Shown here: positions 1 through 64,000 of the stretch, piece by piece
How the letters are laid out: every line of letters starts with the position of its first letter
Numbering within the stretch: the stretch's first letter is position 1
Source: Myxococcales bacterium
GTDB taxonomy: Bacteria > Myxococcota_A > Polyangia > Polyangiales > Houyiibacteriaceae
NCBI GenBank assembly: GCA_029863605.1
Contig: JAOTVB010000010.1
Coordinates: 1-64,000 of the forward strand
Direction: 5' to 3'
Length of the DNA stretch: 64,000 nucleotides
Translations under genes and position numbers: made by a program
The notes under the pieces: generated by a model
What the model was told of the DNA's origin: nothing
Seen by the model: only the letters and a program-made list of their open reading frames with translations
The model's database searches: none

Positions 1-1
1 C

Positions 2-208
2 GCGCACCGCCTCATGCGGGAGGGCAAAGTCCTAGGAGCACTCGAAGCCCATGGTGAGGCTGCGTGCCCGAACGACTTGGTCGCCCGGGCCTACGACGAC
101 ACGCCCGAGGCGCTTTGGCCTTTGGCGGTACGATCGCTCGAGGCGCACTTGATCAAGCTCGAACGGGAAGGGCGAATCACCCGCGAAGGCGATCGCTGGG
201 CCCCGTAA
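2..208 (+). CDS. MBL-fold hydrolase, C-terminal end (partial)
   Basis: Only the last 68 codons are in the window; the gene starts upstream. The fragment (HRLMREGKVLGALE..., then LVARAYDD and SLEAHLIKLEREGRI) matches the C-terminal winged-helix tail of metallo-beta-lactamase-fold hydrolases of the LACTB2/RNase-Z-like type, where a helix with REEKVL-like sequence is followed by an AHL-KLE-EGR segment. The catalytic metal-binding domain would lie before base 1 and cannot be checked. The stop is TAA at 206-208, and the next gene converges from the other strand. Confidence 0.7.
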   Translation, partial: AHRLMREGKVLGALEAHGEAACPNDLVARAYDDTPEALWPLAVRSLEAHLIKLEREGRITREGDRWAP

Positions 209-245
209 CTGCGTCGCTTGCGTCGTACACAGGCGAGGCCCCGTC

Positions 246-1199
246 TCACACGATCGAATTGAGCGACCAGTCGTAACGGTGATAGTCGAATCGAAAATCG
301 GCATCGAACGCGGCTCGCAGCGTGTCCCGCTGCCCTGGCGTCGCGTGGCTGAGCAAGAACGCCTGGATCCCGACCGGCCCGCCGAAATCGCTCTGATAGT
401 AGCGAAAGGTGATCGGCAAACGAACGACCCTTTTCCTATCGTCGACCTCGACATCGGCGGCGACGTAGCCCGAGGCCGCCAGGTCGAGCTGCCTGTGGAG
501 CTTGGCAGCGTCGTAGAATGCGACCGGGGGACAGCTCGTGGACGCGCATACCAGCGCCGCGTGAATTCTCGGATCGACCTCGGACGGGCAGAGAGAGAGC
601 CGAGGATCTTCGGCTGGAAACGGGCGTGCGCCGGTGGCTGGGTGGGGCGCGTTTCGCCGTAGCAGCCCGTTTTCGATCTCGTCGAGCGTCAGGACGAATC
701 CTCCGATGTCGTAGGCGACCGTCCCAAAGAACGAGGGAACCTCCATCACGGACTCGCGGATTTCGAGAGCCAGGACGCCGTGAATGGCGAGCACATTGTA
801 GATGTTGATCCAAAACGCCGTGCGCGCGTCGTCGTCACGGAGTTCGCCGAAATCGATCGCGCGAAGGAGCAAGCTCGTCTCCTGCATTCGGGCGAAAGCG
901 CCCGACTCCTTCAGCTTGGGGTAATCGACCTTCCCTGCATCATCGATCGCTTCGGCCTTGAGCTCGTTTCGGAGCGCCTGCAGCGCCTCGGCAACTTCGC
1001 TGGCGCCGACCTTTGCGTCCGGCGCTTGGGCCGCATTGAGCACTCGGCGCGAGAGCCACTGCTTCGGCATCAGACCCTTGGCGAGCTCTGCGGGGTTGCG
1101 GGCACGTCTCAAGATGTCTCCGGCATCCCGAAGATTTCGAAGCCATGAGCTCGGCACGTTCCTTAGACCGTACGGGCAAAGCCGGGCGCCGTCACTCAT
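246..1199 (-). CDS. DUF547 family protein
   Basis: 317 aa, of unknown biochemical function. The two family hallmarks are clear: AFWINIYNVLAIHG in the middle and HAALVCASTSCPPV further on, with the conserved cysteine pair CASTSC. I see no signal peptide or membrane segment. The longer reading frame continues upstream, but the first 79 codons are antisense-like and low-complexity, so I start at ATG 1199. That ATG overlaps the stop of the preceding carboxypeptidase-regulatory-like gene by 8 bases (ATGAGTGA), which implies translational coupling. DUF547 proteins are often linked to membrane or exported functions, but no activity should be assigned. Confidence 0.8.
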   Translation of the reverse strand: MSDGARLCPYGLRNVPSSWLRNLRDAGDILRRARNPAELAKGLMPKQWLSRRVLNAAQAPDAKVGASEVAEALQALRNELKAEAIDDAGKVDYPKLKESGAFARMQETSLLLRAIDFGELRDDDARTAFWINIYNVLAIHGVLALEIRESVMEVPSFFGTVAYDIGGFVLTLDEIENGLLRRNAPHPATGARPFPAEDPRLSLCPSEVDPRIHAALVCASTSCPPVAFYDAAKLHRQLDLAASGYVAADVEVDDRKRVVRLPITFRYYQSDFGGPVGIQAFLLSHATPGQRDTLRAAFDADFRFDYHRYDWSLNSIV

Positions 1200-3231
1200 C
1201 GAGATCGAGGCGCCCGGGGAGGCGAACGTAGGCACCCGGTGAGATTTCGTGCGGCCGGACCAGCACCGGAGCCGAAGACTCGCTCTCTCCGGTGTCCGGG
1301 TGACGCGCCGTGATCCAAACTGAGCCCGGAGTGACACCTCGGAGCCGGAACTGACCTCGGGAGTCGGTCGAAACCGCTTTCTTCCAGTCCGGAGGATCCT
1401 TCCAGGTGACCTCAGCGCCAGGAACCGGCTCCCCATAGGCGTCGAGGACCTCGCCTTCGACGGTGCCCCCGGGAAGCAGGCGCACCGCGGCGAGCTCCTG
1501 CGGACGGTCGACGTAGAGGGGCCGCTCCACCTCGATTCGCTGGTACTGCGGCTCGTAATCGGGATGAACGAAAGTGAGGTCGTAGATGCCGACCGGCGCC
1601 TGACGAAACACGAACCAGCCGTTGCGCGCCGTTTCAGTGGCGAGTGTCGTTGCGCCTTCGAGCTTTACGCGGACCCCTGAAAGCGGTTCGGCCGACCAAT
1701 CGTCGAGCACCAGACCTTGCAAGGTGAGGCCTGCCGTCAGAACCACCGAGATGCCGTTGGTCACTTCGACTTCGTCGAGTCGGGCGGCGCTATAGGCGGG
1801 GTGCTCGATCTGAAGGTCGTACGGGGGCTCTGGGAGCGCAGGCACCGCGAACGTACCATCTGACGCCGACTTGGCGCTCCTTCGAATCGACGCCGCCGCG
1901 CCCGGCGATGTCACGGTGATCAGGGCGCCCTCCACGCCGAACCCGTCCTCATCGAACACCCGTCCGCGCAATGTCTGGAGAGAGCTCGACAGGACCAACT
2001 CGACTTCCGCTCTTCGTTTGTCGCCGATCGAAACCCTTTGGCTTGCTGGGGGCAAGTCGTACGGGATCGCCGTAACTGTGACCTCGCCCCGCACTCCCCG
2101 AAACGCAAAGGTGCCGTCGTCGCTGGTGACAGTCATGCGCGGCAAGCGTTCGGTTGGGAGACGTAGCTCGACCGGGATGCCTTCGAGCCCGTCGCCCCGT
2201 GCGTCTCGTACTCGACCGCGCAGCTCAGCGCCTCGAAACATGACGATTTGGACGTCGGAGACCGTGGATCCGGGCCGCACGTCGATCTCTTTGGATTCGC
2301 TGGGTGCGTACGCCTCGTGCGTTGCGATGGCGGTGTAGGGCCCCGATCGCAATCTGGATAGGCGAAACGTGCCGTCGCTTCCTGTGAAAACTTGGTCGGC
2401 GAATGCGAGCTGACGGGACCCAGCGGCGGAGATGGCGGGGACCGGTCCAGCGGTCACCCCGAGCGAATCTGGCGCGAACGGCGACCCGGGAACCTTTTCG
2501 GTGCGACCATAAGCTCGAACCACCGCACCCTGAATTGGCTGCCCTTGACCGTCTACGACCCACCCCTCGACGGTTGCGGCTGGCTCGAGACGCACATCGA
2601 TCTCGGACTCATCGGACGAAGCGGCGTGGGGTCCGGATGCAACATACCCATCGGCCTCGACATACAGGCTGGTGTCGTCGCCGACGATGCCGGCGAGCGC
2701 GAACCGTCCCTCTGCATCACTCTGCACCGCGCGCGAGTACGCCCCCAAGATCCCAGTCGCGACGTTGACGCTCGCGCCGCGGATCGGTCGACCGGTGCTC
2801 GCGTCGACCACCCGCCCAGAAAGGTCCCATCCTTCGCCGAGGCGAAGCCCGAAAACTCGGCGCGCTCCAGGATCGAGGATCAGCCCCTCGAGCGGGGACG
2901 ATCCAAGGACGCCATGGGTCGCCCGAAGCTCGTAGATCCCTGCCGGGACGCCGGGCCAGTGAAAGCGCCCGTCCGCGCCGCTTCGAACGGACCGAGCCGG
3001 CCAAAAGCCGCTCCCCGCCAGCGAAACCTCCGCACCTCCAAGGGGCGCTCCATCTGGCCCGAAGACCCGTCCGGCCACTGTCGCCGATCCGCCGGGTGCG
3101 CGGGATCGCCCAGTGACGCCCCGGACGCTGGCCGACCGGTATGAGAGCGCATCTTCGTTCGGCGCATAAGTTCCTGGAATCACGAATGTTCCGAGCACCA
3201 ACAATCCAGTGATCGCGCCCGCCAGCCGCAT
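1192..3231 (-). CDS. Exported protein with ~7 carboxypeptidase-regulatory-like repeats
   Basis: 679 aa. An N-terminal hydrophobic segment (GAITGLLVLGTFVIPG) is followed by about seven copies of a beta-sandwich unit recognisable by G-V-D--G-P--GA-V, near residues 50, 135, 215, 330, 415, 500 and 585 (for example VAGRVFGPDGAPLGGAEVSL). This is the CarboxypepD_reg/prealbumin-like fold, usually used as a stalk or adhesion scaffold at the cell surface. No catalytic domain is visible. The start at ATG 3231 has a GGAGA ribosome site. Its stop overlaps the DUF547 start, so the two are probably co-expressed. The role is inferred from repeat architecture only. Confidence 0.75.
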   Translation of the reverse strand: MRLAGAITGLLVLGTFVIPGTYAPNEDALSYRSASVRGVTGRSRAPGGSATVAGRVFGPDGAPLGGAEVSLAGSGFWPARSVRSGADGRFHWPGVPAGIYELRATHGVLGSSPLEGLILDPGARRVFGLRLGEGWDLSGRVVDASTGRPIRGASVNVATGILGAYSRAVQSDAEGRFALAGIVGDDTSLYVEADGYVASGPHAASSDESEIDVRLEPAATVEGWVVDGQGQPIQGAVVRAYGRTEKVPGSPFAPDSLGVTAGPVPAISAAGSRQLAFADQVFTGSDGTFRLSRLRSGPYTAIATHEAYAPSESKEIDVRPGSTVSDVQIVMFRGAELRGRVRDARGDGLEGIPVELRLPTERLPRMTVTSDDGTFAFRGVRGEVTVTAIPYDLPPASQRVSIGDKRRAEVELVLSSSLQTLRGRVFDEDGFGVEGALITVTSPGAAASIRRSAKSASDGTFAVPALPEPPYDLQIEHPAYSAARLDEVEVTNGISVVLTAGLTLQGLVLDDWSAEPLSGVRVKLEGATTLATETARNGWFVFRQAPVGIYDLTFVHPDYEPQYQRIEVERPLYVDRPQELAAVRLLPGGTVEGEVLDAYGEPVPGAEVTWKDPPDWKKAVSTDSRGQFRLRGVTPGSVWITARHPDTGESESSAPVLVRPHEISPGAYVRLPGRLDLDE

Positions 3232-3278
3232 TCTCTCCGGTTTTATCGTCGTTTTCGTTCGCGCGCGAGGGCCGATTG

Positions 3279-3307
3279 TTGCGACGCTCGTCCGGCGGTG
3301 CTAAATC
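3279..3307 (+). promoter_or_regulatory. Possible sigma-70 promoter of rpmB
   Basis: TTGCGA (3279-3284) and TAAATC (3302-3307) are separated by 17 bases, 24 bases before the rpmB start. The -35 is a reasonable match, the -10 a weak one. It lies in the gap between divergent genes, where a promoter is expected. Confidence 0.3.
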
Positions 3308-3330
3308 GCGGCTCCCACCGGGAAGCAACC

Positions 3331-3522
3331 ATGGCCAAGACATGTGACTACTGCGGCAAAGGGCGTCACAAAGCCCACAAAGTGAGCCACTCCAACATCA
3401 AGACGAGGAAGTGGCAGCGTCCGAATTTGCAGTCGGTGCGCGCGATTGTGGGCGGCCAGGTGCGCAAGGTCTTTGCCTGCACGCGGTGCATCCGCTCGGG
3501 TAAGGTTGTCAAGGCCGCGTAG
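3331..3522 (+). CDS. rpmB: 50S ribosomal protein bL28
   Basis: 63 aa, normal for bL28. It begins MAKTCDYCGKG and contains SNIKTRKWQRPNLQ, typical of the family. Four cysteines (C5, C8, C50, C53) form two CxxC pairs, so this is the zinc-ribbon (C+) form of the protein. The start is ATG 3331 with GGAAG seven bases upstream; an in-frame upstream start at 3298 would add an untypical extension. An RluA-type pseudouridine synthase follows immediately, possibly overlapping its end, so the two translation-related genes are probably co-transcribed. Confidence 0.95.
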   Translation: MAKTCDYCGKGRHKAHKVSHSNIKTRKWQRPNLQSVRAIVGGQVRKVFACTRCIRSGKVVKAA

Positions 3523-4534
3523 AGGGCGCCGCGAGGTACCGCTTCCGCCAGGCTGCGATCCCTCCTCGATCCTTCTCGCGTTCCCCGTCGCTCCCGAGCA
3601 CGCTGGGCAGCGCCTCGACCTCTTCGTGCAGTCCCGAATCCCGCGCCTGTCTCGGACGCGCGCCCAAGAGATCGTGCGCAACTGCGCCTATCGACCGGAT
3701 GGCACCCGTAGGCGCCCGAGCGACCGCGTGCGAAACGGCGAGACGGTGCTCCTCGTCCGCCCCCAGTTCGAAGAGCCTCACGTGCCACTCTTCTTCGATG
3801 TCCTTTATGAGGACGCCGCAGTACTAGCCGTCGACAAGCCGGCCGGGCTGCCGGTTCACCCTTCCGCCACCTATCACAAGAATACGCTGACATTCTTGTT
3901 GCGTGAGCGCTTTGGAGAAGACCCACCACAGATCGCCCATCGGCTCGACCGGGAGACGAGCGGCGTTTTGTTATGCGCCCGGACTGCCGATGCCGAGCGC
4001 GCGCTCAAGAATGCGTTCGAGACGCGACGAGTGAGTAAGCGCTACCTGGCGATCGTCCGGGGTGTCATCCCGCAAGATGAAGGCCGCATCGAGCTTCCCA
4101 TCGACCAAGCCAAAGAGGGGCTGCACATTCTCATGGAGGTTACGCCAGCCGGGGAGGGCTGTGCTTCCGCCACTCGTTTTCGCGTCTTGGCACGAAGCAG
4201 CCACGCCACCCTCGTCGCACTGGCACCGGAGAGCGGCCGCCAGCATCAAATTCGGGTTCACCTCGGCGCGCTCGGGTTCCCGATCATCGGGGACAAGCTT
4301 TATGGTCCCGAAGGCGTCGAGCCTTTCCTGGACTACATCGACAACGGTATGACGGACGAGCTTTGTCAACGGCTCGGCCACCACCGACAAGCGCTTCATG
4401 CCTACGAGCTCACATTCGAACACCCGAGCACGGGCGACAATCTGACGCTGCACGCTCCGCTCCCAGATGATTTGATGGCCCTTTGGGGAGCTCCTCTAGA
4501 CGCCGCGGCTCTCGACTTGGTTGGGGCGTGCTAG
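3506..4534 (+). CDS. RluA-family RNA pseudouridine synthase
   Basis: About 342 aa. An S4-like RNA-binding region comes first (GQRLDLFVQSRIPRLSRTRAQEIV), then the catalytic domain with HRLDRETSGVLL, whose Asp is the family's nucleophile, and later ESGRQHQIRVHLGALG-PIIGDKLYG. It isomerises uridine to pseudouridine in rRNA or tRNA; which site (RluA-, RluC- or RluD-like) cannot be told. The start is uncertain: no ATG or GTG lies between the end of rpmB and the conserved region, so I use TTG 3506, which overlaps the end of rpmB by 17 bases. Initiation by coupling to rpmB is plausible. Confidence 0.85.
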   Translation: MSRPRRGRREVPLPPGCDPSSILLAFPVAPEHAGQRLDLFVQSRIPRLSRTRAQEIVRNCAYRPDGTRRRPSDRVRNGETVLLVRPQFEEPHVPLFFDVLYEDAAVLAVDKPAGLPVHPSATYHKNTLTFLLRERFGEDPPQIAHRLDRETSGVLLCARTADAERALKNAFETRRVSKRYLAIVRGVIPQDEGRIELPIDQAKEGLHILMEVTPAGEGCASATRFRVLARSSHATLVALAPESGRQHQIRVHLGALGFPIIGDKLYGPEGVEPFLDYIDNGMTDELCQRLGHHRQALHAYELTFEHPSTGDNLTLHAPLPDDLMALWGAPLDAAALDLVGAC

Positions 4535-4544
4535 GGTCCTGGCC

Positions 4545-5090
4545 ATGCGTGTTCTCGCCATGGGGGCTGTCTGCGCGCTGCTCGGCTGCGCGACAGGATC
4601 GTCGACTGTTTCGACCGTCGAGTTCGCGGCAGAAGACCGGTTTCTGTTCGACAACGCCGTCGACCTGGTCGACAAGCCCGCCATCGTCGAAAGTGAATGG
4701 CGCGGTGAGTTCGAACGCCGGGTTATTCGGGCGGACATCATCGCGGTGATCAAGATCGAATCGCTGAGCTCAGACGAAGACCGCCGAGGATCGAGCTACC
4801 GGCTCACGGCAAGAGTGATCGACCGGCTGAAGGGCCATTCCGCTCGCGAGCTCATCCTCCGCGCGCACGACGACCAGCCCGGTTTCCAAAGCGTGCGCGT
4901 CAACGAAGATCGACTCCTTCGGGACCCTTTCGTCGCGTTCATCAAGTGGGAGAACGACGCTGAAGCCGAACTCCCCGTGCCTAGATGGCACCTTTCCCCC
5001 GACTCTCCTGCGGTTCGGGACAAGGTCGCGTTTTTTTTGAGTCCCCCGTCCGGGGATGACCGAACCCGAGTCGAGGTTCTAGGGCCATGA
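4545..5090 (+). CDS. Lipoprotein of unknown function
   Basis: 181 aa. The N-terminus MRVLAMGAVCALLGCATG is a lipoprotein signal with lipobox ALLGC and lipidation at Cys15. The rest is soluble with no family I recognise; it holds a segment resembling a small beta-rich domain (VIRADIIAVIKIE...YRLTARVIDRLKG). ATG 4545 is chosen over TTG 4521 because only the former gives a proper signal peptide. An eight-T run at 5031-5038 lies inside the frame (Phe-Phe-Leu). It follows the pseudouridine synthase by 10 bases and is likely in the same transcript. Confidence 0.7.
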   Translation: MRVLAMGAVCALLGCATGSSTVSTVEFAAEDRFLFDNAVDLVDKPAIVESEWRGEFERRVIRADIIAVIKIESLSSDEDRRGSSYRLTARVIDRLKGHSARELILRAHDDQPGFQSVRVNEDRLLRDPFVAFIKWENDAEAELPVPRWHLSPDSPAVRDKVAFFLSPPSGDDRTRVEVLGP

Positions 5091-5147
5091 CCCGAGAGTT
5101 CGACGTAACCTCAGCTCGCGTCGTAGACTATGCGAGGAGTGACGCAA

Positions 5148-5678
5148 ATGCGTAATCGGCCCCTGGTCCCGTTGATCTTGTGGTTTGGCTTCTGGTCTGT
5201 CGCGTTCGGCGGTTGTGAAAGCAAAGCCCCGACCCCAAACGCTCACGCGCATCACGAACATGCCGATCATCAGGCGGTTCCTACGCGACCCGATGCCAAA
5301 CCGAACGAACCTACGGGGCCTCGCATCGAGACCGGTTCCTTTCTGCTCGAAGTCGCGTCGACTCAGCCCGAGTACGAGGTCGGCAAGGCGGGCGAGGTCG
5401 AGATCGAGATCGAAGGCCGCGGAGAGTGGCACGTCAATCAAGACTATCCGATCCGCGTTGATCTGGCGGCAGGCCCAGGTGCCGGCCTCCAACAACGAGA
5501 GCTCGTCAGAGGCGACGCCAAAGAGTTCAACGAAGACAAAGTTCGGTTCGTGGCCGCCCTCGAGCCCACGGAGGCCGGCGACCACGAAGTGAAGTGCGAC
5601 GTTTCGTTCGCGATGTGCACCGACGAAAACTGCGTGCTCGAAAAACGCACGGTCGCCATGCAGGTCAAGGTGGAATGA
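5148..5678 (+). CDS. Histidine-rich lipoprotein with DsbD-alpha-like end
   Basis: 176 aa. A signal peptide ends in FGGC (lipidated Cys23), followed by a histidine-rich stretch (HAHHEHADHQ) that could bind a metal. The body is a beta-sandwich-like domain ending in CDVSFAMCTDENCVLEKRTV, which resembles the end of the N-terminal periplasmic domain of DsbD-type thiol reductases, where a C-x5-C pair precedes a K/R-T-V strand. ATG 5148 is preferred over 5130 because GGAG lies at the right distance. It ends one base before the prkA start, so the two may be coupled. The exact function is unknown. Confidence 0.65.
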   Translation: MRNRPLVPLILWFGFWSVAFGGCESKAPTPNAHAHHEHADHQAVPTRPDAKPNEPTGPRIETGSFLLEVASTQPEYEVGKAGEVEIEIEGRGEWHVNQDYPIRVDLAAGPGAGLQQRELVRGDAKEFNEDKVRFVAALEPTEAGDHEVKCDVSFAMCTDENCVLEKRTVAMQVKVE

Positions 5679-5679
5679 C

Positions 5680-7929
5680 ATGAGCGAGGGGGGACCCAAG
5701 GCCGTATTGGAGACGATTCGTGAGGAGGTCAAAGCGCGGTTCGAGGCCCAGAAGAGGGTCCTCTCCTTCGCAGAGTACCTCGAGCTCGTTCAACAACACC
5801 CCCGTCGATATACGCGCGACGCGGCACGTTACCTCAAAGACTGCATGGACTTCTACGGGGTCTACCAGGTCGAGCGTCCCACAGGAACCGTGAAGCGCTG
5901 GGAGGTCTTCGACCTCGACTTTGGTACCGAGAACAGTGGGCACCAGGCCGAGCTCAAGATGCGCGACCGGTTGGCCGGTCACGAAGCGACGCAGGAAGCG
6001 TTCTATCGTGTGCTCGACGGATTCGAGCGAGAGGGGCGCGCGAACAGGCTAGTCCTCTTGCACGGCCCGAACGGGAGCGCGAAGTCGACGTTCGCAGCGT
6101 GCTTGATGCGGGGCCTCGAAGCCTATTCCGATACCGATGATGGAGCGCTCTACAGGTTTTCGTGGATCTTCCCGCGGATGCGAGAGGGGTCTGGCATCGG
6201 TTTCAGCACGTCGTCGGACGAGCTCGGCCAGGGAGACACGTTCGCGCATCTGCCCGAAGAGAGAATCACCGCCAAGCTGCAGAGCTCTGTTCGTGAGCAC
6301 CCGTTGCTACTCTTGCCGCGTGACGTTCGGCAGCGCCTGATCGCCGACGCCTATGCCTCTGCTCGGGTTTCCGAGGCCGCCCCGGACTGGGTCTGGACGA
6401 GCCAGCTCGCCCGAAAGAACCAACAGATCTTTCAGGCTCTTCTCACCGCGTATCGAGGTGATCTCGATCGTGTCCTTGCCCACATTCAGGTCGAGCGCTT
6501 CTACATTTCGCGACGCTATCGGGTCGGTGCGGTCACGATCGGGCCGCAAATGTCGGTCGATGCTTCAGAGCGTCAAATCACGGCCGACCGATCGATCGAA
6601 TCGCTTCCGGCCTCATTGAGCGCGCTTACACTGTTCGAGCCTTTCGGTGAGCTGGTGGACGCCTCGGGTGGCATCGTGGAGTACAGCGATCTGCTCAAAC
6701 GACCGTTGGACGCATGGAAGTATCTCCTGCTGGCGATCGAGAACGGCGAGGTCTCGCTCACTATGTCGAATCTGCCGATCAACGCGGTGATGCTAGCCAG
6801 CTCAAACGAGCTTCACCTGAGCGCGTTTCGACAGCACCCGGAGTACAATTCTTTTCGCGGACGCATCGTTCGCATCCGGATGTCGTACCTCTTGGATGTC
6901 CATTGCGAGCAAGAGATCTACGACGGCCAGATCGTCCCTCAGATACCAAGACACGTCGCGCCGCACACGACGTACGTGGCGGGGCTTTGGGCTGTCTTGA
7001 CCCGGCTTCACCGACCTGACGCGGATCGGTTTTCCGATAGCGACCTCGGAACCATCGCTGCATCCCTGTCGCCGATGGAAAAAGCGGACCTTCTTGCCGA
7101 CGGGATCGTCCCCGCGCGCTTCGAAGCCGATCAAGCCAAGATCCTGAGGGGGGGTGCTGCCGAAATCGCGCTCGAGGGGGCAAACGCGTCGGAGTACGAG
7201 GGGCTGAGCGGGGCCTCGCCGCGCGAGATCCGAATGCTCCTCCTCGACGCCGCCTCGGACGACACAGCCCCGTGCGTATCTCCGGTTGACTTCCTGAGCC
7301 GCCTCGAGGAATTCTGCGAGCGAGACGACTACGATTTCTTGAAGGAACAGAACGATGGCCTCTACCGCGACCATCGGGCTTTCATAGAAGCCGTTCGACA
7401 ACGGTGGCTCGACATCGTCGAGAGCGAGCTACGCACCGCGAGCGGCCTGATCGACGAGCACAGCCATCTTGGGCTCTTCGATCGCTACGTCACCCATGTC
7501 TCGCATTCGGTCAAGCAAGAGCGGGTTCACAATCCCGTCACCGGTCAGGACGAAGACCCTGACGTCGAGCTGATGAACCGGGTCGAAGACAAGCTCGACG
7601 TCGACAACTCGAAGGTGTTTCGGGACGACCTGCTGGGCGCCATTGCCGCCTGGGCGATCGATCATCCCGATCAGGAGGTCGACTACGAGCGGCTGTTCCC
7701 GAGGTATCTCGAGCAATTGCGGCAAGCGTACTTCGACGAGCGTCGGGGCCAAATCGGGGACATTGGACGAGCTGTCGTCGCGCTTCTCGAAGAGGACGAC
7801 ACGTTGGAGTCCGATCTTCGTGAGAGCGCGCAGCAGGCGCTCAACGTGTTGACCACCCGCTACGGTTACGAAAAGTCGAGCGCTAAGGTCGCCTTAGGCG
7901 CTCTGGTGGCGGCGCGATACCGTGATTGA
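5680..7929 (+). CDS. prkA: PrkA family AAA+ serine protein kinase
   Basis: 749 aa, somewhat longer than typical PrkA/YeaG proteins (about 640-690). The N-terminal AAA domain has ARYLKDCMDFYG and the Walker A sequence HGPNGSAKST at residues 128-137; downstream come the family blocks LLLLPRDVRQRL, GGIVEYSDLLKRPLDAWKYLL and MLASSNELHLSAFRQHPEYN. The C-terminal half carries the PrkA domain (HNPVTGQDEDPD...). PrkA has been described as a Ser/Thr kinase acting in sporulation or stress; its activity is debated. The usual companions (YeaH/DUF444 and SpoVR) are not next to it here: the V-ATPase operon converges from the other side. Confidence 0.9.
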   Translation: MSEGGPKAVLETIREEVKARFEAQKRVLSFAEYLELVQQHPRRYTRDAARYLKDCMDFYGVYQVERPTGTVKRWEVFDLDFGTENSGHQAELKMRDRLAGHEATQEAFYRVLDGFEREGRANRLVLLHGPNGSAKSTFAACLMRGLEAYSDTDDGALYRFSWIFPRMREGSGIGFSTSSDELGQGDTFAHLPEERITAKLQSSVREHPLLLLPRDVRQRLIADAYASARVSEAAPDWVWTSQLARKNQQIFQALLTAYRGDLDRVLAHIQVERFYISRRYRVGAVTIGPQMSVDASERQITADRSIESLPASLSALTLFEPFGELVDASGGIVEYSDLLKRPLDAWKYLLLAIENGEVSLTMSNLPINAVMLASSNELHLSAFRQHPEYNSFRGRIVRIRMSYLLDVHCEQEIYDGQIVPQIPRHVAPHTTYVAGLWAVLTRLHRPDADRFSDSDLGTIAASLSPMEKADLLADGIVPARFEADQAKILRGGAAEIALEGANASEYEGLSGASPREIRMLLLDAASDDTAPCVSPVDFLSRLEEFCERDDYDFLKEQNDGLYRDHRAFIEAVRQRWLDIVESELRTASGLIDEHSHLGLFDRYVTHVSHSVKQERVHNPVTGQDEDPDVELMNRVEDKLDVDNSKVFRDDLLGAIAAWAIDHPDQEVDYERLFPRYLEQLRQAYFDERRGQIGDIGRAVVALLEEDDTLESDLRESAQQALNVLTTRYGYEKSSAKVALGALVAARYRD

Positions 7930-7988
7930 GGCGGCTCTTGTCCCTAGCCTGGAGGAACCCTTCGGGGCAGGACATGCACGCCCGCCGC

Positions 7989-8624
7989 TCACCTGTCTTG
8001 TTTCATACGCCTGAGGACGTGGCGGAGTCGCGACCGTTCGTCACGCTCCCGCTCCTCGAGCATTCCACGAAGCGCGTGGAGCTCCGCGGTCAAGGCCGGT
8101 TCGACCCGAAGCTGCAACGTGTTCACCTGCCGAGTGGTTTTACTGAGAGCTACCCCGAGGCGTCGAACCAACTGTTCCTTTGGAAGTGAGTCCAAGACGA
8201 GCTCGACCAGTAGCTCGAACTCGGCGGCCGTTCTCGCCGCTGCCGGACCGACAGATGCCGCCGCCGTCTCCCGACCGGCGAGTGTACGGCGGATGGGGTC
8301 GTGCGAGAGGATGGTCGGCACGGGAATCCCCCAGATTTGCTTCTGCTCGAGCTCGATCATGATCTCGCGTTTCGGCCAAGCGTAGGCCCGCAAAGCCACC
8401 TCGCCCCGTGCCGCCAGCGCCTGAAGGAGTGTGGCGTACGCTTGGCTTGCGTGGTCTTCGACCTGCTGGCGAGCATCCAGTGCGGGTCGCGCGCTGCGAA
8501 AGAGCTCGCCGATCAGAGCTTCGCGTTTCCGGTTGAGCAACTCACGCCCTTTCTGAACACGCCCAAGTCTCGCGCTGGCGCGCACCAGGCCCGATCGGGT
8601 CGGGGGTACGCTTCGGACGCTCAC
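7989..8624 (-). CDS. atpD: V/A-type ATPase subunit D
   Basis: 211 aa, standard for subunit D, the coiled-coil central stalk of the rotary ATPase. It starts with PPTRSGLVRASARLGRVQKGRELLNRKREALIGEL, the conserved N-terminal helix, and ends with another long basic helix. It is the last gene of the operon; its ATG overlaps the subunit B stop by four bases (ATGA). It connects the A3B3 head to the membrane ring. Confidence 0.92.
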   Translation of the reverse strand: MSVRSVPPTRSGLVRASARLGRVQKGRELLNRKREALIGELFRSARPALDARQQVEDHASQAYATLLQALAARGEVALRAYAWPKREIMIELEQKQIWGIPVPTILSHDPIRRTLAGRETAAASVGPAAARTAAEFELLVELVLDSLPKEQLVRRLGVALSKTTRQVNTLQLRVEPALTAELHALRGMLEERERDERSRLRHVLRRMKQDR

Positions 8625-10030
8625 TTTGCGTCCTCCCCGTTTCGGTCGCGTTCCGAACGTGCCTGCAACGTCGCTTCGGACATTCGTATTAGCTCATCGC
8701 GTGGCAACGTTTCCAGAAGTGACCAGCCGATTTCGATCGTATCCGTAAGTGCTCGGCGCTGGCGGCCTTGGTGAATCAGTCTTTGCTCGAACGAGTCGGT
8801 AAAGTCGAGTGCGTGTTGGTCGCCTGGAGCCAAGCCTTCGGTGCCTACGATCGCGGCCATCAGCTTGGCCTCGCGGCCTCGGGCATAGACCGCGTAGAGC
8901 TGGTCAGCCCATTCCCGATGCTCGGGAACGGTGTTGCTCCCGCCAATCCCTGCGTTCATCAGACGCGACAAGGATGGCAGAACATCGACCGGTGGATAGA
9001 CGCCCCTCTGGTGGAGCTCGCGGCTCAACACGATCTGACCTTCAGTGATGTAACCAGTCAGATCGGGTATGGGGTGTGTCATGTCTCCGTCAGGGAGGGT
9101 AACGATGGGGAGCTGTGTCACGGAGCCTTCGCCGCTTTCGAGGACGCCGGCACGCTCGAACAGCGAAGCCAGATCCGTATACATGTAGCCTGGGTAGCCC
9201 CGCCGGCCCGGGATTTCTTCCCGCGCGGCAGCGATCTCTCGTAGGGCCTCGGCGTAGTGCGTGATGTCGGCCATGACCACGAGGACGTGAAACCCGTGCG
9301 TGAAGGCCAAATGCTCGGCAGTGGTCAACGCGACACGGGGAGTTAGCAATCTTTCGATCGTCGGGTCGCTAGCTTGGTTGAGATAAAGCACCGTGCGTTG
9401 CATGACCTCGCTCTCTCGAAAGCGAGAGACGAACGTCTGGGTCTCGCGTTCCGTGATCCCGATCGCGGCGAACACCACCGCGAACGGCTCGCCTCGTGAG
9501 GGGCGCGCGTTTTCCACGATGTCGGCCGCGAGCTCGATTCCGGGAAGACCAGGTGCCGAAAAAACGGGCAGCTTCTGACCGCGGACGAGCGTGTTCATTC
9601 CGTCGATGGCTGACACCCCCGTCTCGATGAAGTCCGAAGGGCGTTGCCTCCGAACCGGATTGATCGGCGCACCCCAGATCGGTCGGCGCGTCTCGCCGAT
9701 TGAACTTGGCAGCCCGTCGAGAGGGGCGCCAGTTCCGCTCAATGCCCGCCCGAGCAGGTCTTTGCCTACGGTGGTCGTTGCCGTCTCGCCCGTGAGCGTG
9801 ATTTTCGCCCCGGCGGGTCTCAGGCCGAGCGTGTCCTCGAAGACTTGGATCACGGTGACCTCGGTGCCCACGTCGATCACCTGACCCCTGCGCTCCGGCT
9901 GGCCCTCGAGTTCGATCTGGACCCACTCCCCAAGCTGAGCGCGTCGGGTCGAACGGACGAATAGGAGAGGCCCGGCAGCCGAGGCTGCTCCCGAGTAGGT
10001 CCGTGCCGTGGGCAAGCGCGCCGGCCTCAT
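8621..10030 (-). CDS. atpB: V/A-type ATPase subunit B
   Basis: 469 aa, normal for the regulatory non-catalytic B subunit. Conserved blocks: ETGVSAIDGMNTLVRGQKLP, FSAPGLPGIELAADI (the place of the P-loop, here without GKT as expected for B), VVFAAIGITERE, GDMTHPIPDLTGYITEGQI and LPSLSRLMNAGIG. It alternates with subunit A in the cytoplasmic A3B3 head. It overlaps subunit A by ATGA upstream and subunit D by ATGA downstream. Confidence 0.95.
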   Translation of the reverse strand: MRPARLPTARTYSGAASAAGPLLFVRSTRRAQLGEWVQIELEGQPERRGQVIDVGTEVTVIQVFEDTLGLRPAGAKITLTGETATTTVGKDLLGRALSGTGAPLDGLPSSIGETRRPIWGAPINPVRRQRPSDFIETGVSAIDGMNTLVRGQKLPVFSAPGLPGIELAADIVENARPSRGEPFAVVFAAIGITERETQTFVSRFRESEVMQRTVLYLNQASDPTIERLLTPRVALTTAEHLAFTHGFHVLVVMADITHYAEALREIAAAREEIPGRRGYPGYMYTDLASLFERAGVLESGEGSVTQLPIVTLPDGDMTHPIPDLTGYITEGQIVLSRELHQRGVYPPVDVLPSLSRLMNAGIGGSNTVPEHREWADQLYAVYARGREAKLMAAIVGTEGLAPGDQHALDFTDSFEQRLIHQGRQRRALTDTIEIGWSLLETLPRDELIRMSEATLQARSERDRNGEDAK

Positions 10031-11763
10031 GGCGTCCCCATGTTGGCGATGGCGTCGGTTGCGTGGGAGACCATCGCGTCCAAGTCGCTTGGTGCCGCGT
10101 TTTTTACCGCTCCGAACGCGAGGCGGACGGTGGCCAAGTCTAGCTTCTCAAAGCCGGCCTCATCACTCAGGATCGAGCCTCCTCGATTCATGAAATCCCA
10201 GAGGAGCTTGGCCAAGGAATGCGTCTTGGCGACGGCCGAGAACGCATCGTGTTCGTGAAAAGCGTTCTGGCCGATCAGGAACTCCCGGGCGATACGCGCT
10301 CCCTCGAGGACGAGACGATCGTCATCGGCAAGCGCGTCAACGCCGACCAAACCGGCGATTTCGCGCAGCTCCCGGTCGCGCTGCAAGAGTCGCATCGTTT
10401 GCGACCGAAGCTCAGACCAATCGGAGCTTCCTTCCGCTGAGAACCAGGCCGAGGTCGCCTCGACGTAGAGGCTGTAACTGGTGTCCCAATCCACCGCAGG
10501 GAATTGCCGTTGATGGGCGAGCCCCGCGTCGAGCGCCCAGAGCGCACCCGCCACGCGAAGCGACCCTTGGGTGACCGGTTCGGCGAAATCTCCACCAGGG
10601 GGAGACACAGCGCTGATGAACGTCACGGCCCCGGTCCGACTTGGCGAGCCCAAAGTCTCCACTCGGCCAGCCCGCTCGTAAAGTCGGCTCATTCGGTTTG
10701 CCAGATACGTCGGATAGCCTTCTTCGCCTGGCATTTCTTGGAGTCGCGCAGCGATCTCTCGTAGCGCTTCTGCCCAGCGTGAAAGCGAGTCCGCGAGGAC
10801 TGCCACATGATAGCCCATATCGCGGTAATACTCGGCGACCGTCATTCCGAGGTAGACTGAAGCGTCTCTCGCCGCGACCGGCATATTCGAAGTGTTTACG
10901 ATAAGGACCGTTCGATCCATGATGGGCCGTCCGGTTTCGGGGTCGGTGAGACGGCCGAAGTCATGAAGCACTTCGGCCATTTCGTTTCCTCGTTCGCCGC
11001 ATCCGATGTAGACGATCACATCCGCCTTGGCGAACTTGGCGAGTGACTGCTCGATGACGGTCTTGCCGGTGCCGAACCCGCCGGGCACGGCGACGGATCC
11101 ACCCTCGGCGACGGGAAACAAGAAATCGAAAACCCGTTGACCAGTGATGAACGGGCGGTCACCGGCGAGGCGACGCACCATCGGTCGTCGCTTGCGAATC
11201 GCCCACCTGTGGGAGAGTCGAAGTGGCGTTCCATCTTCGAGAGCGCCGATTGGCTCCTTGATCGTGTACGCGCCGCCCTCAATCCGAGCAACTCGGCCTT
11301 GCGTACCAAGCGGCAGAAGAATCTGGTGGACGAGACCGGGACGTTCTTCAACCGTTCCGATGACGTCGCCTTCGGCGATCTCGGCGCCTGACGAAACCGT
11401 CGGCGAAAACGTCCAGCGCGCGTCCGGATCGAGGGGAGGCAGTGCCATTCCCGGTGCGATGAAGTCGCCCGAGCGATCGGCGATCGCTTGAAGCGGTCGA
11501 CCGACCCCGTCGAGGATCGACCCGAGCAACCCCGGCCCGAGCTCCGTCATGAGGGAACCCCCGGTGGGACGGACGGGCTCGTTCAGCGCGAGGCCGGTCG
11601 TCTCCTCGAACACTTGAATCGTGGCGACCTCGCCCTCGAGCCGAATCACCTCTCCGAGTAGCTTGCGTTCCCCCACCTCGACGAGCTCGTACAGCGCGAC
11701 GTCGCCCAAAGGGCGCGCTTCAGCGATGGCACCTGCAACCCGGATGATGCGCGCCTCACTCAC
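10027..11763 (-). CDS. atpA: V/A-type ATPase catalytic subunit A
   Basis: 578 aa, the usual length for this catalytic subunit. The P-loop GGFGTGKT lies at residues 228-235, followed by YIGCGERGNEMAEVL with the catalytic glutamate and arginine environment, and later SDSLSRWAEALREIA. The non-homologous region that marks V/A-type A subunits (PTVSSGAEIAEGDVIGTV...) is present before the P-loop. It hydrolyses or makes ATP at the A3B3 interface. Four-base overlaps with its neighbours show tight translational coupling. Confidence 0.96.
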   Translation of the reverse strand: MSEARIIRVAGAIAEARPLGDVALYELVEVGERKLLGEVIRLEGEVATIQVFEETTGLALNEPVRPTGGSLMTELGPGLLGSILDGVGRPLQAIADRSGDFIAPGMALPPLDPDARWTFSPTVSSGAEIAEGDVIGTVEERPGLVHQILLPLGTQGRVARIEGGAYTIKEPIGALEDGTPLRLSHRWAIRKRRPMVRRLAGDRPFITGQRVFDFLFPVAEGGSVAVPGGFGTGKTVIEQSLAKFAKADVIVYIGCGERGNEMAEVLHDFGRLTDPETGRPIMDRTVLIVNTSNMPVAARDASVYLGMTVAEYYRDMGYHVAVLADSLSRWAEALREIAARLQEMPGEEGYPTYLANRMSRLYERAGRVETLGSPSRTGAVTFISAVSPPGGDFAEPVTQGSLRVAGALWALDAGLAHQRQFPAVDWDTSYSLYVEATSAWFSAEGSSDWSELRSQTMRLLQRDRELREIAGLVGVDALADDDRLVLEGARIAREFLIGQNAFHEHDAFSAVAKTHSLAKLLWDFMNRGGSILSDEAGFEKLDLATVRLAFGAVKNAAPSDLDAMVSHATDAIANMGTP

Positions 11764-12089
11764 TGCAGCCTCACCCGATAACCGATGGCTCGTCGCAGGA
11801 TGTCCACGATGTAGTCGTGTGCCGTGGATTCGGCCCCCCAGCTCGGACCGGGAATCGGGATGACCACGGGGACTACCTTGTGGAGTAGTACGCGCTTCAG
11901 ATCCTCGGGCAGGTCACGGAAGAGCGCTTCTTCGATCATCACGACACCTGCCTGCGATTCCGAAATCAGGAGCTCGATCCGGCGGGCAGCGCTCACGCCG
12001 TCGACCTCCGGGAAGACAGAGACACCCGCCAGCGCGAAACCGGCGCTCGAATGTGGGGTCGTGATGACGGCCAAACGCCCTTCCATCAT
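11760..12089 (-). CDS. atpF: V/A-type ATPase subunit F
   Basis: 109 aa. It has the short Rossmann-like pattern of subunit F: GRLAVITTPHSSAGFALAGV, then AGVVMIEEALFRDLP, then VPVVIPIPGP. Subunit F binds the D-subunit shaft. ATG 12089 is chosen because it overlaps the subunit C stop as ATGA, the same junction used through the operon; an immediately following in-frame ATG at 12086 is the alternative. Longer upstream starts lie inside the subunit C gene. Confidence 0.85.
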   Translation of the reverse strand: MMEGRLAVITTPHSSAGFALAGVSVFPEVDGVSAARRIELLISESQAGVVMIEEALFRDLPEDLKRVLLHKVVPVVIPIPGPSWGAESTAHDYIVDILRRAIGYRVRLQ

Positions 12090-13102
12090 GCGGTCTCCAG
12101 TCCAGGGAACAGCAGTGAAGAGGGCGCGCGGAGCGCGACTCCCCAAACGATTCGCCGCAGGCTGACCACCTCCGCTCTTAGCTCGAGGGCATAGCCAATG
12201 ATAGGGGCGGTCCCGCCGGGGTCCACGCGAAATGAGCGGTTCTGTTGATCGATCTGCGCACGGAGAATCGTGGATTCGAGCTCGGCAACGTTGTCAATAG
12301 CACGACGAAAGGCGCTCGATAGAAACGAGCCGCGAAACTGGCGCACCAGCATTTGCCCGACCTCATCGAGCCGCTGAAGGCTCATCAAGCGTTGAAAAGC
12401 ATCTCGAGGAAGCGCGCTGCCACCGTCGATGAAGGTTAGATCGACGATCGCCGGGTCGTGCTCATCGAAATGCAACAGAACGGACCACGCGTTCATGATG
12501 TCGACGACCTGCGTCACATACGCCGCGAGGTGTCTATCTGCCTTCCTCGCGGCTTGCTTTACGCGAAGAGCGAATGCGCGATTCAGGGCTACCTCGATGC
12601 GAAATAGCGATGGATGCGGCTTGCTTCCAGGTCTTAGCAGGGGGGGCGCAAGCGGATGCTGCCACCATCCCAACAGGTGAATGACATCCTTGACCGTTGG
12701 TTGAGCCGCCAATGCTTGGAGGGCTCTTTCCGGCAGGCTAGCCGTTGGAACCAACCCCGCCAAACGGGCGTCTGCCGGAGCACCTTGCGCGGCCCCACGC
12801 ACTATCGACTGGATGGAGCGCCGGTCTTCATCCTCGAAGACGGCGGCCAGGGCGGTCCGCCTTGGTCCTTCGCTCCATCGACTCAGAATCGCGACTTGCG
12901 CCGCCGCGTGTCGACGGACGGCCTGTTCCAACGCTGCCGTGGTTGCAGGGGCATCCGGGCGAACGAACCCGAGCGCGGCGAGGTCTCGCTGCAGAGCAAA
13001 CAGGCTCGGAGCGCGGGCGAGTCGATCGAGCGTGCTTGGCGGTAGTAGATGCGTGCGTAGCCCTCGGGCGCGTGCGTTGATGTCGCCGAAGAAGGTCGCC
13101 AT
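12086..13102 (-). CDS. atpC: V/A-type ATPase subunit C (d-like)
   Basis: 338 aa of mostly helical sequence with the subunit C/d pattern: GDINARARGLRTHLL near the start, FRIEVALNRAFALR, YVTQVVDIMNAWSVL and DLTFIDGGSALPRDAF. The subunit is the funnel that joins the central stalk to the membrane rotor. Similarity is weaker than for A, B and D, as is normal for this subunit, but position between E and F and the internal motifs agree. There is a 3-base gap after subunit E. Confidence 0.85.
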   Translation of the reverse strand: MATFFGDINARARGLRTHLLPPSTLDRLARAPSLFALQRDLAALGFVRPDAPATTAALEQAVRRHAAAQVAILSRWSEGPRRTALAAVFEDEDRRSIQSIVRGAAQGAPADARLAGLVPTASLPERALQALAAQPTVKDVIHLLGWWQHPLAPPLLRPGSKPHPSLFRIEVALNRAFALRVKQAARKADRHLAAYVTQVVDIMNAWSVLLHFDEHDPAIVDLTFIDGGSALPRDAFQRLMSLQRLDEVGQMLVRQFRGSFLSSAFRRAIDNVAELESTILRAQIDQQNRSFRVDPGGTAPIIGYALELRAEVVSLRRIVWGVALRAPSSLLFPGLETA

Positions 13103-13105
13103 GAT

Positions 13106-13687
13106 TCAGAGCTTTTCGACCCGATCGTGAATCTCGATCGCCAGTGCTGGGATCATTCGTTGAAGTTGAGTGCCTAGTCGTTTGTCGACCGTGACCGAGC
13201 CCCCGGCGCTGACGACGACGAATCCACTCTGCGTTTCGGCGTCGGGCTCCACCGTCACGGATGCGTAAGCCTTCGCAGCCTCGCGCAAAGTCGGAACGAG
13301 CTCCAGCGAGCAGAGAACGTGGGCGCCCTCGTCGCCTATGAACCGCATCGAATCATCGAGCTGCTGTGCGATGCTCGAGCGGTATGTTTCAGTCCTGCAA
13401 GCGTCGGGTAGCAGCGAAGTCGCCAGCTCCAAGACTCGATCGACCAATCGCGCTCTCGCCAGAAGCACCGTACGCATGGAAGCATGTCGCTCCGCGGCGA
13501 TCGCCGAGCGCGCTTTGAGGCGATATCTCTCTTCTTCTTCTCGAAGGGACGCGGCACGCTTTCTCTGAATCTGGCGCTCCGTTTCCGTTCGAAATTGCTC
13601 GGCCTCGAGGCGCGCAGACTCGAGGATCCGTGCAGCCGTCGCCTCGGCGTTCTTGCGAAGCTCGGTCGTGAGATCGGGCCCGTCCAT
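13106..13687 (-). CDS. atpE: V/A-type ATPase subunit E (peripheral stalk)
   Basis: 193 aa. An N-terminal coiled coil rich in Ala, Glu and Arg (ARILESARLEAEQFRTETE) is followed by a C-terminal alpha/beta domain ending in GGSVTVDKRLGTQLQRMIP and AIEIHDRVEKL. Length and layout match subunit E of the peripheral stalk, which pairs with the short G/H subunit encoded first in this operon. Seven bases separate it from the ring subunit gene upstream. Confidence 0.85.
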   Translation of the reverse strand: MDGPDLTTELRKNAEATAARILESARLEAEQFRTETERQIQRKRAASLREEEERYRLKARSAIAAERHASMRTVLLARARLVDRVLELATSLLPDACRTETYRSSIAQQLDDSMRFIGDEGAHVLCSLELVPTLREAAKAYASVTVEPDAETQSGFVVVSAGGSVTVDKRLGTQLQRMIPALAIEIHDRVEKL

Positions 13688-13694
13688 GTCTCCG

Positions 13695-13916
13695 TCAGCC
13701 GCCTCCCTGCAGTAAGATCAGGACCGAGACCACGAACCCGAGGATGGCAACCGTCTCGGGGATGGCGATCAGCAACACGGCCGTCACGGTCAGCTCGGGC
13801 TTCTCGGCCAAGATCGCCGCGGCCGCCGGGCCGATGCGCGACTGAGCCCATCCCGTTGCGAGGGCGGGGATACCCACCGCCAGCGCTGCACTCAAATAGA
13901 GCCATGACCCTTCCAT
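13695..13916 (-). CDS. atpK: V/A-type ATPase rotor ring subunit K (two-helix form)
   Basis: 73 aa, two transmembrane helices, so this is a single-hairpin ring subunit like that of Thermus rather than the doubled four-helix form. The ion-carrying carboxylate is Glu54 in AIPETVAILGF of helix 2. By alignment in my head to F-type c subunits, the residues that mark sodium-binding rings (a Gln in helix 1 and a Tyr after ES in helix 2) are replaced by Thr21 and Leu59, which favours protons; this is inference. ATG 13916 is chosen because the extension upstream is charged and lies in the gap after subunit I. Confidence 0.9.
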   Translation of the reverse strand: MEGSWLYLSAALAVGIPALATGWAQSRIGPAAAAILAEKPELTVTAVLLIAIPETVAILGFVVSVLILLQGGG

Positions 13917-13936
13917 TCGTTCGCTCCTCTCTCTTT

Positions 13937-15817
13937 CTAGACCGCGCCTTCGCGCGGAGACCAATGACGAAAGGGCTGGTACTCGACCCCGCCCGGGCTG
14001 AAAAATTTGCCGAAGAACTCCACGTAGTGGAGACGAAGCATGTGGATCGTCGGGCTGAAGACGCCGAGAACGAAGTTGATGAGATGAAACAGAAGCGCGA
14101 ACAACAGTCCGACGAAGACTCCACCAAAGGCACCCGCCATCCTGTTGGCTGCGACGGCCATCATGACGGATGCGGTGCCGACCGCCATGATACGGGCGTA
14201 GGAAAGCACGTTTCCGATCGTCGACACGAGCTCGATCGGGGCCAAAATCCCTTCAGCCACTATCAAGATGGGAAACGCGACCAGGATCGCGATCACCAGC
14301 GGCGTGAAGAAACGCCCTGGGAGCATCTCGAACGCCGCCAACAGGGCGAGCGCGATGAGCACGACCATGATCGCCGCCATAGCGCGGCCGATCGCGCGCC
14401 GTTTGTCACCTCGAAACAGCTTTACGGCTCCCAGGCAGAGCCCGATCACGATGTGCACCACCCCGAGGGCGAGAGCGAGCCCCAAGAACGGGATCACCGC
14501 CTCCTCGCGGCTGAAAATGATGGGGTGAAGCCCCAGTCGATGCCCGAGGTCACCGAACAGCTCTCCGTAGAGAAATCCGAAAACGATGCTGAACAGGGCG
14601 CACGCCAGGCCGATTTGCGATACGGCTCGAAGCTTCGTGTCTGGTTTCGACCGAAACCTGATTCCGAGCGACACCGCGGCGAGCACGGCACCATAACCGA
14701 TGTCGCCGAGCGCAATGCCGAAGAACATCGGGAAAAAGACCGCAACAAAGGGGGTCGGATCGACGCTCCCGTAGCGGGGCAGAGGCATCATTCGAGTGAT
14801 GGCCTCGAAGGGTCGAAACAGACGCGGATTCTTCAGGACAACCGGCGCCAGCTCTCCCTCCCACTCTTCTTTGGCAATCCTTTCGACTTCGACCTTGTCG
14901 CCAAAAGATTTTCGCAAGCGTCGTTCCAACTCGGCTCGGGCTGGGCTCGGGATCCAGCCCTCGAAGACAAATGCGCGAGGCGTGACGACGGCCTTCTCCA
15001 TGGTCCTGATGGTTGCCAGGTGATCGTGAAGGCTCGCTTGGATGCGGGCGAGGTCTCGTCCACGCTCGTTGGCAATGCGGTTTCGTTCGACTTCGATTTC
15101 TGCCAAGTCTTGGGGTAGCTCCTTCAGTCGTGCCCGCATGCGTTGGATCATATGGATGGCGCCTTCTTCCTTGAACTGGTCGGGGAGAACGAGCGGTTGC
15201 ACGCCAGCTTCGCTCAGGAGCGCTTCGGCCTTCTGTGCGTCGGCCGTTGAGACCGCGAGGATCATCGCCGATTCGTCCGACGCAGAAGGTTGGCTGAAGA
15301 GCTCGAAACCCTCTCCGAGAGAGCTTCGGAGCGCTGCGCGCATTCGAAGGAGCTCCTGCTCGCTACCCACCCGAAGAACCAAATAGAAGATGCGGATACC
15401 GTCGAGATCCAGCCTCGAGGTGGCGATCTTGTCGAAGGTCGAGAAGAAGGGCTGGAACTTGAGAATGAGAGACCTCTCCTCTTCGAGTTGTCGTCGGCGG
15501 TCTTCGAGTGTCTTTAGGGCTCGTCGCGTGCGTCCGGCGATCAACGCCGCTCGAGGTAAGGTGAGCGACTCGGCCGTTCGTCGAGGGAGCGTCGGTGTTT
15601 CACCGAGCAAGCGGATCGCGGTGTCCGCATCTTCGGCAACCCGACGGACGTTGCGGAGGTGTCGCTCTTGCTGCGGCGTCAGCACGAGCTGGGTGAGGGC
15701 CTCGGTCTCCGCGATTTCGACGAAATGCACCAAACCGAGGTCTTGAATTCTGTGGAGGACGGGTTGAAGCTCATCCGTCGGGCCAAGCAGCCGAATTCGA
15801 GACATCTCCAGAATCAA
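13937..15817 (-). CDS. atpI: V/A-type ATPase membrane subunit I
   Basis: 626 aa. The cytoplasmic N-terminal half is coiled-coil rich and ends with FEGWIPSPARAELERRL; the membrane half has about seven or eight helices beginning at YGSVDPTPFVAVFFPMFFGIALGDIGYG. Conserved arginines that face the ring are seen in VLSYARIMAVGTASV and IHMLRLHYVEFFGKFF. It is the stator half-channel for ion movement. The start overlaps the G/H gene's end as ATGA. Confidence 0.93.
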   Translation of the reverse strand: MILEMSRIRLLGPTDELQPVLHRIQDLGLVHFVEIAETEALTQLVLTPQQERHLRNVRRVAEDADTAIRLLGETPTLPRRTAESLTLPRAALIAGRTRRALKTLEDRRRQLEEERSLILKFQPFFSTFDKIATSRLDLDGIRIFYLVLRVGSEQELLRMRAALRSSLGEGFELFSQPSASDESAMILAVSTADAQKAEALLSEAGVQPLVLPDQFKEEGAIHMIQRMRARLKELPQDLAEIEVERNRIANERGRDLARIQASLHDHLATIRTMEKAVVTPRAFVFEGWIPSPARAELERRLRKSFGDKVEVERIAKEEWEGELAPVVLKNPRLFRPFEAITRMMPLPRYGSVDPTPFVAVFFPMFFGIALGDIGYGAVLAAVSLGIRFRSKPDTKLRAVSQIGLACALFSIVFGFLYGELFGDLGHRLGLHPIIFSREEAVIPFLGLALALGVVHIVIGLCLGAVKLFRGDKRRAIGRAMAAIMVVLIALALLAAFEMLPGRFFTPLVIAILVAFPILIVAEGILAPIELVSTIGNVLSYARIMAVGTASVMMAVAANRMAGAFGGVFVGLLFALLFHLINFVLGVFSPTIHMLRLHYVEFFGKFFSPGGVEYQPFRHWSPREGAV

Positions 15818-16197
15818 GGTAGCTCCCCCGGTTCGGAGCGCCTCAAAAGAACGTCGACGACATGCTGCGCGAGACGACGAAGCCGTTCATCGTTCAGATC
15901 CTCGAGGCGGCGAGTCTCTAGCTCTGCTTGTTCGCGGATGGAGGCGATCATTTGGTCTCGTTCCCGTTCGATTCGTTCGCGGAGTTGCCGGTGCTCATTC
16001 TCGAGGTGCGACTCGAACCGGCGGATCTGCGCCTCGGCTTCGCGCCTGGCGGCGTCGACGATTTCCTGGGCCTGCTGCTTCGTCTGGTCGAGCATCGCCT
16101 CGAGCGTTGCTTCGGTCTGAAGAAGTCGACCGAGCTTTCCGACCAATTCGGAGCTAGCCACGGTTGAGTCGGCTTTTTCTTCCCGGGTCATACGCAT
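15814..16197 (-). CDS. V/A-type ATPase subunit G/H (peripheral stalk)
   Basis: 127 aa, almost wholly a charged coiled coil (LRERIERERDQMIASIREQ). It is the first gene of the operon, directly before subunit I, where the stalk subunit called G or H is found in archaeal-type operons. Sequence alone is not diagnostic; the call rests on position, size and coiled-coil character. It would pair with subunit E. The 114 bases upstream (16198-16311) separate it from the same-strand MBL gene and should contain the operon promoter, but I found no convincing -35/-10 pair. Confidence 0.75.
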   Translation of the reverse strand: MRMTREEKADSTVASSELVGKLGRLLQTEATLEAMLDQTKQQAQEIVDAARREAEAQIRRFESHLENEHRQLRERIERERDQMIASIREQAELETRRLEDLNDERLRRLAQHVVDVLLRRSEPGELP

Positions 16198-16311
16198 TAC
16201 CTGCGACTCAAAGTATCAGAACATCGGCGACGTAGTGATGCGCAAAGAATGCGCGACGAACGGCGACGCGCAACACCTCGTTTTTGGCGCTTGGGTTGCG
16301 CTCAGGGTCTA

Positions 16312-17358
16312 CTACTCTGTCGCGGCCGGTCGGAAAAGAACGACTACGTCGTAGCGGGGTAGCGTCACGAACTCGATATTTGGGTTCGTTGCGTGTTTGT
16401 CTTTGAGGAATTTGAGCGTTTTGTCCGAACCCTTGGTGAAGAAAGCCGCGGCGCGAACGGGTCCGGTGAACGGGGCCTCGATGGGGCCGGTCAAGCTGTC
16501 CCAATGAATCGGAATCACACGACTTGGGTTGGTTCTCTGGACCGTCTCTCGCCAGTAGTTTTCGCGGTAGGCATCGGTTTGCGAGCCGAGCGCGCCGACT
16601 CCCAGAAATACGACATCTGCATCGTAACCTTCGAGGCCTCCTTCGATGAAGCCCGCGCTGCCCTGGATGAGCCAGGTCCCCATCGGATGAGCGACGTGCA
16701 GCGCGTAGGCTTTCCCGAGCTTGTAGTCGAAGGCGCCGACAGGAGGTCTGAGCGGCGTGGCGATCTTTGGATCGCCGAGGGCACGGGCTGCCATCTTCGG
16801 GTCGGGAAACTGGAAATGCTTTGATTCGATCGGTGTCACGGTGAACTTCCCCAGTTGAATTGGCTCGCGGTCTCTCACCACGCGGATCTGTTCTTCGCGC
16901 AGTCCCCAGCCGCGCCCGATGTTCGCAGTCGACTCCGAACCCAAGAGCACGGCGCCCGTCCGCTTGGCCACTTCGGGCGCGTCCATCGCGTGGTCGTAGT
17001 GGGAGTGAACCGGGAAGACCGCTGAGAGCCGGCTCACCAGGTTTCGCTCGAGGCCTTTGTCGATAGCGTCGAGGTCGGGCTCTATTTGTCCGTAGAGCAG
17101 GGTGAGCGGACCGGGCCGTGAGAACCAGCCGTCAGTCATCCATGTCGTGTCACCATCCGAAAAGACGAGAGTGGCAGTACCGGTGTAGCGAACCGTCACC
17201 GCGCCTTCGGGAACTTCGTTCGACCCCTCGACCGCCCATGCGGGATCCACTGGTGGCGCCTGATACGTCCCGAGAAAGTATCCGGCCAGTGCGAGCACCG
17301 TCACCAACACGGCGGCTCCGGTCCCCAGCACGAGTCCCGTGATGGTTCGTCCTCTCAT
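16312..17358 (-). CDS. Membrane-anchored MBL-fold hydrolase
   Basis: 348 aa. One N-terminal transmembrane helix (residues about 8-30) is followed by a metallo-beta-lactamase-fold domain with the metal motif HSHYDHAMD, later AHPMGTWLIQGSAG and VIPIHWDS. The pattern is that of UlaG-like/lipid-phosphodiesterase-like members that act at a membrane, but the substrate cannot be told. The methyltransferase gene upstream ends 7 bases before its start, so they form a two-gene operon; continuation into the V-ATPase operon 114 bases downstream is possible. Confidence 0.8.
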   Translation of the reverse strand: MRGRTITGLVLGTGAAVLVTVLALAGYFLGTYQAPPVDPAWAVEGSNEVPEGAVTVRYTGTATLVFSDGDTTWMTDGWFSRPGPLTLLYGQIEPDLDAIDKGLERNLVSRLSAVFPVHSHYDHAMDAPEVAKRTGAVLLGSESTANIGRGWGLREEQIRVVRDREPIQLGKFTVTPIESKHFQFPDPKMAARALGDPKIATPLRPPVGAFDYKLGKAYALHVAHPMGTWLIQGSAGFIEGGLEGYDADVVFLGVGALGSQTDAYRENYWRETVQRTNPSRVIPIHWDSLTGPIEAPFTGPVRAAAFFTKGSDKTLKFLKDKHATNPNIEFVTLPRYDVVVLFRPAATE

Positions 17359-17365
17359 TGCGCTG

Positions 17366-17929
17366 TCATGGTGGTACTACGAGCGGAGGCTCTGATGCTC
17401 TCACCGCGCAGATGCGTTGGCGCACTGCCGGCTTTGGTTCTTCGTCGATGCCGTGCTCGTAGGCCACGATCGCGAGTCGCGGCCCGAACGCCTCGAGTAG
17501 CTCCGCAGGATCGAGAAGGAACGCCGGGTTGCGCGGATGACCGAGCTTTTCGTTGCCCTTCGCAAACGATTCGTAGATCAGAACCCCGCCAGGCGCGAGG
17601 GATTCCACCAACAGGGGAAGGTGGGGCCGGTGCAGATAGTTGGTGACCACGATCCCATCGAAGCGTCGCCCGGCAAAAAGCCAGTCACCGGCCTCCAAGT
17701 CTGCTTCGATGATCTCCACGTCGTCGTTTGCCGAAAGGTCGCTCAGGCCGGAAACATCGATGTCTGCAGCGACCAATCGATATCCCAGCGCGTTCAGATA
17801 GCGAGAATGCCGCCCGCCCCCACAGGCGAGGTCCAACACGGTCCCCTTTGCGCGAATGAGCGGCGCGAAACGTTCCACCCACGAGGACGGGGCAGTATCT
17901 GGCTCATCAGGTTGGCTGAGGGTTGCCAT
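17366..17929 (-). CDS. SAM-dependent class I methyltransferase
   Basis: 187 aa. Motif I VLDLACGGGRHSRYLNALGY (SAM binding), followed by VAADID, IIEADLEAG and FDGIVVTNYLHRPHLPLL, gives the class I fold in TehB/UbiE-like style. The segment after, LVESLAPGGVLIYESFAKGNEK-GHPRNPAFLL, is typical of small uncharacterised methyltransferases of this group. The substrate is unknown. It is cotranscribed with the MBL gene downstream. Confidence 0.85.
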   Translation of the reverse strand: MATLSQPDEPDTAPSSWVERFAPLIRAKGTVLDLACGGGRHSRYLNALGYRLVAADIDVSGLSDLSANDDVEIIEADLEAGDWLFAGRRFDGIVVTNYLHRPHLPLLVESLAPGGVLIYESFAKGNEKLGHPRNPAFLLDPAELLEAFGPRLAIVAYEHGIDEEPKPAVRQRICAVRASEPPLVVPP

Positions 17930-18087
17930 GGTCCGGTTTCGTCGCTGGCAACTAGCACATTGCCTCGCGGGCGTCTCTGCTAGGCTGGCTCCTTCTTCTT
18001 GTCATTGATTTGCTTGGCACATCGCGGTCGAGATCAGGGATTGGCGCGTTTGATGTGTGAAATCCGGTTTCGGGGCATAATCGCTAC

Positions 18088-19590
18088 GTGCAGTGGCTCT
18101 TCAACCGCCAAGAGGCGCGTGATGTCGATCGTGCGGCCATCAAGGACCTGGGGATCGACAGCCTCGTGTTGATGGAAAACGCCGGGCGCGGCGCGACCGA
18201 TGCGATCCTCGACAGATTTGGGGACCGGCTGACGCGAATCGTGCTCGTTGGGGGCCCCGGGCAAAACGGCGGCGACGCTTGGGTGATCGCTCGCCGCCTG
18301 AGCCTGCTCGGACATGCGCCCTCGGCAGTGCTGATCGGGCAGGCATCGCTGCTGAAGGGCGACGCGAAAGTGAACTGGGAGCTACTGGGGAAACTGGCTG
18401 TCGACGCGACGGAGCTTTCGATCGACGAGGCTGGCAACCTCAGCGAGCTCTTGTCCGATGCGAGCCTCATCGTCGACGGACTCTTTGGGACCGGTCTCGA
18501 TCGACCGATCGAGGGTGGCTATGCCAAAGCGATCACCACGATCGACGCGGCCTCGGCGTCGGTCGTGTCGCTCGATCTGCCAAGCGGGCTTGATGCGGAC
18601 ACCGGCGGCATCCTCGGAGTCGCGCCGCATGCCGAGCTCACCGTGACCTTTGCAGGGCTGAAACGGGGGCTTCATCAGTACCCGGGCGTGGAATACGCGG
18701 GCGAGGTTCGCGTTGCGGACATCGGAATTCCGATCGCCAGCTCGGGCGGGGCAAGCGTTTGGGTTGCCGCCGACCTAGGCGCCTTGATCGCCCCGCGCGC
18801 AGGCGACGCACACAAGGGGACGAACGGACACCTGCTCGTCATCGGAGGTGCTCCGGGAAAGACGGGCGCTGCGGTGCTGGCGGGGCGCGCTGCGTTTCGA
18901 GCGGGTGCGGGCTTGGTCACGATCGGAGCAAGACCCGACGCGCGGAGCGCGCTCGAGCAAAAGGTGATCGAGGTGATGACCACCGAGCTTCCGGCGAATG
19001 CGAGCAAGGCCGAGGTCGAGGCGCTTTGTGAAGGCAAGCGAGCGGTCGTATTGGGGCCTGGGCTGGGCCTCGACGAGACAGCTAGAGCGTGGACGCACGC
19101 TTTCGTGCGCCATGCTCCGGTGGCCACCGTCATCGATGCCGACGCGATTACGAATGTGGCAGAGGAGGGTATCGAGGCGCTTCGCGGCGCCGCAGCCCCT
19201 CGGATTCTCACGCCGCACCCCGGTGAGGCTGGCCGGCTCTTGGGACAGTCCAGCGCCGAGGTGCAAGCCGATCGCTACGCTGCAGCCACGGCGATCGCGG
19301 AGCGTTCGGAGCAGGTGGTTATCCTGAAAGGTGCACGCAGCATCGTGGGCACCACGAACGAGCTTCGCGTCTGCGGCGAAGGGACACCAGCGCTTGGCGT
19401 TGCGGGCACCGGCGACGTGCTGAGCGGCGTGGTGGGAGCGCTCTCCATGACGCTTCAGCCAATCGATGCCGCAATCGCGGGTGCGCTCCTTCATGCGCTG
19501 GCGGGAGGCGAAGCCGCCATCGGAGACCGAGGTCTCATCGCGTCCGAGGTCGCCGATGCCGTGCCGGTCGTGCTCGAGCGATCGCGCTGA
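18088..19590 (+). CDS. nnr: Bifunctional NAD(P)H-hydrate epimerase/dehydratase
   Basis: 500 aa in two domains. The N-terminal YjeF_N epimerase (about 1-210) has VLVGGPGQNGGDAWVIARRL and VDGLFGTGLDRPIEG; the C-terminal ADP-dependent dehydratase (about 225-500) has HKGTNGHLLVIGG near its start and the ribokinase-like catalytic loop GVAGTGDVLSGVVGAL. Together they repair hydrated, inactive NADH and NADPH. The start is GTG 18088 directly before QWLFNRQEARDVDRAAI. No ribosome site is seen, but a -10-like CATAAT lies at 18076-18081, so the message may be nearly leaderless. Confidence 0.93.
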   Translation: MQWLFNRQEARDVDRAAIKDLGIDSLVLMENAGRGATDAILDRFGDRLTRIVLVGGPGQNGGDAWVIARRLSLLGHAPSAVLIGQASLLKGDAKVNWELLGKLAVDATELSIDEAGNLSELLSDASLIVDGLFGTGLDRPIEGGYAKAITTIDAASASVVSLDLPSGLDADTGGILGVAPHAELTVTFAGLKRGLHQYPGVEYAGEVRVADIGIPIASSGGASVWVAADLGALIAPRAGDAHKGTNGHLLVIGGAPGKTGAAVLAGRAAFRAGAGLVTIGARPDARSALEQKVIEVMTTELPANASKAEVEALCEGKRAVVLGPGLGLDETARAWTHAFVRHAPVATVIDADAITNVAEEGIEALRGAAAPRILTPHPGEAGRLLGQSSAEVQADRYAAATAIAERSEQVVILKGARSIVGTTNELRVCGEGTPALGVAGTGDVLSGVVGALSMTLQPIDAAIAGALLHALAGGEAAIGDRGLIASEVADAVPVVLERSR

Positions 19591-19604
19591 ATCGTGACGA
19601 CAGC

Positions 19605-19624
19605 TTGACACGACACTGTGTCAA
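19605..19624. promoter_or_regulatory. Inverted repeat, likely enhancer site for a sigma-54 activator
   Basis: TTGACAC (19605-19611) and GTGTCAA (19618-19624) are perfect inverted arms with a 6-base spacer. The centre is about 97 bases before the start point predicted from the sigma-54-type promoter at 19686-19701, the normal distance for an NtrC-type activator site. The alternative is an operator for the sigma gene or part of a terminator for nnr. Confidence 0.5.
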
Positions 19625-19685
19625 TCCGGGGACAAGCTGACGCCCCTTCACAGTTCTGAAGCCCAGAATGCTTGGTTTTTTGGGC

Positions 19686-19701
19686 TGGCATCGCCGTTGC
19701 A
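19686..19701 (+). promoter_or_regulatory. Sigma-54 (-24/-12) promoter of the ECF sigma gene
   Basis: TGGCATCGCCGTTGCA keeps the invariant GG (19687-19688) and GC (19699-19700) with the required 10 bases between, and has the preferred TGGCA and TTGCA blocks. The predicted start point is about 19712, 16 bases before ATG 19728, leaving room for the GGAG ribosome site. Confidence 0.65.
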
Positions 19702-19727
19702 AAGAGATCGGTGTGGAGACCGAACCG

Positions 19728-20246
19728 ATGCAAACCAAGCAACAGTACACCCAAGAAATCCTTCCCTGTGTGCCAGAGCTATCCCGGACCGCGCTGCGAT
19801 TGGCACGCGGCACCGACTTAGCGGACGACCTCGTTCAAGAGACCCTGACCCGCGCCTGGCAATCGCGCTCGAGCTTTCAGCCCGGCACCAACGCGCGAGC
19901 GTGGACTCACCGCATCCTTTTCAACACCTACATCAACCACTACCGAAAGAGAAAGCGGGAGCGCCAAGCTCTCGAAGAGATTCGTGGGCTCTCGAACAAA
20001 GGCGTTCGTCCGCCGCACGAAAGTTTTGGCGACGAGGTCGTCGCCGCGCTTCGTGCGCTACAGCCTGAGTTCCGAGAGGCGGTCGAGCTCGTCGACCTCG
20101 GGGACCTCTCTTACCAGGCCGCTGCGGCGCGTCTCGAGTGCCCGGTCGGAACCGTGATGTCGCGCCTTCACCGAGGCCGGAAGCGGCTCAGGAGCGCGCT
20201 GGAAGGCTACGCCGCCGAGCAGGGCATTCGGCGGTCGGCCGCCTAA
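19728..20246 (+). CDS. ECF-type RNA polymerase sigma factor
   Basis: 172 aa. Region 2: RTALRLARGTDLADDLVQETLTRAWQSRSSFQPG-NARAW, with HRILFNTYINHYRK. Region 4: LRALQPEFREAVELVDLGDLSYQAAAARLECPVGTVMSRLHRGRKRL. There is no region 1 or 3, so this is a group 4 (ECF) sigma factor. ATG 19728 has GTGGAG upstream and lies just after a sigma-54-type promoter, so the longer start at 19668 is unlikely. No anti-sigma gene is next to it. Sigma-54 control would place it downstream of an enhancer-binding protein. Confidence 0.9.
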   Translation: MQTKQQYTQEILPCVPELSRTALRLARGTDLADDLVQETLTRAWQSRSSFQPGTNARAWTHRILFNTYINHYRKRKRERQALEEIRGLSNKGVRPPHESFGDEVVAALRALQPEFREAVELVDLGDLSYQAAAARLECPVGTVMSRLHRGRKRLRSALEGYAAEQGIRRSAA

Positions 20247-20356
20247 GCCTAAGCCCCCAAAGAAAATACCCGACAAAACCGATGTGAAAACCATAGGATA
20301 TGAGCTAAGGCCCCGGGAGCCTTGACGAATCTCCCCAAAGTTACATATTGGCGGGC

Positions 20357-21523
20357 ATGGCCAAGACATACACGGACCTGCTTCAAGAGGTCAAGGCTGC
20401 CATCCGGCAGGTATCTCTCGAGGACCTGAAAGACCGGCTCGAAGCCGGCGAGGATCTGATCCTCGTCGACGTGCGCGAGAAAGACGAGTGGCGACAGGGG
20501 CACATCCCGGGTGCGGTACACATTCCTCGGGGCTTCCTAGAGATGCAGGTGGGGTCTCGACTCCCCGACAAGGACGCGAAGATCGTGACCATCTGCGCCG
20601 CTGGCATTCGCTCCGCGTTCGCCGCGAAGGTGCTCCAGGATCTCGGGTACACGCGTGTCGAGTCCGCGAACCCGGGCTTCAACCAATGGAAGGATCAGGG
20701 TTTCCCCACGACGCATCCGTTTGCCTTCACCGATGCGCAGCTCAGTCGTTACTCGCGACACCTGTTGTTGCCGGAGGTTGGCGAGGAAGGTCAGGCCAAG
20801 CTTCTGCAGGGGCGCGTTCTGTTGCTCGGAGCCGGTGGCCTCGGATCGCCTGCGGCGCTGTATCTCGCAGCGGCTGGTATCGGCACGATCGGCCTCGTCG
20901 ATGGCGATGTCGTCGACGAGTCGAACCTACAGCGTCAGGTCCTGCACGGCCTCGATCGGGTAGGGGAGTCGAAGGTCGAAAGTGGCATGCGGACGATCAA
21001 GAATCTGAATCCCGACGTCAACGTGATTCCGTTCAACGAGCGGCTCACCCGCCAGAACGTCGACCGCATTTTCGACCAAGATTGGGACGTCATCGTGGAC
21101 GGTCTCGACAACTTCGCGACGCGCTACTTGGTCAACGACGCGAGCGTCTGGAAGAACATCCCGGTCGTTCATGGCTCGATCTTTCGATTTGACGGTCAGG
21201 TGACCACTTTCTGGCCTCATCACGGCCCTTGCTACCGTTGTTTATACCCCGAGCCCCCGCCCCCGCACCTCGCTCCTTCCTGCGCCGAGGCGGGCGTGCT
21301 CGGTGTCCTTCCCGGCGCCATCGGGACGCTTCAGGCCACTGAGGCGGTGAAGATCATTCTGGAACGCGGCGATCCGCTCGTGGGTCGTCTGCTTCAATAC
21401 GACTCGCTTGGGATGACGTTCCGCACCTTCAAGCTCCGACGCAACAAGGACTGTCCGGTGTGCGGAGATCACCCGACCATCACCGAGTACATCGACTACG
21501 AGCACTTCTGCGCAGGCGGCTGA
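20357..21523 (+). CDS. Rhodanese-ThiF/MoeB fusion (sulfur-carrier adenylyltransferase)
   Basis: 388 aa. The N-terminal rhodanese (about 20-115) has its catalytic loop CAAGIR with Cys80. The E1-like domain (about 125-385) follows, with nucleotide-binding LLLGAGGLGSPAALYLA, VDGDVVDESNLQRQVL, and zinc cysteines in CYRCLYPEPPPP and CPVCG. It should adenylate the C-terminus of a ThiS/MoaD-like sulfur carrier and supply sulfur. In common MoeZ/MOCS3 proteins the rhodanese is at the C-terminus; here the order is reversed. No sulfur-carrier gene is beside it. A weak promoter (TTGACG 20322, CATATT 20344) lies just upstream. Confidence 0.9.
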   Translation: MAKTYTDLLQEVKAAIRQVSLEDLKDRLEAGEDLILVDVREKDEWRQGHIPGAVHIPRGFLEMQVGSRLPDKDAKIVTICAAGIRSAFAAKVLQDLGYTRVESANPGFNQWKDQGFPTTHPFAFTDAQLSRYSRHLLLPEVGEEGQAKLLQGRVLLLGAGGLGSPAALYLAAAGIGTIGLVDGDVVDESNLQRQVLHGLDRVGESKVESGMRTIKNLNPDVNVIPFNERLTRQNVDRIFDQDWDVIVDGLDNFATRYLVNDASVWKNIPVVHGSIFRFDGQVTTFWPHHGPCYRCLYPEPPPPHLAPSCAEAGVLGVLPGAIGTLQATEAVKIILERGDPLVGRLLQYDSLGMTFRTFKLRRNKDCPVCGDHPTITEYIDYEHFCAGG

Positions 21524-21538
21524 GCCACGCTGGCACTG

Positions 21539-22366
21539 CTACGGCGACCGGAAGATGACCGTGCCGACGTCCGGCCCCAATAGCGGGATCGGGAACACGC
21601 CGTACACCTGAAGCTCCCCTTGCAGGCGCACCTGGTCGGTATAGCCCGTCGGCGAGGCGGCCAGAACCCTGGTGCGTTGCTCGGCGCTGGGGACCAGCTC
21701 GTCGACCTGGGGAGGCGTGTCCCAGTGGAACAGGCGGTCACCCTTGTAGAGATAGACCCAGACCGGATCGCCCACCTCCTGCTCGACGCGAAGCTGACGG
21801 CTGAGGCGCTGAGCCAGCCGTGATAAAGGGATTCCGGCCAGCACGATCCCAACTACGCGGCTGCCCTCGACGGCGGGGGCTGCGAAGAGAATCGACCACG
21901 ACGAGGGCGCGTTGGGGTCCTCGGCGAAGAATTCGCCCAGACCGGTGGCGTTGCCGCCCTCGAGCGCCTGCCGCACGACTTCGAAGCGACTCTTGTAGTC
22001 CTGTCCCTTCATCCGATCGGGGCTTCGGTCCCGGGCTACCACCACTCCGTCGACGTCGAGGGCCGCAAGAAACGACATCGGTGATGCGACGAATTCATCA
22101 ATACCTTTCTTTGGTTGCTGAAGAATTCTCAACGCCGCCCGCATTTGCGACTCGCGCTTGGCGGGGTCGGAGACGGCGAATCCCGGCCTCAGCTTCTCCG
22201 CGGCCTCGGCGACCCCGGCCTGGTGGTTCTCGAGGTCTTGCTCGATGAGCTCTTCGACCCGAGCGAGGTCGACGGTACGGACCCTCTCCACCGTTCGGTC
22301 GACCGCAGCGTCATCGTCACAGCCGGCAAGCGCAAGCACCGCCGCCCCGATCAGGCCCCATCGCAT
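21539..22366 (-). CDS. Lipoprotein with cache-like sensor domain
   Basis: 275 aa. Lipoprotein signal MRWGLIGAAVLALAGCDDD, then a helical region (VDRTVERVRTVDLARVEELIEQDL) and a PAS/cache-like fold with ALDVDGVVVARDRSPDRMKGQDY, SWSILFAAPAVEG--VVGIVLAGIPLSRL. The fold is that of extracytoplasmic ligand-binding domains of chemoreceptors and histidine kinases, but here no transmembrane or signalling module follows. It lies 71 bases downstream of the MscS channel gene and may share its transcript. The ligand is unknown. Confidence 0.65.
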   Translation of the reverse strand: MRWGLIGAAVLALAGCDDDAAVDRTVERVRTVDLARVEELIEQDLENHQAGVAEAAEKLRPGFAVSDPAKRESQMRAALRILQQPKKGIDEFVASPMSFLAALDVDGVVVARDRSPDRMKGQDYKSRFEVVRQALEGGNATGLGEFFAEDPNAPSSWSILFAAPAVEGSRVVGIVLAGIPLSRLAQRLSRQLRVEQEVGDPVWVYLYKGDRLFHWDTPPQVDELVPSAEQRTRVLAASPTGYTDQVRLQGELQVYGVFPIPLLGPDVGTVIFRSP

Positions 22367-22437
22367 GGAGTCAGTCTATCGGGCGGTGGAGGCGATGTCA
22401 GGAAGAGGGAGGGGGCGGCGCCTCCGCAGCGCCAGCC

Positions 22438-24432
22438 TCAGGTGTGCCGGTCGGTTTTCTCATGCATGATTATCCGGTGCGGCACCGAGATTTGGATGCC
22501 TAGCTCGTTGAACCGCTTGCTGATCCTTCGCAGCATCTCGCGGCGCACCGCGAACACCTGGTCGGGCAGAGTCTTTATCATGAACTTGATGATGACCCCG
22601 TGGTCGGTGAAGTTGTCGACGCCTAACATCTCGGGTTCGCCGCTAACGAGGGGTTTCCAGTCCGGGTCGGCCATGAGCCCGGTCGCGACCTCGAGCAGGG
22701 CGCCGATCACTCGGTCCACGTCTTCGCCGAATCGCACGGGGATCTCGAAGACCGGGCGCCCCCAGCCGTATGTCTGATTGGTGACGCTCTTGATATTGCC
22801 ATTTGGAATGAAATGAACCCGCCCTCCGAGGTCGCGAAGGACGGTAACGCGCATGTTCACAGACTCTACGGTCCCAGTGATGCCCTCGATCGTCACCAAG
22901 TCCCCGAGCTGATATTGGTCTTCGAGCAGGATCAAAAAGCCCGAGAAGTAGTCCCGCATCAGGTCTTGTGCGCCGAAGGCGATGGCCACGCCGAAAATCG
23001 CGGCACCGCCAAGCACCGTTCGGATGTCCAATCCCCCTTCCTGCAGGACCAACAGCACGCCAATGAGCACGATCAAGACGCGCGCCACGCTCCGGAAGCT
23101 GTAGGCGAGGGTATCCGCCCGGCCGGTCCCTACGGTGCGAGCGCCGCGTCGGCGTCGAATGAACACACGCGCGATGCCACGTGCGCTCACCTGCAGGAGG
23201 ACCAGCAAGAGCGCGATCATCGCTATCACGAGCAAGATCCGTGGGCCTCGTTGGATCATCCAATGCGAGATATTCTGCGGGTGCACCGGGCTTTCGAGCC
23301 AGACGAGGCTGCGGCGGGCCTTCTCGAGCTCTTCGCGTTTCTCGTCGGCGACGGAGTTGACGCGAAGCCCCTCCTCCTCGACGAAGTCGAGCCGTTCGCG
23401 GAGGGATGCTCGGTACTCGGCGCGAACCTCCGTGGCCCTCTTCGCCTCCTCGATGAGGCCGCCGAGACCGTCGATCGCGCGGGCGTTCCGCTTGGCGCGT
23501 TCGTCGTCGCCCGCGTTGGTCGCTGCTTCGAAACGCTTTTGCCAAATCTCGAGGGCGTTCTCGAGATTCTCGATCTCATCCTGCTCGGTCTTGGCAAGAC
23601 CATCCTCGAACTCGAGCTGGGTCTCGAGCGCACGTCTTCGCTCGACGTGATTTTCCACTTCGAAGCGTGCCCGCTCGAGCTCTTGCTCCTTCTCCACCAC
23701 GACTTTGTGTGCCCGCAGTTGCGCCGCGGTCGCGGCTGACGGTCCTTCTTTGACCGATTTCGGTGCCGCTGCCCGAGGGATCCCGGGTGGCAAGAGTGGC
23801 GACGTAGGCGCCTCTCGGGTCTTTTCATCAAGGGCGGGGAGTGCCGGTTCAACCGCTTGAGTGCGTCGGGTGATCGGGGCGTCCCCAGTCAACTCGGCGA
23901 GTGAACGCTTTTCGGTCTCGATCTTGGCAGAGAGCGCCTCGATTTGGTCTTTGGTCCTCTTCTCCGCAGTGAGCGCGAGGTCGGTCTGTCTGTTGAAGAG
24001 ATCATAGTCTTGTTGAAGCTCTTTGATTCGTAACTTGAGCTCCTTGGTCTCGTCGGGATCACCGTCCTCACCAAGCCGCTCGAGTGCCTCCTTCTTTTCG
24101 TTGAGCTTCGCTGCGACCTCGGTCATTCCTTTTGCGAGGTCTTCGAACCAATTCAAGCGCGACCGGAGCTCGATGCGCAGACCGCGAAGCTTCTCCGCGT
24201 CGAGCTCGATGCCGCGACGTATCCGGATGATTCGCTCGGCGTCGGAAGCGCCTTTACGGGACTCGTTCATCGAACTGTCAGTGTCAGTACCCGCGTCAGT
24301 GGCGGCGCCCGCGTCGGTATTGGGGCTCGGCACGTCTTGCGCAGTTGCCGGGCAGGGCGAGACCAGGCTGCCGGCGAGAGCCGCCGAGAGCGCGCCAAGG
24401 AGGGTCCACTCGAGGCGTAGGTTCATCATCAT
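22438..24432 (-). CDS. MscS-family mechanosensitive channel with long periplasmic coiled coil
   Basis: 664 aa. A signal peptide (up to about residue 32) is followed by a long coiled-coil region (about 60-390), four or so membrane helices, and the MscS pore and beta domain: DIRTVLGGAAIFGVAIAFGAQ, LILLEDQYQLGDLVTIEG, NMRVTVLRDLGGRVHFIPNG. It resembles the large MscK/YbiO-type channels that release solutes on osmotic downshock. Three ATGs stand together at 24426-24432; I use the first. It lies 13 bases after the aat stop and probably belongs to that transcript. Confidence 0.85.
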   Translation of the reverse strand: MMMNLRLEWTLLGALSAALAGSLVSPCPATAQDVPSPNTDAGAATDAGTDTDSSMNESRKGASDAERIIRIRRGIELDAEKLRGLRIELRSRLNWFEDLAKGMTEVAAKLNEKKEALERLGEDGDPDETKELKLRIKELQQDYDLFNRQTDLALTAEKRTKDQIEALSAKIETEKRSLAELTGDAPITRRTQAVEPALPALDEKTREAPTSPLLPPGIPRAAAPKSVKEGPSAATAAQLRAHKVVVEKEQELERARFEVENHVERRRALETQLEFEDGLAKTEQDEIENLENALEIWQKRFEAATNAGDDERAKRNARAIDGLGGLIEEAKRATEVRAEYRASLRERLDFVEEEGLRVNSVADEKREELEKARRSLVWLESPVHPQNISHWMIQRGPRILLVIAMIALLLVLLQVSARGIARVFIRRRRGARTVGTGRADTLAYSFRSVARVLIVLIGVLLVLQEGGLDIRTVLGGAAIFGVAIAFGAQDLMRDYFSGFLILLEDQYQLGDLVTIEGITGTVESVNMRVTVLRDLGGRVHFIPNGNIKSVTNQTYGWGRPVFEIPVRFGEDVDRVIGALLEVATGLMADPDWKPLVSGEPEMLGVDNFTDHGVIIKFMIKTLPDQVFAVRREMLRRISKRFNELGIQISVPHRIIMHEKTDRHT

Positions 24433-24445
24433 CCAGCGCACAGCG

Positions 24446-25171
24446 TCACATTTCCGGTCGCAGCTCTGCAAGAGCTTCTTGGGGAGTTAGGCCGAGCCGC
24501 CATGGGCCGAGGATGCCGGCCTCGCTCGTCGCGCGCCGCCATTGAGACAGGAATCGGTCGCGCGGCCACATCGTTGCGCCGAATCGTGCGAGATGCTCGG
24601 TGTACACCTGGCAGTCGACGGTCGTGAACCCCCACATCGCGAGGTGGCCAAGGAGCGTCGTGAACGCAATCTTGGAGGCATCCGGCTCGGACGCGAACAT
24701 CGACTCACCTGCGAACGTGCGCCCGAGCGACACGCCGTAAAGACCGCCGACGAGCTTGTCATCCTTCCACGCCTCGATGCTGTGGGCGTATCCGAGCTCG
24801 TGCAGCCCGAGATATCCTTCCCGGAGTTCGTTCGTGATCCAGGTGCCCTGCTGGTAGGGCCGCGGCGCTTGCGCACAAGCCGCGATCACCTCTTCGAATG
24901 CGGTGTCGGCCGTCACGCGTAGTTGCCCCCGGCGAATCGCTTTGCGCAAAGAACGCGAGACGTGTGCCTCGGCCGGTACCAACGCGAAACGAGGGTCGGG
25001 CGAAAACCAGAGCAGCGGGTACCCCTTTGCAGGCCAGGGAAAGATCCCGTTTTGATATGCGATGAGCAGACGTTCCGGCGAAACGTCGCCTCCCACGGCG
25101 ACGATGCCTTCTTCGTTGGCTTCTTCAGGTGCGGGAAACGCCAGCTCTTTGCCGAGGAGGTACACAGGCAT
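24446..25171 (-). CDS. aat: Leucyl/phenylalanyl-tRNA--protein transferase
   Basis: 241 aa. Family sequence is clear: MPVYLLGKELAFPAPEEA, GIVAVGGDVSPERLLIAYQNGIFPWP, LLWFSPDPRFALVPAEAHVSRSL, WITNELREGYLGLHELGYAHSIEAW, GGLYGVSLGRTFAGESMF, HLARFGATMWPRDRFL. It adds Leu or Phe to proteins with an N-terminal Arg or Lys, making them ClpS targets. ATG 25171 is the typical family start; the frame extends upstream without conservation. It follows clpA by 72 bases, so substrate marking and degradation genes are together. Confidence 0.95.
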   Translation of the reverse strand: MPVYLLGKELAFPAPEEANEEGIVAVGGDVSPERLLIAYQNGIFPWPAKGYPLLWFSPDPRFALVPAEAHVSRSLRKAIRRGQLRVTADTAFEEVIAACAQAPRPYQQGTWITNELREGYLGLHELGYAHSIEAWKDDKLVGGLYGVSLGRTFAGESMFASEPDASKIAFTTLLGHLAMWGFTTVDCQVYTEHLARFGATMWPRDRFLSQWRRATSEAGILGPWRLGLTPQEALAELRPEM

Positions 25172-25243
25172 ACCGGATCGCCGTAGGCTAGCGCAAACCG
25201 AGCGCTCCATGGTTGCTCTCGGGTCCGTCAGGCCTACGGCCCG

Positions 25244-27526
25244 TCAGTCTGCTTCGCCGTAGGTGAGGACGAGGTCGTCATCTTGGACGTCGACGACCGC
25301 CGTGCCACCCTCGCTCAGGCTGCCGAACACCATGGCCTGCGACAGGGGCTTTTTGACCTTCTGCTCGACCAAACGAGCCATCGGTCGTGCACCCATCTGC
25401 GGGTCGTACCCATGATCGGCGAGCCATTCTCTCGCGGCGTCGCTGAGCTGGAGCTGCACCTGCTTTTCGACGAGCATGTCGCGCAGCAGATCCACCTCTT
25501 TGTCGACCACCTTGCGGATGACCTCTCGGCGAAGGCCGCTGAAATAGACCACCGCATCGAGGCGGTTGCGGAACTCCGGCGTGAAGATGCGCTCGATCGC
25601 CTGCTTGGTGCGACCCGACGCGAAGTCCTTCGGCTCGTCTCCCGAAGCGAACCCGACGACCTTTTCGGTTGCCTCGAAGGCGCCTGCATTCGTCGTCATA
25701 ACGAGAACGATGTTTCGGAAATCCGCCTCACGCCCATTGTTGTCGGTGAGCTTGGCGTGATCCATCACCTGTAGGAGGATGTTGAACAGCTCGCTGTGAG
25801 CCTTCTCGATCTCGTCGAGAATCAGGACCGCGTGGGGGTGTTTGCGTACGGCATCGGTTAAGAGGCCGCCCTGATCAAACCCGACATACCCTGGAGGCGC
25901 GCCGATCAACCGAGAGATAGAGTGCCGCTCGCTGTACTCGCTCATGTCGAAGCGAAGTAGCTCGACCCCCATGACGCGTGCCAGCTGTCGCGCAAGCTCG
26001 GTCTTGCCGACGCCTGTCGGTCCCGCGAACAAGAAGGAGCCGATCGGTTTTTGGTCGGCCCGAAGCCCTGCACGGGCGAGTGTGATCGCGCTCACCACCT
26101 TTTCGATCGCCTCGTCTTGGCCGAAGATCACCTTGTGAAGCTCCGGGCCGAGTTCCTTGAGCTGGTCACGCTCCTTCGCACTCACCGACTCGACCGGCAC
26201 GCGCGCCATCTTGCTGACGACTTGTTCGATCTCGACGATGGTGATTCGGTGCGTGCGTTGGTCCGTCGGACGCATCCTTTCGAGCGAGCCGGCCTCGTCG
26301 ATGACGTCGATCGCTTTGTCCGGCAGGTGACGCTCGACGATGTGCTTGTCGGCCAGCGTTGCGGCGGCCTCGAGCGCGTCGTCGTCGTATTTCACGTCGT
26401 GGTGCTCTTCGTAGTACTGCCGAAGGCCCTTGAGGATTTCGATCGTGTCTTCGAGGCTCGGCTCGGCGATTTCGATCTTTTGGAAGCGCCGTGCGAGCGC
26501 TCGGTCGCGGTCTAGGTGCTTGAAGTCGGCATAGGTGGTCGACCCGAGGCAGCGAAGCTTACCCGATGCTAGCGCCGGCTTGAGGATGTTTGAGGCGTCC
26601 ATCGAGCTTCCGGTCGTTGCTCCCGCACCGACGATGGTGTGGATCTCGTCGATGAACAGGATCGCGTTGTCGAGCTCTTGAAGGCGCTTCATGACGGCCT
26701 TGAGGCGCTCCTCGAACTGGCCGCGGAACTTGGTCCCTGCGAGCAAGGCGCCCATGTCGAGAGAGAAGATTTGGGCGTCCTCGAGGACCTCGGGGACGTT
26801 GCCCTCATGGACCTGCCTTGCGAGCCCCTCCGCGATGGCCGTTTTGCCGACGCCCGCCTCCCCAACGTAGATCGGGTTGTTCTTGCGGCGTCGACAGAGG
26901 ACCTGAATCGTGCGGTCGAGCTCGGCCCCGCGCCCGATCAGGGGGTCGATGCGCCCCTCGGCCGCTTCGGCCACGAGATCGGTGGCAAACATCTCGAGCG
27001 GGTCGCGACCCGCAGCCGGATCCCCGTCATCGTCATCGAAATCGGTGTCTGTGTATCCGTCCGGCGCCTCCCCTGGCACGATGTCTGTGCCGACCCCATG
27101 CGCGATGTACCGCTTGAGGTCGAGCGAGCTCACGCCCTCTTCTTGGAGCAGGAACGCTGCGTACGACTCGTCCTCCTTGAGCAGCTGGACCAGGACGTTA
27201 CCGCCATCGATCGTTTTCATCTCCGACGAAATGGCATGAATGGCGGCACGCTGGAGGACCCTTTCGACCGCGAGCGTCTGCCGGGGCTCGACGGTGACGT
27301 TTTCGGGGACGCGCGACAGCCGCTCTTGCACGAAATCCTCGAGCCGCTTTCGGAGGCGTCGAACATCGGCGCCGCACGCGCGGAGCGCCTTGGCCGCCTT
27401 GGGGTCTTCGGTGAGCGCCAAAAGGAGGTGCTCGAGCGTGACGTACTCGTGCCGCATCAGCCCCGCGCGGTCGAATGCCTTGTGCAGGGTCTCTTGAAGC
27501 TCTTTTGCGATAACCGGGCCAGCCAT
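25244..27526 (-). CDS. clpA: ATP-dependent Clp protease ATP-binding subunit ClpA
   Basis: 760 aa, the usual ClpA length. The N-domain (about 1-150) has [30 protein letters not shown]. The first AAA module has [17 protein letters not shown] and [13 protein letters not shown], the second [17 protein letters not shown] and [32 protein letters not shown]. It lacks the long middle coiled coil of ClpB. It unfolds proteins for ClpP; clpP itself is not in this window. It starts 2 bases after the clpS stop, so the two are translationally linked. Confidence 0.95.
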
Positions 27527-27528
27527 GT

Positions 27529-27858
27529 CTAAGCGTCTTCCTCTTCGGGCTCCATCGTCAAGCGGAGGGGAAACTCCTGCTCGCGCGCCATCGTTTCAAC
27601 CTTCTTGATCTTGGTTTCTGCGACCTCGCGGGTGAACACCCCCGCCACCCCGACGCCGTTGTTGTGGACGTGGAGCATGACGCGAATCGCGCTTTGCTCA
27701 TCGAGGTGAAATATATGGTGCAGAACCAGAACTACGAACTCCCGTGTGGTGTAATCATCATTGTGCAGAAGAACCCTATAAAGCCGAGGCCGCTTGAGCT
27801 TTTTCTCCGGCTGGACCCGGGTGATCGTCCCGGCGTCGTTTTCGAACCTCTCGGCCAT
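27529..27858 (-). CDS. clpS: ATP-dependent Clp protease adaptor ClpS
   Basis: 109 aa. The core is YRVLLHNDDYTTREFVVLVLHHIF, with the N-degron-binding Asn-Asp-Asp, then VMLHVHNNGVGVAGVFTREVAETKI and a typical acidic tail. It binds N-terminal Leu, Phe, Tyr or Trp and hands the protein to ClpA, which is encoded right after it. ATG 27858 follows an AT-rich leader. Confidence 0.95.
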   Translation of the reverse strand: MAERFENDAGTITRVQPEKKLKRPRLYRVLLHNDDYTTREFVVLVLHHIFHLDEQSAIRVMLHVHNNGVGVAGVFTREVAETKIKKVETMAREQEFPLRLTMEPEEEDA

Positions 27859-27952
27859 ATACCTATTTTAGCGCTTTCTCCGATCTAGCCCAGTCCGCCG
27901 CGGCTCCTGGCGTGTTCCAAACCTAAGGCTCGGCGGTGCTCAGCGCTAGGGG

Positions 27953-28342
27953 TTACTCGAGCACCAATCGGAGCCAAAAGTCCTGATTCTGCGCGTTCCT
28001 GAGGGTGATCGTCGAATCGTCCGCCGCATCGACGAGGAACGCGTTGCCGCTGGCGGGCGTCGACCCCATCCCGTTGGAGTTGAAGGCGATGTATCCGGTC
28101 ACCTCGAATGGGACGCGCCCCAACGTATGCTCGAAAACGTAGGTGTTGTTGGCCCGAAAGAGAAACCAGAGGCACTGGTCGTCCGTGATCGGAGGGAGTG
28201 GGGCGGATTCCCATATCCCCTGCGCGCTCTGCATCTGGCAGGGCAGGTCGGCGCGGCTCACCTCGATCGTCTCACCGCCCGAGTCGCCGCAACCGGTCAC
28301 GAGGGCTACGAACGCCACCACTGATACACTACGCAACCGCAT
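27953..28342 (-). CDS. Small lipoprotein, unknown function
   Basis: About 129 aa. The N-terminus RSVSVVAFVALVTGCGDSGG is a lipoprotein signal with lipobox LVTGC. The rest has two Cys (PCQMQ and DQCLWFLF) and a beta-rich pattern; no family recognised. The start is open: a strong AAGGAGG directly abuts ATG 28342, which is too close, and sits 6 bases before an in-frame TTG at 28336, which would also give a good signal peptide. The start overlaps the end of the cobA-hemD gene by about 14 bases, so it is read in that operon. Confidence 0.6.
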   Translation of the reverse strand: MRLRSVSVVAFVALVTGCGDSGGETIEVSRADLPCQMQSAQGIWESAPLPPITDDQCLWFLFRANNTYVFEHTLGRVPFEVTGYIAFNSNGMGSTPASGNAFLVDAADDSTITLRNAQNQDFWLRLVLE

Positions 28343-29867
28343 CCTCCTTCCCATAGTACGTGCGGAGGGTGGCGACCAGCGATTCGATCGTCTGCTCTGG
28401 TGATGTGGCCCGAATCGTCAGGCCTAGGGTCTCTGCAGTTTGCGTGGTGATCGGCCCAATCGAGAAAAGGTCGACGTTGGCGAGCCGTCGCGCGGCCCTG
28501 TCGCCGAGAACGTCGACTAGATTCTGCACGGTCGACGACGACGTGAACAGCACCGCGTCGATTTCCTTCGGGTCCACCAGGGCGCGAATGCGCTCCGCCT
28601 CGCGCGGCTCTGGGGGGAGCGTGCGGTATGCAGGTACCACATCGACTTCACCGCCCTGCTTGCGCAAGGCCTCTGGGAGGATTTCGCGCCCGATCTCCGC
28701 CCGCGGTAGGAGGATCCGGGTGCGCTCGGTGAGCTTGGACCGAAGCGCTTCGACGATCCCTTCGGCGCGTGCGTCCTCCGGAACGAGGTCGGCGTTGACG
28801 CCATGTTGGACCAGGGCATCGCGTGTCTTCGAACCAATGGCGCAGACCCTTGCGTTGCCGATCGCTCTTGCATCGAGCCCCGCATGATTGAGTTCCGCAA
28901 AGACGGCCTCGACCGTGTTGCTGCTCGTGAAGAGGATCCAACCGTAACAGTCCAAATGGGTAATCGCATCGCGGAGCGGCCCAAGGTCGAGCGGAGGCTC
29001 GAGGCGAATCGTTGGGGCGAGGACGGGTTGAGCTGCTTCATCTCGGACAAGCTGTGCGAGGGAGCCGGCTTGCTGGACCGCGCGGGTGATCAAGACACGC
29101 TTGCCAAAGAGGGGCTTTGTGTCGAACCATCGCAGGGATTCGCGAAGTCGCACCACCTCTCCGATGATCGTGATCGCGGGCAGGTGCAAGCCCGCCTTGG
29201 ATGCGCGCTCATGAATGTCAGCGACCGTCCCCACGACCGTCCGCTGTTGGGGAAGGGAGGCCCATTGCACCACTGCCGCTGGCGTATCGGCAGGGCGCCC
29301 GTGCTCGATGAGCAACTTCATGAGTGATCCGAGCTTGCGCATGCCCATGAAGATCACCAGCGTCTGGGTCGCCGTGGCGAGCTTCGACCAGTCGTGGGCC
29401 GTTCTGTCCTTCTCGACGGACTCGGTCGCTGTCACGTAACCGACGCTCGACGCGAGCTCGCGGTGCGTGAGCGAAAGGCCGGCGTAGGCCGTTGCGGCGA
29501 GCGGGGAGGGGACCCCGGGCACCACTTCGAAGGGGATCCCCTCGTGCGCGAGGAGCTCGGCCTCTTCGGACCCGCGTCCGAAAAGATAGGGGTCGCCTCC
29601 CTTGAGGCGAACGACGACTTTGCCGCCGCGAGCCGCTTCGACGAGGCGTGCATTGATTCGAGCCTGACGCTCGCACACTCGGCCTGCGCGCTTGCCGACG
29701 AAGATGAGCTCGGCCCCCGGCTTGGCCGCGGCGAGCTGATCCGGGTGCACCAGGGCGTCGTACAGCACCACGTCGGCTTCTCGAAGTCGACGAAGACCAC
29801 GTGAGGTGATCAGTTCGGGATCACCTGGCCCAGCGCCCACCAAATAGACTTTGCCGGGGGCCGGCAT
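28329..29867 (-). CDS. cobA-hemD: Uroporphyrinogen-III C-methyltransferase/synthase fusion
   Basis: 512 aa. The N-terminal SUMT half (about 1-245) has VYLVGAGPGDPELITSRGLR, VVRLKGGDPYLFGRG, and FEVVPGVPSPLAATAYAGLSLTHR. The C-terminal half (about 255-505) is a HemD synthase with RVLITRAVQQAGSL and FTSSNTVEAVF. One protein thus closes the tetrapyrrole ring and makes precorrin-2, at the branch between haem and sirohaem/cobalamin. Other tetrapyrrole genes are not in the window. The next minus-strand gene upstream lies 5 bases away. Confidence 0.93.
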   Translation of the reverse strand: MPAPGKVYLVGAGPGDPELITSRGLRRLREADVVLYDALVHPDQLAAAKPGAELIFVGKRAGRVCERQARINARLVEAARGGKVVVRLKGGDPYLFGRGSEEAELLAHEGIPFEVVPGVPSPLAATAYAGLSLTHRELASSVGYVTATESVEKDRTAHDWSKLATATQTLVIFMGMRKLGSLMKLLIEHGRPADTPAAVVQWASLPQQRTVVGTVADIHERASKAGLHLPAITIIGEVVRLRESLRWFDTKPLFGKRVLITRAVQQAGSLAQLVRDEAAQPVLAPTIRLEPPLDLGPLRDAITHLDCYGWILFTSSNTVEAVFAELNHAGLDARAIGNARVCAIGSKTRDALVQHGVNADLVPEDARAEGIVEALRSKLTERTRILLPRAEIGREILPEALRKQGGEVDVVPAYRTLPPEPREAERIRALVDPKEIDAVLFTSSSTVQNLVDVLGDRAARRLANVDLFSIGPITTQTAETLGLTIRATSPEQTIESLVATLRTYYGKEDAVA

Positions 29868-29872
29868 GCCTG

Positions 29873-30361
29873 TCAGGTTTCACCCGTGTCGTCGGGGGGC
29901 GGAGCATCCTTTGGCCTGCGGCCAGTGGCCTTGCGGCGGGATCGCTTCTGAACGGCGCGCGCTTTGACTTGCGGCCGCACGCCCCCAGCTTCGTTTGGGA
30001 TGAATCGGATCTCGGTTTTTACTTCGAACGAGAGCGAGGTTAGCGCCCGATAGAACTCGCCCGCCATGTCGGTGGCCTCGAGGAAGTCGCGTACCTCGTT
30101 GGCCACACCGCGCACCAGGGCGTTCTTCGTTTCGTCGATCTGCGCAAAGACATAGCCGATGACCTCTTTCGGGAGGCGTCCATCCTGGGTCACGCCACGC
30201 ACTACGCTATCGGCGCTTCGCAGGGTGCCGACGCCCGCTTCGATGCCCTTCTCGACGGCTTTGCGAAAGGTGTCGCGCAGCACACCCTCGGACCAGCGTC
30301 GCTCGCGCTCGCCTTCTTCGGCCCCTGTGGGCATCTCTTCTTCGAACTCGTCAGGCATCAT
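29873..30361 (-). CDS. Conserved hypothetical, phasin-like helical protein
   Basis: About 162 aa. The N-terminus is acidic, followed by a helical middle (DTFRKAVEKGIEAGVGTLRSAD, YVFAQIDETKNALVRGVANEVRDFLEATDM, ALTSLSFEVKTEIRFIPN) and a very basic tail (KRSRRKATGRRPK). The layout resembles small phasin/polyhydroxyalkanoate-regulator-like or DNA-associated helical proteins, without a firm family match. Two adjacent ATGs (30361, 30358) are possible starts; I use the first. It ends 5 bases before cobA-hemD starts, suggesting one operon. Confidence 0.55.
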   Translation of the reverse strand: MMPDEFEEEMPTGAEEGERERRWSEGVLRDTFRKAVEKGIEAGVGTLRSADSVVRGVTQDGRLPKEVIGYVFAQIDETKNALVRGVANEVRDFLEATDMAGEFYRALTSLSFEVKTEIRFIPNEAGGVRPQVKARAVQKRSRRKATGRRPKDAPPPDDTGET

Positions 30362-30956
30362 CGTGTGGCTATCGCCCCAAGTGCCGGGGGTCAAGCCCTG
30401 GAAGCATACCTCATGCGCGTGTAGATGGCGTGTTCATGTGCGAGGTGCTTCTCGTCTCCAGACCGGCCCAGCCGCCCTGGAAAACGCCACGCGAGACGAC
30501 TACGACGATTTTCGACGATCCGGCCGGCCAGAGCGCAAGGGTTGGGCGTGCGACTCGCCGACCTTCGTGACCTCCCATTCGAGGACGGTTAGCTCGACCT
30601 GGCATGCAGCTACAGAGCGTTGGCGTACGTTCCGTGCATCACGCGCTTCGTTTCAGCTTTAAGAGATTGCCGGTGCGCGCCCGAGTAGCAACACCAGAAC
30701 TGAAGCCGACGTGTTCACGCGTTGGGATTCACCCGTCGCAATTCCCGCCCTCCTGCCGAAAAACCTCGATCTCATCGACTATTAAGGCGTTCGCGTCACA
30801 ACACCGCTTGCCGCGGTGGATCGAATTTCGTGGCTCTCGAAAGCGTTGACGGGGCTCGAGTTGTAGGCATCGCGTTCGATGCTTCGGCTGTTCTGCGCAA
30901 GCACGATCGATGAACGAGTCTTGCTTTCAAAAAAGGCAACAGGTATACGAGTGAAG
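30362..30956. other. 595-base stretch without a recognisable gene
   Basis: No frame here has convincing coding character: the small frames are Arg/Ser-rich shadows without family motifs. I saw no tRNA-like cloverleaf (no T-arm TTC-A-TC context) and no hairpin followed by a T run. A -35/-10-like pair (TTGCTT 30921-30926, 17-base spacer, TATACG 30944-30949) near the right end may drive the TPR-HTH gene. The region lies between divergent genes and is likely regulatory or decayed. Confidence 0.5.
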
Positions 30957-31892
30957 ATGGATCACGGTGTTCGCACGATCGAAGAGTTGTGGATCGAGGC
31001 CGAAGAGGCGCTCGAAGCGTCCTCGAAGCGTGCCGAAGCCCTGCTGACGAAACTCGCATCCAAGGCGGAGGAGGGCAGCGATGCCTCGTTGTTCGCCTAC
31101 CGTCATCTCGCTGAGCTCAACCTCGAGCGCAACCCTTGGAAAGCAGCTCTGCAACTCCGGCGCGTGCTCGCCTATTCTGGCGACGACGACGTTCTCCATG
31201 CGCTCATGGGGCTGTGCCACGCGCTGCTTGGAAACTACAGAGTAGCAGTACGGTCATATCGCAACGCTTCGCAGCTGGCGCCGTTGACCCCTTGGTATCA
31301 CCATAATCTGGGGCACCTGATGGACGTTGCACTGGGAGATCCGGCAGGCGCAGAGCGGCATTTGCGCCGGGCCTATGAGCTCGAGCCGGAGCATGACGAG
31401 ATCATCGGTTCCCTTGCCCACTGCGTCGCTCGTCTCGGCAATCTCACACAAGCGAAACGGCTCGCGAAGCTCGCTCAAGAGAAGGGGCCTTGCAATCCGG
31501 ATCATCGTGTTCTCATCGAGTGGATCGACGCCGGCGCCATCGAAGCTCCAGCAGCGAAGACAAACGTGCGAAGACCACGAGGCGACCGCGTTGTCGAGAC
31601 GCTACAGGTAAAAATGCGCGAGGCTGGGTTTTCACGCGCCCAGATCGACCGCGCCAGGGAGCTTTGGGCGGACATGCAGGACCGCTGCGAGCTGCGGATC
31701 ACGAAACCCGAGGTGCTCGCCGCCGCGCTCGAGTATGCGATCGCCGTGGTTGAACGGCGCCCCGGTTGCACCCAAGCCGAGGTCGCGCGCCGGTACGGGG
31801 TGGCTCCGACTTCGGTGTCCGCGCGCTTCGCTCAGATTCGCAATGCGCTTGCGCTTCGGCCTGGCGATCCGCGCTACGCCGCCGTCCGCTGA
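30957..31892 (+). CDS. TPR protein with C-terminal helix-turn-helix domain
   Basis: 311 aa. The first two-thirds are tetratricopeptide-like helices (FAYRHLAELNLERNPWKAALQLRRVL, HALMGLCHALLGNYRVAVRSYRNAS, HHNLGHLMDVALGDPAGAERHLRRAY). The end is a separate domain with AALEYAIAVVERRPGCTQAEVARRYGVAPTSVSARFAQIRNAL, where TQAEVARRYGVAPTSVSARF has the shape of a helix-turn-helix and the whole resembles the cyclin-like fold of TFIIB-type proteins. The combination suggests a regulator that senses through protein contact; this is inference. ATG 30957 is the chosen start (GTG 30951 possible). Confidence 0.65.
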   Translation: MDHGVRTIEELWIEAEEALEASSKRAEALLTKLASKAEEGSDASLFAYRHLAELNLERNPWKAALQLRRVLAYSGDDDVLHALMGLCHALLGNYRVAVRSYRNASQLAPLTPWYHHNLGHLMDVALGDPAGAERHLRRAYELEPEHDEIIGSLAHCVARLGNLTQAKRLAKLAQEKGPCNPDHRVLIEWIDAGAIEAPAAKTNVRRPRGDRVVETLQVKMREAGFSRAQIDRARELWADMQDRCELRITKPEVLAAALEYAIAVVERRPGCTQAEVARRYGVAPTSVSARFAQIRNALALRPGDPRYAAVR

Positions 31893-31913
31893 AAACTGGC
31901 CACCGTTTCGCCG

Positions 31914-32741
31914 ATGGCTTATCCGGAGTTCATGCATGCGCTACCGAGCGCCATGACGGTCTGCCGTGTTCTCGTCGGCCTCGATCGGGGGCGGGCATCG
32001 GGCACGTTGCGGCTTCGCGGTCTCGGACGAGAGGGTTCGCTGTCGCTGAGCGCCGGCTCTATCGTTGGGGCCACCATCGATCGGCGGGTCGCGACATCGC
32101 CAGCGCAGGTGCTGGAAGGACTCTACCGACTGTGTGGTTGGGAGCAGGTCGTCCTCGAGCTCGTGCAAGACGGTGGGGGGCCGGTGTGCTGTCGATTGGA
32201 CGAACCAATTCGTGCCAGAGCCCTCGCTCTTCAGGCCATGCGGCGCGCGGTGAATGCGATGGACGCGTCCTCGGTGCGCGCGGAACTTCGGCGAGGGATG
32301 TATCGACTGAACAGCGCGGGTGAGGAGCTGCTCGATGGGCTCACATTGCGACCCGAGGAGAAGGCGGTCTCATTTTGGCTTCGCCGGGGCGTGTGCGCGG
32401 AGGATGTGGCCACGCTCCCCGGATGCGGGCTTGCAGGCTATCGCTTCCTCTGCAGCCTCAAGCTCCTAGGGGCTGCCGCGCCTAGGAACGGGGGTTCTTA
32501 TCCACTGCTGCTCCGTAAGCGTCAGCAGGTTCGACAGCAGGCGTCGGCGCACGTACTGCTCGATCTTCCCGAGGGAGCCGGAGGTGGGGACGCGCGGCGC
32601 GCCCTTCGAAAGCTCGTCAAAGATCTGCACCCGGACCGGTTCGGGGAGGAGACGCCACCTGCGCTACGGCGTGCCTCCGGTGAGATCGTGACCGCATTGG
32701 TCGATGCAGAGGCCCGGATCGCGTCGAACCGCGCCAAGTAG
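31914..32741 (+). CDS. DUF4388 protein with J-domain-like C-terminus
   Basis: 275 aa. The N-terminus (about 1-95) is a DUF4388/PatA-like domain: ASGTLRLRGLGREGSLSLSAGSIVGATIDRR. The C-terminus (about 215-275) has ARRALRKLVKDLHPDRFGEE, with the HPD tripeptide and helices of a DnaJ J-domain. This pairing is common in myxobacteria and thought to link signalling to DnaK-type chaperones. It begins 21 bases after the TPR-HTH gene and is probably its partner. ATG 31932 is an alternative start. Confidence 0.7.
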   Translation: MAYPEFMHALPSAMTVCRVLVGLDRGRASGTLRLRGLGREGSLSLSAGSIVGATIDRRVATSPAQVLEGLYRLCGWEQVVLELVQDGGGPVCCRLDEPIRARALALQAMRRAVNAMDASSVRAELRRGMYRLNSAGEELLDGLTLRPEEKAVSFWLRRGVCAEDVATLPGCGLAGYRFLCSLKLLGAAAPRNGGSYPLLLRKRQQVRQQASAHVLLDLPEGAGGGDARRALRKLVKDLHPDRFGEETPPALRRASGEIVTALVDAEARIASNRAK

Positions 32742-32747
32742 GCGAGG

Positions 32748-33284
32748 TCATTCCACCCGTCGATGCACGTGAAGCTCTCCGATCGGTTGCAACGTGCCAT
32801 CGAGAGTGGGCTTCGCCTGCCTCTCAAAACGAGAACGCACACCGTCGCCTTCGAGGTCTCCTTCGGCTCGGAAGGTGATGGGCGCGTCCCTGCCGTCACC
32901 GCCGAGATCACAGCCCGCCTCTGCAGGCATGTAGCGGTAGCTGTACCGGATCGACCGGTCCGGCTGGAATCCGAGCGCCTTCCAGCTGTCGTACCCTTCG
33001 GCGGTCGGCGCGTAGAAGTCCACGTCTTCGGGATCGACGGTCGGCTCGGTGGGTGTGGGGCCGGCGGCCGGCGGTAAGCAACGACGGTGACCGTCATCCC
33101 ACGACGTCCCGTAGTACGCTGCCGCGCGATCAGTCAGCTCCTGCAAGAGCTCGGACGCCTCGAGTATCTTGTTGGTTCGTACTCGACGAACGAAAGTCGG
33201 TGAGAACACCGCTACCACGATGCCAACGATGCAGAGGAGCAGGGCGGCCTCGAGTAGGCTCAATCTCGGACGACCACGCGACAC
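32748..33284 (-). CDS. Type IV pilin-like protein with altered prepilin site
   Basis: 178 aa. The N-terminus RPRLSLLEAALLLCIVGIVVAVFSPTF is a pilin-type hydrophobic helix with the +5 glutamate, but the residue before the cleavage site is Arg7 rather than the Gly required by prepilin peptidase. The end carries ITFRAEGDLEGDGVRSRFE, the same GDL-GDG block seen in the true pilins in this window. It may be a minor pilin or pseudopilin that stays unprocessed, or a diverged copy. It is encoded just before a TPR membrane protein and the pilA locus. Confidence 0.65.
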   Translation of the reverse strand: MSRGRPRLSLLEAALLLCIVGIVVAVFSPTFVRRVRTNKILEASELLQELTDRAAAYYGTSWDDGHRRCLPPAAGPTPTEPTVDPEDVDFYAPTAEGYDSWKALGFQPDRSIRYSYRYMPAEAGCDLGGDGRDAPITFRAEGDLEGDGVRSRFERQAKPTLDGTLQPIGELHVHRRVE

Positions 33285-33325
33285 AGCGGCGGGACTGTGC
33301 GGGCAGGTTTCGGCGTTTGCAAGCC

Positions 33326-34174
33326 CTAGCCGGGACCGGGCGCGTTGGGAGCCGTTTGGATGGGCTCAGCAACGAAGAAGTAAAGAGACGAGGGCATGTA
33401 GGGAAACTCCCGTTGCCGGCGCTCTTCGAACTCGGCGTTCGCGTTGCGGAAGGCTTCGGCGTAGGTTGCGTCGCGAAGCCTCGACAACCGGCGCTCGATC
33501 TGGGCTTTGACCTCAGGGTTGCGCACGATGGCGTACATCTCTTCGAGATGCCGCTGCTCGCGCTCCGACTGGCCAAGTTTGCCCAGCAGGGTCGCATTGG
33601 TGAGCACGAGCCATTCGGGGCCTTCCCCCTGGCGCGCGGCCGCCATCATATGATCGCTTGCTTCGAGTTGAAGTTGCTCGCGGTTCGGATCGTCTTTTGG
33701 CAGCCGAGGAAGGAGCTCGTACGCAATGGTCGCGCCGGTGTCCCAGGCTAGCTTCCCGTTGTCAGGAAACCTCTGTGTGCCCTCTCGGAGCACGGAGATC
33801 GCGCGCTCGAGATACTCCACCGGGCTGCCAGCGGGAGTGTAGACCCCGGCAACGCCGACCCAGCGGTAGACGCGCTCGAAGTCCGGGTCGAGCGCGAGCA
33901 TCGAATCACCATAGTTGAACACGTGTTTCACGGCGCCGCGGTTCTCGAACTCGTCGCCGAAATAGATCAAGGCGCGAAGCCAAATCAAGTCGGCAAGAGC
34001 GCGCCTGTAGCCGAGGCTCATCACCTGCAACCATTGGGGCGGGGGCAAATAATAGATGTCCTCGTACGTCTGCGTTCCTAGGTAGTGATCCATCGCGCGC
34101 CCTCGAAACGTCCATACCCCCGCAACGATTCCGATCAGCACCGCCAACGCGGTCGTTCGCGCAAGACCCTTCAT
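33326..34174 (-). CDS. Membrane-anchored TPR-like protein
   Basis: 282 aa. A single N-terminal membrane helix (ARTTALAVLIGIVAGVWTF) is followed by helical repeats of TPR type: LQVMSLGYRRALADLIWLRALIYFGDE, LALDPDFERVYRWVGVAGVY and EYLERAISVLREGTQRFPDNGKLAWDTG. No enzymatic motif. ATG 34174 gives a proper anchor; the frame continues upstream into an inverted-repeat region that is not coding. Lying beside pilin genes, it may serve pilus assembly, but this is only by position. Confidence 0.65.
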   Translation of the reverse strand: MKGLARTTALAVLIGIVAGVWTFRGRAMDHYLGTQTYEDIYYLPPPQWLQVMSLGYRRALADLIWLRALIYFGDEFENRGAVKHVFNYGDSMLALDPDFERVYRWVGVAGVYTPAGSPVEYLERAISVLREGTQRFPDNGKLAWDTGATIAYELLPRLPKDDPNREQLQLEASDHMMAAARQGEGPEWLVLTNATLLGKLGQSEREQRHLEEMYAIVRNPEVKAQIERRLSRLRDATYAEAFRNANAEFEERRQREFPYMPSSLYFFVAEPIQTAPNAPGPG

Positions 34175-34197
34175 CACACCGAGTATACCGAAAAAAA

Positions 34198-34245
34198 GGG
34201 ACAGCCTCCTTTTCTCGAGAGTCAACCTGGAAAAGGGGAATGTCC
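34198..34245. repeat. REP-like imperfect palindrome
   Basis: Left arm GGGACAGCCTCCTTTTC (34198-34214) and right arm GGAAAAGGGGAATGTCC (34229-34245) are imperfect inverted copies. The GGGACAG-C-CCTTTT shape recalls the REP elements with GGGACTGTCCC cores found in many deltaproteobacteria. A second element of this kind lies within comEA at 55576-55651. It sits between the TPR gene start and the pilA terminator. Confidence 0.45.
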
Positions 34246-34256
34246 GCATTAAATGC

Positions 34257-34283
34257 AAAAGGCCGCGGCATGAAGCCGCGGCC
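34257..34283 (-). terminator. Rho-independent terminator of pilA
   Basis: GGCCGCGGC (34261-34269) and GCCGCGGCC (34275-34283) form a perfect 9-bp stem with a 5-base loop; on the minus strand it is followed by TTTTGCATTT. It lies 22 bases after the pilA stop, where a terminator for an abundant message is expected. Confidence 0.85.
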
Positions 34284-34305
34284 CGTTGCGTCAGTCTCCG
34301 TTCGA

Positions 34306-34866
34306 TTACTCGAGCGGGCTGGCGGTGAAGATGCCAGGCGCGCGGAACAGCGCGTTGTCCGGGTTCGAGCCCGCAGCCAGCTGGAAGGTCGATTCGACGT
34401 TATCACCGTCGAGATCACCGTTCGCGGTGAAGGTATACACGGTGGTGTCGTTTGCCGAGTTACCGCAAGCCGAACCAGGCGACGTGATGTGGTACTCGAA
34501 GTAGAGCGGGTCCGCCGGCGCGAAGTTCAACGCGGTGTACGAGGCAGACTCGGACGCCCAGGCCGGAACGTACTTCTCGTCGTCGGCGCTCCAGCTCGCG
34601 GTTGCAGCTGACACGATGCAGTGGGTGGAAGCGGCGGCGGTCGCGCCGGCGGTGATCACACCCTGGCTCCAGTTCTCCTGCTCGTAGTACGCCGCAGCGC
34701 CTTGGAATAGTGACTTGAGGTTCGCGCCTGCTTCAGAGGTCTTCGAACGCTTCACGTAGTTGACGAATGCTGGAATCGCGATCGCGGCAAGAATGCCGAT
34801 GATAGCAACGACGATCATCAGCTCGATGAGGGTGAATCCCTCTTTCTTCGAGAGTAGCTTGTTCAT
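34306..34866 (-). CDS. pilA: Type IV major pilin PilA
   Basis: 186 aa. Short leader [10 protein letters not shown], cleavage at G10|F11, then [20 protein letters not shown], the classical N-methylated helix with Glu+5. The globular part has three or more cysteines (HCIVSA, SACGNSA) and ends with [21 protein letters not shown] 34866 has GAAGGA upstream; longer starts would spoil the leader. The own promoter is a near-consensus sigma-54 site and the gene ends at a strong terminator, so it is a monocistronic unit controlled by PilR nearby. Confidence 0.93.
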
Positions 34867-34926
34867 TTCCTTCAGTTTCCTTTCCCCCGGGCAACTCGCC
34901 CGCCTAATCTTGGTTGCCCTAGGTAA

Positions 34927-34942
34927 TGCAATGCCCGTGCCG
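34927..34942 (-). promoter_or_regulatory. Sigma-54 promoter of pilA
   Basis: On the minus strand CGGCACGGGCATTGCA matches the YTGGCACG-N4-TTGCA consensus at all but one position, with GG and GC exactly 10 bases apart. The predicted start is about 34916, a 50-base leader before ATG 34866. PilR, the usual activator, is encoded about 1.2 kb upstream on the same strand. Confidence 0.85.
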
Positions 34943-35027
34943 ATTGTCCGGAAGTCCCGGTCCGTCCCGGAATCCTTGGCAATTCCCAGCATGAGGCTGA
35001 CGCGATCGGGCGCTCGAGGACAGTTTT

Positions 35028-35045
35028 CGTCACCCGTAGGTGACG
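35028..35045. promoter_or_regulatory. Inverted repeat upstream of pilA, possible PilR site
   Basis: CGTCACCCGTAGGTGACG is a perfect 7-bp inverted repeat with a 4-base spacer, centred about 120 bases before the predicted pilA start point, as expected for an enhancer-binding protein. A further TGTCAC half-like sequence follows at 35051-35056 inside the end of the pilin-like gene. Confidence 0.5.
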
Positions 35046-35052
35046 CAATTTG

Positions 35053-35562
35053 TCACTCCCAGCCGCCTTTTGCAGCAGCACTGTTATAGATGTGGTTCGA
35101 TTGGGAGTAGATCTCGAGATGGAAGGTCGTTCCGTCTTCGTTGAGATCCCCCTGGGCGCGTGCCGCAAACCAGTGGTCGTCGTTGTCGAGATTGCTCCCC
35201 GTGGGGACCGAAGTGCCTGGAACGTCGGCCACCGTCGCGTACTGGAAGCGAATCGGGCCATCCGGGGCCGCCCCCAGCTGGCTCCACGCCGCGTTCGACG
35301 TCCAGGCCACTGGGTCAAGTCCGGGGATCGCCGTCGGGTTGTAGCTGCCCCAGTCAGTCCCGTTGACCCCACAGTAACGCCCGAACTCGTCGCGATAGGA
35401 TTCCTGCCGTTGCTTGATTTCGCCGAGGAATGTCGTCGCCTCGGTGACGCGAGACTTGTAGATGTACGAGGTGAAGCCGGGGATGGCGAGGGCCGCGAGC
35501 ACTCCGATGATCACGATCGCGATCATGAGCTCTGTAATGGTGAAGCCTTGCGTGCGTTTCAT
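35053..35562 (-). CDS. Type IV pilin-like protein 2
   Basis: 169 aa. Leader MKRTQG with cleavage G6|F7, then FTITELMIAIVIIGVLAALAIPGF. The globular part ends with WFAARAQGDLNEDGTTFHLEIYSQS. ATG 35562 overlaps the TGA of the preceding pilin-like gene (ATGA) and has GGAGG six bases upstream, so it, rather than ATG 35568, is the start. It shares much of its sequence plan with the gene before it and both probably arose by duplication. It is likely a minor pilin. Confidence 0.85.
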   Translation of the reverse strand: MKRTQGFTITELMIAIVIIGVLAALAIPGFTSYIYKSRVTEATTFLGEIKQRQESYRDEFGRYCGVNGTDWGSYNPTAIPGLDPVAWTSNAAWSQLGAAPDGPIRFQYATVADVPGTSVPTGSNLDNDDHWFAARAQGDLNEDGTTFHLEIYSQSNHIYNSAAAKGGWE

Positions 35563-36083
35563 TTCCATCCTCCCTCCGCCGAGGCGCTGTTGTACATCCG
35601 GGGCGACTGGGAATAGACCTCGAGGATGAAGGTGACACCGTCGTCGTTGAGGTCACCTCGGGCCTGGGCCGCAAACCAAAAATCGTCGTTTCGGAGATTA
35701 CTCCCAGCCGGCGGCGTGCTTCCCGGGCCCCCGGCGACGGTCGCATACTGAAATCGGACCACCCCGGGTGAGCTGACGCCGAGCGCTTCCCAGTTGGCCG
35801 AGGTCGGCCAAGCGACAGCGTCGGCGCCCGGGAGTACAGTCGGCGTATAGGTGCCCCAGTTGGTCCCGCTCACGGCGGCGTACTGGCCGTACTTGCTACG
35901 ATACGACTCCTGCCGCGATTTGATCTCATTGAGCATCGTCACGGCCTCGCTCACGCGGCCCCGGTAGACGTAGCTTTTGAACGAAGGAATCGCGAGAGCC
36001 GCAAGGACCGCGACGATCACGACCCCGATCATGAGCTCAATCAGCGTGAAGCCTGATCGCCTCCGAGATGAAAAGGAAGCCAT
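35559..36083 (-). CDS. Type IV pilin-like protein 1
   Basis: 174 aa. Leader with three arginines (SSRRRSG), cleavage G11|F12, then [24 protein letters not shown]. Shared blocks with its neighbour: LNEIKSRQESYRSKYGQY, VRFQYATV, WFAAQARGDLNDDGVTFILEVYSQS. It starts 12 bases after the pilR stop and overlaps the next pilin gene by ATGA, so pilR and the two pilin-like genes form one transcript. It carries no cysteine pair like PilA. Confidence 0.85.
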   Translation of the reverse strand: MASFSSRRRSGFTLIELMIGVVIVAVLAALAIPSFKSYVYRGRVSEAVTMLNEIKSRQESYRSKYGQYAAVSGTNWGTYTPTVLPGADAVAWPTSANWEALGVSSPGVVRFQYATVAGGPGSTPPAGSNLRNDDFWFAAQARGDLNDDGVTFILEVYSQSPRMYNSASAEGGWK

Positions 36084-36095
36084 CTGCACAGTATA

Positions 36096-37481
36096 TCAAT
36101 CGCTGGCGGCATCGCCCACTTCAGGGGAGATGTGCTTCGCCAAGCGGTACCGAAACTGTCTGAAGCTCATCCCGAGGAGCGCGGCGGCCTTCTTCCGTAC
36201 CCCCCCCGCCTGATCGAGCGCCCGAAGGAGGAGCTCCTTCTCGACCTGTGTGAGGTATGCGTCCAAATCGAAGCGACCTTCGGGGATTCGCGACAGCGCT
36301 ACGGCCTTTCTCGATGGATGGCTGTCGCCCAAATCCTCACGGGTGATCGTGCTGCCCGCTGCCAAGGTGACTCCGCGCTCGATGATGTTCTCCAGCTCAC
36401 GAACGTTGCCGGCAAAGGGCTGTCGTGCGAGCCAACGAATGGCCTCCGGGGCGAGCTGAATCCGTCGACCTTGGAGGGCAGCATGTTTGCCGAGGAAGTA
36501 CTCGGCAAGGACGGGAATATCCTCGGGTCGGTCCCTCAGCGGCGGGACCTCGATGCGGATGACGTTGAGGCGATAGAACAAGTCCTCGCGAAAGCTCCCC
36601 GCCTCGACCTCGAGTTCGACGTCGCGGTTCGTGGCTGCCAGGACGCGCACGTCGACTTCGATCTCAGCGCTTCCGCCCACTGGCCGGACTCTTCGTTCTT
36701 GTAACACGCGCAACAACTTCACCTGGAGCGCAGGGGGCAGCTCGCCGACCTCATCGAGGAATAACGTCCCCCCATCTGCAGCACGGAAGAGGCCTGCTTT
36801 TGACGAGGTCGCGCCCGTGAAAGCGCCCTTCACATGCCCGAAGAGCTCGCTTTCGATGAGATTCTCCGGGACTGCGCCGCAGTTCAGAACCACGAAGGGT
36901 TGATCCGCCCGCGGGCTCTGGAAGTGGAGCGCTCGGGCTACCATCTCCTTGCCCGTGCCACTCTCGCCGGTGATCAACACGCTCGTCGTCGAGTCCGCGA
37001 CCCGCTTCACGAGGTCGCGGAGAGCTTGCATCGTGGCGCTCTTGCCGATGAGTTGTCCCTCGGTCCAGCGCGACTTCACCTGAGCTCGAAGAGACTCGTT
37101 TTCGGCGACGATGGCGCGCTTCTCGAGCGCTTTTTCGAGCGTGGCGAGTAGCTCGTGATTCTTGAAGGGCTTCTGAACGTAGTCGTAAGCCCCCTGGCGC
37201 ATCGCCTCGACAGCTTGCTCGGTCGTCGCGTAGGCCGTGATCATCAGAATCTGGGTGTCCGCCGCCCGCGACCGAACTGCATCGAGCACTTGCATTCCGC
37301 TCCCGTCGGGCATGGCTAGATCGGTGATGACCGCATCGTATGGGTCGGCGCTGCCGAGCTGATCACGTGCTGCGTGCACACCATCGACGACGTCGACCTC
37401 GTAGCCCTCGCGGCGCAGAAGAATCTTCAGCATCTCGCGAAGGCCGGCTTCGTCGTCACAAACAAGAATGCGCGCTGACAC
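36096..37481 (-). CDS. pilR: Sigma-54-dependent response regulator PilR-like
   Basis: 461 aa in NtrC layout. Receiver (1-115): ILVCDDEAGLREML, phospho-acceptor in AVITDLAMPDGSG, KPF near its end. AAA+ (about 140-370): ITGESGTGKEMVARALH, ESELFGHVKGAFTGAT (sigma-54 contact) and TLFLDEVGELPPALQVKLLRVLQE. C-terminal Fis-type HTH: LLRALDQAGGVRKKAAALLGMSFRQFRYRLAKH. Location beside pilin genes and the sigma-54 pilA promoter supports PilR. The partner kinase PilS is not adjacent. Confidence 0.9.
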   Translation of the reverse strand: MSARILVCDDEAGLREMLKILLRREGYEVDVVDGVHAARDQLGSADPYDAVITDLAMPDGSGMQVLDAVRSRAADTQILMITAYATTEQAVEAMRQGAYDYVQKPFKNHELLATLEKALEKRAIVAENESLRAQVKSRWTEGQLIGKSATMQALRDLVKRVADSTTSVLITGESGTGKEMVARALHFQSPRADQPFVVLNCGAVPENLIESELFGHVKGAFTGATSSKAGLFRAADGGTLFLDEVGELPPALQVKLLRVLQERRVRPVGGSAEIEVDVRVLAATNRDVELEVEAGSFREDLFYRLNVIRIEVPPLRDRPEDIPVLAEYFLGKHAALQGRRIQLAPEAIRWLARQPFAGNVRELENIIERGVTLAAGSTITREDLGDSHPSRKAVALSRIPEGRFDLDAYLTQVEKELLLRALDQAGGVRKKAAALLGMSFRQFRYRLAKHISPEVGDAASD

Positions 37482-37542
37482 TGTTCGGACCCCGACTACA
37501 TCCTACGGCATATCGCGGGGCCGGCCACGAGAGTTGCGTGCC

Positions 37543-37827
37543 TCAGCTGAAGCCGGCGCGACGCGCCCCGCCGCCGCTCGGCGGACGTATCGACAGCCCG
37601 TGTAGGCTCCTGTATTCCACGAAGTAGACCGCGCTATGCTCGCCCGAAGTGACTTCGCAAAAGGCCTCCCTTAGCCCGAGGGATAGGACTTCGGAGACCT
37701 CCATCGCTTGGCCGGGCTCGCCGACATACACCGAAAGTCGGTACCCCTCGGCGACGGTGTAGTCAGCGCCGTTTTGGTCGATGCCAGCGGCGGCTGCGAG
37801 CATCGCCTCGAGCGTAGGACGTTCCAT
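37543..37827 (-). CDS. Small conserved-looking hypothetical protein
   Basis: 94 aa. The product begins MERPTLEAMLAAAAGIDQNGADYTVAEGYRL and has an alpha/beta pattern, ending in a glycine-rich tail (PPSGGGARRAG). No family recognised and no signal peptide. ATG 37827 is chosen; the frame continues 53 codons upstream across the divergent regulator's start, which is not likely to be coding. It is transcribed away from the GbsR/MarR-like gene. Confidence 0.5.
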   Translation of the reverse strand: MERPTLEAMLAAAAGIDQNGADYTVAEGYRLSVYVGEPGQAMEVSEVLSLGLREAFCEVTSGEHSAVYFVEYRSLHGLSIRPPSGGGARRAGFS

Positions 37828-37848
37828 GCGGCGGAGCTTTGACGCGGG

Positions 37849-37863
37849 TTGACCGCTGGTCAA
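37849..37863. promoter_or_regulatory. Palindrome between divergent genes, possible regulator operator
   Basis: TTGACC-GCT-GGTCAA is a perfect 6-bp inverted repeat with a 3-base centre, placed between the start of the minus-strand small gene (37827) and the GTG of the GbsR/MarR-like gene (37892). Such position fits autoregulation. Confidence 0.4.
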
Positions 37864-37891
37864 GCGTGGATCTTCGGGGTAGGCCGCCAGC

Positions 37892-38443
37892 GTGACGACC
37901 GACGAGGACGATTTGTGGGAAAGCGAGGTCCTGGTAAGTGATTCGATCGGACGGTTGATCGAGTTCTGGGGCTTTAAGCGGAACATGGGCCGGCTATGGG
38001 CGGTGCTCTATCTGTCGGACAAGCCGCTCAGCGCCCCTGCGCTTCAGGCGCGGCTGCGCCTGAGCAGCGGGGCGGTGTCGATGACCCTCAACGAGCTCAT
38101 GCGGTGGGGCGTCGTCAAGAAGGTGTGGCTGCAGGGCGAACGACGCGATCACTTCGAGGCAGAGGGAAATTTTTGGAAGATGATCTCTCGCGTTTTCAAT
38201 GAGCGTGAGCGAGTGGAGATCCTCGACGCCATCGACTCCATGCGAGACGCGCTGCAGTACGTGAACGAAAAAGCAGAGGCCCCAAAAGACCAGTCACGGG
38301 CCGAGTTTCAACGCGAACGCATCCGAGAGTTGCTCGACCTCGCGCAGATCGGAAAGCAGCTGCTCGACGCCCTGGTCAAAGATGCCAAAGTCGACGGCAC
38401 ACCTTTGATGAAGGTGTTGCTCGGTGGAAACGAAAAACCGTAA
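37892..38443 (+). CDS. GbsR/MarR-family transcriptional regulator
   Basis: 183 aa. A winged helix covers about 25-95: GRLWAVLYLSDKPLSAPALQARLRLSSGAVSMTLNELMRWGVVKKVWLQGERRDHFEAEG. This is the GbsR type (no dedicated ligand cysteine seen), with a helical C-terminal dimerisation part. The start is GTG 37892. An oxidoreductase follows 12 bases later and is the likely target together with its own gene. Confidence 0.85.
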   Translation: MTTDEDDLWESEVLVSDSIGRLIEFWGFKRNMGRLWAVLYLSDKPLSAPALQARLRLSSGAVSMTLNELMRWGVVKKVWLQGERRDHFEAEGNFWKMISRVFNERERVEILDAIDSMRDALQYVNEKAEAPKDQSRAEFQRERIRELLDLAQIGKQLLDALVKDAKVDGTPLMKVLLGGNEKP

Positions 38444-38455
38444 CCGGAGGCTCGA

Positions 38456-39778
38456 ATGGATCCCCTAGCGCGTCCGCTTCCGCTCCCCTGTGGGGCGACC
38501 CTGAAAAATCGACTCTGTAAAGCTGGGATGACCGAGGGGCTCGCAGACGAGGACGACCGGGCCTCGGAACGGCTCGAGACCCTCTATGGGCGGTGGTCCG
38601 ACGGTGGCGCAGGGCTCCTGGTGACCGGCAACGTCATGGTGGATCGACGGTATCTCGAGCGGCCGGGCAACATCGTCATCGACCGTAACGGAGGTTTGGA
38701 CGCCCTTGCGACGATGGCGCGGGCGGCGACACGCAATGGCAATCATTGCTGGATGCAGATCAGTCATCCAGGGCGGCAATGCACGCGGATGTCCAGCAAC
38801 CATCCCGTCTCTCCATCGTCGGTGAAGATGCGGGGCATGCTAGGTTCGGTCGCTGCGCCTCGAGAACTCGAGGTCGACGAGATTTGGGACATCATCGAGC
38901 GGTTCGCGTACGTGGCGAAAACAGCCAAAGAGACGGGCTTCACCGGCGTGCAGATCCACTCCGCCCACGGCTACCTCTCAAGCCAATTTCTGTCTCCCTA
39001 CACCAATCGGCGTACGGACGAATGGGGCGGGTCGCTCGAAAACCGCGCCCGATTTCTTCGCGAAACCTACAAGGCGGTCCGGGAGGCTGTGGGTGCGGAC
39101 TTCCCGGTCGGCGCGAAGCTCAACTCCTCCGATTTCCAGAAGGGGGGATTCAGCAACGAAGAGTCCGCCCTGGTCGCGCGCTGGCTTTGCGACGCGGGGC
39201 TCGATCTTCTCGAGATTTCCGGTGGAACCTACGAACAAACCGCGCTTTTTGGCCGACTCGGTGAGGAGGCAGAAAAGAAAGCCGAGAGCACGCGTCGGCG
39301 CGAGGCGTACTTCCTCGAGTACGCGCGGAACATCCGGGAGGCGGCCCGGGGCGTGCCTCTGATGGTGACCGGGGGCTTCCGCAGCGTCTCACTGATGCGC
39401 GAAGTCATCGATTCGGGGGAGGTCGACGTCGTCGGGATCGCGCGGCCGTTTTGCGTCGTCCCGGACCTGCCGAATCAGATCGAGAAGGGTACATTGACCA
39501 AGCTTCCAACCCCGGAGAAGGAACGTCGACTGGGTCCGGGGATCTTTGGCCCGACGAGCTCGATTCGAAGCGTCCGGACGCTCAATAGCCAAGCCGAAGT
39601 CTCCTGGTTCTATCGGCAGATCATCGCTCTTGGCGAAGGACGGGAGCCAGATCTCGCGCTCGGAACCTGGGGCGCGCTCCTCGCGCACTTCAACGGTGAG
39701 CTGGCCGTCGCTCGTCGGCGCACGTTCCAGCAACCGAAAGCCGCGCTTCCGGCGCCCAAGGAGGCCCTGGACGCATAG
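38456..39778 (+). CDS. Old-yellow-enzyme-family NADH:flavin oxidoreductase
   Basis: 440 aa. FMN-binding TIM barrel with LKNRLCKAGMTEGLAD, WMQISHPGRQCTR, GFTGVQIHSAHGYLSSQFLSP, the NRRTDEWGGSLENRARFL block and LMVTGGFRS. The HSAHGYL-SQFLSP-N-R-D-GGS pattern is that of NADH:flavin oxidoreductases/2,4-dienoyl-CoA-reductase-type members, but it lacks the iron-sulfur and second domains of the latter. It probably reduces activated double bonds of an unknown substrate. It is co-transcribed with the GbsR/MarR-like regulator. Confidence 0.88.
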   Translation: MDPLARPLPLPCGATLKNRLCKAGMTEGLADEDDRASERLETLYGRWSDGGAGLLVTGNVMVDRRYLERPGNIVIDRNGGLDALATMARAATRNGNHCWMQISHPGRQCTRMSSNHPVSPSSVKMRGMLGSVAAPRELEVDEIWDIIERFAYVAKTAKETGFTGVQIHSAHGYLSSQFLSPYTNRRTDEWGGSLENRARFLRETYKAVREAVGADFPVGAKLNSSDFQKGGFSNEESALVARWLCDAGLDLLEISGGTYEQTALFGRLGEEAEKKAESTRRREAYFLEYARNIREAARGVPLMVTGGFRSVSLMREVIDSGEVDVVGIARPFCVVPDLPNQIEKGTLTKLPTPEKERRLGPGIFGPTSSIRSVRTLNSQAEVSWFYRQIIALGEGREPDLALGTWGALLAHFNGELAVARRRTFQQPKAALPAPKEALDA

Positions 39779-39796
39779 CGGCGCCTACAGAGGGTT

Positions 39797-40834
39797 CTAC
39801 GCGCTCGCGACGAAGTCTTCTTGGTAGGGCTCGCGAGGCTGCCGAAGGGTGCGGGCCATGAAGGCGAGTTGCTCCCGCCAGCAGCGTCGCGCTTGGCGCC
39901 GCCACACCAGCGCGTGAAACGCGTGGAGCTCTCCCTCGTAGTAACGGGCCTCGCACTCGACGCCCATCGTCCGAAGCGCGCGCTCGAGCCGACGAGTATC
40001 GTCGAGCAGTGGGTCACGCGTTCCGATCGGAACGAAGAAACCGGGTAGGGGACGATCGGGGCGCTCCTTGCGCTCGAATACGTGTAGAGGATCCGCGAGC
40101 TCGAGGTCGCCTGGAGTCAGGTCGCGAAAACCGAGCAGATACGAGTCGCGCATCCCTTCGAGGATCTGGTTTACCCAGCGCGGGAGCTTGCGCCGCCGGT
40201 TCAAGCGGCCGGGGTCCGTGACTTGTAGCGGCGCACATGCTGGAGCAACCACGGTCGGCACCAGCCCTGTGGCGAATGCACGCTGCGCGAAGGGTTCCGG
40301 TCGGCGATAACAACAACAGATCGTGAGGGCGGTCGCGAGGTTTCCACCAGCCGACTCTCCCGCAAATACGAGGCGACTCAAATCGCCGCCGTATGCTTCG
40401 CCATGCTCGGCGATCCATTCGAGGGCCGAGCACACGTCGGAGACCGCGGCCGGGAAGGGGTTCTGAGGCGCGAGTCGGTAGTCGACGTTGAATACGAGAT
40501 ACCCGGCGCGGGCGAACGCTAGGCCCATCAGCCAATGGGTGTTCTTGGACAGGAGGTTGAAGCCGCCGCCGTGCACGTACATGACGATCGGCAGGGGACC
40601 TTCTCGATCGATGGGACGGTAGATATCGAGGCGATGCCGTGCGTTACCGGTGCGCTCGTACTCGATATCGTTGATGACCTCGACACCGTGCACCGCGGGG
40701 TTCGCGCGTGGGTGAAGACGCCCAAGCCTCGAAAGACCCCCGAAGAAGCCACGGGCGATCAGAAAATGGGCTCTGTCCCGAAGCCGGCGTTGGGCGCGGC
40801 GGATCCAGGAGTTTTGAAGCCGGTTCCGGCGCAT
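39797..40834 (-). CDS. Alpha/beta hydrolase, hormone-sensitive-lipase-like
   Basis: 345 aa. Oxyanion motif VMYVHGGGFNLLS, nucleophile VFAGESAGGNLATAL (Ser in GESAGG), then probable Asp in GTRDPLLDD and His in GELHAFHAL. These are the HSL-family features of carboxylesterases acting on short to medium acyl esters. No signal peptide. It lies convergent to the preceding oxidoreductase and overlaps no other supported gene. Confidence 0.87.
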   Translation of the reverse strand: MRRNRLQNSWIRRAQRRLRDRAHFLIARGFFGGLSRLGRLHPRANPAVHGVEVINDIEYERTGNARHRLDIYRPIDREGPLPIVMYVHGGGFNLLSKNTHWLMGLAFARAGYLVFNVDYRLAPQNPFPAAVSDVCSALEWIAEHGEAYGGDLSRLVFAGESAGGNLATALTICCCYRRPEPFAQRAFATGLVPTVVAPACAPLQVTDPGRLNRRRKLPRWVNQILEGMRDSYLLGFRDLTPGDLELADPLHVFERKERPDRPLPGFFVPIGTRDPLLDDTRRLERALRTMGVECEARYYEGELHAFHALVWRRQARRCWREQLAFMARTLRQPREPYQEDFVASA

Positions 40835-40942
40835 ACCTGCGCATATGTATCATGGGTGACCGGAGCGCGCCGGTTCCTTGCCATCTGGGACGCTTTCGCG
40901 GTTTTTTTGCGGTTGGGCGGGGCGGATCGTATCCAATCAAGG

Positions 40943-41341
40943 ATGGTCCCTCCCTTCTTTTGGACAATTGGCCTGGGGCTCATCGCCAGCCTGCTGTGGT
41001 TGAGCTCTGCGGACGTCGCGCGTGCGGGGGCTGGTGCATACCCGAGAACCGTCGATGCCTTCGTCGTCCGCGACAAGATCAGTAAAGACCTCCCGAAGAT
41101 CAATCGATGCTACGAGTCGGCGCTTCGGTTCGAGCCTGCGCTCGAGGGCAAGGTCTCCGTGCGGTTTGCGGTCATCCGGACCGGCTACGTCAAGGGCGTT
41201 CACGTCGTCGAGAACACGACCGGCAATGCCTCGGTCGAACGCTGCGTGGCACGGGTCGTGAGCACGCTGCGATTTCCACGCCGGCGAACAGGAAAGAGCA
41301 TCCGCTTCACGTTCCCGTTCGTGTTCACGCTGCAGGACTGA
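40943..41341 (+). CDS. Exported AgmX/PglI C-terminal-like protein
   Basis: 132 aa. A signal peptide (LGLIASLLWLSSADVARAGAGA) is followed by a domain with LPKINRCYESALRFEPALEGKVSVRFAVIRTGYVKGVHVVENTTGNASVERCVARVVSTLRFPRR. This RCYE...L-GKV-V-F-I---G-V...N--VE-CV...FP pattern is the TonB-C-like domain at the end of myxobacterial AgmX/PglI gliding proteins. ATG 40943 is preferred because it starts the signal peptide; the frame runs much further upstream as antisense of the hydrolase gene. A single domain, so possibly a small periplasmic partner. Confidence 0.65.
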   Translation: MVPPFFWTIGLGLIASLLWLSSADVARAGAGAYPRTVDAFVVRDKISKDLPKINRCYESALRFEPALEGKVSVRFAVIRTGYVKGVHVVENTTGNASVERCVARVVSTLRFPRRRTGKSIRFTFPFVFTLQD

Positions 41342-41350
41342 CGCAAGGCG

Positions 41351-43381
41351 TCACGGGCATCGGACGTCAGTCTCCGTCGCGAGCGCTGTGACCCAGGGAT
41401 CGTTCTTCGTCTGTGGCTGCGCGCGCAATCGCGTGAGGTGCTCGATCGCAGCTTCGCGGCCGGCATCGCGACCCGCACGGAGCGCCAACTCGAGGGCCAC
41501 GAGTACCGTGCCCCGCGTTTGGCCCGCTAACCGCGCCCGATCGAGAGCTTCGCGTGCTTCGTCGATGTCGCACGCCGAAAGGGCTGCCATTGCGCGAAAG
41601 AGCTCGATCGACGTGAATCCCGGATACACGTTCGCGGCTTCGGTGAGGAGGGCGTAGGCCTCGCGTGCGCGCGCTTGCTCGCTCGGATCCGTGCTCTTTC
41701 GGATCCCCGCACGGTCGCCGTCCCTGGCAAGGGGCCGTAGTTTCTGAAGTCCGCGGATCCATCCGTGCATCGGGCCGCCGGTCGAGTGCGCGTCGAGTCG
41801 CGAGATCTCCTGCTCGACCGCGGACTCGGAATGGTTGGGCTCGAGCAAGCGTCCGGCTCGGTAGCCAGGGCCAACGATCCGCAGTGGCTCTAGGGCAGGG
41901 GCCGCATCCTCTCGAACGAACAGCGAATGCTTGTCTTCGACGAATGCGAGCTTCCAAATGGGGCTTCCGGTCAGAACCTCAGTCGCGGGGATGTGGTCCG
42001 CTCGGGTGTGGTCGATGACGACCGTATTCACGTCGAGATCAGCAAGCTGCTCGGCGAAGGCGACCGGGGTGGCAAAGCTGTTGGTGACTTGCGCGATGAA
42101 TTCGGGGCCATAGAAAGGCACCCGTCCGTCGACGAGAAAACGCCCCCCAGGGACTGCAAACATCATCATCCAACTGTCTTGAATGGTGGCGAGGATGCGG
42201 GGACCTTGGATCTGGCGTTCGATGACTTCGGCCGCCGCCCACGGGTAGTCTCGTCGAACTTCGCCGAGTCCGAATCCAAACGCGGGCACGAGCTGTGAGG
42301 TCCAACCGATGTTCAAGAGGATCGCGAGGCCGACGACCGCCACCATGCTCCTCTGCAGGTCGCGCACGACCGGCAGCGAAGACAGACCCGCCGCGATGAA
42401 GGGAGCTGTGAAGAGAACCTGGTGAGCCACGAAGCGCGTGGAACGAAACGCCATGAGGCAGAGCAATACGCAAAAGACCGCGTAGCCGAGGCCGAAGCGT
42501 CCCGCGCGGGCGACCGGCCGGAGCGCGATCAGCACGAAGAGGGAGGTGACGATGGGTCCGATCAGAAGCCGAAGTGGGTCTCGAGGGGACCATGGAGACC
42601 ATTCGACGACCACGTCACGGAACTCCGAACGAGAGAGGTGTAACACCGCATCGGTCACGATCGAGAACCCAAACGGGGTACATCCCGTCGCGAGGATTTG
42701 GAGTGCGACCAGCGCGGCCATCCATCGGAAGGCTGCCGTCTGCCATGCAAACGCCAGAAAGATCAACGCGATTGCGACGCCAAAGAGATGGGAACCGTGA
42801 GTATTGACCCACGCGACGTGCATCAAACCCAGGCCGACGAGGATCCACGTCTTCTTCCGACGGGAGCTTTGCTCTGAATAGAAGGCGCTCACACCGAGAA
42901 GCAGGACCGCGGGGAATACCAAACCAAGGATCTGGGGTCGGACGGTGAAACGGAATCGGGCGATTGGCAGCACCAGCAGGAGCGCGGCAAGCGAGAGCGG
43001 ACCCGCCAGCGCTGCTCCGCGGGCCAAACGGTAGGCCAGCCAGACGAGCGCGTAGCCCAGCACGCCGAGGGCGACGCACTTCAGCAGAATCAGGCCGTTC
43101 GCGCCGAGGGAGTCGTAGACCACCCAGGTAAAGAGGTCGTAACCCCATTCGTAGTTGGTCCAGGGCTGGGGTGTAGGCTTCCAGAAAGAGAAAAGGTCTA
43201 CGGTGGGCACCCGGCCAAGCCCCGCAATCTGCCGACCCTGAGCCAGGTGGCCGTACCCATCGGCGTTGAAGAAGGGGAAAAGCCCCGTCAGGAAGAAGGC
43301 CAGTGCCGACGCCCACGCACTCCCAAACACGACTCGACGCGGCACCGGCCGAGTCTCCGCCCAAGCACAATAGGGGGTCAA
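41351..43381 (-). CDS. Polytopic membrane protein with C-terminal soluble repeats
   Basis: 676 aa. About ten to eleven hydrophobic segments lie in the first 400 residues (SALAFFLTGLFPFF, LSLAALLLVLPIARF, LVFPAVLLLGVSAF, ...), with FNADGYGHLAQGRQIAGLGRVP near the start, a pattern like membrane glycosyltransferases with an acidic residue after the first helix. The C-terminal third is soluble and TPR-like. The catalytic type is not certain. It lies next to the small AgmX-like gene in convergent orientation. Confidence 0.6.
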   Translation of the reverse strand: MTPYCAWAETRPVPRRVVFGSAWASALAFFLTGLFPFFNADGYGHLAQGRQIAGLGRVPTVDLFSFWKPTPQPWTNYEWGYDLFTWVVYDSLGANGLILLKCVALGVLGYALVWLAYRLARGAALAGPLSLAALLLVLPIARFRFTVRPQILGLVFPAVLLLGVSAFYSEQSSRRKKTWILVGLGLMHVAWVNTHGSHLFGVAIALIFLAFAWQTAAFRWMAALVALQILATGCTPFGFSIVTDAVLHLSRSEFRDVVVEWSPWSPRDPLRLLIGPIVTSLFVLIALRPVARAGRFGLGYAVFCVLLCLMAFRSTRFVAHQVLFTAPFIAAGLSSLPVVRDLQRSMVAVVGLAILLNIGWTSQLVPAFGFGLGEVRRDYPWAAAEVIERQIQGPRILATIQDSWMMMFAVPGGRFLVDGRVPFYGPEFIAQVTNSFATPVAFAEQLADLDVNTVVIDHTRADHIPATEVLTGSPIWKLAFVEDKHSLFVREDAAPALEPLRIVGPGYRAGRLLEPNHSESAVEQEISRLDAHSTGGPMHGWIRGLQKLRPLARDGDRAGIRKSTDPSEQARAREAYALLTEAANVYPGFTSIELFRAMAALSACDIDEAREALDRARLAGQTRGTVLVALELALRAGRDAGREAAIEHLTRLRAQPQTKNDPWVTALATETDVRCP

Positions 43382-43530
43382 ACAAGTGCGCTCGCGGGGT
43401 GGTTTCTCAGCCTCAGAATATAAAGTTTACATAATATATCTTCTGCGAAATTGGGATGTAGGGGCTTAGCGCCGGCGCTAGCATCCGCGGAGGTTCCAAT
43501 GTGCGCTCCGAGAGCGCATGATGGGGCGTC
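43382..43530. promoter_or_regulatory. AT-rich divergent intergenic region with hairpins
   Basis: Between divergent starts. It contains an AT-rich patch (43415-43445, ATATAAAGTTTACATAATAT) that stands out in this GC-rich window, a GC-rich palindrome (GCGCCGGCGC, near 43470) and a perfect hairpin TGCGCTC-CGA-GAGCGCA (43502-43518). The AT-rich part probably holds promoters for both directions; no -35/-10 pair is convincing. Confidence 0.4.
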
Positions 43531-43842
43531 ATGAAAACCCACTCCGCGCTCGTTGGCTGCATTGTCGCTCTCATCGCAGCGTGTGGAACCGGTCGGGTTA
43601 GCGGCGGGCAAGGCACTGAAATGATGCAAGCTGAGGAGTATCAGCCCGAGACCAAGGTGGAACCGCCGCAAGGCAACGTCGACCGAACCTCAGGACCGCT
43701 CGATCTGCCCAACCCCCCGCCTGTGCTCCAAGTCGACCTCGAGCGACGTCAGCCTCCGCCCGGACCAGAGTTGGAGCCCGAGCCGGAGCCACAGGCGAAA
43801 CCCGAACCCGGTAACGAGCCAAAATCTGTGCCCAAAAAGTGA
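43531..43842 (+). CDS. Small proline-rich lipoprotein
   Basis: 103 aa. Lipoprotein signal ALVGCIVALIAACGTG (lipobox LIAAC). The rest is a low-complexity, Pro- and Glu-rich tail (PPPGPELEPEPEPQAKPEPG), likely a flexible periplasmic linker. No domain. ATG 43531 follows the hairpin region; no strong ribosome site. The sulfatase converges 13 bases downstream. Confidence 0.6.
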   Translation: MKTHSALVGCIVALIAACGTGRVSGGQGTEMMQAEEYQPETKVEPPQGNVDRTSGPLDLPNPPPVLQVDLERRQPPPGPELEPEPEPQAKPEPGNEPKSVPKK

Positions 43843-43854
43843 ATGCGTTGAGAC

Positions 43855-45639
43855 CTACGCCGAACTCCGCTTTCGAATCGCGCGGACTCCGCGCCATGCG
43901 AGAAAGAAAATCAACACGCCCAAACCGGCGACGATCGAAAGGAGCATCGGATCGGGGTTGTTGCGAAGGACATAACGAAAAACCTCTTTGCGCTGGTCGT
44001 AGCCATCCGGGACCGGCAACACCTGATAGTCGCGCGCGTAGCTCCGGTACTCCTCCATCATTTCCGCGAATAGCTCGGGCATCTCTTCTTTGAGATCCGA
44101 GGCCTCCCCCGGGTCGGTGACGAAGTTGAAGAGATGCCATTCGCCATCGCCTACCGGTCCTCGGTCGATGACGACCTTGTGATCCCCCTTGAACAAGGCG
44201 GCGTTACCGGCGAGCTCGTATCCGATGGTTTCGTCCGGCTCGTGCGCTCTGTCGGTTTGTCCCGTGAGCAGTGGTATCAAGCTCTTTCCCCTGATCTCCT
44301 CGACCTCGCGGCCTTGGTAGCTTCCGGCGGGCGGCTTCACGTTCGCGATCTCCAAAATCGTGGGCGCGAGGTCGGTCACGTACGCGAAGGCGTTCGAAAC
44401 GCTCCCCGTATTAGCGACCATGCTCCCCGCGATGATCATGGGGACCCGCATGCCGCCTTCGTGAGCGAAGAACTTGTAATAGGCCAACGGTGATGCGGCT
44501 GCGTTGCCAAAGCTCGGGCCGATGTCGACGAAGCTACCGCGGGTGCCGAGAGTCTCGTAGTCCATGTTGTAACCGTGGGTCGCGAACCACAGCCGAAGGT
44601 AGATCGCCCGCGCGCCGGTCAACACCTCGGTTCCCTCGGGACCGTTGTCCGAGGTGAAAATCAACACGGTGTTGTCGTATTGTTCCGTGTCTTCGAGGTA
44701 CTCGAGGAGCCGGCCGATGTGGTGATCCATCGCATCGATCATGCCGGCGTACACGGCCATCTCTTTGGACTTGTATCTCTTGTCTTCGTTCGTGAGTGAG
44801 TCCCAGTCCGCCGTGCTCGATACCGGCGCCAACTTGGTGTCGGCCGGCACGATGCCGAGGGCTTTGGCGCGTTCGAGCCGGCGTTCCCTGAGCGAGCTCC
44901 ACCCTTCGTCGTAGGTGCCCATGTATTTGTCGGTGTATTCCTGAGGCGCCTGCACCGGCATGTGCACCGCTTGAAACGCGACGTACGAAAAGAAGGGCTT
45001 GCCGTCTGCGCGGTTCGACTCGATGAACTCGATCATATTGTCGACCAAGAACTTCGACGAATAGAAGTCTTTCGGCAACTCGATCTCTTTGCCGTCGCCG
45101 AACCAGTTCGCCTTCTTGTACATCGGCAAGTATGGCTTTTGCTCCCAGTTGTCGGCGCCGGTGTCGGCCATGGCGATGGTGCGCTCGAAACCACGGCGAC
45201 TCGGCAAGAGCGCCGGGGTCTTTCCGAGATGCCACTTGCCGGACATGTAGGTGTGGTAGCCCGCATCCTTGAGGAGCGTCGCGATCGTGACGACGTTTTC
45301 ACCCAACGTCCCCCGATAGTTCGACGATTCCTCGGCCTGAACCGGAGGGATCGCTTCTGGGATGTTCGGCACGCCGTTGAGATGGCTGTCGACGCCCGTC
45401 AAAAGCATTCCGCGCGTGGGCGCACAGCTCGCTGCCGTATGGTAGTTGGTGAACATGACGCCCTGCTCCGCTAGCGTGCTGATCGACGGGGTTGGGATCT
45501 CGCCGCCGTAGGGCGCGGTGTCGGTGAAGCCGAGGTCGTCGGCGAGAATGAGCACGATGTTCGGCGGAGCGGCACGCGCGCCGCTCGCGATCGACGACGT
45601 CAGAAACAAGCAACCCAAGGCCCTCATAGTCAGACGCAT
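43855..45639 (-). CDS. Membrane-anchored sulfatase
   Basis: 594 aa. Signal peptide, then the sulfatase start PPNIVLILADDLGFTDTAPYGG with metal-binding Asp pair, and the modification site C-A-P-T-R-G with Cys72 (CxPxR, to be changed to formylglycine). Later MSGKWHLGK, FTSDNGPEGTE and HEGGMRVPMII are typical arylsulfatase blocks. The C-terminus has a transmembrane helix (LLSIVAGLGVLIFFLAW) and a basic tail, so it is anchored. No formylglycine-generating enzyme lies nearby. The start is ATG 45639; the longer frame upstream is antisense of the antiporter. Confidence 0.9.
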   Translation of the reverse strand: MRLTMRALGCLFLTSSIASGARAAPPNIVLILADDLGFTDTAPYGGEIPTPSISTLAEQGVMFTNYHTAASCAPTRGMLLTGVDSHLNGVPNIPEAIPPVQAEESSNYRGTLGENVVTIATLLKDAGYHTYMSGKWHLGKTPALLPSRRGFERTIAMADTGADNWEQKPYLPMYKKANWFGDGKEIELPKDFYSSKFLVDNMIEFIESNRADGKPFFSYVAFQAVHMPVQAPQEYTDKYMGTYDEGWSSLRERRLERAKALGIVPADTKLAPVSSTADWDSLTNEDKRYKSKEMAVYAGMIDAMDHHIGRLLEYLEDTEQYDNTVLIFTSDNGPEGTEVLTGARAIYLRLWFATHGYNMDYETLGTRGSFVDIGPSFGNAAASPLAYYKFFAHEGGMRVPMIIAGSMVANTGSVSNAFAYVTDLAPTILEIANVKPPAGSYQGREVEEIRGKSLIPLLTGQTDRAHEPDETIGYELAGNAALFKGDHKVVIDRGPVGDGEWHLFNFVTDPGEASDLKEEMPELFAEMMEEYRSYARDYQVLPVPDGYDQRKEVFRYVLRNNPDPMLLSIVAGLGVLIFFLAWRGVRAIRKRSSA

Positions 45640-45660
45640 GGACGCGACATACCACGATAA

Positions 45661-47007
45661 ATGCGTAGTTTGGGTCCCAGCGCTCTCCTTGAGCGCGACC
45701 AACCGGAAATCACCGCCGTAACCGGGGATATCGTGGATACTACTCCGTCTGTGGATTCGACGACCTTCATGTTGATCGCGCTTTTCGTGCTCGGGTACGG
45801 GTTGGTCTCGAAGCGGCTCGAACGGACGATCGTCACGCCTCCGATGGTGTTCGTCGTGCTTGGGCTCGTCTTTGGAAGTGGAAGCTTGGCGACGCTCAGC
45901 ATGCACATCGATCAAGGCGTGATTCACGTCCTTGCCGAGCTGACCCTCGTCCTCGTCCTTTTCGGCGACGCCGCGCGGATCGACCTTCGCACGTTGCGGA
46001 CCGAGCTCGGGCTTCCGGTGCGGCTTCTCGGCGTCGGCATGCCGTTGACGATCATGTTGGGTGCGCTGGTCGCCAAGCTCGTCTTCCCCCAAGTGACGTG
46101 GCTCGAGGCAGCTGCGCTCGGTGCCATCCTGGCCCCGACCGATGCCGCGCTTGGCCAAGCCGTCGTCAGCACGCCTTCGGTCCCGCTCCGCATACGACAG
46201 GCCTTGAATGTGGAGAGCGGATTGAACGACGGCATCGCGTTGCCGGTCGTTTTGATCTTTGCCGCGCTCGCGAGCATGGGCGGAGGCGAGGCGCGCACCG
46301 CGTCGGAGTGGATCTGGTTCGCGGCGCTCCAGGTGACACTCGGTCCGTTGGCAGGCTTTGCGGTCGCCTGGGTCGGTGGCCGATTGATCAACGGTTCCGA
46401 GAGTCGCGGATGGATGAATAGCAGCTTTGCGAGGCTCGCCGGCATCGCGCTGGCGCTTCTCGCATTCACGGGAGCTCAGCAGATCGGCGGCAACGGCTTC
46501 ATCGCGGCATTCGTGGCGGGCATGACCCTCGGCAACAGCCAACGAGGCCAGTGCGAGTACCTCTACCAGTTCCTCGAGGCTGAAGGCCAGCTGTTGGTGC
46601 TGCTCGTGTTCTTGCTGCTCGGCGTGTCGCTCGCCTGGCCGGCGATCGCACAAGGTAACGGTCGCATCTGGCTCTACGCTGCGTTGAGCTTGACGGTCAT
46701 CCGGATGGTCCCGGTTGCGATTTCGATGCTCGGGAGTGGGCTACGGGCACCAAGCGTGGTTTTCCTCGGCTGGTTCGGGCCTCGCGGGCTGGCTTCGCTG
46801 TTGTTTGCGATCCTGATCTTGGAAGAAGCCGCCCTCCCCCACGGTGCTTTGGTTTTCGACGTCGTGATCCTCACCGTGCTCGCGAGCGTGTTCGCACACG
46901 GCATGAGCGCCGCGCCCGCAGCCGCGTGGTACGGTCAGATGGCGGGTGACGCGACGCACTGCCCCGAAGAGCACAAGACTGTCGTCGAACAGCCGCTGCG
47001 AATTTGA
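45661..47007 (+). CDS. CPA1-type cation:proton antiporter
   Basis: 448 aa with about twelve membrane helices. Key motifs: GAILAPTDAALGQAVV and NVESGLNDGIALPVVLIF, the Asn-Asp pair of electroneutral NhaP-type antiporters. It exchanges Na+ or K+ for H+ across the inner membrane. The start ATG 45661 precedes a non-hydrophobic stretch; a later start such as ATG 45769 cannot be excluded. Only 21 bases lie between its ATG and that of the divergent sulfatase. Confidence 0.85.
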   Translation: MRSLGPSALLERDQPEITAVTGDIVDTTPSVDSTTFMLIALFVLGYGLVSKRLERTIVTPPMVFVVLGLVFGSGSLATLSMHIDQGVIHVLAELTLVLVLFGDAARIDLRTLRTELGLPVRLLGVGMPLTIMLGALVAKLVFPQVTWLEAAALGAILAPTDAALGQAVVSTPSVPLRIRQALNVESGLNDGIALPVVLIFAALASMGGGEARTASEWIWFAALQVTLGPLAGFAVAWVGGRLINGSESRGWMNSSFARLAGIALALLAFTGAQQIGGNGFIAAFVAGMTLGNSQRGQCEYLYQFLEAEGQLLVLLVFLLLGVSLAWPAIAQGNGRIWLYAALSLTVIRMVPVAISMLGSGLRAPSVVFLGWFGPRGLASLLFAILILEEAALPHGALVFDVVILTVLASVFAHGMSAAPAAAWYGQMAGDATHCPEEHKTVVEQPLRI

Positions 47008-47016
47008 GAAGCAGCA

Positions 47017-49452
47017 TCACTTCCAACCCCTGAAGCTCAGCCCTTCCCCGGGCTTGTATCCCACCTGGCGCTGCCGCACGACATTGTCCTTGTCCACCAG
47101 AACCATGGTTGGGGTACCGCTCACCCCGTACGCGAGAAAGCTGGCTCGCAGCCGGTCGGTGGCGACCAGCGTGAAGAACTCCTCTGGGTGCGTATTGAGA
47201 AAGCCGGCGACCCGGGCGCTGTCCTCGTCCGTGATCGCCACAACCGCAATTTCCTGCGCGGCGGCAAAGGCCATCACCTCGGGGATCGCCTTCTTGCAGG
47301 GCCCGCACCAGGTGGCCCAGAAGAAGAGGAGACGGGGTCGACCCTGGAGATCGGGCAGGCTGCCGCCGCCGACCTGCTCGAGACCGGCCGGCAGCGAAGG
47401 CGCCAGCTGTCCGAGCTTGGGTGGTCCAGGCAGCTCAGGCCATTCGAGCGGGAGGGGGCGCAAGACTGGCGAGGCGACGAACTCCAGGTCTTCGTCGGGC
47501 TGCGGGCCGGGGCGGATCACCCGCAACGGCATCGGCGTGTTGCGCGGAGAGGTCATCGTCCATTCACGAAGCTGACCGTAGAAGTCGAACGTCCTCTCGG
47601 GAGGTCCCAGAACGACGTCGCCGACTTCGAGGCCCGCCTCCAAGGCGGGTGATTTCGGAAACACCGCCTGCAACCAGCTGGCACCGATCGGGATCTGGCG
47701 GCCGGCGCGCACCCCTTCGGGCACCGCCGCGTACTTCACACCCAGCCAGGACGGCAGAACCTCTTCCAGCAGGTCGAGCTCGTCGGCCAGCGCCGGGAAG
47801 GCGTCGATCAGGGGTGGCTCGAGCCCGAACCATCGCCGCCGAAGCTCGCCGGGCTCAAACGCTTCGCAGCTCAACAGGGACTCCAGGGCCTTCTGTTGGT
47901 CCCGGCGGCGCCCGGCTTCGGTACCTACGGCCGCACGCTCCGCGAGCAGGACTCGACCCGCGACGGCTATCAGTACGGACCGCATCCGGCGCAGGGCCCC
48001 ACCCCGAACGTCCAGCCGCCAGCGTGCCTGCGACGCCCCGCGCGCCCGCTCGCGGAGCCCTTCGAGCCGTTCCCAAATCTCCGGTCGATCGCGCGCGAAC
48101 GGCTCGAGCTCCGACAGCAGCTCACCGAGAAGAACGCCCCTTTGCTCGGCGTCCAGCGTCTGCAGATGGGCTTGCTGCAGGAGCTCTTGCCACTCGGGCA
48201 GCTCCCGCATGAACTTTCGCAGGATCTCTTCTTTGACGGCGACCAGGGTCCCCTTCCATCGCTCCGAGAAGTCCTTCATCTTCTCCGCAAGCGGCCGGAG
48301 CTCCCCTTCGTAGCCCTTCAACTCCGCGAGACTGCGCGGACTGAACGTGCCAAACGCCTCGCCGATCCCGTCGAGAAGCCGGATCTCGGGCTCCCAGGCC
48401 GCGCGATCTTGCCAGGCCTTGGCGAGCAACGAGTCAACCAGCGAGTCTAACCCTACTCCACGAGCCTCGGCCTCCTCGGTAACCAGCCGCTCGAGATACA
48501 AGTCGCTGGTGCGCATCGGGACATCCGGAGTGCTATCGGTGAGCAGCACGTCGAGATGGGCCTGGTCCGTTGCCTGGTTGCGGTCGAGCGCGTCGATAAA
48601 GCGGAACGCGTGACCGATCCGGTCGCGATCCCGCCCTTCCGGATAGCAGCCGTAGGCCTGGCGATCGCGCGTCGTCGAGAAAAAGCCGCAGGCATGGCCA
48701 CCGGGCTCGCCGGAGAGATCGTCGTAGATGGTGGCCGCAAACGTGCCCGAGTAGCACTGACTCATCACCATCACCGTCTGGACACCCGGCCTGAGCCGTT
48801 TAAGAAGCCCCTTGAACTCCTCCACCGTCAGCTGCTCTCGCCAGAGCGAGATGGCGCCGTTGTCCGGTTGCTGGCGATTCTCGGTCCCATGGTCGGTCAC
48901 AAAGACCAACAGCCGATCACCTGGCAGCAGGTATTCCGCATCGGCGAACCACTGTTCCAGGGCTTGCTTCCTCGCCGGATGCAGGGTCACTCCAGGCCAA
49001 CGGGTGTCGGTGACCTCGGTGCGGGGCTCGAGCTTCTTGCCGATGCGCGTCCCCTCGAGAAGCCAAAAGCCGTCAGGCTGCGTATCGCGAACCGCGAGAT
49101 CCGGCGCCTCGTCGGCGCCGTCGGCAGAGAAGATATGGATCCGGTCGCGGGGCAGGCCACGTGCCAGGAGCACCTGCACCATCTCCTGCAGGTGGTGCAG
49201 ATGGCTCTGGTAGTTCGACTCGGGCCGGGAGCCGCCGTTGATCAGCAGAGCGTGGGTGACGCCCTCCTCGGTCGCAACGGTATCGGGGACGCGCGCTTTC
49301 GTCGCGTCGTCTCCCGTCAGCAGTCCATGGACCAACCAAAGGGCGGCTAGCGCGTTTCCCGCTAGGAGTCCAGCGACCAACACAAGGGCGGCTAGCGCAA
49401 CACCCGCACCCCAACGCCAAGCGTACACATTTCGTGGTTGCGTCATGGCCAT
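47017..49452 (-). CDS. C13/C14-like peptidase - PDZ-like - thioredoxin fusion
   Basis: 811 aa, three modules. (1) A membrane helix at 17-40, then a clan CD cysteine peptidase of legumain/caspase-like type: HALLINGGSRPESNY, catalytic His in FVTDHGTEN (His188) and Cys in MVMSQCYSGTF (Cys233), followed by the GFFSTTRDRQAYG strand usual in this fold. (2) A helical middle, then a PDZ-like segment (about 590-665): FPKSPALEAGLEVGDVVLG. (3) A TlpA/ResA-like thioredoxin at the C-terminus with FFWATWCGPCKKAIPEV (Cys716, Cys719) and cis-Pro in GTPTMVLVD. All catalytic residues are present. A periplasmic, redox-linked protease is a reasonable guess; substrates are unknown. Confidence 0.85.
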   Translation of the reverse strand: MAMTQPRNVYAWRWGAGVALAALVLVAGLLAGNALAALWLVHGLLTGDDATKARVPDTVATEEGVTHALLINGGSRPESNYQSHLHHLQEMVQVLLARGLPRDRIHIFSADGADEAPDLAVRDTQPDGFWLLEGTRIGKKLEPRTEVTDTRWPGVTLHPARKQALEQWFADAEYLLPGDRLLVFVTDHGTENRQQPDNGAISLWREQLTVEEFKGLLKRLRPGVQTVMVMSQCYSGTFAATIYDDLSGEPGGHACGFFSTTRDRQAYGCYPEGRDRDRIGHAFRFIDALDRNQATDQAHLDVLLTDSTPDVPMRTSDLYLERLVTEEAEARGVGLDSLVDSLLAKAWQDRAAWEPEIRLLDGIGEAFGTFSPRSLAELKGYEGELRPLAEKMKDFSERWKGTLVAVKEEILRKFMRELPEWQELLQQAHLQTLDAEQRGVLLGELLSELEPFARDRPEIWERLEGLRERARGASQARWRLDVRGGALRRMRSVLIAVAGRVLLAERAAVGTEAGRRRDQQKALESLLSCEAFEPGELRRRWFGLEPPLIDAFPALADELDLLEEVLPSWLGVKYAAVPEGVRAGRQIPIGASWLQAVFPKSPALEAGLEVGDVVLGPPERTFDFYGQLREWTMTSPRNTPMPLRVIRPGPQPDEDLEFVASPVLRPLPLEWPELPGPPKLGQLAPSLPAGLEQVGGGSLPDLQGRPRLLFFWATWCGPCKKAIPEVMAFAAAQEIAVVAITDEDSARVAGFLNTHPEEFFTLVATDRLRASFLAYGVSGTPTMVLVDKDNVVRQRQVGYKPGEGLSFRGWK

Positions 49453-49575
49453 CGCACAATCGCTAGGCTCTCATGCGCGCGCAAAGCAGCGCAAGCGCAT
49501 CCAGCGACCAAGTCATTGGCGCGATTGCTACGGGGAGCTCGCGCGGATCGATGGCTCGGATGTACCGGGGCCTGG

Positions 49576-51663
49576 TCAGGTGTCCGAGTCGCCGACCTGA
49601 AGCACGCGCATCATCTCGTGATCCTCGTGCGAGAGGATGTGACAGTGCCAGACATAGCGCCCCGACTTGTTGAACTCAGCCTTGATCCTGACAAGTTGGC
49701 CCGTTGGGGGAGCTCCCTCTGGGTCGCCGGGCAGCGAGGTCACCATGTCTTTGGGCGCAGCCTCGAAGTACTCCGACCCGACGGAGGCGGGGGTGAAGTT
49801 TCGAATGTTGGATATCTCCGGTGCCTCGCCCGTTGTGCCGTTGTGCTGCATGGTTGTCTGCGTACCGGTGATGTCGTACTCGAAATCCTGCCGATCCAAG
49901 ATTTCGAAGTTCACCAGGTGCAGATGGATGGGATGTGCATCCGCAGTGAAGTTGTAGATCTCCCAGATCTCCGTGCTGTCCAAGGCCGGGGTCTCGGTGG
50001 TCGGCCGGAACCACGTGTAGGCGGTGGCGACGTTTGTGCCGCTGAGATCGCTGCCTACCGTGCCGAGTAGTGGCTGCAAGCGGCCAAACTCGTCTGTTCC
50101 CTCGAAGAGCGCAACCCTGCGCGTCGTGGCACCGTTGGGGACGCCTCCATAGCCGGGGAGGAGGTTATCCGGATCGAACTCATCGGGCACATTCGAGAGC
50201 GGCACCACGACGTCGAAGGCCATGATGCGATCGGTCTGTCGAAAGGGGAACAGGTCGTCTGGATCGAGGTCGCCGCCAAAGGCGCCGCCAAACGGGGCAT
50301 CGCCACCGAGGTTCTTGATGATGACCCGGCTGCCAGAGGGCACTTGCGAGAAGTCGACGACGACGTCGTAGCGTCCGCCCGGCTCGATCACCAGCGTGTC
50401 GGTCATTTGTGGCGTTCCAAGACCCTGATCGCTGCCAATGACATAGAAAGGCAGCGGAGTACCCATGGTTGGATCTGTCTCGCCGGCGTTGACGGCAACA
50501 AACTGGACGACCAAGAACCGCGAGTCGGTGCCGTTCAATAGATGCATCCGGTAGTTTCGCGGCTCGACGTCGGCCTTGGGCCAGATCTTGCCGTTGACCA
50601 CGATGTGATCACCAAAGAACTCGGCGAGCGCCGTCGGTCCGCCGCCCGGGAAGATGTCGGGTGGAAGGATGGCCCCTTCGCCGGTAATGAAGTCGTCGTA
50701 GAACGGGTCGCCCGGAAATGCCGGGTAAAAGAGCGCGCCCTTGTCGGTGAAGATGCGGCCCTGGATGGCGTAGGCCAGCTCGTACGGAAAGGCGGGAAGG
50801 CCTAGTGGGTTGTCCGGCAAGCCGGTATCGAACTCGTCGCGGACGAAATAGAAGCCGGCGAGCCCCGCATAGACGTTGAGCCGGGTGATGCCGAGCGCGT
50901 GGTCGTGGTACCAGAGGTTTCCGGCCGGCACGTTGTTGTTGTATCGGAAGGTGTTGGTGAAGCCGCCGGGCACGGCATCCCACTGCGGACCTTTGACGCC
51001 ACCATCCGGGCTGTAGAAGAACTCTGGGTTGCCATCAAACTGAAAATCGGAATTTCCACCGTGCAGGTGGGTGATGATCGGGACCCCGTTTTTCTTGATG
51101 GAGAACTGTCGGTAATCGACGCCATTGGCGGAGCTGTCCCCATGGAGCGAGTAGCACCAGTGCACGCTGGTATCGACGGGAAGCAGGTGGCGGTTACCGA
51201 GCTCGTTTTCCCAGCGGACCACAGTCTCATCCGCCCCGCCAGCCGATGTGCTCATCACCTGGAAGGTCTGACCGGGCCAGGACACCGTATCCGTACCGTA
51301 GCCCCAGACTTTGGTCTTCAGCCGCTTGCCGTTTCTCGGATCGATGAGGCCGGTCTCCTGAATGGTCTGTCTCGCGCGGATGGAGAAGTTCGGTTTCTGA
51401 GCCGGTTTGCCGTCGACGTTGAGATCCTTAAAAAGGAAGCCCGGATCGAGCGCGTTTGGTGCCAACTCGACGAACTTCGGTTGTAGCGCAGGGTCGGAAA
51501 GACCGGCGGCCAATGGCACGGCGCGAGCTTTCGCCACCCAGCGCGAAAACGGCAGCGCTGCTGTGACGCCTGCAGCGCCACTGACCTTGAGGAAGTCTCT
51601 TCGCCGAAAGCCGGCAACCATCTTGTGCCCGGCTTGGCCCTTCGTCTTCTTTCTTTTTGGCAT
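49576..51663 (-). CDS. Tat-exported multicopper oxidase
   Basis: 695 aa. A twin-arginine signal is present (RRRDFLKVSGAAGVTAALPF). All four copper motifs of a three-domain laccase/CotA-like oxidase are seen: HLHGGNSD (~197), WYHDHALG (~251), HPIHLH (~575) and WHCHILSHEDHEMM (~670), the last giving the type-1 ligands with Met. It oxidises phenolic, bilirubin-like or metal substrates with O2. No copper chaperone or export genes are adjacent. The peptidase-thioredoxin gene follows 123 bases downstream on the same strand. Confidence 0.93.
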   Translation of the reverse strand: MPKRKKTKGQAGHKMVAGFRRRDFLKVSGAAGVTAALPFSRWVAKARAVPLAAGLSDPALQPKFVELAPNALDPGFLFKDLNVDGKPAQKPNFSIRARQTIQETGLIDPRNGKRLKTKVWGYGTDTVSWPGQTFQVMSTSAGGADETVVRWENELGNRHLLPVDTSVHWCYSLHGDSSANGVDYRQFSIKKNGVPIITHLHGGNSDFQFDGNPEFFYSPDGGVKGPQWDAVPGGFTNTFRYNNNVPAGNLWYHDHALGITRLNVYAGLAGFYFVRDEFDTGLPDNPLGLPAFPYELAYAIQGRIFTDKGALFYPAFPGDPFYDDFITGEGAILPPDIFPGGGPTALAEFFGDHIVVNGKIWPKADVEPRNYRMHLLNGTDSRFLVVQFVAVNAGETDPTMGTPLPFYVIGSDQGLGTPQMTDTLVIEPGGRYDVVVDFSQVPSGSRVIIKNLGGDAPFGGAFGGDLDPDDLFPFRQTDRIMAFDVVVPLSNVPDEFDPDNLLPGYGGVPNGATTRRVALFEGTDEFGRLQPLLGTVGSDLSGTNVATAYTWFRPTTETPALDSTEIWEIYNFTADAHPIHLHLVNFEILDRQDFEYDITGTQTTMQHNGTTGEAPEISNIRNFTPASVGSEYFEAAPKDMVTSLPGDPEGAPPTGQLVRIKAEFNKSGRYVWHCHILSHEDHEMMRVLQVGDSDT

Positions 51664-51696
51664 AGCGACTCTCCCTTTCGGGGGTGGATTGGGTGG

Positions 51697-51711
51697 ATCC
51701 GCAAAGCGGAT
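51697..51711. repeat. Short inverted repeat upstream of the multicopper oxidase
   Basis: ATCCGC-AAA-GCGGAT is a perfect 6-bp inverted repeat, 33 bases before the oxidase ATG. It lacks a T run on the minus strand after it, so it is not a terminator; it may be an operator or a chance palindrome. Confidence 0.3.
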
Positions 51712-51864
51712 AAAAACACATCAGGCGATCGAGGAGAAGATCTGCCCACAAAGGGAAGGAGACTTTCTTGTAAGCGCGCCCACAAGACGCATTCCTTGCG
51801 CACGAAGATGAGCAGCGCGCGACATCTGCATGTCCGTTCCCCGTTCTTCTACGGACTACTTGAG

Positions 51865-52593
51865 TTAGCGAACGAGGCGCCCTCGACCTGCGTTCCAGCG
51901 AAGCCGCGGGACCATCCAAATCGCCTCGACGAAGATGCTCCCCGACATCTTGCTCTGTCCAGCGCGCCGATCGACGAACACGATCGGAATTTCGACCACG
52001 CTGAACCCCTTCAGAACCGCGCGATACGTGAGCTCGATCTGAAACGAGTACCCTTCGGATTCGACTTGATCCAACGCGATCGTTTCGAGCACCTTGCGCC
52101 TAAATCCCTTGAACCCGCTGGTCAGGTCGCGCACCTCTAGTCCGAGGATCGAACGACTGTACAAACTGCCGCCCTTCGAGATGAATCGGCGAACGGGTCC
52201 CCACCCCTCGACGTCGCCGCCCGGCACGTTTCTCGAGCCGATCACCAGATCCGCGCCCCGATCGAGGGCCTCGAGAAAGTTTGGCAGGTACTTCGGATCG
52301 TGAGAGAGGTCCGCGTCCATCTCGAAGAGGTACTCGTATTGCTGTTCTAGCCCCCAAGCGAAGCCAGCGAGGTACGCCGTGCCGAGCCCCTGCTTCCGAG
52401 GGCGGTGCAGCACGTGAACTCGCGCATCGCGCGTGGCCATGTCGTCGGCCAAGGCCCCCGTGCCGTCGGGCGACGCGTCGTCGACGACCAGGATGTGTGC
52501 CTGCGGGAGAGCGTCGAACACACTCGACACGAGCACTTCCAGGTTGTCGCGCTCGTTGTACGTAGGGGTCACGATCAATGAACGGACCGTCAT
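51865..52593 (-). CDS. Dolichyl/polyprenyl-phosphate mannosyltransferase-like GT2
   Basis: 242 aa. The GT-A fold is shown by LIVTPTYNERDNLEVLVSSV, ILVVDDASPDGTGALAD, FEMDADLSHDP (the DxD region), and ADLVIGSRNVPGG. The length and RRKVLETIALDQVESEGYSFQIELTYRA match DPM1-type polyprenol monophosphomannose synthases. It would load a sugar on a lipid carrier for surface glycans. ATG 52593 is the likely start; the frame extends a few codons upstream. Confidence 0.85.
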   Translation of the reverse strand: MTVRSLIVTPTYNERDNLEVLVSSVFDALPQAHILVVDDASPDGTGALADDMATRDARVHVLHRPRKQGLGTAYLAGFAWGLEQQYEYLFEMDADLSHDPKYLPNFLEALDRGADLVIGSRNVPGGDVEGWGPVRRFISKGGSLYSRSILGLEVRDLTSGFKGFRRKVLETIALDQVESEGYSFQIELTYRAVLKGFSVVEIPIVFVDRRAGQSKMSGSIFVEAIWMVPRLRWNAGRGRLVR

Positions 52594-52702
52594 GCCCGGC
52601 GGATGTAACACGATTCGTCGGCGGAAGGTGGGCGAGTCGACCGGTCGCTAGAGACGGGTCCGCCGATTCTTGGTACAGCGCACCGAGCGCTGCGGCAATC
52701 GG

Positions 52703-53890
52703 TCAGTTCACCCGCAGGAAGAGGAACCTGCCGCCATTCGACAGCGCGCCGCCAAAAGCGCCAGACACCGCGGGCGTCGCCGAAAAACCAGACCCGCCCT
52801 CGGCGCGTGCGACCTCGCGTCCGTCCGACAACGCCAAGGCCAGAAGCGAGCCCTGGGTTTCCCCGTAGACGACCGTTCCGGTGGAGGTCACTACCGGTGG
52901 CGTGGGCGCTCCGCGCTCCGGCGACTTTTCCCACACTACCTGGCGTGACCGAAGGTCCAGCATCAGGACCCCGCGCCGTGCCGACGAAACGATCAGCATC
53001 CGCCCCGCCACGGCCAGCCCAGTCACCCCCGTGAACGCCGAATCGCGCCACTCGACCGTTCCGCTCTCCGCGTCTAGCGCGTAGAGGCCGGCTGTAAACG
53101 AGGCGATCAGGATGGTACCCCGGTAGATGACCGGCGTGGTATCGACGTCGAAAAACTGGGGCACGTTGCCAGGTCGGCGCTCGACGTCGGTTGCGGTCTC
53201 GATCTCCCACAAGAGCCGCCCGTCGAAGGGGTTGAGAGCCGCGACGGCGCCATCGGTGAACGCCGCGTAGAGGCGCCCCTGTTCGAACAAGAGCCCGGCG
53301 TGCCCCGAGATCGTGATCTCGTCGGTAGGCTCCTTTTCGTAGACCCAGAGCACTTGGCCGTCTTCGCGGCCGAGCGCCGTGATGGCGTCGTTTTCGCCGA
53401 CGAGGTACATCGCGTCCGCCGTGAGCACCGGCGTCGTGCGAAGAGTCCCCGAAACCTTCGTCTTCCACCGCAGGTTTCCTTCGACGTCGAGTGCGTGCAC
53501 GAACCCGTCTACCGACGGTAGGTAGATCTGTCCCGTATCGTCGTCGATGGCGGGCTGGGACTCGATTTGGGCGAAGGTGTCGTATAGCCACAGCCTCCGT
53601 CCGTCGAGCCGAAATGCGAAAAAGTTCCCGTCGGTCGTACCGATGTAGACGCGCTCCCGCCGAGAATCGAAGCCCGCCGTCGCAAGTTCCACAGGGACGT
53701 ATCGCGCATCTTGACGGTTGGTCAGTTGCTTCGACCACCGCACGTTGAACCCGCCTTCCCCTGGGGCGGCGTAGTTCTCGCCCTCCTCCACCCAACCAAA
53801 CGTGTCCGCTTTGCTGGCGCTGCGCGCGGCCCCGCAGCCGGGGCATGCGAGCGACAAAGCGAGCGAAATCAGCGCGGCGCGGTGGACCAT
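52703..53890 (-). CDS. BamB-like PQQ-repeat outer-membrane assembly lipoprotein
   Basis: 395 aa. A lipoprotein signal (ISLALSLACPGC) precedes an eight-blade beta-propeller of PQQ-like repeats: VYIGTTDGNFFAFRLDGRRLWLYD, IYLPSVDGFVHALDVEGNLRWKTK, LYAAFTDGAVAALNPFDGRLLWEIE. BamB is part of the BAM complex that folds outer-membrane proteins. It starts 3 bases after the YfgM-like gene, the same neighbour pair as in enterobacteria, which supports the call. Der/EngA is not next to it. Confidence 0.8.
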   Translation of the reverse strand: MVHRAALISLALSLACPGCGAARSASKADTFGWVEEGENYAAPGEGGFNVRWSKQLTNRQDARYVPVELATAGFDSRRERVYIGTTDGNFFAFRLDGRRLWLYDTFAQIESQPAIDDDTGQIYLPSVDGFVHALDVEGNLRWKTKVSGTLRTTPVLTADAMYLVGENDAITALGREDGQVLWVYEKEPTDEITISGHAGLLFEQGRLYAAFTDGAVAALNPFDGRLLWEIETATDVERRPGNVPQFFDVDTTPVIYRGTILIASFTAGLYALDAESGTVEWRDSAFTGVTGLAVAGRMLIVSSARRGVLMLDLRSRQVVWEKSPERGAPTPPVVTSTGTVVYGETQGSLLALALSDGREVARAEGGSGFSATPAVSGAFGGALSNGGRFLFLRVN

Positions 53891-53893
53891 CGC

Positions 53894-54751
53894 TCAGGGA
53901 GCGGGCTGACCCGACTGCTGCTGACGAATCATTTCGTTGAGCTGCTCCTGCAGCCCTCTCATGTCCAGGCCGGTGCCCGGTGCTTGGCTCGGGTCGATAA
54001 TCGCGAGCCGTGACTCCGCCTCCGCACGCGTGAACGGAAGGGGCGGAGCATTGGGTTGACGGAGGTCCGCCAAGACGCCTCGAAGCTTGATCTTGGCCTC
54101 GCTCATCTTGCCCTGCTGCATCAGGATGCGTGCCTGGTGGTAGCTCGCGATCGGCGCGACTTCTTTGCTGAGCGCGCGCAAGGCCTCGAGCTGCTCGAGG
54201 GCCTCGTCGTACGACTGCTCCGCCTCGAGTGTATAGGCGATGCCTTCGAGGGCGGCCCACCGGAGGGTTTCGTCGTCGGTGCCTTCTAGCGCGGCCTTGT
54301 AGGCGTCGCGCGCTTGCTCGAGCTTGCCCTGACCGTAAAGTGCCCGGGCTTCACCGATCAGGGCCCAAGTCGCGGCGACCGTGCCCTCGTGATCGCGCAC
54401 GATGGCGGCGTACGATTCGGCAAGCTCTGCTTCGTCGTAGATGTTGGAGTCGAGGACTGCGGCCAGCTCCTCGCCCGCCGTTTCGTTCTTGTTTTTGGCA
54501 AACGTCGACCACGCGATCCCGATCGCGGCGACGAGGAGCACAAAGCCTGCCGCCAGCCCGAGCGGCTTGAGGTTCTCGGCAAGCCAATCTTTCGCAACCG
54601 CGGCCTGGGCGAGGGCCTTGTCCTCGACGAGCTCGGCCTGGCGCCCCCGCTCAGCCGCCTTGCGCGCCGATTTTGCCGCGCGCGCCGCCGCTAGGCGCTG
54701 CCCCGGAGTGAGCGGCGCCTGTTTCTGGTTCTCGGCGGGATCGTTGGCCAC
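53894..54751 (-). CDS. YfgM-like TPR membrane protein
   Basis: 285 aa. A charged N-terminus (GQRLAAARAAKSARKAAERGRQAEL) and one membrane helix (LGLAAGFVLLVAAIGIAWSTF) are followed by TPR repeats (TWALIGEARALYGQGKLEQARDAYKAAL, ALEGIAYTLEAEQSYDEALEQLEAL) in YfgM/Tol-Pal-like tail style. GTG 54751 has a strong GGAGGAAACT before it and is chosen over the upstream frame, which lacks conservation. YfgM acts with the SecYEG translocon and periplasmic chaperones; here it is coupled to bamB. Confidence 0.75.
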   Translation of the reverse strand: MANDPAENQKQAPLTPGQRLAAARAAKSARKAAERGRQAELVEDKALAQAAVAKDWLAENLKPLGLAAGFVLLVAAIGIAWSTFAKNKNETAGEELAAVLDSNIYDEAELAESYAAIVRDHEGTVAATWALIGEARALYGQGKLEQARDAYKAALEGTDDETLRWAALEGIAYTLEAEQSYDEALEQLEALRALSKEVAPIASYHQARILMQQGKMSEAKIKLRGVLADLRQPNAPPLPFTRAEAESRLAIIDPSQAPGTGLDMRGLQEQLNEMIRQQQSGQPAP

Positions 54752-54866
54752 AGTTTCCTCCAAGGACCCGGAAATCCGGGTAAATCGGTTGCGGACTATA
54801 CACGCGGCCCCGATGCAGTCAACGTAGCCTCGCATCCGGCGCGACGCTCGTGCTAGAGCGCTCGCT

Positions 54867-55394
54867 GTGCGGAGCCCCGCCTGGATCTGCGCGACCTTCG
54901 TTGCGCTCGTTTGCGTTCCGTCGACCGCTTCGGCCTACGAAGACCAGGCGACGCTCGCGCTCGCAGTCGGATGGGCCGGGATCCCGGGTTCGAGCACCCT
55001 TCCCCGCAACGGCGTCGACGTAGGTCTCAGCGCCGGCTTTGGGATCACCGATGCGTGGGGGATCCAAGGCGTTCTCAGCTACAACGTGTTTCCCGACGAA
55101 CGTCGTCTTCAGATGGGGGTGGCAGGGCTCGAGGCGATCTACCTTCTCGACATCGTGCGATTCGTTCCGATCTTTGGTTTCGGAATCGACGGCCTGGTGA
55201 GTGGGCGCGCCGACAGCACGAGGGGCGACTTCGCCCTGCATGCCCTAGTGGGCTTCGACTATCTGATCAGCGACCGCTGGTCGGTCGGTGCGGACGCGCG
55301 CGGCTATTGGGTGGCCACCAACGCGAACAGCTTCCTCGACCCCTTCTTCGTGACCGTTGCGGCCCGCGTCGGAGTGCGATTCGACACCCACTGA
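54867..55394 (+). CDS. Small outer-membrane beta-barrel-like protein
   Basis: 175 aa. A signal peptide (CATFVALVCVPSTASA) is followed by alternating hydrophobic strands with aromatic ends (DVGLSAGFGITDAWGIQGVLSYNVFPD, AIYLLDIVRFVPIFGFGIDG, ALVGFDYLISDRWSVGADARGYWV), ending in VTVAARVGVRFDTH. This is the plan of an eight-strand barrel. The start is GTG 54867. Its last 150 bases run antisense to the end of comEA, so at least one of the two coding ends is unusual. Confidence 0.6.
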   Translation: MRSPAWICATFVALVCVPSTASAYEDQATLALAVGWAGIPGSSTLPRNGVDVGLSAGFGITDAWGIQGVLSYNVFPDERRLQMGVAGLEAIYLLDIVRFVPIFGFGIDGLVSGRADSTRGDFALHALVGFDYLISDRWSVGADARGYWVATNANSFLDPFFVTVAARVGVRFDTH

Positions 55395-55763
55395 CACCCT
55401 GCCCCGGAGCTCTCCGAGCTTGGCCGGCCCGATGCCGCGCACCCGAATCAAGTCCTCCACCTGGCGAAAAGCGCCTATCTCTCGGCGATGCGCGACGATC
55501 CGCCGCGCGGTCACCGCCCCGATCCCAGGCAACGCCTCGAGCTCCTCCACCGAAGCCAAATTGACATCCACCAAATGGAACAGTCCCCTTTCTTGAGGGG
55601 TCAATTCCAAGGCGGTGCTGGGGGGGCTGGTCGAAGAAGGGACTGACCCATTTTTGCGCTGGGGGATCTCGATGGCTTTGCTCGAAGCGAGTGCGCCGCA
55701 GCAGAGCAACAGGACCACTACGGCTGCCGATCGGGCCGGAGATGTGGACTGGGCCTCGGGCAC
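55245..55763 (-). CDS. ComEA-like helix-hairpin-helix DNA-binding protein
   Basis: 172 aa. An N-terminal membrane/signal segment (AAVVVLLLCCGALASS) is followed by a linker, then tandem helix-hairpin-helix motifs: VDVNLASVEELEALPGIGAVTARRIVAHRREIGAFRQVEDLIRVRGIGPAKLGELRGRV. ComEA binds incoming DNA at the cell surface in natural transformation. The linker codes across a REP-like palindrome (55576-55651). The roughly 45-residue tail after the second hairpin overlaps the opposite-strand barrel gene and has no conserved look; the only in-frame stop is at 55245. Confidence 0.75.
   Translation of the reverse strand: MPEAQSTSPARSAAVVVLLLCCGALASSKAIEIPQRKNGSVPSSTSPPSTALELTPQERGLFHLVDVNLASVEELEALPGIGAVTARRIVAHRREIGAFRQVEDLIRVRGIGPAKLGELRGRVSVGVESHSDAGRNGHEEGVEEAVRVGGHPIAARVRTDRPAVADQIVEAH
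55576..55651. repeat. REP-like palindromic element inside comEA
   Basis: TGGAACAGTCCCCTTTC on the left (55576-55592) and GAAGAAGGGACTGACCCA on the right (55634-55651) form imperfect inverted arms. They resemble the GGGACTG-type REP element also seen at 34198-34245. Translated, it gives the KNGSVPS...LTPQERGLFH linker of ComEA, in frame and without stop. Confidence 0.45.
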
Positions 55764-55804
55764 GAGGGTCTATCGGTCGCGCCGGCTACCGTGTTGCCAG
55801 GGAC

Positions 55805-57028
55805 TCAGTCTGAGGGTTTTCCTAGCTGGAAACCGTCGTGGAGCACCACGACGGCGCGGTCGGCGTGCTCGGCCTCGATCAGGCACGAGGTCTTGATCTC
55901 GCTGGTGCTGATCGCTTCGATGTTGATGTCGGCGTCGGCGAGCAGTCGGAACATGCGTGCCGCGATGCCTGCGTGGTTGCGCATCCCAACGCCGACGATC
56001 GAAACCTTGGCTACCTCGTCGTCGCGCGTCACGCCCTCCGCATCGACACTGTCGACGATTCGGGTGGCGATCGCTTCAGCGCGGTCGGCCTCCTCGCGGC
56101 TCACGGTAAAGGTGAGGTCCGTATGCCCCTCCTTCGACACGTTCTGGATAATCATGTCGACCGAGATGTTCGCTTCGGCGAGCGGCTCGAACACGCTCGC
56201 GACGACACCCGGATGGTCCGGGAGTGCGCGAACGGTCAGCTTCACCGTTTTTTTGTCTGCGGCGACACCGGCCACGACGACCCTTTCGAGCAAGTGTTCT
56301 TCGTCGGTCACGATCGTTCCTTCCGAGCTCGAGAAACTCGAGCGCACGTGCAGCGGGATGCCGAGCTTCATCGCAAGCTCCACCGAACGTATTTGTAGCA
56401 CTTTGGCGCCCAGGGAGGAGAGCTCCAACATCTCCTCGTAACTGATGCGGTCGATCTTTCGCGCGTTCGGGCACACGCTCGGGTCGGTCGTGTACACACC
56501 ATCGACGTCGGTGCAGATTTCGCATAGGTCGGCCTTCACCGCAGCTGCGACCGCAACCGCCGAGGTGTCGGACCCGCCGCGTCCGAGGGTCGTGATATTG
56601 CCGTACGCATCGGTGCCCTGAAAGCCCGCGACCACCAGGACGTGGCCGTTCTCGAGCGTCGATCGAAGCCCGGTACCATCGATCGTGCGGATGCGCGCCT
56701 TGGTGTGCACGCTGTCGGTGACGATGCGGGCCTGATGGCCGAGCATCGAGCGTGCCGGGACCCCGATCTCGTTCAGCTGAATCGCCAAAAGCGCCGCGCT
56801 CACTTGCTCGCCGCTCGACACGAGCACATCCATCTCGCGCTCGGCCGGAGCGTTGCAGAGCTCCCACCCCATGCTCAAGAGCCGGTCGGTCTCGCCCGCC
56901 ATCGCGCTCACGACGACGATCACCTGATGGCCTTCCCGATACGTCTCCGCGACGCGCTCCGCCACCATGCGGATCCGGTCCAGCGAACCAACGCTGGTGC
57001 CTCCATATTTCTGTACTACCAAGGCCAT
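55805..57028 (-). CDS. lysC: Aspartate kinase
   Basis: 407 aa. The kinase domain begins MALVVQKYGGTSVGSLDRI and includes VVVSAMAGETDRLL, GFQGTDAYGNITTLGRGGSDTSAVAVAAA and CTDVDGVYTTDP. Two C-terminal ACT domains (VKLTVRALPDHPGVVASVFEPLAEANI; VSIVGVGMRNHAGIAARMFRLLADADINI) bind lysine or threonine for feedback control. It phosphorylates aspartate, the first step to Lys, Thr, Met and diaminopimelate. No asd or dapA in the window. Confidence 0.95.
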   Translation of the reverse strand: MALVVQKYGGTSVGSLDRIRMVAERVAETYREGHQVIVVVSAMAGETDRLLSMGWELCNAPAEREMDVLVSSGEQVSAALLAIQLNEIGVPARSMLGHQARIVTDSVHTKARIRTIDGTGLRSTLENGHVLVVAGFQGTDAYGNITTLGRGGSDTSAVAVAAAVKADLCEICTDVDGVYTTDPSVCPNARKIDRISYEEMLELSSLGAKVLQIRSVELAMKLGIPLHVRSSFSSSEGTIVTDEEHLLERVVVAGVAADKKTVKLTVRALPDHPGVVASVFEPLAEANISVDMIIQNVSKEGHTDLTFTVSREEADRAEAIATRIVDSVDAEGVTRDDEVAKVSIVGVGMRNHAGIAARMFRLLADADINIEAISTSEIKTSCLIEAEHADRAVVVLHDGFQLGKPSD

Positions 57029-57091
57029 GGGCGGCGAAGGATAGCGGCGCCCTTGTTCCGAGCAACCAGCGCTTGACAGGCTCGCACTCGC

Positions 57092-58150
57092 TCACGCGTC
57101 CATGCGCTCGGTGCCGGGAAGCTCGAGAATCAGGTCTTTGCCGTAGGCTGTCGACGGGGTCTGAAAGCCGGGGGTCAGCTCGCCTGCGCAGATCTTCGAA
57201 GCGATGCTTAGGGCCATCCGGGCAGTGAGCGTGTACCCTTCGGGAGTGCGAAGCCGCGAGACGACCGTCTTGCCGTCAGCCGCGCGCGCTTCGCCCCAGA
57301 GCTGATTGATTCCCTCTTCCCGCGATCGGTCGTCAGGCCCTGCGGGCGCCGCGTCGATACGCTTCTTGAGGATCGCCTGCGCAGGCCGGGTGCCGAGGAT
57401 CGGCAACGCCGGCCGAACGAGCTGCAAGATGCGCGCGATTCTCTCGGGGACGGCCGTGTAGACCATGATGTTGGGGATCCCGGTGCTCCTGTATGCGGTC
57501 ACCACATCTCCCCACGGGATCGTCATGCAGTGCGCGGGTTTGCCGTCGCCAAAGTCGATTTCGCGTGTCTTCCAGGCGGTGGCGACGCGCGTCAGCCGAC
57601 CGTCCTGCCGCACCATCCCGCCAAGATGAATGTTCTCGGCCATCGTGGTGGCCGTCCCATGCGACACGCCACCACCTCGGCCGCGAAACGCAAGCTCGAG
57701 GTGCGTAGCATCCGGGCAGCGCGACTTCAGATGCGCGGCGAGACAATCGGAGGGAACCACGTCGAACCCCGTCCCGGGGAGCAACATGACGCCACCGTTT
57801 TTCGCCGCGCCATCCATGGCCCAGAGCCCCTCGAACACCTCGGCCTCGCCGGTGATGTCGGTGTAATGCGTCTGCGTCTCCATGCAGGCTTTGGCCATCG
57901 TCTCGTATGTCCGCGCAAAAGGTCCAGCGCAATGGATCACCACGTCGACATCGCGGAGCGCGTTTCGAATTGACTGCGGATCGGCGAGGTCGGCAGCGAT
58001 CGAATCGAAGCCATGCGTTTCGGCTTGCTCTCGAAGTCGATGCGGGTTGCGGCCCGAGAGAACGATCTTTACCCCGTCCTCCTTGGCGAACCGCGCGATC
58101 AAATCGCCGGTGTACCCATAGGACCCGTAAACGAGAATCTTCGCCGACAT
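57092..58150 (-). CDS. Saccharopine-dehydrogenase-like NAD(P)-binding protein
   Basis: 352 aa. A Rossmann fold starts at KILVYGSYGYTGDLIARFA, with IVLSGRNPHRL and DVVIHCAGPFA. The layout (VMLLPGTGFDVVPSDCLAAHL, HLELAFRGRGGGVSHGTATTM) matches the trans-acting enoyl reductase/SDH-like family seen in lipid and polyketide pathways rather than lysine synthesis. The exact reaction is unknown. It lies 63 bases upstream of lysC on the same strand. Confidence 0.8.
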   Translation of the reverse strand: MSAKILVYGSYGYTGDLIARFAKEDGVKIVLSGRNPHRLREQAETHGFDSIAADLADPQSIRNALRDVDVVIHCAGPFARTYETMAKACMETQTHYTDITGEAEVFEGLWAMDGAAKNGGVMLLPGTGFDVVPSDCLAAHLKSRCPDATHLELAFRGRGGGVSHGTATTMAENIHLGGMVRQDGRLTRVATAWKTREIDFGDGKPAHCMTIPWGDVVTAYRSTGIPNIMVYTAVPERIARILQLVRPALPILGTRPAQAILKKRIDAAPAGPDDRSREEGINQLWGEARAADGKTVVSRLRTPEGYTLTARMALSIASKICAGELTPGFQTPSTAYGKDLILELPGTERMDA

Positions 58151-58224
58151 CGCGTAGAGCTCGCTTGTACCACTTCTGGTCGCCGGTGCGACAGCGGCAC
58201 GAAACTGAGGTACCGTCCTCTGCG

Positions 58225-58941
58225 ATGTGGCGTGTCCTCGGCGTGCTGCTGCTTCTTCTCGTCGCGTGCGATCCCAACGCGCAGGCCCGCCCCTCTGACA
58301 CCGATGACCGGGCGGAGGAGCGGCTCCAAATGGTGAGTCGCCAAATCGAGGCCCGTGACGTTCGAGACCCTCGTGTTCTTGAAGCCATGCGGAAAGTCCC
58401 CCGCCACCTCTTCGTGCCCGAGGCCCAGCGCCGCTACGCCTACGAGGACCGCCCTCTTCCCATCGGTCATCGGCAGACGATCAGCCAGCCGTACATCGTC
58501 GCCCTCATGACCGAGCTCGCAAGCGTGAAACCCGGGGCCCGCGTCCTCGAAGTCGGCACCGGGTCCGGCTATCAAGCAGCGGTTCTCGCCGAGATGGGCG
58601 TCGTGGTCTATTCGATCGAAATCCTCGAGCCCCTGGCCAAGCGCGCCAAAGCGACCCTCGACGCCCTCGGGTACGGCAAGCACGTGAAGGTGCGCCATGG
58701 CGATGGCTATGCCGGCTGGCCCGCCCACGCCCCTTTTGACGCCATCGTGGTCACGGCCGCTCCCCCAAAGATTCCAGAGCCTTTGAAGCAACAACTCAAA
58801 GTCGGTGGACATTTGGTGATCCCGGTGGGGGACTATTTCCAGCGGCTGAAGGTGGTCACCCGGACCAAGAAGGGCTTTCGAGACCGCTCGGTCGCTCCGG
58901 TGAGGTTCGTGCCGATGACGGGAAAGGCCCAGGAGCGGTGA
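58225..58941 (+). CDS. pcm: Protein-L-isoaspartate O-methyltransferase, lipoprotein form
   Basis: 238 aa. The PIMT core is clear: MVSRQIEARDVRDPRVLEAM, VPRHLFVPEAQRRYAYEDRPLPIGHRQTISQPYIVALM, VLEVGTGSGYQAAVLAEMG (SAM motif) and IVVTAAPPKIPEPLKQQLKVGGHLVIPVG. It methylates isoaspartyl residues so that damaged proteins can be repaired. Unusually, it begins MWRVLGVLLLLLVACDPN, a lipoprotein signal with lipobox LLVAC, so it acts outside the cytoplasm. ATG 58225 is the start; the longer frame is antisense to the neighbouring gene. Confidence 0.88.
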   Translation: MWRVLGVLLLLLVACDPNAQARPSDTDDRAEERLQMVSRQIEARDVRDPRVLEAMRKVPRHLFVPEAQRRYAYEDRPLPIGHRQTISQPYIVALMTELASVKPGARVLEVGTGSGYQAAVLAEMGVVVYSIEILEPLAKRAKATLDALGYGKHVKVRHGDGYAGWPAHAPFDAIVVTAAPPKIPEPLKQQLKVGGHLVIPVGDYFQRLKVVTRTKKGFRDRSVAPVRFVPMTGKAQER

Positions 58942-59188
58942 CGACGGCGTTGACAGTGGCAGTGCAGCATCAGTGACCGCGTCAGTATCAGTGGCGGTGA
59001 CAGCGCTGGTGTCGACGTCTGGGTTCGTGTGAGGAGCCCTACAAATTTCGGTGAATGCTCGCAAAATTCGCCTCTTGGCGCCGAAAAAAGGCCGCCTAGC
59101 CGTGGACGAGCTGTGATATCGTCGCTTCCCCCCAAACCCGTGGCCTGTAGCCCCCTTGGCCGCGGGAAAGATGCCCGAAGGAAGCACG

Positions 59189-60730
59189 ATGTTCTTATGC
59201 AGACCCCTTAGTTGGTTCGGCTGGTGCCTCGCCGGCCTTCTTGTGGTGGCCGGCTGTAGCTCTGACGGCGGACCTTCGAGCGGTCTTTCTTTGGAGCTCG
59301 TGCTGGAGGGCGGACAATCGATCGACGAGGTCGATTGGCGGATCACCGATCCAGCCGCGGGCGACAGGCTCTTGAAGGAAGGCAGCATCGACACCAGCGC
59401 ATCGGGCTCGACCGCATCGGTCGAGGCCTACGGGCTTCCCCCCGGGGGCCCCTACGTCATCCATCTCTCGGCGACGTCCGAAGACGGCACGACCACGTGC
59501 AAAGGCTCGACGCAGTTCGACATCGCGATCGGGTTCGTGACCGAGTTACACGTGATGCTCCAGTGCAAGACCGACCCGGACCTGGGCGCGGTGCGCGTGG
59601 ACACGTGGATCAACGTGTGCGCGCAGCTGGACATGGTCGTCGTGTCGTCGCTGGACACCTCGGTGGGAGGCTCAATCGAGGTCTCCGCGATGGCGAGCGA
59701 CAAAGACGGGGATCCTATGATCAGTTACTTCTGGACGGCGACCGGCGGGAGCATTGCCAACCCGCCCGCGCAGAGCACCACGTACACGTGCGAAGAGGAA
59801 GGCATTCAGTTCATCACGATCACTGTCTCCGACGCCGAGCACTGCATGGACGGCCATACCGTAGAGATCGAATGTATCGGTGACGGCATGGGCATGGGCG
59901 GCGCAGGCGGCATGGGCATGGGCGGCGCAGGCGGCATGGGCATGGGCGGCGCCGGTGGCATGGGCATGGGCGGCGCCGGTGGCATGGGCATGGGCGGTGC
60001 CGGTGGCATGGGCATGGGCGGCGCCGGTGGCATGGGCATGGGCGGCGCAGGTGGCGCGCCCACGTGTATCCCCGATGGCGGCGCTCAATGGGCCGGCCCG
60101 GTAGTCAATCGGCCATGCGGAACAGGCGCGTGCGGCGAGATGGAGGTTTGCGTCGACGGAGTCTGCGAGGCGTCGTCGCTCGTCTTCGTGAGCAGCAGAC
60201 AATCCGACGGCGCGCTTGGTGGCCCACGAGGCGCCGACATGATCTGCGCTGACTTGGCGGAAGCTGCGGGCCTCGGAGGCTACTGGTTCTCCTGGACCTC
60301 GGACCTCTGCACGTCCCCGCGCAAACGATTCGAAAAGACGACCCTTCCCTATCGCCAGCTCGACGGGGTGACCGTCGCATCGGGTTGGGACCGGCTCACC
60401 AACCGGCCTATGAACGAGGCAAACCTCGAGGGCGCTCTCTATATCGACGAGAACGGCAATACCCTAGAATCCGACGCTTTCTGCGACGTCGGCGCAAATC
60501 CGCCAGGTTGCCATGCGTGGACGAACACCACGCTCGAGGGGAACGTCCAGCTCAATAACGGCTGCCTCGGCCTGACGAGCAACCAGGGCTCGGGCGCATC
60601 CTTGGGGTCCAACGTGGGAGCGTTGTGGACCATCTTCTCCGGCTGGACGGCAGACAGGAACTTCACCTGCGCGATCGACAACCTCCGGATCTACTGCTTC
60701 GAACAATCCGTGGCCGAGCCGATCCCGTAA
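59189..60730 (+). CDS. Lipoprotein with GMGMGGAG repeats and DUF1554-like end
   Basis: 513 aa. Lipoprotein signal (WCLAGLLVVAGCSSDGG), then beta-rich sequence with a possible PKD/Ig-like unit (GGSIEVSAMASDKDGDPMISYFWTAT). From 59885 to 60052 seven exact eight-residue GMGMGGAG repeats form a flexible hinge. The C-terminal part, LVFVSSRQSDGALGGPRGADMICADLAEAAGLGGYWFSW, is DUF1554/endostatin-like. ATG 59189 follows GAAGGA. Probably a surface protein with a binding head on a long Gly/Met spacer. Confidence 0.8.
   Translation: MFLCRPLSWFGWCLAGLLVVAGCSSDGGPSSGLSLELVLEGGQSIDEVDWRITDPAAGDRLLKEGSIDTSASGSTASVEAYGLPPGGPYVIHLSATSEDGTTTCKGSTQFDIAIGFVTELHVMLQCKTDPDLGAVRVDTWINVCAQLDMVVVSSLDTSVGGSIEVSAMASDKDGDPMISYFWTATGGSIANPPAQSTTYTCEEEGIQFITITVSDAEHCMDGHTVEIECIGDGMGMGGAGGMGMGGAGGMGMGGAGGMGMGGAGGMGMGGAGGMGMGGAGGMGMGGAGGAPTCIPDGGAQWAGPVVNRPCGTGACGEMEVCVDGVCEASSLVFVSSRQSDGALGGPRGADMICADLAEAAGLGGYWFSWTSDLCTSPRKRFEKTTLPYRQLDGVTVASGWDRLTNRPMNEANLEGALYIDENGNTLESDAFCDVGANPPGCHAWTNTTLEGNVQLNNGCLGLTSNQGSGASLGSNVGALWTIFSGWTADRNFTCAIDNLRIYCFEQSVAEPIP
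59885..60052 (+). repeat. Seven tandem 24-bp repeats in a lipoprotein gene
   Basis: Seven in-frame copies of a 24-base unit (GGCATGGGCATGGGCGGCGC plus four bases that vary between AGGC, CGGT and AGGT), each coding GMGMGGAG. Single-base variants between copies are synonymous. Such repeats expand or contract by slippage in whole codons. No spacers, so not a CRISPR array. Confidence 0.9.
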
Positions 60731-60848
60731 CGGCGACCTAAGAAAGACAACCGCAACAAGTTCGGCCGACCTCGGCGGCGGTTGCGACGTGCGCCGACGC
60801 GAGCGTCTGGAAGGGCTTGCGCGCATGCTCGACCATGTGCTAACGAAG

Positions 60849-60865
60849 ATGAAAGTCATTTTCAT
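60849..60865. promoter_or_regulatory. Fur-box-like operator upstream of the porin gene
   Basis: ATGAAAGTCATTTTCAT is a 6-5-6 palindrome. Its 7-1-7 core TGAAAGT-C-ATTTTCA matches 11 of 14 positions of the Fur/Zur-type TGATAAT-N-ATTATCA. It ends 23 bases before the porin ATG. A near copy precedes the FMN-binding gene (62367-62395). Confidence 0.5.
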
Positions 60866-60888
60866 TTGCAACAACAGTCGAGTGAACA

Positions 60889-62313
60889 ATGGTCCGATTC
60901 CAGAATTCGCGCGTAATTATTGGATTTTCCTTATGTCTGGCGGCCGGGGTCGCCCTTGGCACTCCGATTCCCGCTCACGCTCAGGACGCCGCCCCCGACC
61001 CGGAATCGCCGGAAACCGTCGTCGAAGAACCGTCGGATCTGCCTCCGGCCGACGAGCCCCCACTCGATCGGGTGTCGGGAGCCGATGCCGATAGCGCCGC
61101 CCCACCCTCGCCGGACGCGTCCACCAGCGAAGAGGGCCCGAGGATTCTCTTGGCGCCTGGCGAAGTTGCTCCGGAAGAGCGGGCGGGCGGTGAGTACGGC
61201 GCGCAGATCGACCCGCTGCGAGGGCTGCAGCAGGCCCGCTTCGACCGCGCGGAAAAAACGAGCCTGGGCGGGTACGGCGAGCTGCACTTCAATCTGATCA
61301 AGCCCGAGGGAGAGGTCGCCTTCGGACGGCTCGATCTGCACCGTCTGGTGTTGTTCGTGGCGCACAATTTCAACGACCGTTTTCGCTTTTACTCCGAGCT
61401 CGAGCTCGAGCACGCATTCGTCGCCGAGAGTGGCGGCGTCGCGGTCCCCGGTTCGTTTCAAGTCGAACAGGCGTTCATCGATTGGCGGATCCTCAAGGGC
61501 GAGAGCGAGGCCCTTTACCTTCGTGCGGGTGTAATTCTGGTGCCGATGGGGATCATCAACCAATGGCACGAGCCGCCGATTTTCAACGGCGTCGAGCGCC
61601 CGTTCGTCGATCGCGTGATCATCCCCACCACCTGGCGCGAGGGCGGAATCGGAATCTGGGGAGAGCCGATCGAAGGGCTTCGCTACGAGTTCTACGTGAT
61701 CGGCGGTTTGGACGCGAACGGGTTCTCGGGCTCAAGCGGCCTCCGCGGGGGGCGGCTCAAGGTCACCGAAGCGGTTCTCAACGGCCCGGCGTTCACTGGC
61801 CGGCTCGAATGGGAGCCGACCCTCGGCATGGTGCTCGGCGTGGCGCCTTACTTCGGCCTTGCCGGCCCGCATGAGCTCGACGTCAATGTCAGGGTGAACG
61901 GCATCGCCGCCGACTGGCGCATTCGCCGTAAAGGCTTCGAGTCCCGCGCCGTCGTGGCGTACTTTCACGTCAGCGACACCGATACCCTCCGCACCATCCT
62001 GCCGGGCGAGACCGCTCCAGTCAGCACGGTCGGGTCCAACCTCCTCGGGGTCTATGGCGAGTTCGGCTACAACGTGATCGGTTCGGTCGACACCGAGATG
62101 GAGCTCGTTCCGTTCATTCGGCTCGAGTGGTACGACACGACCTTCGAAGAATCGGATCCGGCATTCGATCTGCCGGCCTTCCTCGTTCCGACCGTCGGGC
62201 TCAGTTACCGGCCGATTCCTCAGATCGTATTCAAATTCGACTATCAGGCGTTGCTCGCCTCCTCCGGGCCCAACGAAAACCGTTGGAACCTGGGGGTCGG
62301 CTGGATGTTTTAG
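60889..62313 (+). CDS. Outer-membrane porin-like protein
   Basis: 474 aa. A signal peptide is followed by a low-complexity acidic/Pro-rich region (about 30-95) and a beta-barrel: LGGYGELHFNLIKPEGEVAFGRLDLHRLVLFVAHNF, FRFYSELELEHAF, YLRAGVILVPMGIINQWHEPP, PTVGLSYRPIPQIVFKFDYQALL, and a terminal phenylalanine. It resembles phosphate-selective porin O/P-type or general porins; the substrate is unknown. ATG 60889 lies 23 bases after the Fur-like site. The flavoprotein and membrane-protein genes follow. Confidence 0.8.
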   Translation: MVRFQNSRVIIGFSLCLAAGVALGTPIPAHAQDAAPDPESPETVVEEPSDLPPADEPPLDRVSGADADSAAPPSPDASTSEEGPRILLAPGEVAPEERAGGEYGAQIDPLRGLQQARFDRAEKTSLGGYGELHFNLIKPEGEVAFGRLDLHRLVLFVAHNFNDRFRFYSELELEHAFVAESGGVAVPGSFQVEQAFIDWRILKGESEALYLRAGVILVPMGIINQWHEPPIFNGVERPFVDRVIIPTTWREGGIGIWGEPIEGLRYEFYVIGGLDANGFSGSSGLRGGRLKVTEAVLNGPAFTGRLEWEPTLGMVLGVAPYFGLAGPHELDVNVRVNGIAADWRIRRKGFESRAVVAYFHVSDTDTLRTILPGETAPVSTVGSNLLGVYGEFGYNVIGSVDTEMELVPFIRLEWYDTTFEESDPAFDLPAFLVPTVGLSYRPIPQIVFKFDYQALLASSGPNENRWNLGVGWMF

Positions 62314-62314
62314 C

Positions 62315-62335
62315 CGCAAATTCTGCGTCTTTTTT
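62315..62335 (+). terminator. Weak possible terminator after the porin gene
   Basis: CGCA-AATTC-TGCG (62315-62327) is a short 4-bp stem followed within two bases by six T (62330-62335), immediately after the porin stop. The stem is weak, so read-through is possible. Confidence 0.25.
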
Positions 62336-62366
62336 GGGTTGCAGGCCGCGGGACCTACCCCTATCG

Positions 62367-62395
62367 TTGAAAACGAAGATGAAATGCGTTTTCAA
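62367..62395. promoter_or_regulatory. Second copy of the Fur-like operator, spanning a start codon
   Basis: TTGAAAACG (62367-62375) and CGTTTTCAA (62387-62395) are perfect 9-bp inverted arms. The block AACGAAGATGAAA-N4-TTTTCA is identical here (62372-62394) and before the porin (60842-60864). The ATG of the FMN-binding gene (62379) lies inside it, so a bound repressor would block translation start as well as transcription. Confidence 0.5.
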
Positions 62396-62939
62396 TAAGA
62401 CGGCACTTCTCTTCGTGCTGACCCTGGTCGGGGCGAGCACGGCAGCAAGCGGCCACGCGCGGGTCTACTACAGCGTGCGCGGTCTCCTCGCCGAGCAATT
62501 TCGGGACTCCGAGCGCGTCGACTACAAGCGTGTCGAGCTCTCCGACGAGCAGCGCCGACGAATCCAAACCCGCCTCGGCGCCAAGCTCAAGAAAGACACA
62601 TACATTTTTTACGTCGCGCACTCGGCGGACAACATCGACGGTTACGCCCTCTTCGATCGGGAGATCGGCCAACACGAATACATCGACTTCGCGACATTCT
62701 TCGACAGCGAAGGTCGCGTCACGCGGGTGGAGGTCGTCGCCTATCGCGAACCGTACGGTGCTGGGATTCGCTCCGAACGTTTCCGCAGGCAGTTCGTCGG
62801 TAAAGAGCCCACCAATGATCTGAAACCGGGATACGACATCGACGTCATTTCCGGAGCGACCTTGTCCACACGAGCGATGGCCAAGGCGGTCAAGCGCGCT
62901 TCCGTCTTGCTGCACCACTTGGTGCTCACCTCGTCCTAG
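62379..62939 (+). CDS. Exported FMN-binding (flavinylation-site) protein
   Basis: 186 aa. A signal peptide (TALLFVLTLVGASTAASG) is followed by an FMN-binding-type domain ending in GYDIDVISGATLSTRAMAKAV. D-I-S-G-A-T with Thr161 is the pattern for covalent FMN attachment by ApbE in NqrC/RnfG-type proteins. Sequence before this (TYIFYVAHSADNIDGYALFDREIGQ...FATFFDSEGRVTRVEVVAYREPYGAGI) is also typical. Start ATG 62379 is inside the operator. It likely moves electrons in the periplasm. ApbE itself is not in the window. Confidence 0.85.
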   Translation: MKCVFNKTALLFVLTLVGASTAASGHARVYYSVRGLLAEQFRDSERVDYKRVELSDEQRRRIQTRLGAKLKKDTYIFYVAHSADNIDGYALFDREIGQHEYIDFATFFDSEGRVTRVEVVAYREPYGAGIRSERFRRQFVGKEPTNDLKPGYDIDVISGATLSTRAMAKAVKRASVLLHHLVLTSS

Positions 62940-62946
62940 CGCGTCG

Positions 62947-63495
62947 ATGCAAGACTTTACCCGACCATCTGGCAGGCTGCGCGCCCTCCCCTGGGGCGCG
63001 CGTGTGGTGTATTCGATTTTCTTGGCCTTCACGTTGGTCGCCATGATCCTCACGCTGGCGCTTACCGACGACATGGTGGGGCTCGATATGCACGGCTTGG
63101 CTAGCTATTACGAGGGGGAGGCAGCGCCCGTAGACGTTCCAGAAGATCAAGACGGCCCCGAGCTCTTGTTGCCTCCAGACGGGGAACACCTCGCCGCATT
63201 CGAACCGATGTCGCGCAGGAAGCTACTCGAGGTCACGCATTTTCATTTGTTTTCGATGCCTGTGTACCTGCTGATCCTCAGCCATTTGTTCATGTTGTCG
63301 CGTGCCCGACCCGCCTCGAAGGCGGTCTGGATCGGCTTCGCCTCGTTCGCGACTGCCCTTCACATCGCCGCACCGTGGCTTACGGCAACCGGGTCGCCAG
63401 GCTCGGTGGCCGTGTACGCCGTGTCGGGTGCGATCATGGTCGCGAGCTACAGCGTCATGGGCCTAGGCCCCTTGTGGGAGATGTGGCGGCCGTGA
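62947..63495 (+). CDS. Four-helix membrane protein, possible electron-transfer partner
   Basis: 182 aa. Four hydrophobic segments: VVYSIFLAFTLVAMILTLAL, FHLFSMPVYLLILSHLFML, AVWIGFASFATALHIAA and GSVAVYAVSGAIMVASYSVM. Histidines fall in or near the second and third helices (THFHLFS, SHLFML, ALHIAAP), which could coordinate haem as in small b-type cytochromes; this is inference. A long periplasmic-like loop follows helix 1. It starts 7 bases after the FMN-protein gene, so the two are an operon. Confidence 0.65.
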   Translation: MQDFTRPSGRLRALPWGARVVYSIFLAFTLVAMILTLALTDDMVGLDMHGLASYYEGEAAPVDVPEDQDGPELLLPPDGEHLAAFEPMSRRKLLEVTHFHLFSMPVYLLILSHLFMLSRARPASKAVWIGFASFATALHIAAPWLTATGSPGSVAVYAVSGAIMVASYSVMGLGPLWEMWRP

Positions 63496-63513
63496 CCTAT
63501 GCGGGATTGCCCA

Positions 63514-63957
63514 TCACAACGACCGATGCGCCGCTGAGGGTTCGTCCTCTCCCTCGTCGGGAGGCTTGGGCTCTTCCGGTTTCTTCCGCGGGGCGGGCTC
63601 GCCGTACTCGTCGACGAGCTTCTTTTGTAGCTTGTCGAGGAGCATGCGTTCGATGTACCCCGGCATGGCCGGGATCTGGATGACGACGCGCACCGGGCCG
63701 CCGCCCTGATCCTCGATGCGGATGATCTCGAGGCTTCCCGGATAGGTACGCCCGTCGTTCTTGTAGTCGAAGAGCAGGTAGCCGATGCTCTCGTCGCGAT
63801 CGCGAATCGGGTAGCCCTGGTCGACGCGAATGAGGCGCACGGCGGCGCGCCAAACCTGCTCGTAGCTATGCCGGTAGTCCTCGGTCTTCTTCGCCTGCAC
63901 GGCGGCTGGCAAGAAGAGCGCGGCGGTGACGACGATGGCGGCCCAGGGTTTCATCAT
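63514..63957 (-). CDS. Exported protein of unknown function
   Basis: 147 aa. A signal peptide (AAIVVTAALFLPAAVQA) is followed by an alpha/beta body with YRHSYEQVWRAAVRLIRVDQGYPIRDRDESIGYLLFDY and GPVRVVIQIPAMPGYIERMLLDKLQKKLVDEYG, and a Pro/Glu/Lys-rich charged tail. Similar small periplasmic proteins occur in myxobacteria, but I recognise no family. Start at ATG 63957 or 63954. It converges on the four-helix membrane protein. Confidence 0.6.
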   Translation of the reverse strand: MMKPWAAIVVTAALFLPAAVQAKKTEDYRHSYEQVWRAAVRLIRVDQGYPIRDRDESIGYLLFDYKNDGRTYPGSLEIIRIEDQGGGPVRVVIQIPAMPGYIERMLLDKLQKKLVDEYGEPAPRKKPEEPKPPDEGEDEPSAAHRSL

Positions 63958-64000
63958 GAGCGACGCTACCGAAGCAAAGCCCCGTCCTCCAAAAAAGGAG

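Follow-up and report, generated by a model that had tools for sequence, protein, structure and literature searches.

The window, i.e. the whole stretch of 64,000 nucleotides analysed here, carries on its minus strand a gene in which a membrane anchor, a C13 peptidase domain, a helical region, an HtrA-type PDZ domain and a TlpA/ResA-type thioredoxin follow one another in a single chain. The gene, its parts and its upstream neighbour are as follows:

47017..49452 (-): fusion gene, 811 codons plus stop, a single open frame
49452 (-): first ATG, start of the annotated frame
49446 (-): second ATG, residue 3, the likelier start
49318..49410 (-): N-terminal membrane anchor helix, residues 15-45, a hydrophobic stretch and a helix in the model
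48463..49272 (-): C13 (legumain-type) peptidase domain, about residues 61-330, from PF01650 and the legumain fold
48889..48891 (-): catalytic His188 in TDHG, paired with legumain FTDHG in the profile alignment
48754..48756 (-): catalytic Cys233 in QCYSG, paired with legumain ACESG in the profile alignment
48688..48690 (-): Cys255, non-catalytic, conserved in all complete relatives but L120 and L121
48646..48648 (-): Cys269, non-catalytic, conserved, in an AYGC loop of low model confidence
47818..48462 (-): helical region, residues 331-545, containing Cys529-Glu530, no Pfam match
47866..47868 (-): Cys529 of the Cys-Glu motif
47452..47751 (-): HtrA-type PDZ domain, residues 568-667, from the fold match and from Pfam matches in relatives
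47020..47427 (-): TlpA/ResA-type thioredoxin, residues 676-811, from the Redoxin match and the fold
47296..47307 (-): CGPC active site with Cys716 and Cys719, part of WCGPC
49576-51663 (-): TAT-signal multicopper oxidase gene, the immediate upstream neighbour of the fusion gene

The preliminary description had read this gene as one 811-residue frame behind a membrane helix, and indeed the number of internal stops on the minus strand is 0, the motifs lie at the residues named there and the helix is found both as a hydrophobic stretch and in the model. As the start of the protein the second ATG is likely, because it is the only one kept in the 90%-identical relative L037. An AlphaFold model of the whole protein reached a mean pLDDT of 78.6 and a pTM of 0.68.

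Is the fusion genuine, or has a frameshift, which the preliminary description had named as a possible refutation, or a chimera joined two or three ordinary genes? Other genomes also encode each part on its own, as such a join would imply; against it stands the same order of parts in numerous assemblies made independently and spread over several phyla. The proposed search for relatives sharing this order returned about 34 proteins with the identical four-part arrangement, from Myxococcota, Acidobacteriota and Binatota. One-frame fusions of this kind include a full-length copy in the same genus (L037, genome G017), an Acidobacteria copy at 54% identity to the window protein (L038), copies at 41-42% from a Binatia member (L040) and from a Deltaproteobacterium assembled from a metagenome (L039), and several from Myxococcota at 28-32%. 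Because full-length relatives exist at 28-90% identity, we reject the artefactual join and give it practically no credence. The substitution pattern further indicates that every part of the protein is under purifying selection: dN/dS against L037 is 0.26 for the whole gene and 0.19, 0.21, 0.22 and 0.37 for the peptidase, helical, PDZ and thioredoxin parts, which makes the thioredoxin the least constrained folded domain in this comparison of the two closest sequences.

The catalytic pair of His188 and Cys233 had been called legumain- or caspase-like, and we could assign it to the C13, legumain type. Peptidase_C13 (PF01650) matches residues 177-293 with 24.9 bits (Pfam cut-off 22.8, E 1.8e-5), as well as 12 of the 14 rows of alignment A1, the remaining two being C-terminal fragments, and 22 of the 33 proteins of a wider relative set at E<=0.01. 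Peptidase_C14 matched neither the window protein at E<=1 nor any of the 33 relatives at E<=0.01, and a metacaspase-4 chain matched the window protein weakly (E 0.015). The region before residue 330, on whose fold the earlier claim depended, superposes in the AlphaFold model on the legumain catalytic fold (5zbi) with Z 17.5 and an rmsd of 3.7 over 237 aligned residues. Cys233 is kept in every complete relative and His188 in all full-length fused relatives but one; L179 is a fusion without the catalytic His, in which QG replaces HG. Since the three folds were confirmed and the catalytic dyad is conserved, the peptidase domain is, as judged from sequence and models, probably catalytically active. 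In legumain, Arg44 (human numbering) is a residue of the S1 pocket (PMC4357240). The profile alignment, whose coverage of the legumain chains leaves out the Asp231 region, pairs it with Gln82 of the window protein, with a gap nearby; Arg44 is thus not kept at the aligned position and asparagine specificity should not be assumed.

The helices of the AlphaFold model span residues 315-530. A Pfam scan of the peptidase plus helical segment gave C13 as its sole match and no family over 331-545, into which the legumain structure matches extend without resolving it; in legumain proper the C-terminal activation peptide and the LSAM prodomain follow the catalytic domain. The helical region is part of the peptidase unit. 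Most peptidase-only proteins end 2-12 residues past the conserved Cys-Glu, which in the fusions precedes the PDZ domain.

A PDZ-like segment had been suspected near residue 620. In the window copy its sequence signal is weak (PDZ_6, E 0.022, below the cut-off), and the Do-family protease model TIGR02037 (E 2.8e-5, below its own cut-off) covers 556-650, the PDZ part alone. In 10 of the 14 relatives of alignment A1, PDZ_2 and PDZ_6 match with values down to 2.3e-10. Modelled separately, residues 541-670 (pLDDT 85) superpose on DegQ PDZ1 with Z 14.5 and an rmsd of 1.7 over 92 residues, with the PDZ domains of DegQ, DegP and DegS ranking first, so that the segment is now placed at 568-667 as an HtrA-type PDZ. 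The thioredoxin with WCGPC at 716-719 is borne out as well: Redoxin matches the window protein with E 8.9e-13, Redoxin, AhpC-TSA and thioredoxin models fall at 681-804, and the AlphaFold model aligns with ResA/DsbE thioredoxins over 130 residues (Z 18.1, rmsd 1.8). Cys716 and Cys719 are invariant among the 12 fused proteins first aligned.

How did such a protein arise? The peptidase plus helical module occurs in 63 of 379 sampled Myxococcota genomes (E<=1e-12), a large and apparently undescribed C13 branch. A census of 98 distinct frames, a search-driven set pooled from all searches rather than a random sample, comprises 49 peptidase-only, 34 peptidase-PDZ-thioredoxin, 11 peptidase-PDZ and 4 peptidase-thioredoxin proteins. 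A few of its peptidase-only frames are cut at contig ends or broken. L158 was recoded by hand as fused because of the length of its tail and two cysteines that align, L177 is marked uncertain, and in L141, L009/L070 and L048 a fusion is interrupted by a stop, by contig ends or by a frameshift. In the peptidase plus helical tree (94 rows, built by a quick method with SH-aLRT support only, unrooted), a 100% branch separates all fused forms and their derivatives from the peptidase-only proteins; the peptidase-thioredoxin form arose once, and the peptidase-PDZ form takes three changes. The thioredoxin tree, built from few alignment columns and likewise unrooted, has a 99/91 branch between stand-alone and fused proteins, the exceptions being cut or broken fusions that group with the fused side. 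These trees fit a single fusion, inherited as a unit, of a peptidase plus helical protein with a PDZ-thioredoxin unit. They also fit the peptidase plus helical protein, still found alone, as the older partner, and a later loss of the thioredoxin or the PDZ in some lineages. The direction is unproven in unrooted trees, but the peptidase-only proteins do mostly end just past the Cys-Glu after which the PDZ begins to follow in the fusions. The gene is present in 3 of 19 genomes of the window's own genus, and in the peptidase tree its copy in the window is placed with that of the Acidobacteria and not with the third genus member, which suggests horizontal transfer.

Because the peptidase is widespread without thioredoxin or PDZ, neither is required for its basic function, and because PDZ-thioredoxin proteins of the same domain order are common as stand-alone proteins, this pair works as a unit without the peptidase. 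Three genomes (G106, G163 and G085) each encode one peptidase-PDZ and one peptidase-thioredoxin paralogue, as if the cell needed both tools joined to the peptidase, and G060 has a thioredoxin-only peptidase copy plus a full fusion. The split pair is not universal, since a class search in six further genomes (G155, G138, G159, G111, G125 and G150; assemblies 76-93% complete) returned peptidase-PDZ and no thioredoxin-bearing copy. Split genes lying side by side, as a Rosetta-stone link, were found neither around unfused peptidases nor around stand-alone PDZ-thioredoxins.

Nearly all relatives with an intact N-terminus bear a signal peptide, an anchor or a lipobox. The fusion gene starts 123 bases downstream of the multicopper oxidase gene on the same strand; an operon of the two was rejected, as the 90%-identical relative does not have the two genes together. 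We found no universal neighbour gene of the peptidase; the clusters that recur reflect local synteny or consist of frames antisense to the peptidase. In one subclade, whose neighbourhood is absent from the window, the fusion lies near DsbD (L041/L049), near a TlpA/CcmG-like gene (L044/L046/L047) and near a CcmH-like gene (L046/L047). In the latter two loci (L046:4108-5625, L047:3906-5479) the fusion is immediately preceded by a TlpA/CcmG-like and then a CcmH-like gene, which look like a ccmG-ccmH pair. The corresponding upstream position in L041 (L041:3257-4696) and L049 (L049:4197-5642) is taken by a sequence that by eye resembles formylglycine-generating enzyme and adjoins a Ser/Thr-kinase-like gene. 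On the window's minus strand we also note a sulfatase frame of 932 residues at 43855-46653; its true start likely lies further in, and its first ~340 residues probably run antisense through a Na+/H+ exchanger gene at 45661-47007.

A DsbD_TM protein is encoded in 11 of 11 tested genomes, which says little because 10 of 14 control genomes have one as well. The window genome has one DsbD_TM protein and several DsbA-like proteins; from the latter, the envelope of the organism is probably oxidising. Outside the window, the same genome holds a 673-residue frame with three tandem DsbA-like (PF01323) domains (G000:C28:429904-431649), which is also found in G017:C8.

HtrA-type PDZ domains such as those of DegS and DegP bind exposed C-terminal tails. 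The analysis shows which domains the fusion has, that they lie on one chain with signals for export, how they are conserved and how they evolved, whereas we infer peptidase activity, the type of PDZ ligand, the direction of electron flow and clients common to the three domains. The reading that we favour is an envelope protease whose PDZ would recruit clients, whose thioredoxin would reduce them and perhaps the catalytic cysteine, and whose legumain-type domain would cleave them, a tentative reading to which we assign a probability of about 0.4. On this view one chain combines a membrane-anchored C13 cysteine peptidase with a PDZ of the HtrA type and a reductase of the TlpA type. The PDZ would capture exposed tails of exported client proteins, and the thioredoxin, recharged by the DsbD-type membrane reductase of the cell, would open disulfides in the captured client and could also restore an oxidised Cys233, after which the legumain-type domain would cut the client. 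We place the thioredoxin's role at the client mainly because the PDZ-thioredoxin unit exists independently and because paralogues split the two domains. The reading is weakened by the wide occurrence of the peptidase without either accessory domain, by a DsbD/Ccm neighbourhood limited to one subclade, and by the lower constraint on the thioredoxin. That all of this amounts to a one-chain 'capture, reduce and cut' envelope machine, HtrA-like with a legumain-type peptidase in place of the serine protease and with its own disulfide reductase, is a possibility to which we give still less weight.

Which other roles could the attached thioredoxin have? The preliminary description had proposed that it could act on a disulfide of the protease or its substrate, by reduction or as a sensor. 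What it had said of the domains, of their single frame, of the anchor and of how rare the combination is all stands; specific support for a redox switch on the protease itself did not emerge, and some evidence speaks against that form of the idea. Such a switch in cis would lock the protease by a disulfide, e.g. Cys255-Cys529 or Cys233-Cys269, which the thioredoxin opens. The window protein has six cysteines (Cys233, Cys255, Cys269, Cys529, Cys716 and Cys719), all invariant among the 12 fused proteins first aligned, and the near invariance of the three non-catalytic ones in the peptidase unit would agree with a switch. Cys269, which may be equivalent to the cysteine in the SSYAC stretch of human legumain, lies in a loop with pLDDT under 50. 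Cys255 and Cys529 are both absent from L120 and L121, where Cys233 and Cys269 are the peptidase cysteines left; this joint absence hints that they pair with each other, but it is one event in two close relatives. Cys233, Cys255, Cys269 and Cys529 are all present in 40 peptidase-only and 11 of 11 peptidase-PDZ proteins, so that the three non-catalytic ones are equally constant in ~50 thioredoxin-free relatives and in fusions. The fusion L129, with its CxxC decayed to SGKG, retains all four. These cysteines are therefore not explicable as targets made for the attached thioredoxin, and a thioredoxin that reduces client disulfides or protects the catalytic cysteine fits the data at least as well as one that controls a protease disulfide; we consider the switch improbable.

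The strongest rival to client reduction is that the thioredoxin guards the active site, keeping the lone Cys233 reduced in an oxidising compartment in the manner of DsbG. The DsbA-like proteins and the probably oxidising envelope of the organism agree with this, as does the tether, which gives a high local thioredoxin concentration, and the protection of single cysteines in periplasmic enzymes by DsbG/DsbD is a described precedent (PMC7089426). However, ~50 relatives have the same catalytic cysteine without a thioredoxin, and a PDZ would be superfluous for protecting it; we regard the guard as unlikely, if less so than the switch. The legumain-type domain might also cut and transfer tails of exported proteins, presented by the PDZ and the thioredoxin. 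GPI transamidase PIG-K cuts and transfers protein tails, and it is among the fold matches (Z 15.8), next to a PDZ of the tail-binding type; yet legumains match the fold equally or better and no sorting-signal partner was found, which leaves sorting or transpeptidation very unlikely.

How an oxidising envelope handles misfolded disulfide-bonded proteins is only partly understood. If capture, reduction and cutting by the fusion were true, a single protein could unfold and degrade disulfide-bonded clients, and some bacteria would have, in a protease that brings its own reductase, a direct way of dealing with such proteins. The family also offers natural experiments, the peptidase with both accessory domains, with either one or with neither, and where paralogue pairs split PDZ and thioredoxin within one genome, what each domain does can be tested. 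In Myxococcota, moreover, the C13 branch itself is now documented in 63 of the 379 sampled genomes.

In summary, each domain of the fusion is already known and its layout resembles HtrA, while the combination itself was not found described. No Pfam, NCBIfam or PADLOC model names it, in line with the rarity that had been noted for protease plus thioredoxin, and a literature search, with subscription journals thinly covered, found no description. A known anti-phage defence protein was rejected, as PADLOC gave no match. With legumain and the other C13 (clan CD) peptidases including PIG-K, the window protein shares the catalytic fold, the His and Cys motifs and a secretory or exported location; it differs by Gln82 at the Arg44 position, by the added PDZ and thioredoxin, and probably by its helical region, which has no sequence match to the legumain C-terminal prodomain. 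TlpA, ResA and CcmG (DsbE) have in common with it the fold, WCxxC, a conserved TPT (residues 780-782) and export, whereas the reductase of the fusion is not free and forms the C-terminal domain of a protease chain. The stand-alone PDZ-thioredoxin proteins (~250-400 residues) hold the same two domains in the same order; unlike the fusion, they are without peptidase, and in the thioredoxin tree they branch apart from it. Like DegP, DegQ and DegS, the fusion is an envelope protease followed by an HtrA-type PDZ, and recognition of client tails is likely shared; in place of the trypsin-like serine domain, for which Pfam and NCBIfam scans of the window protein gave no match, it has a clan CD cysteine peptidase, to which a thioredoxin is added.
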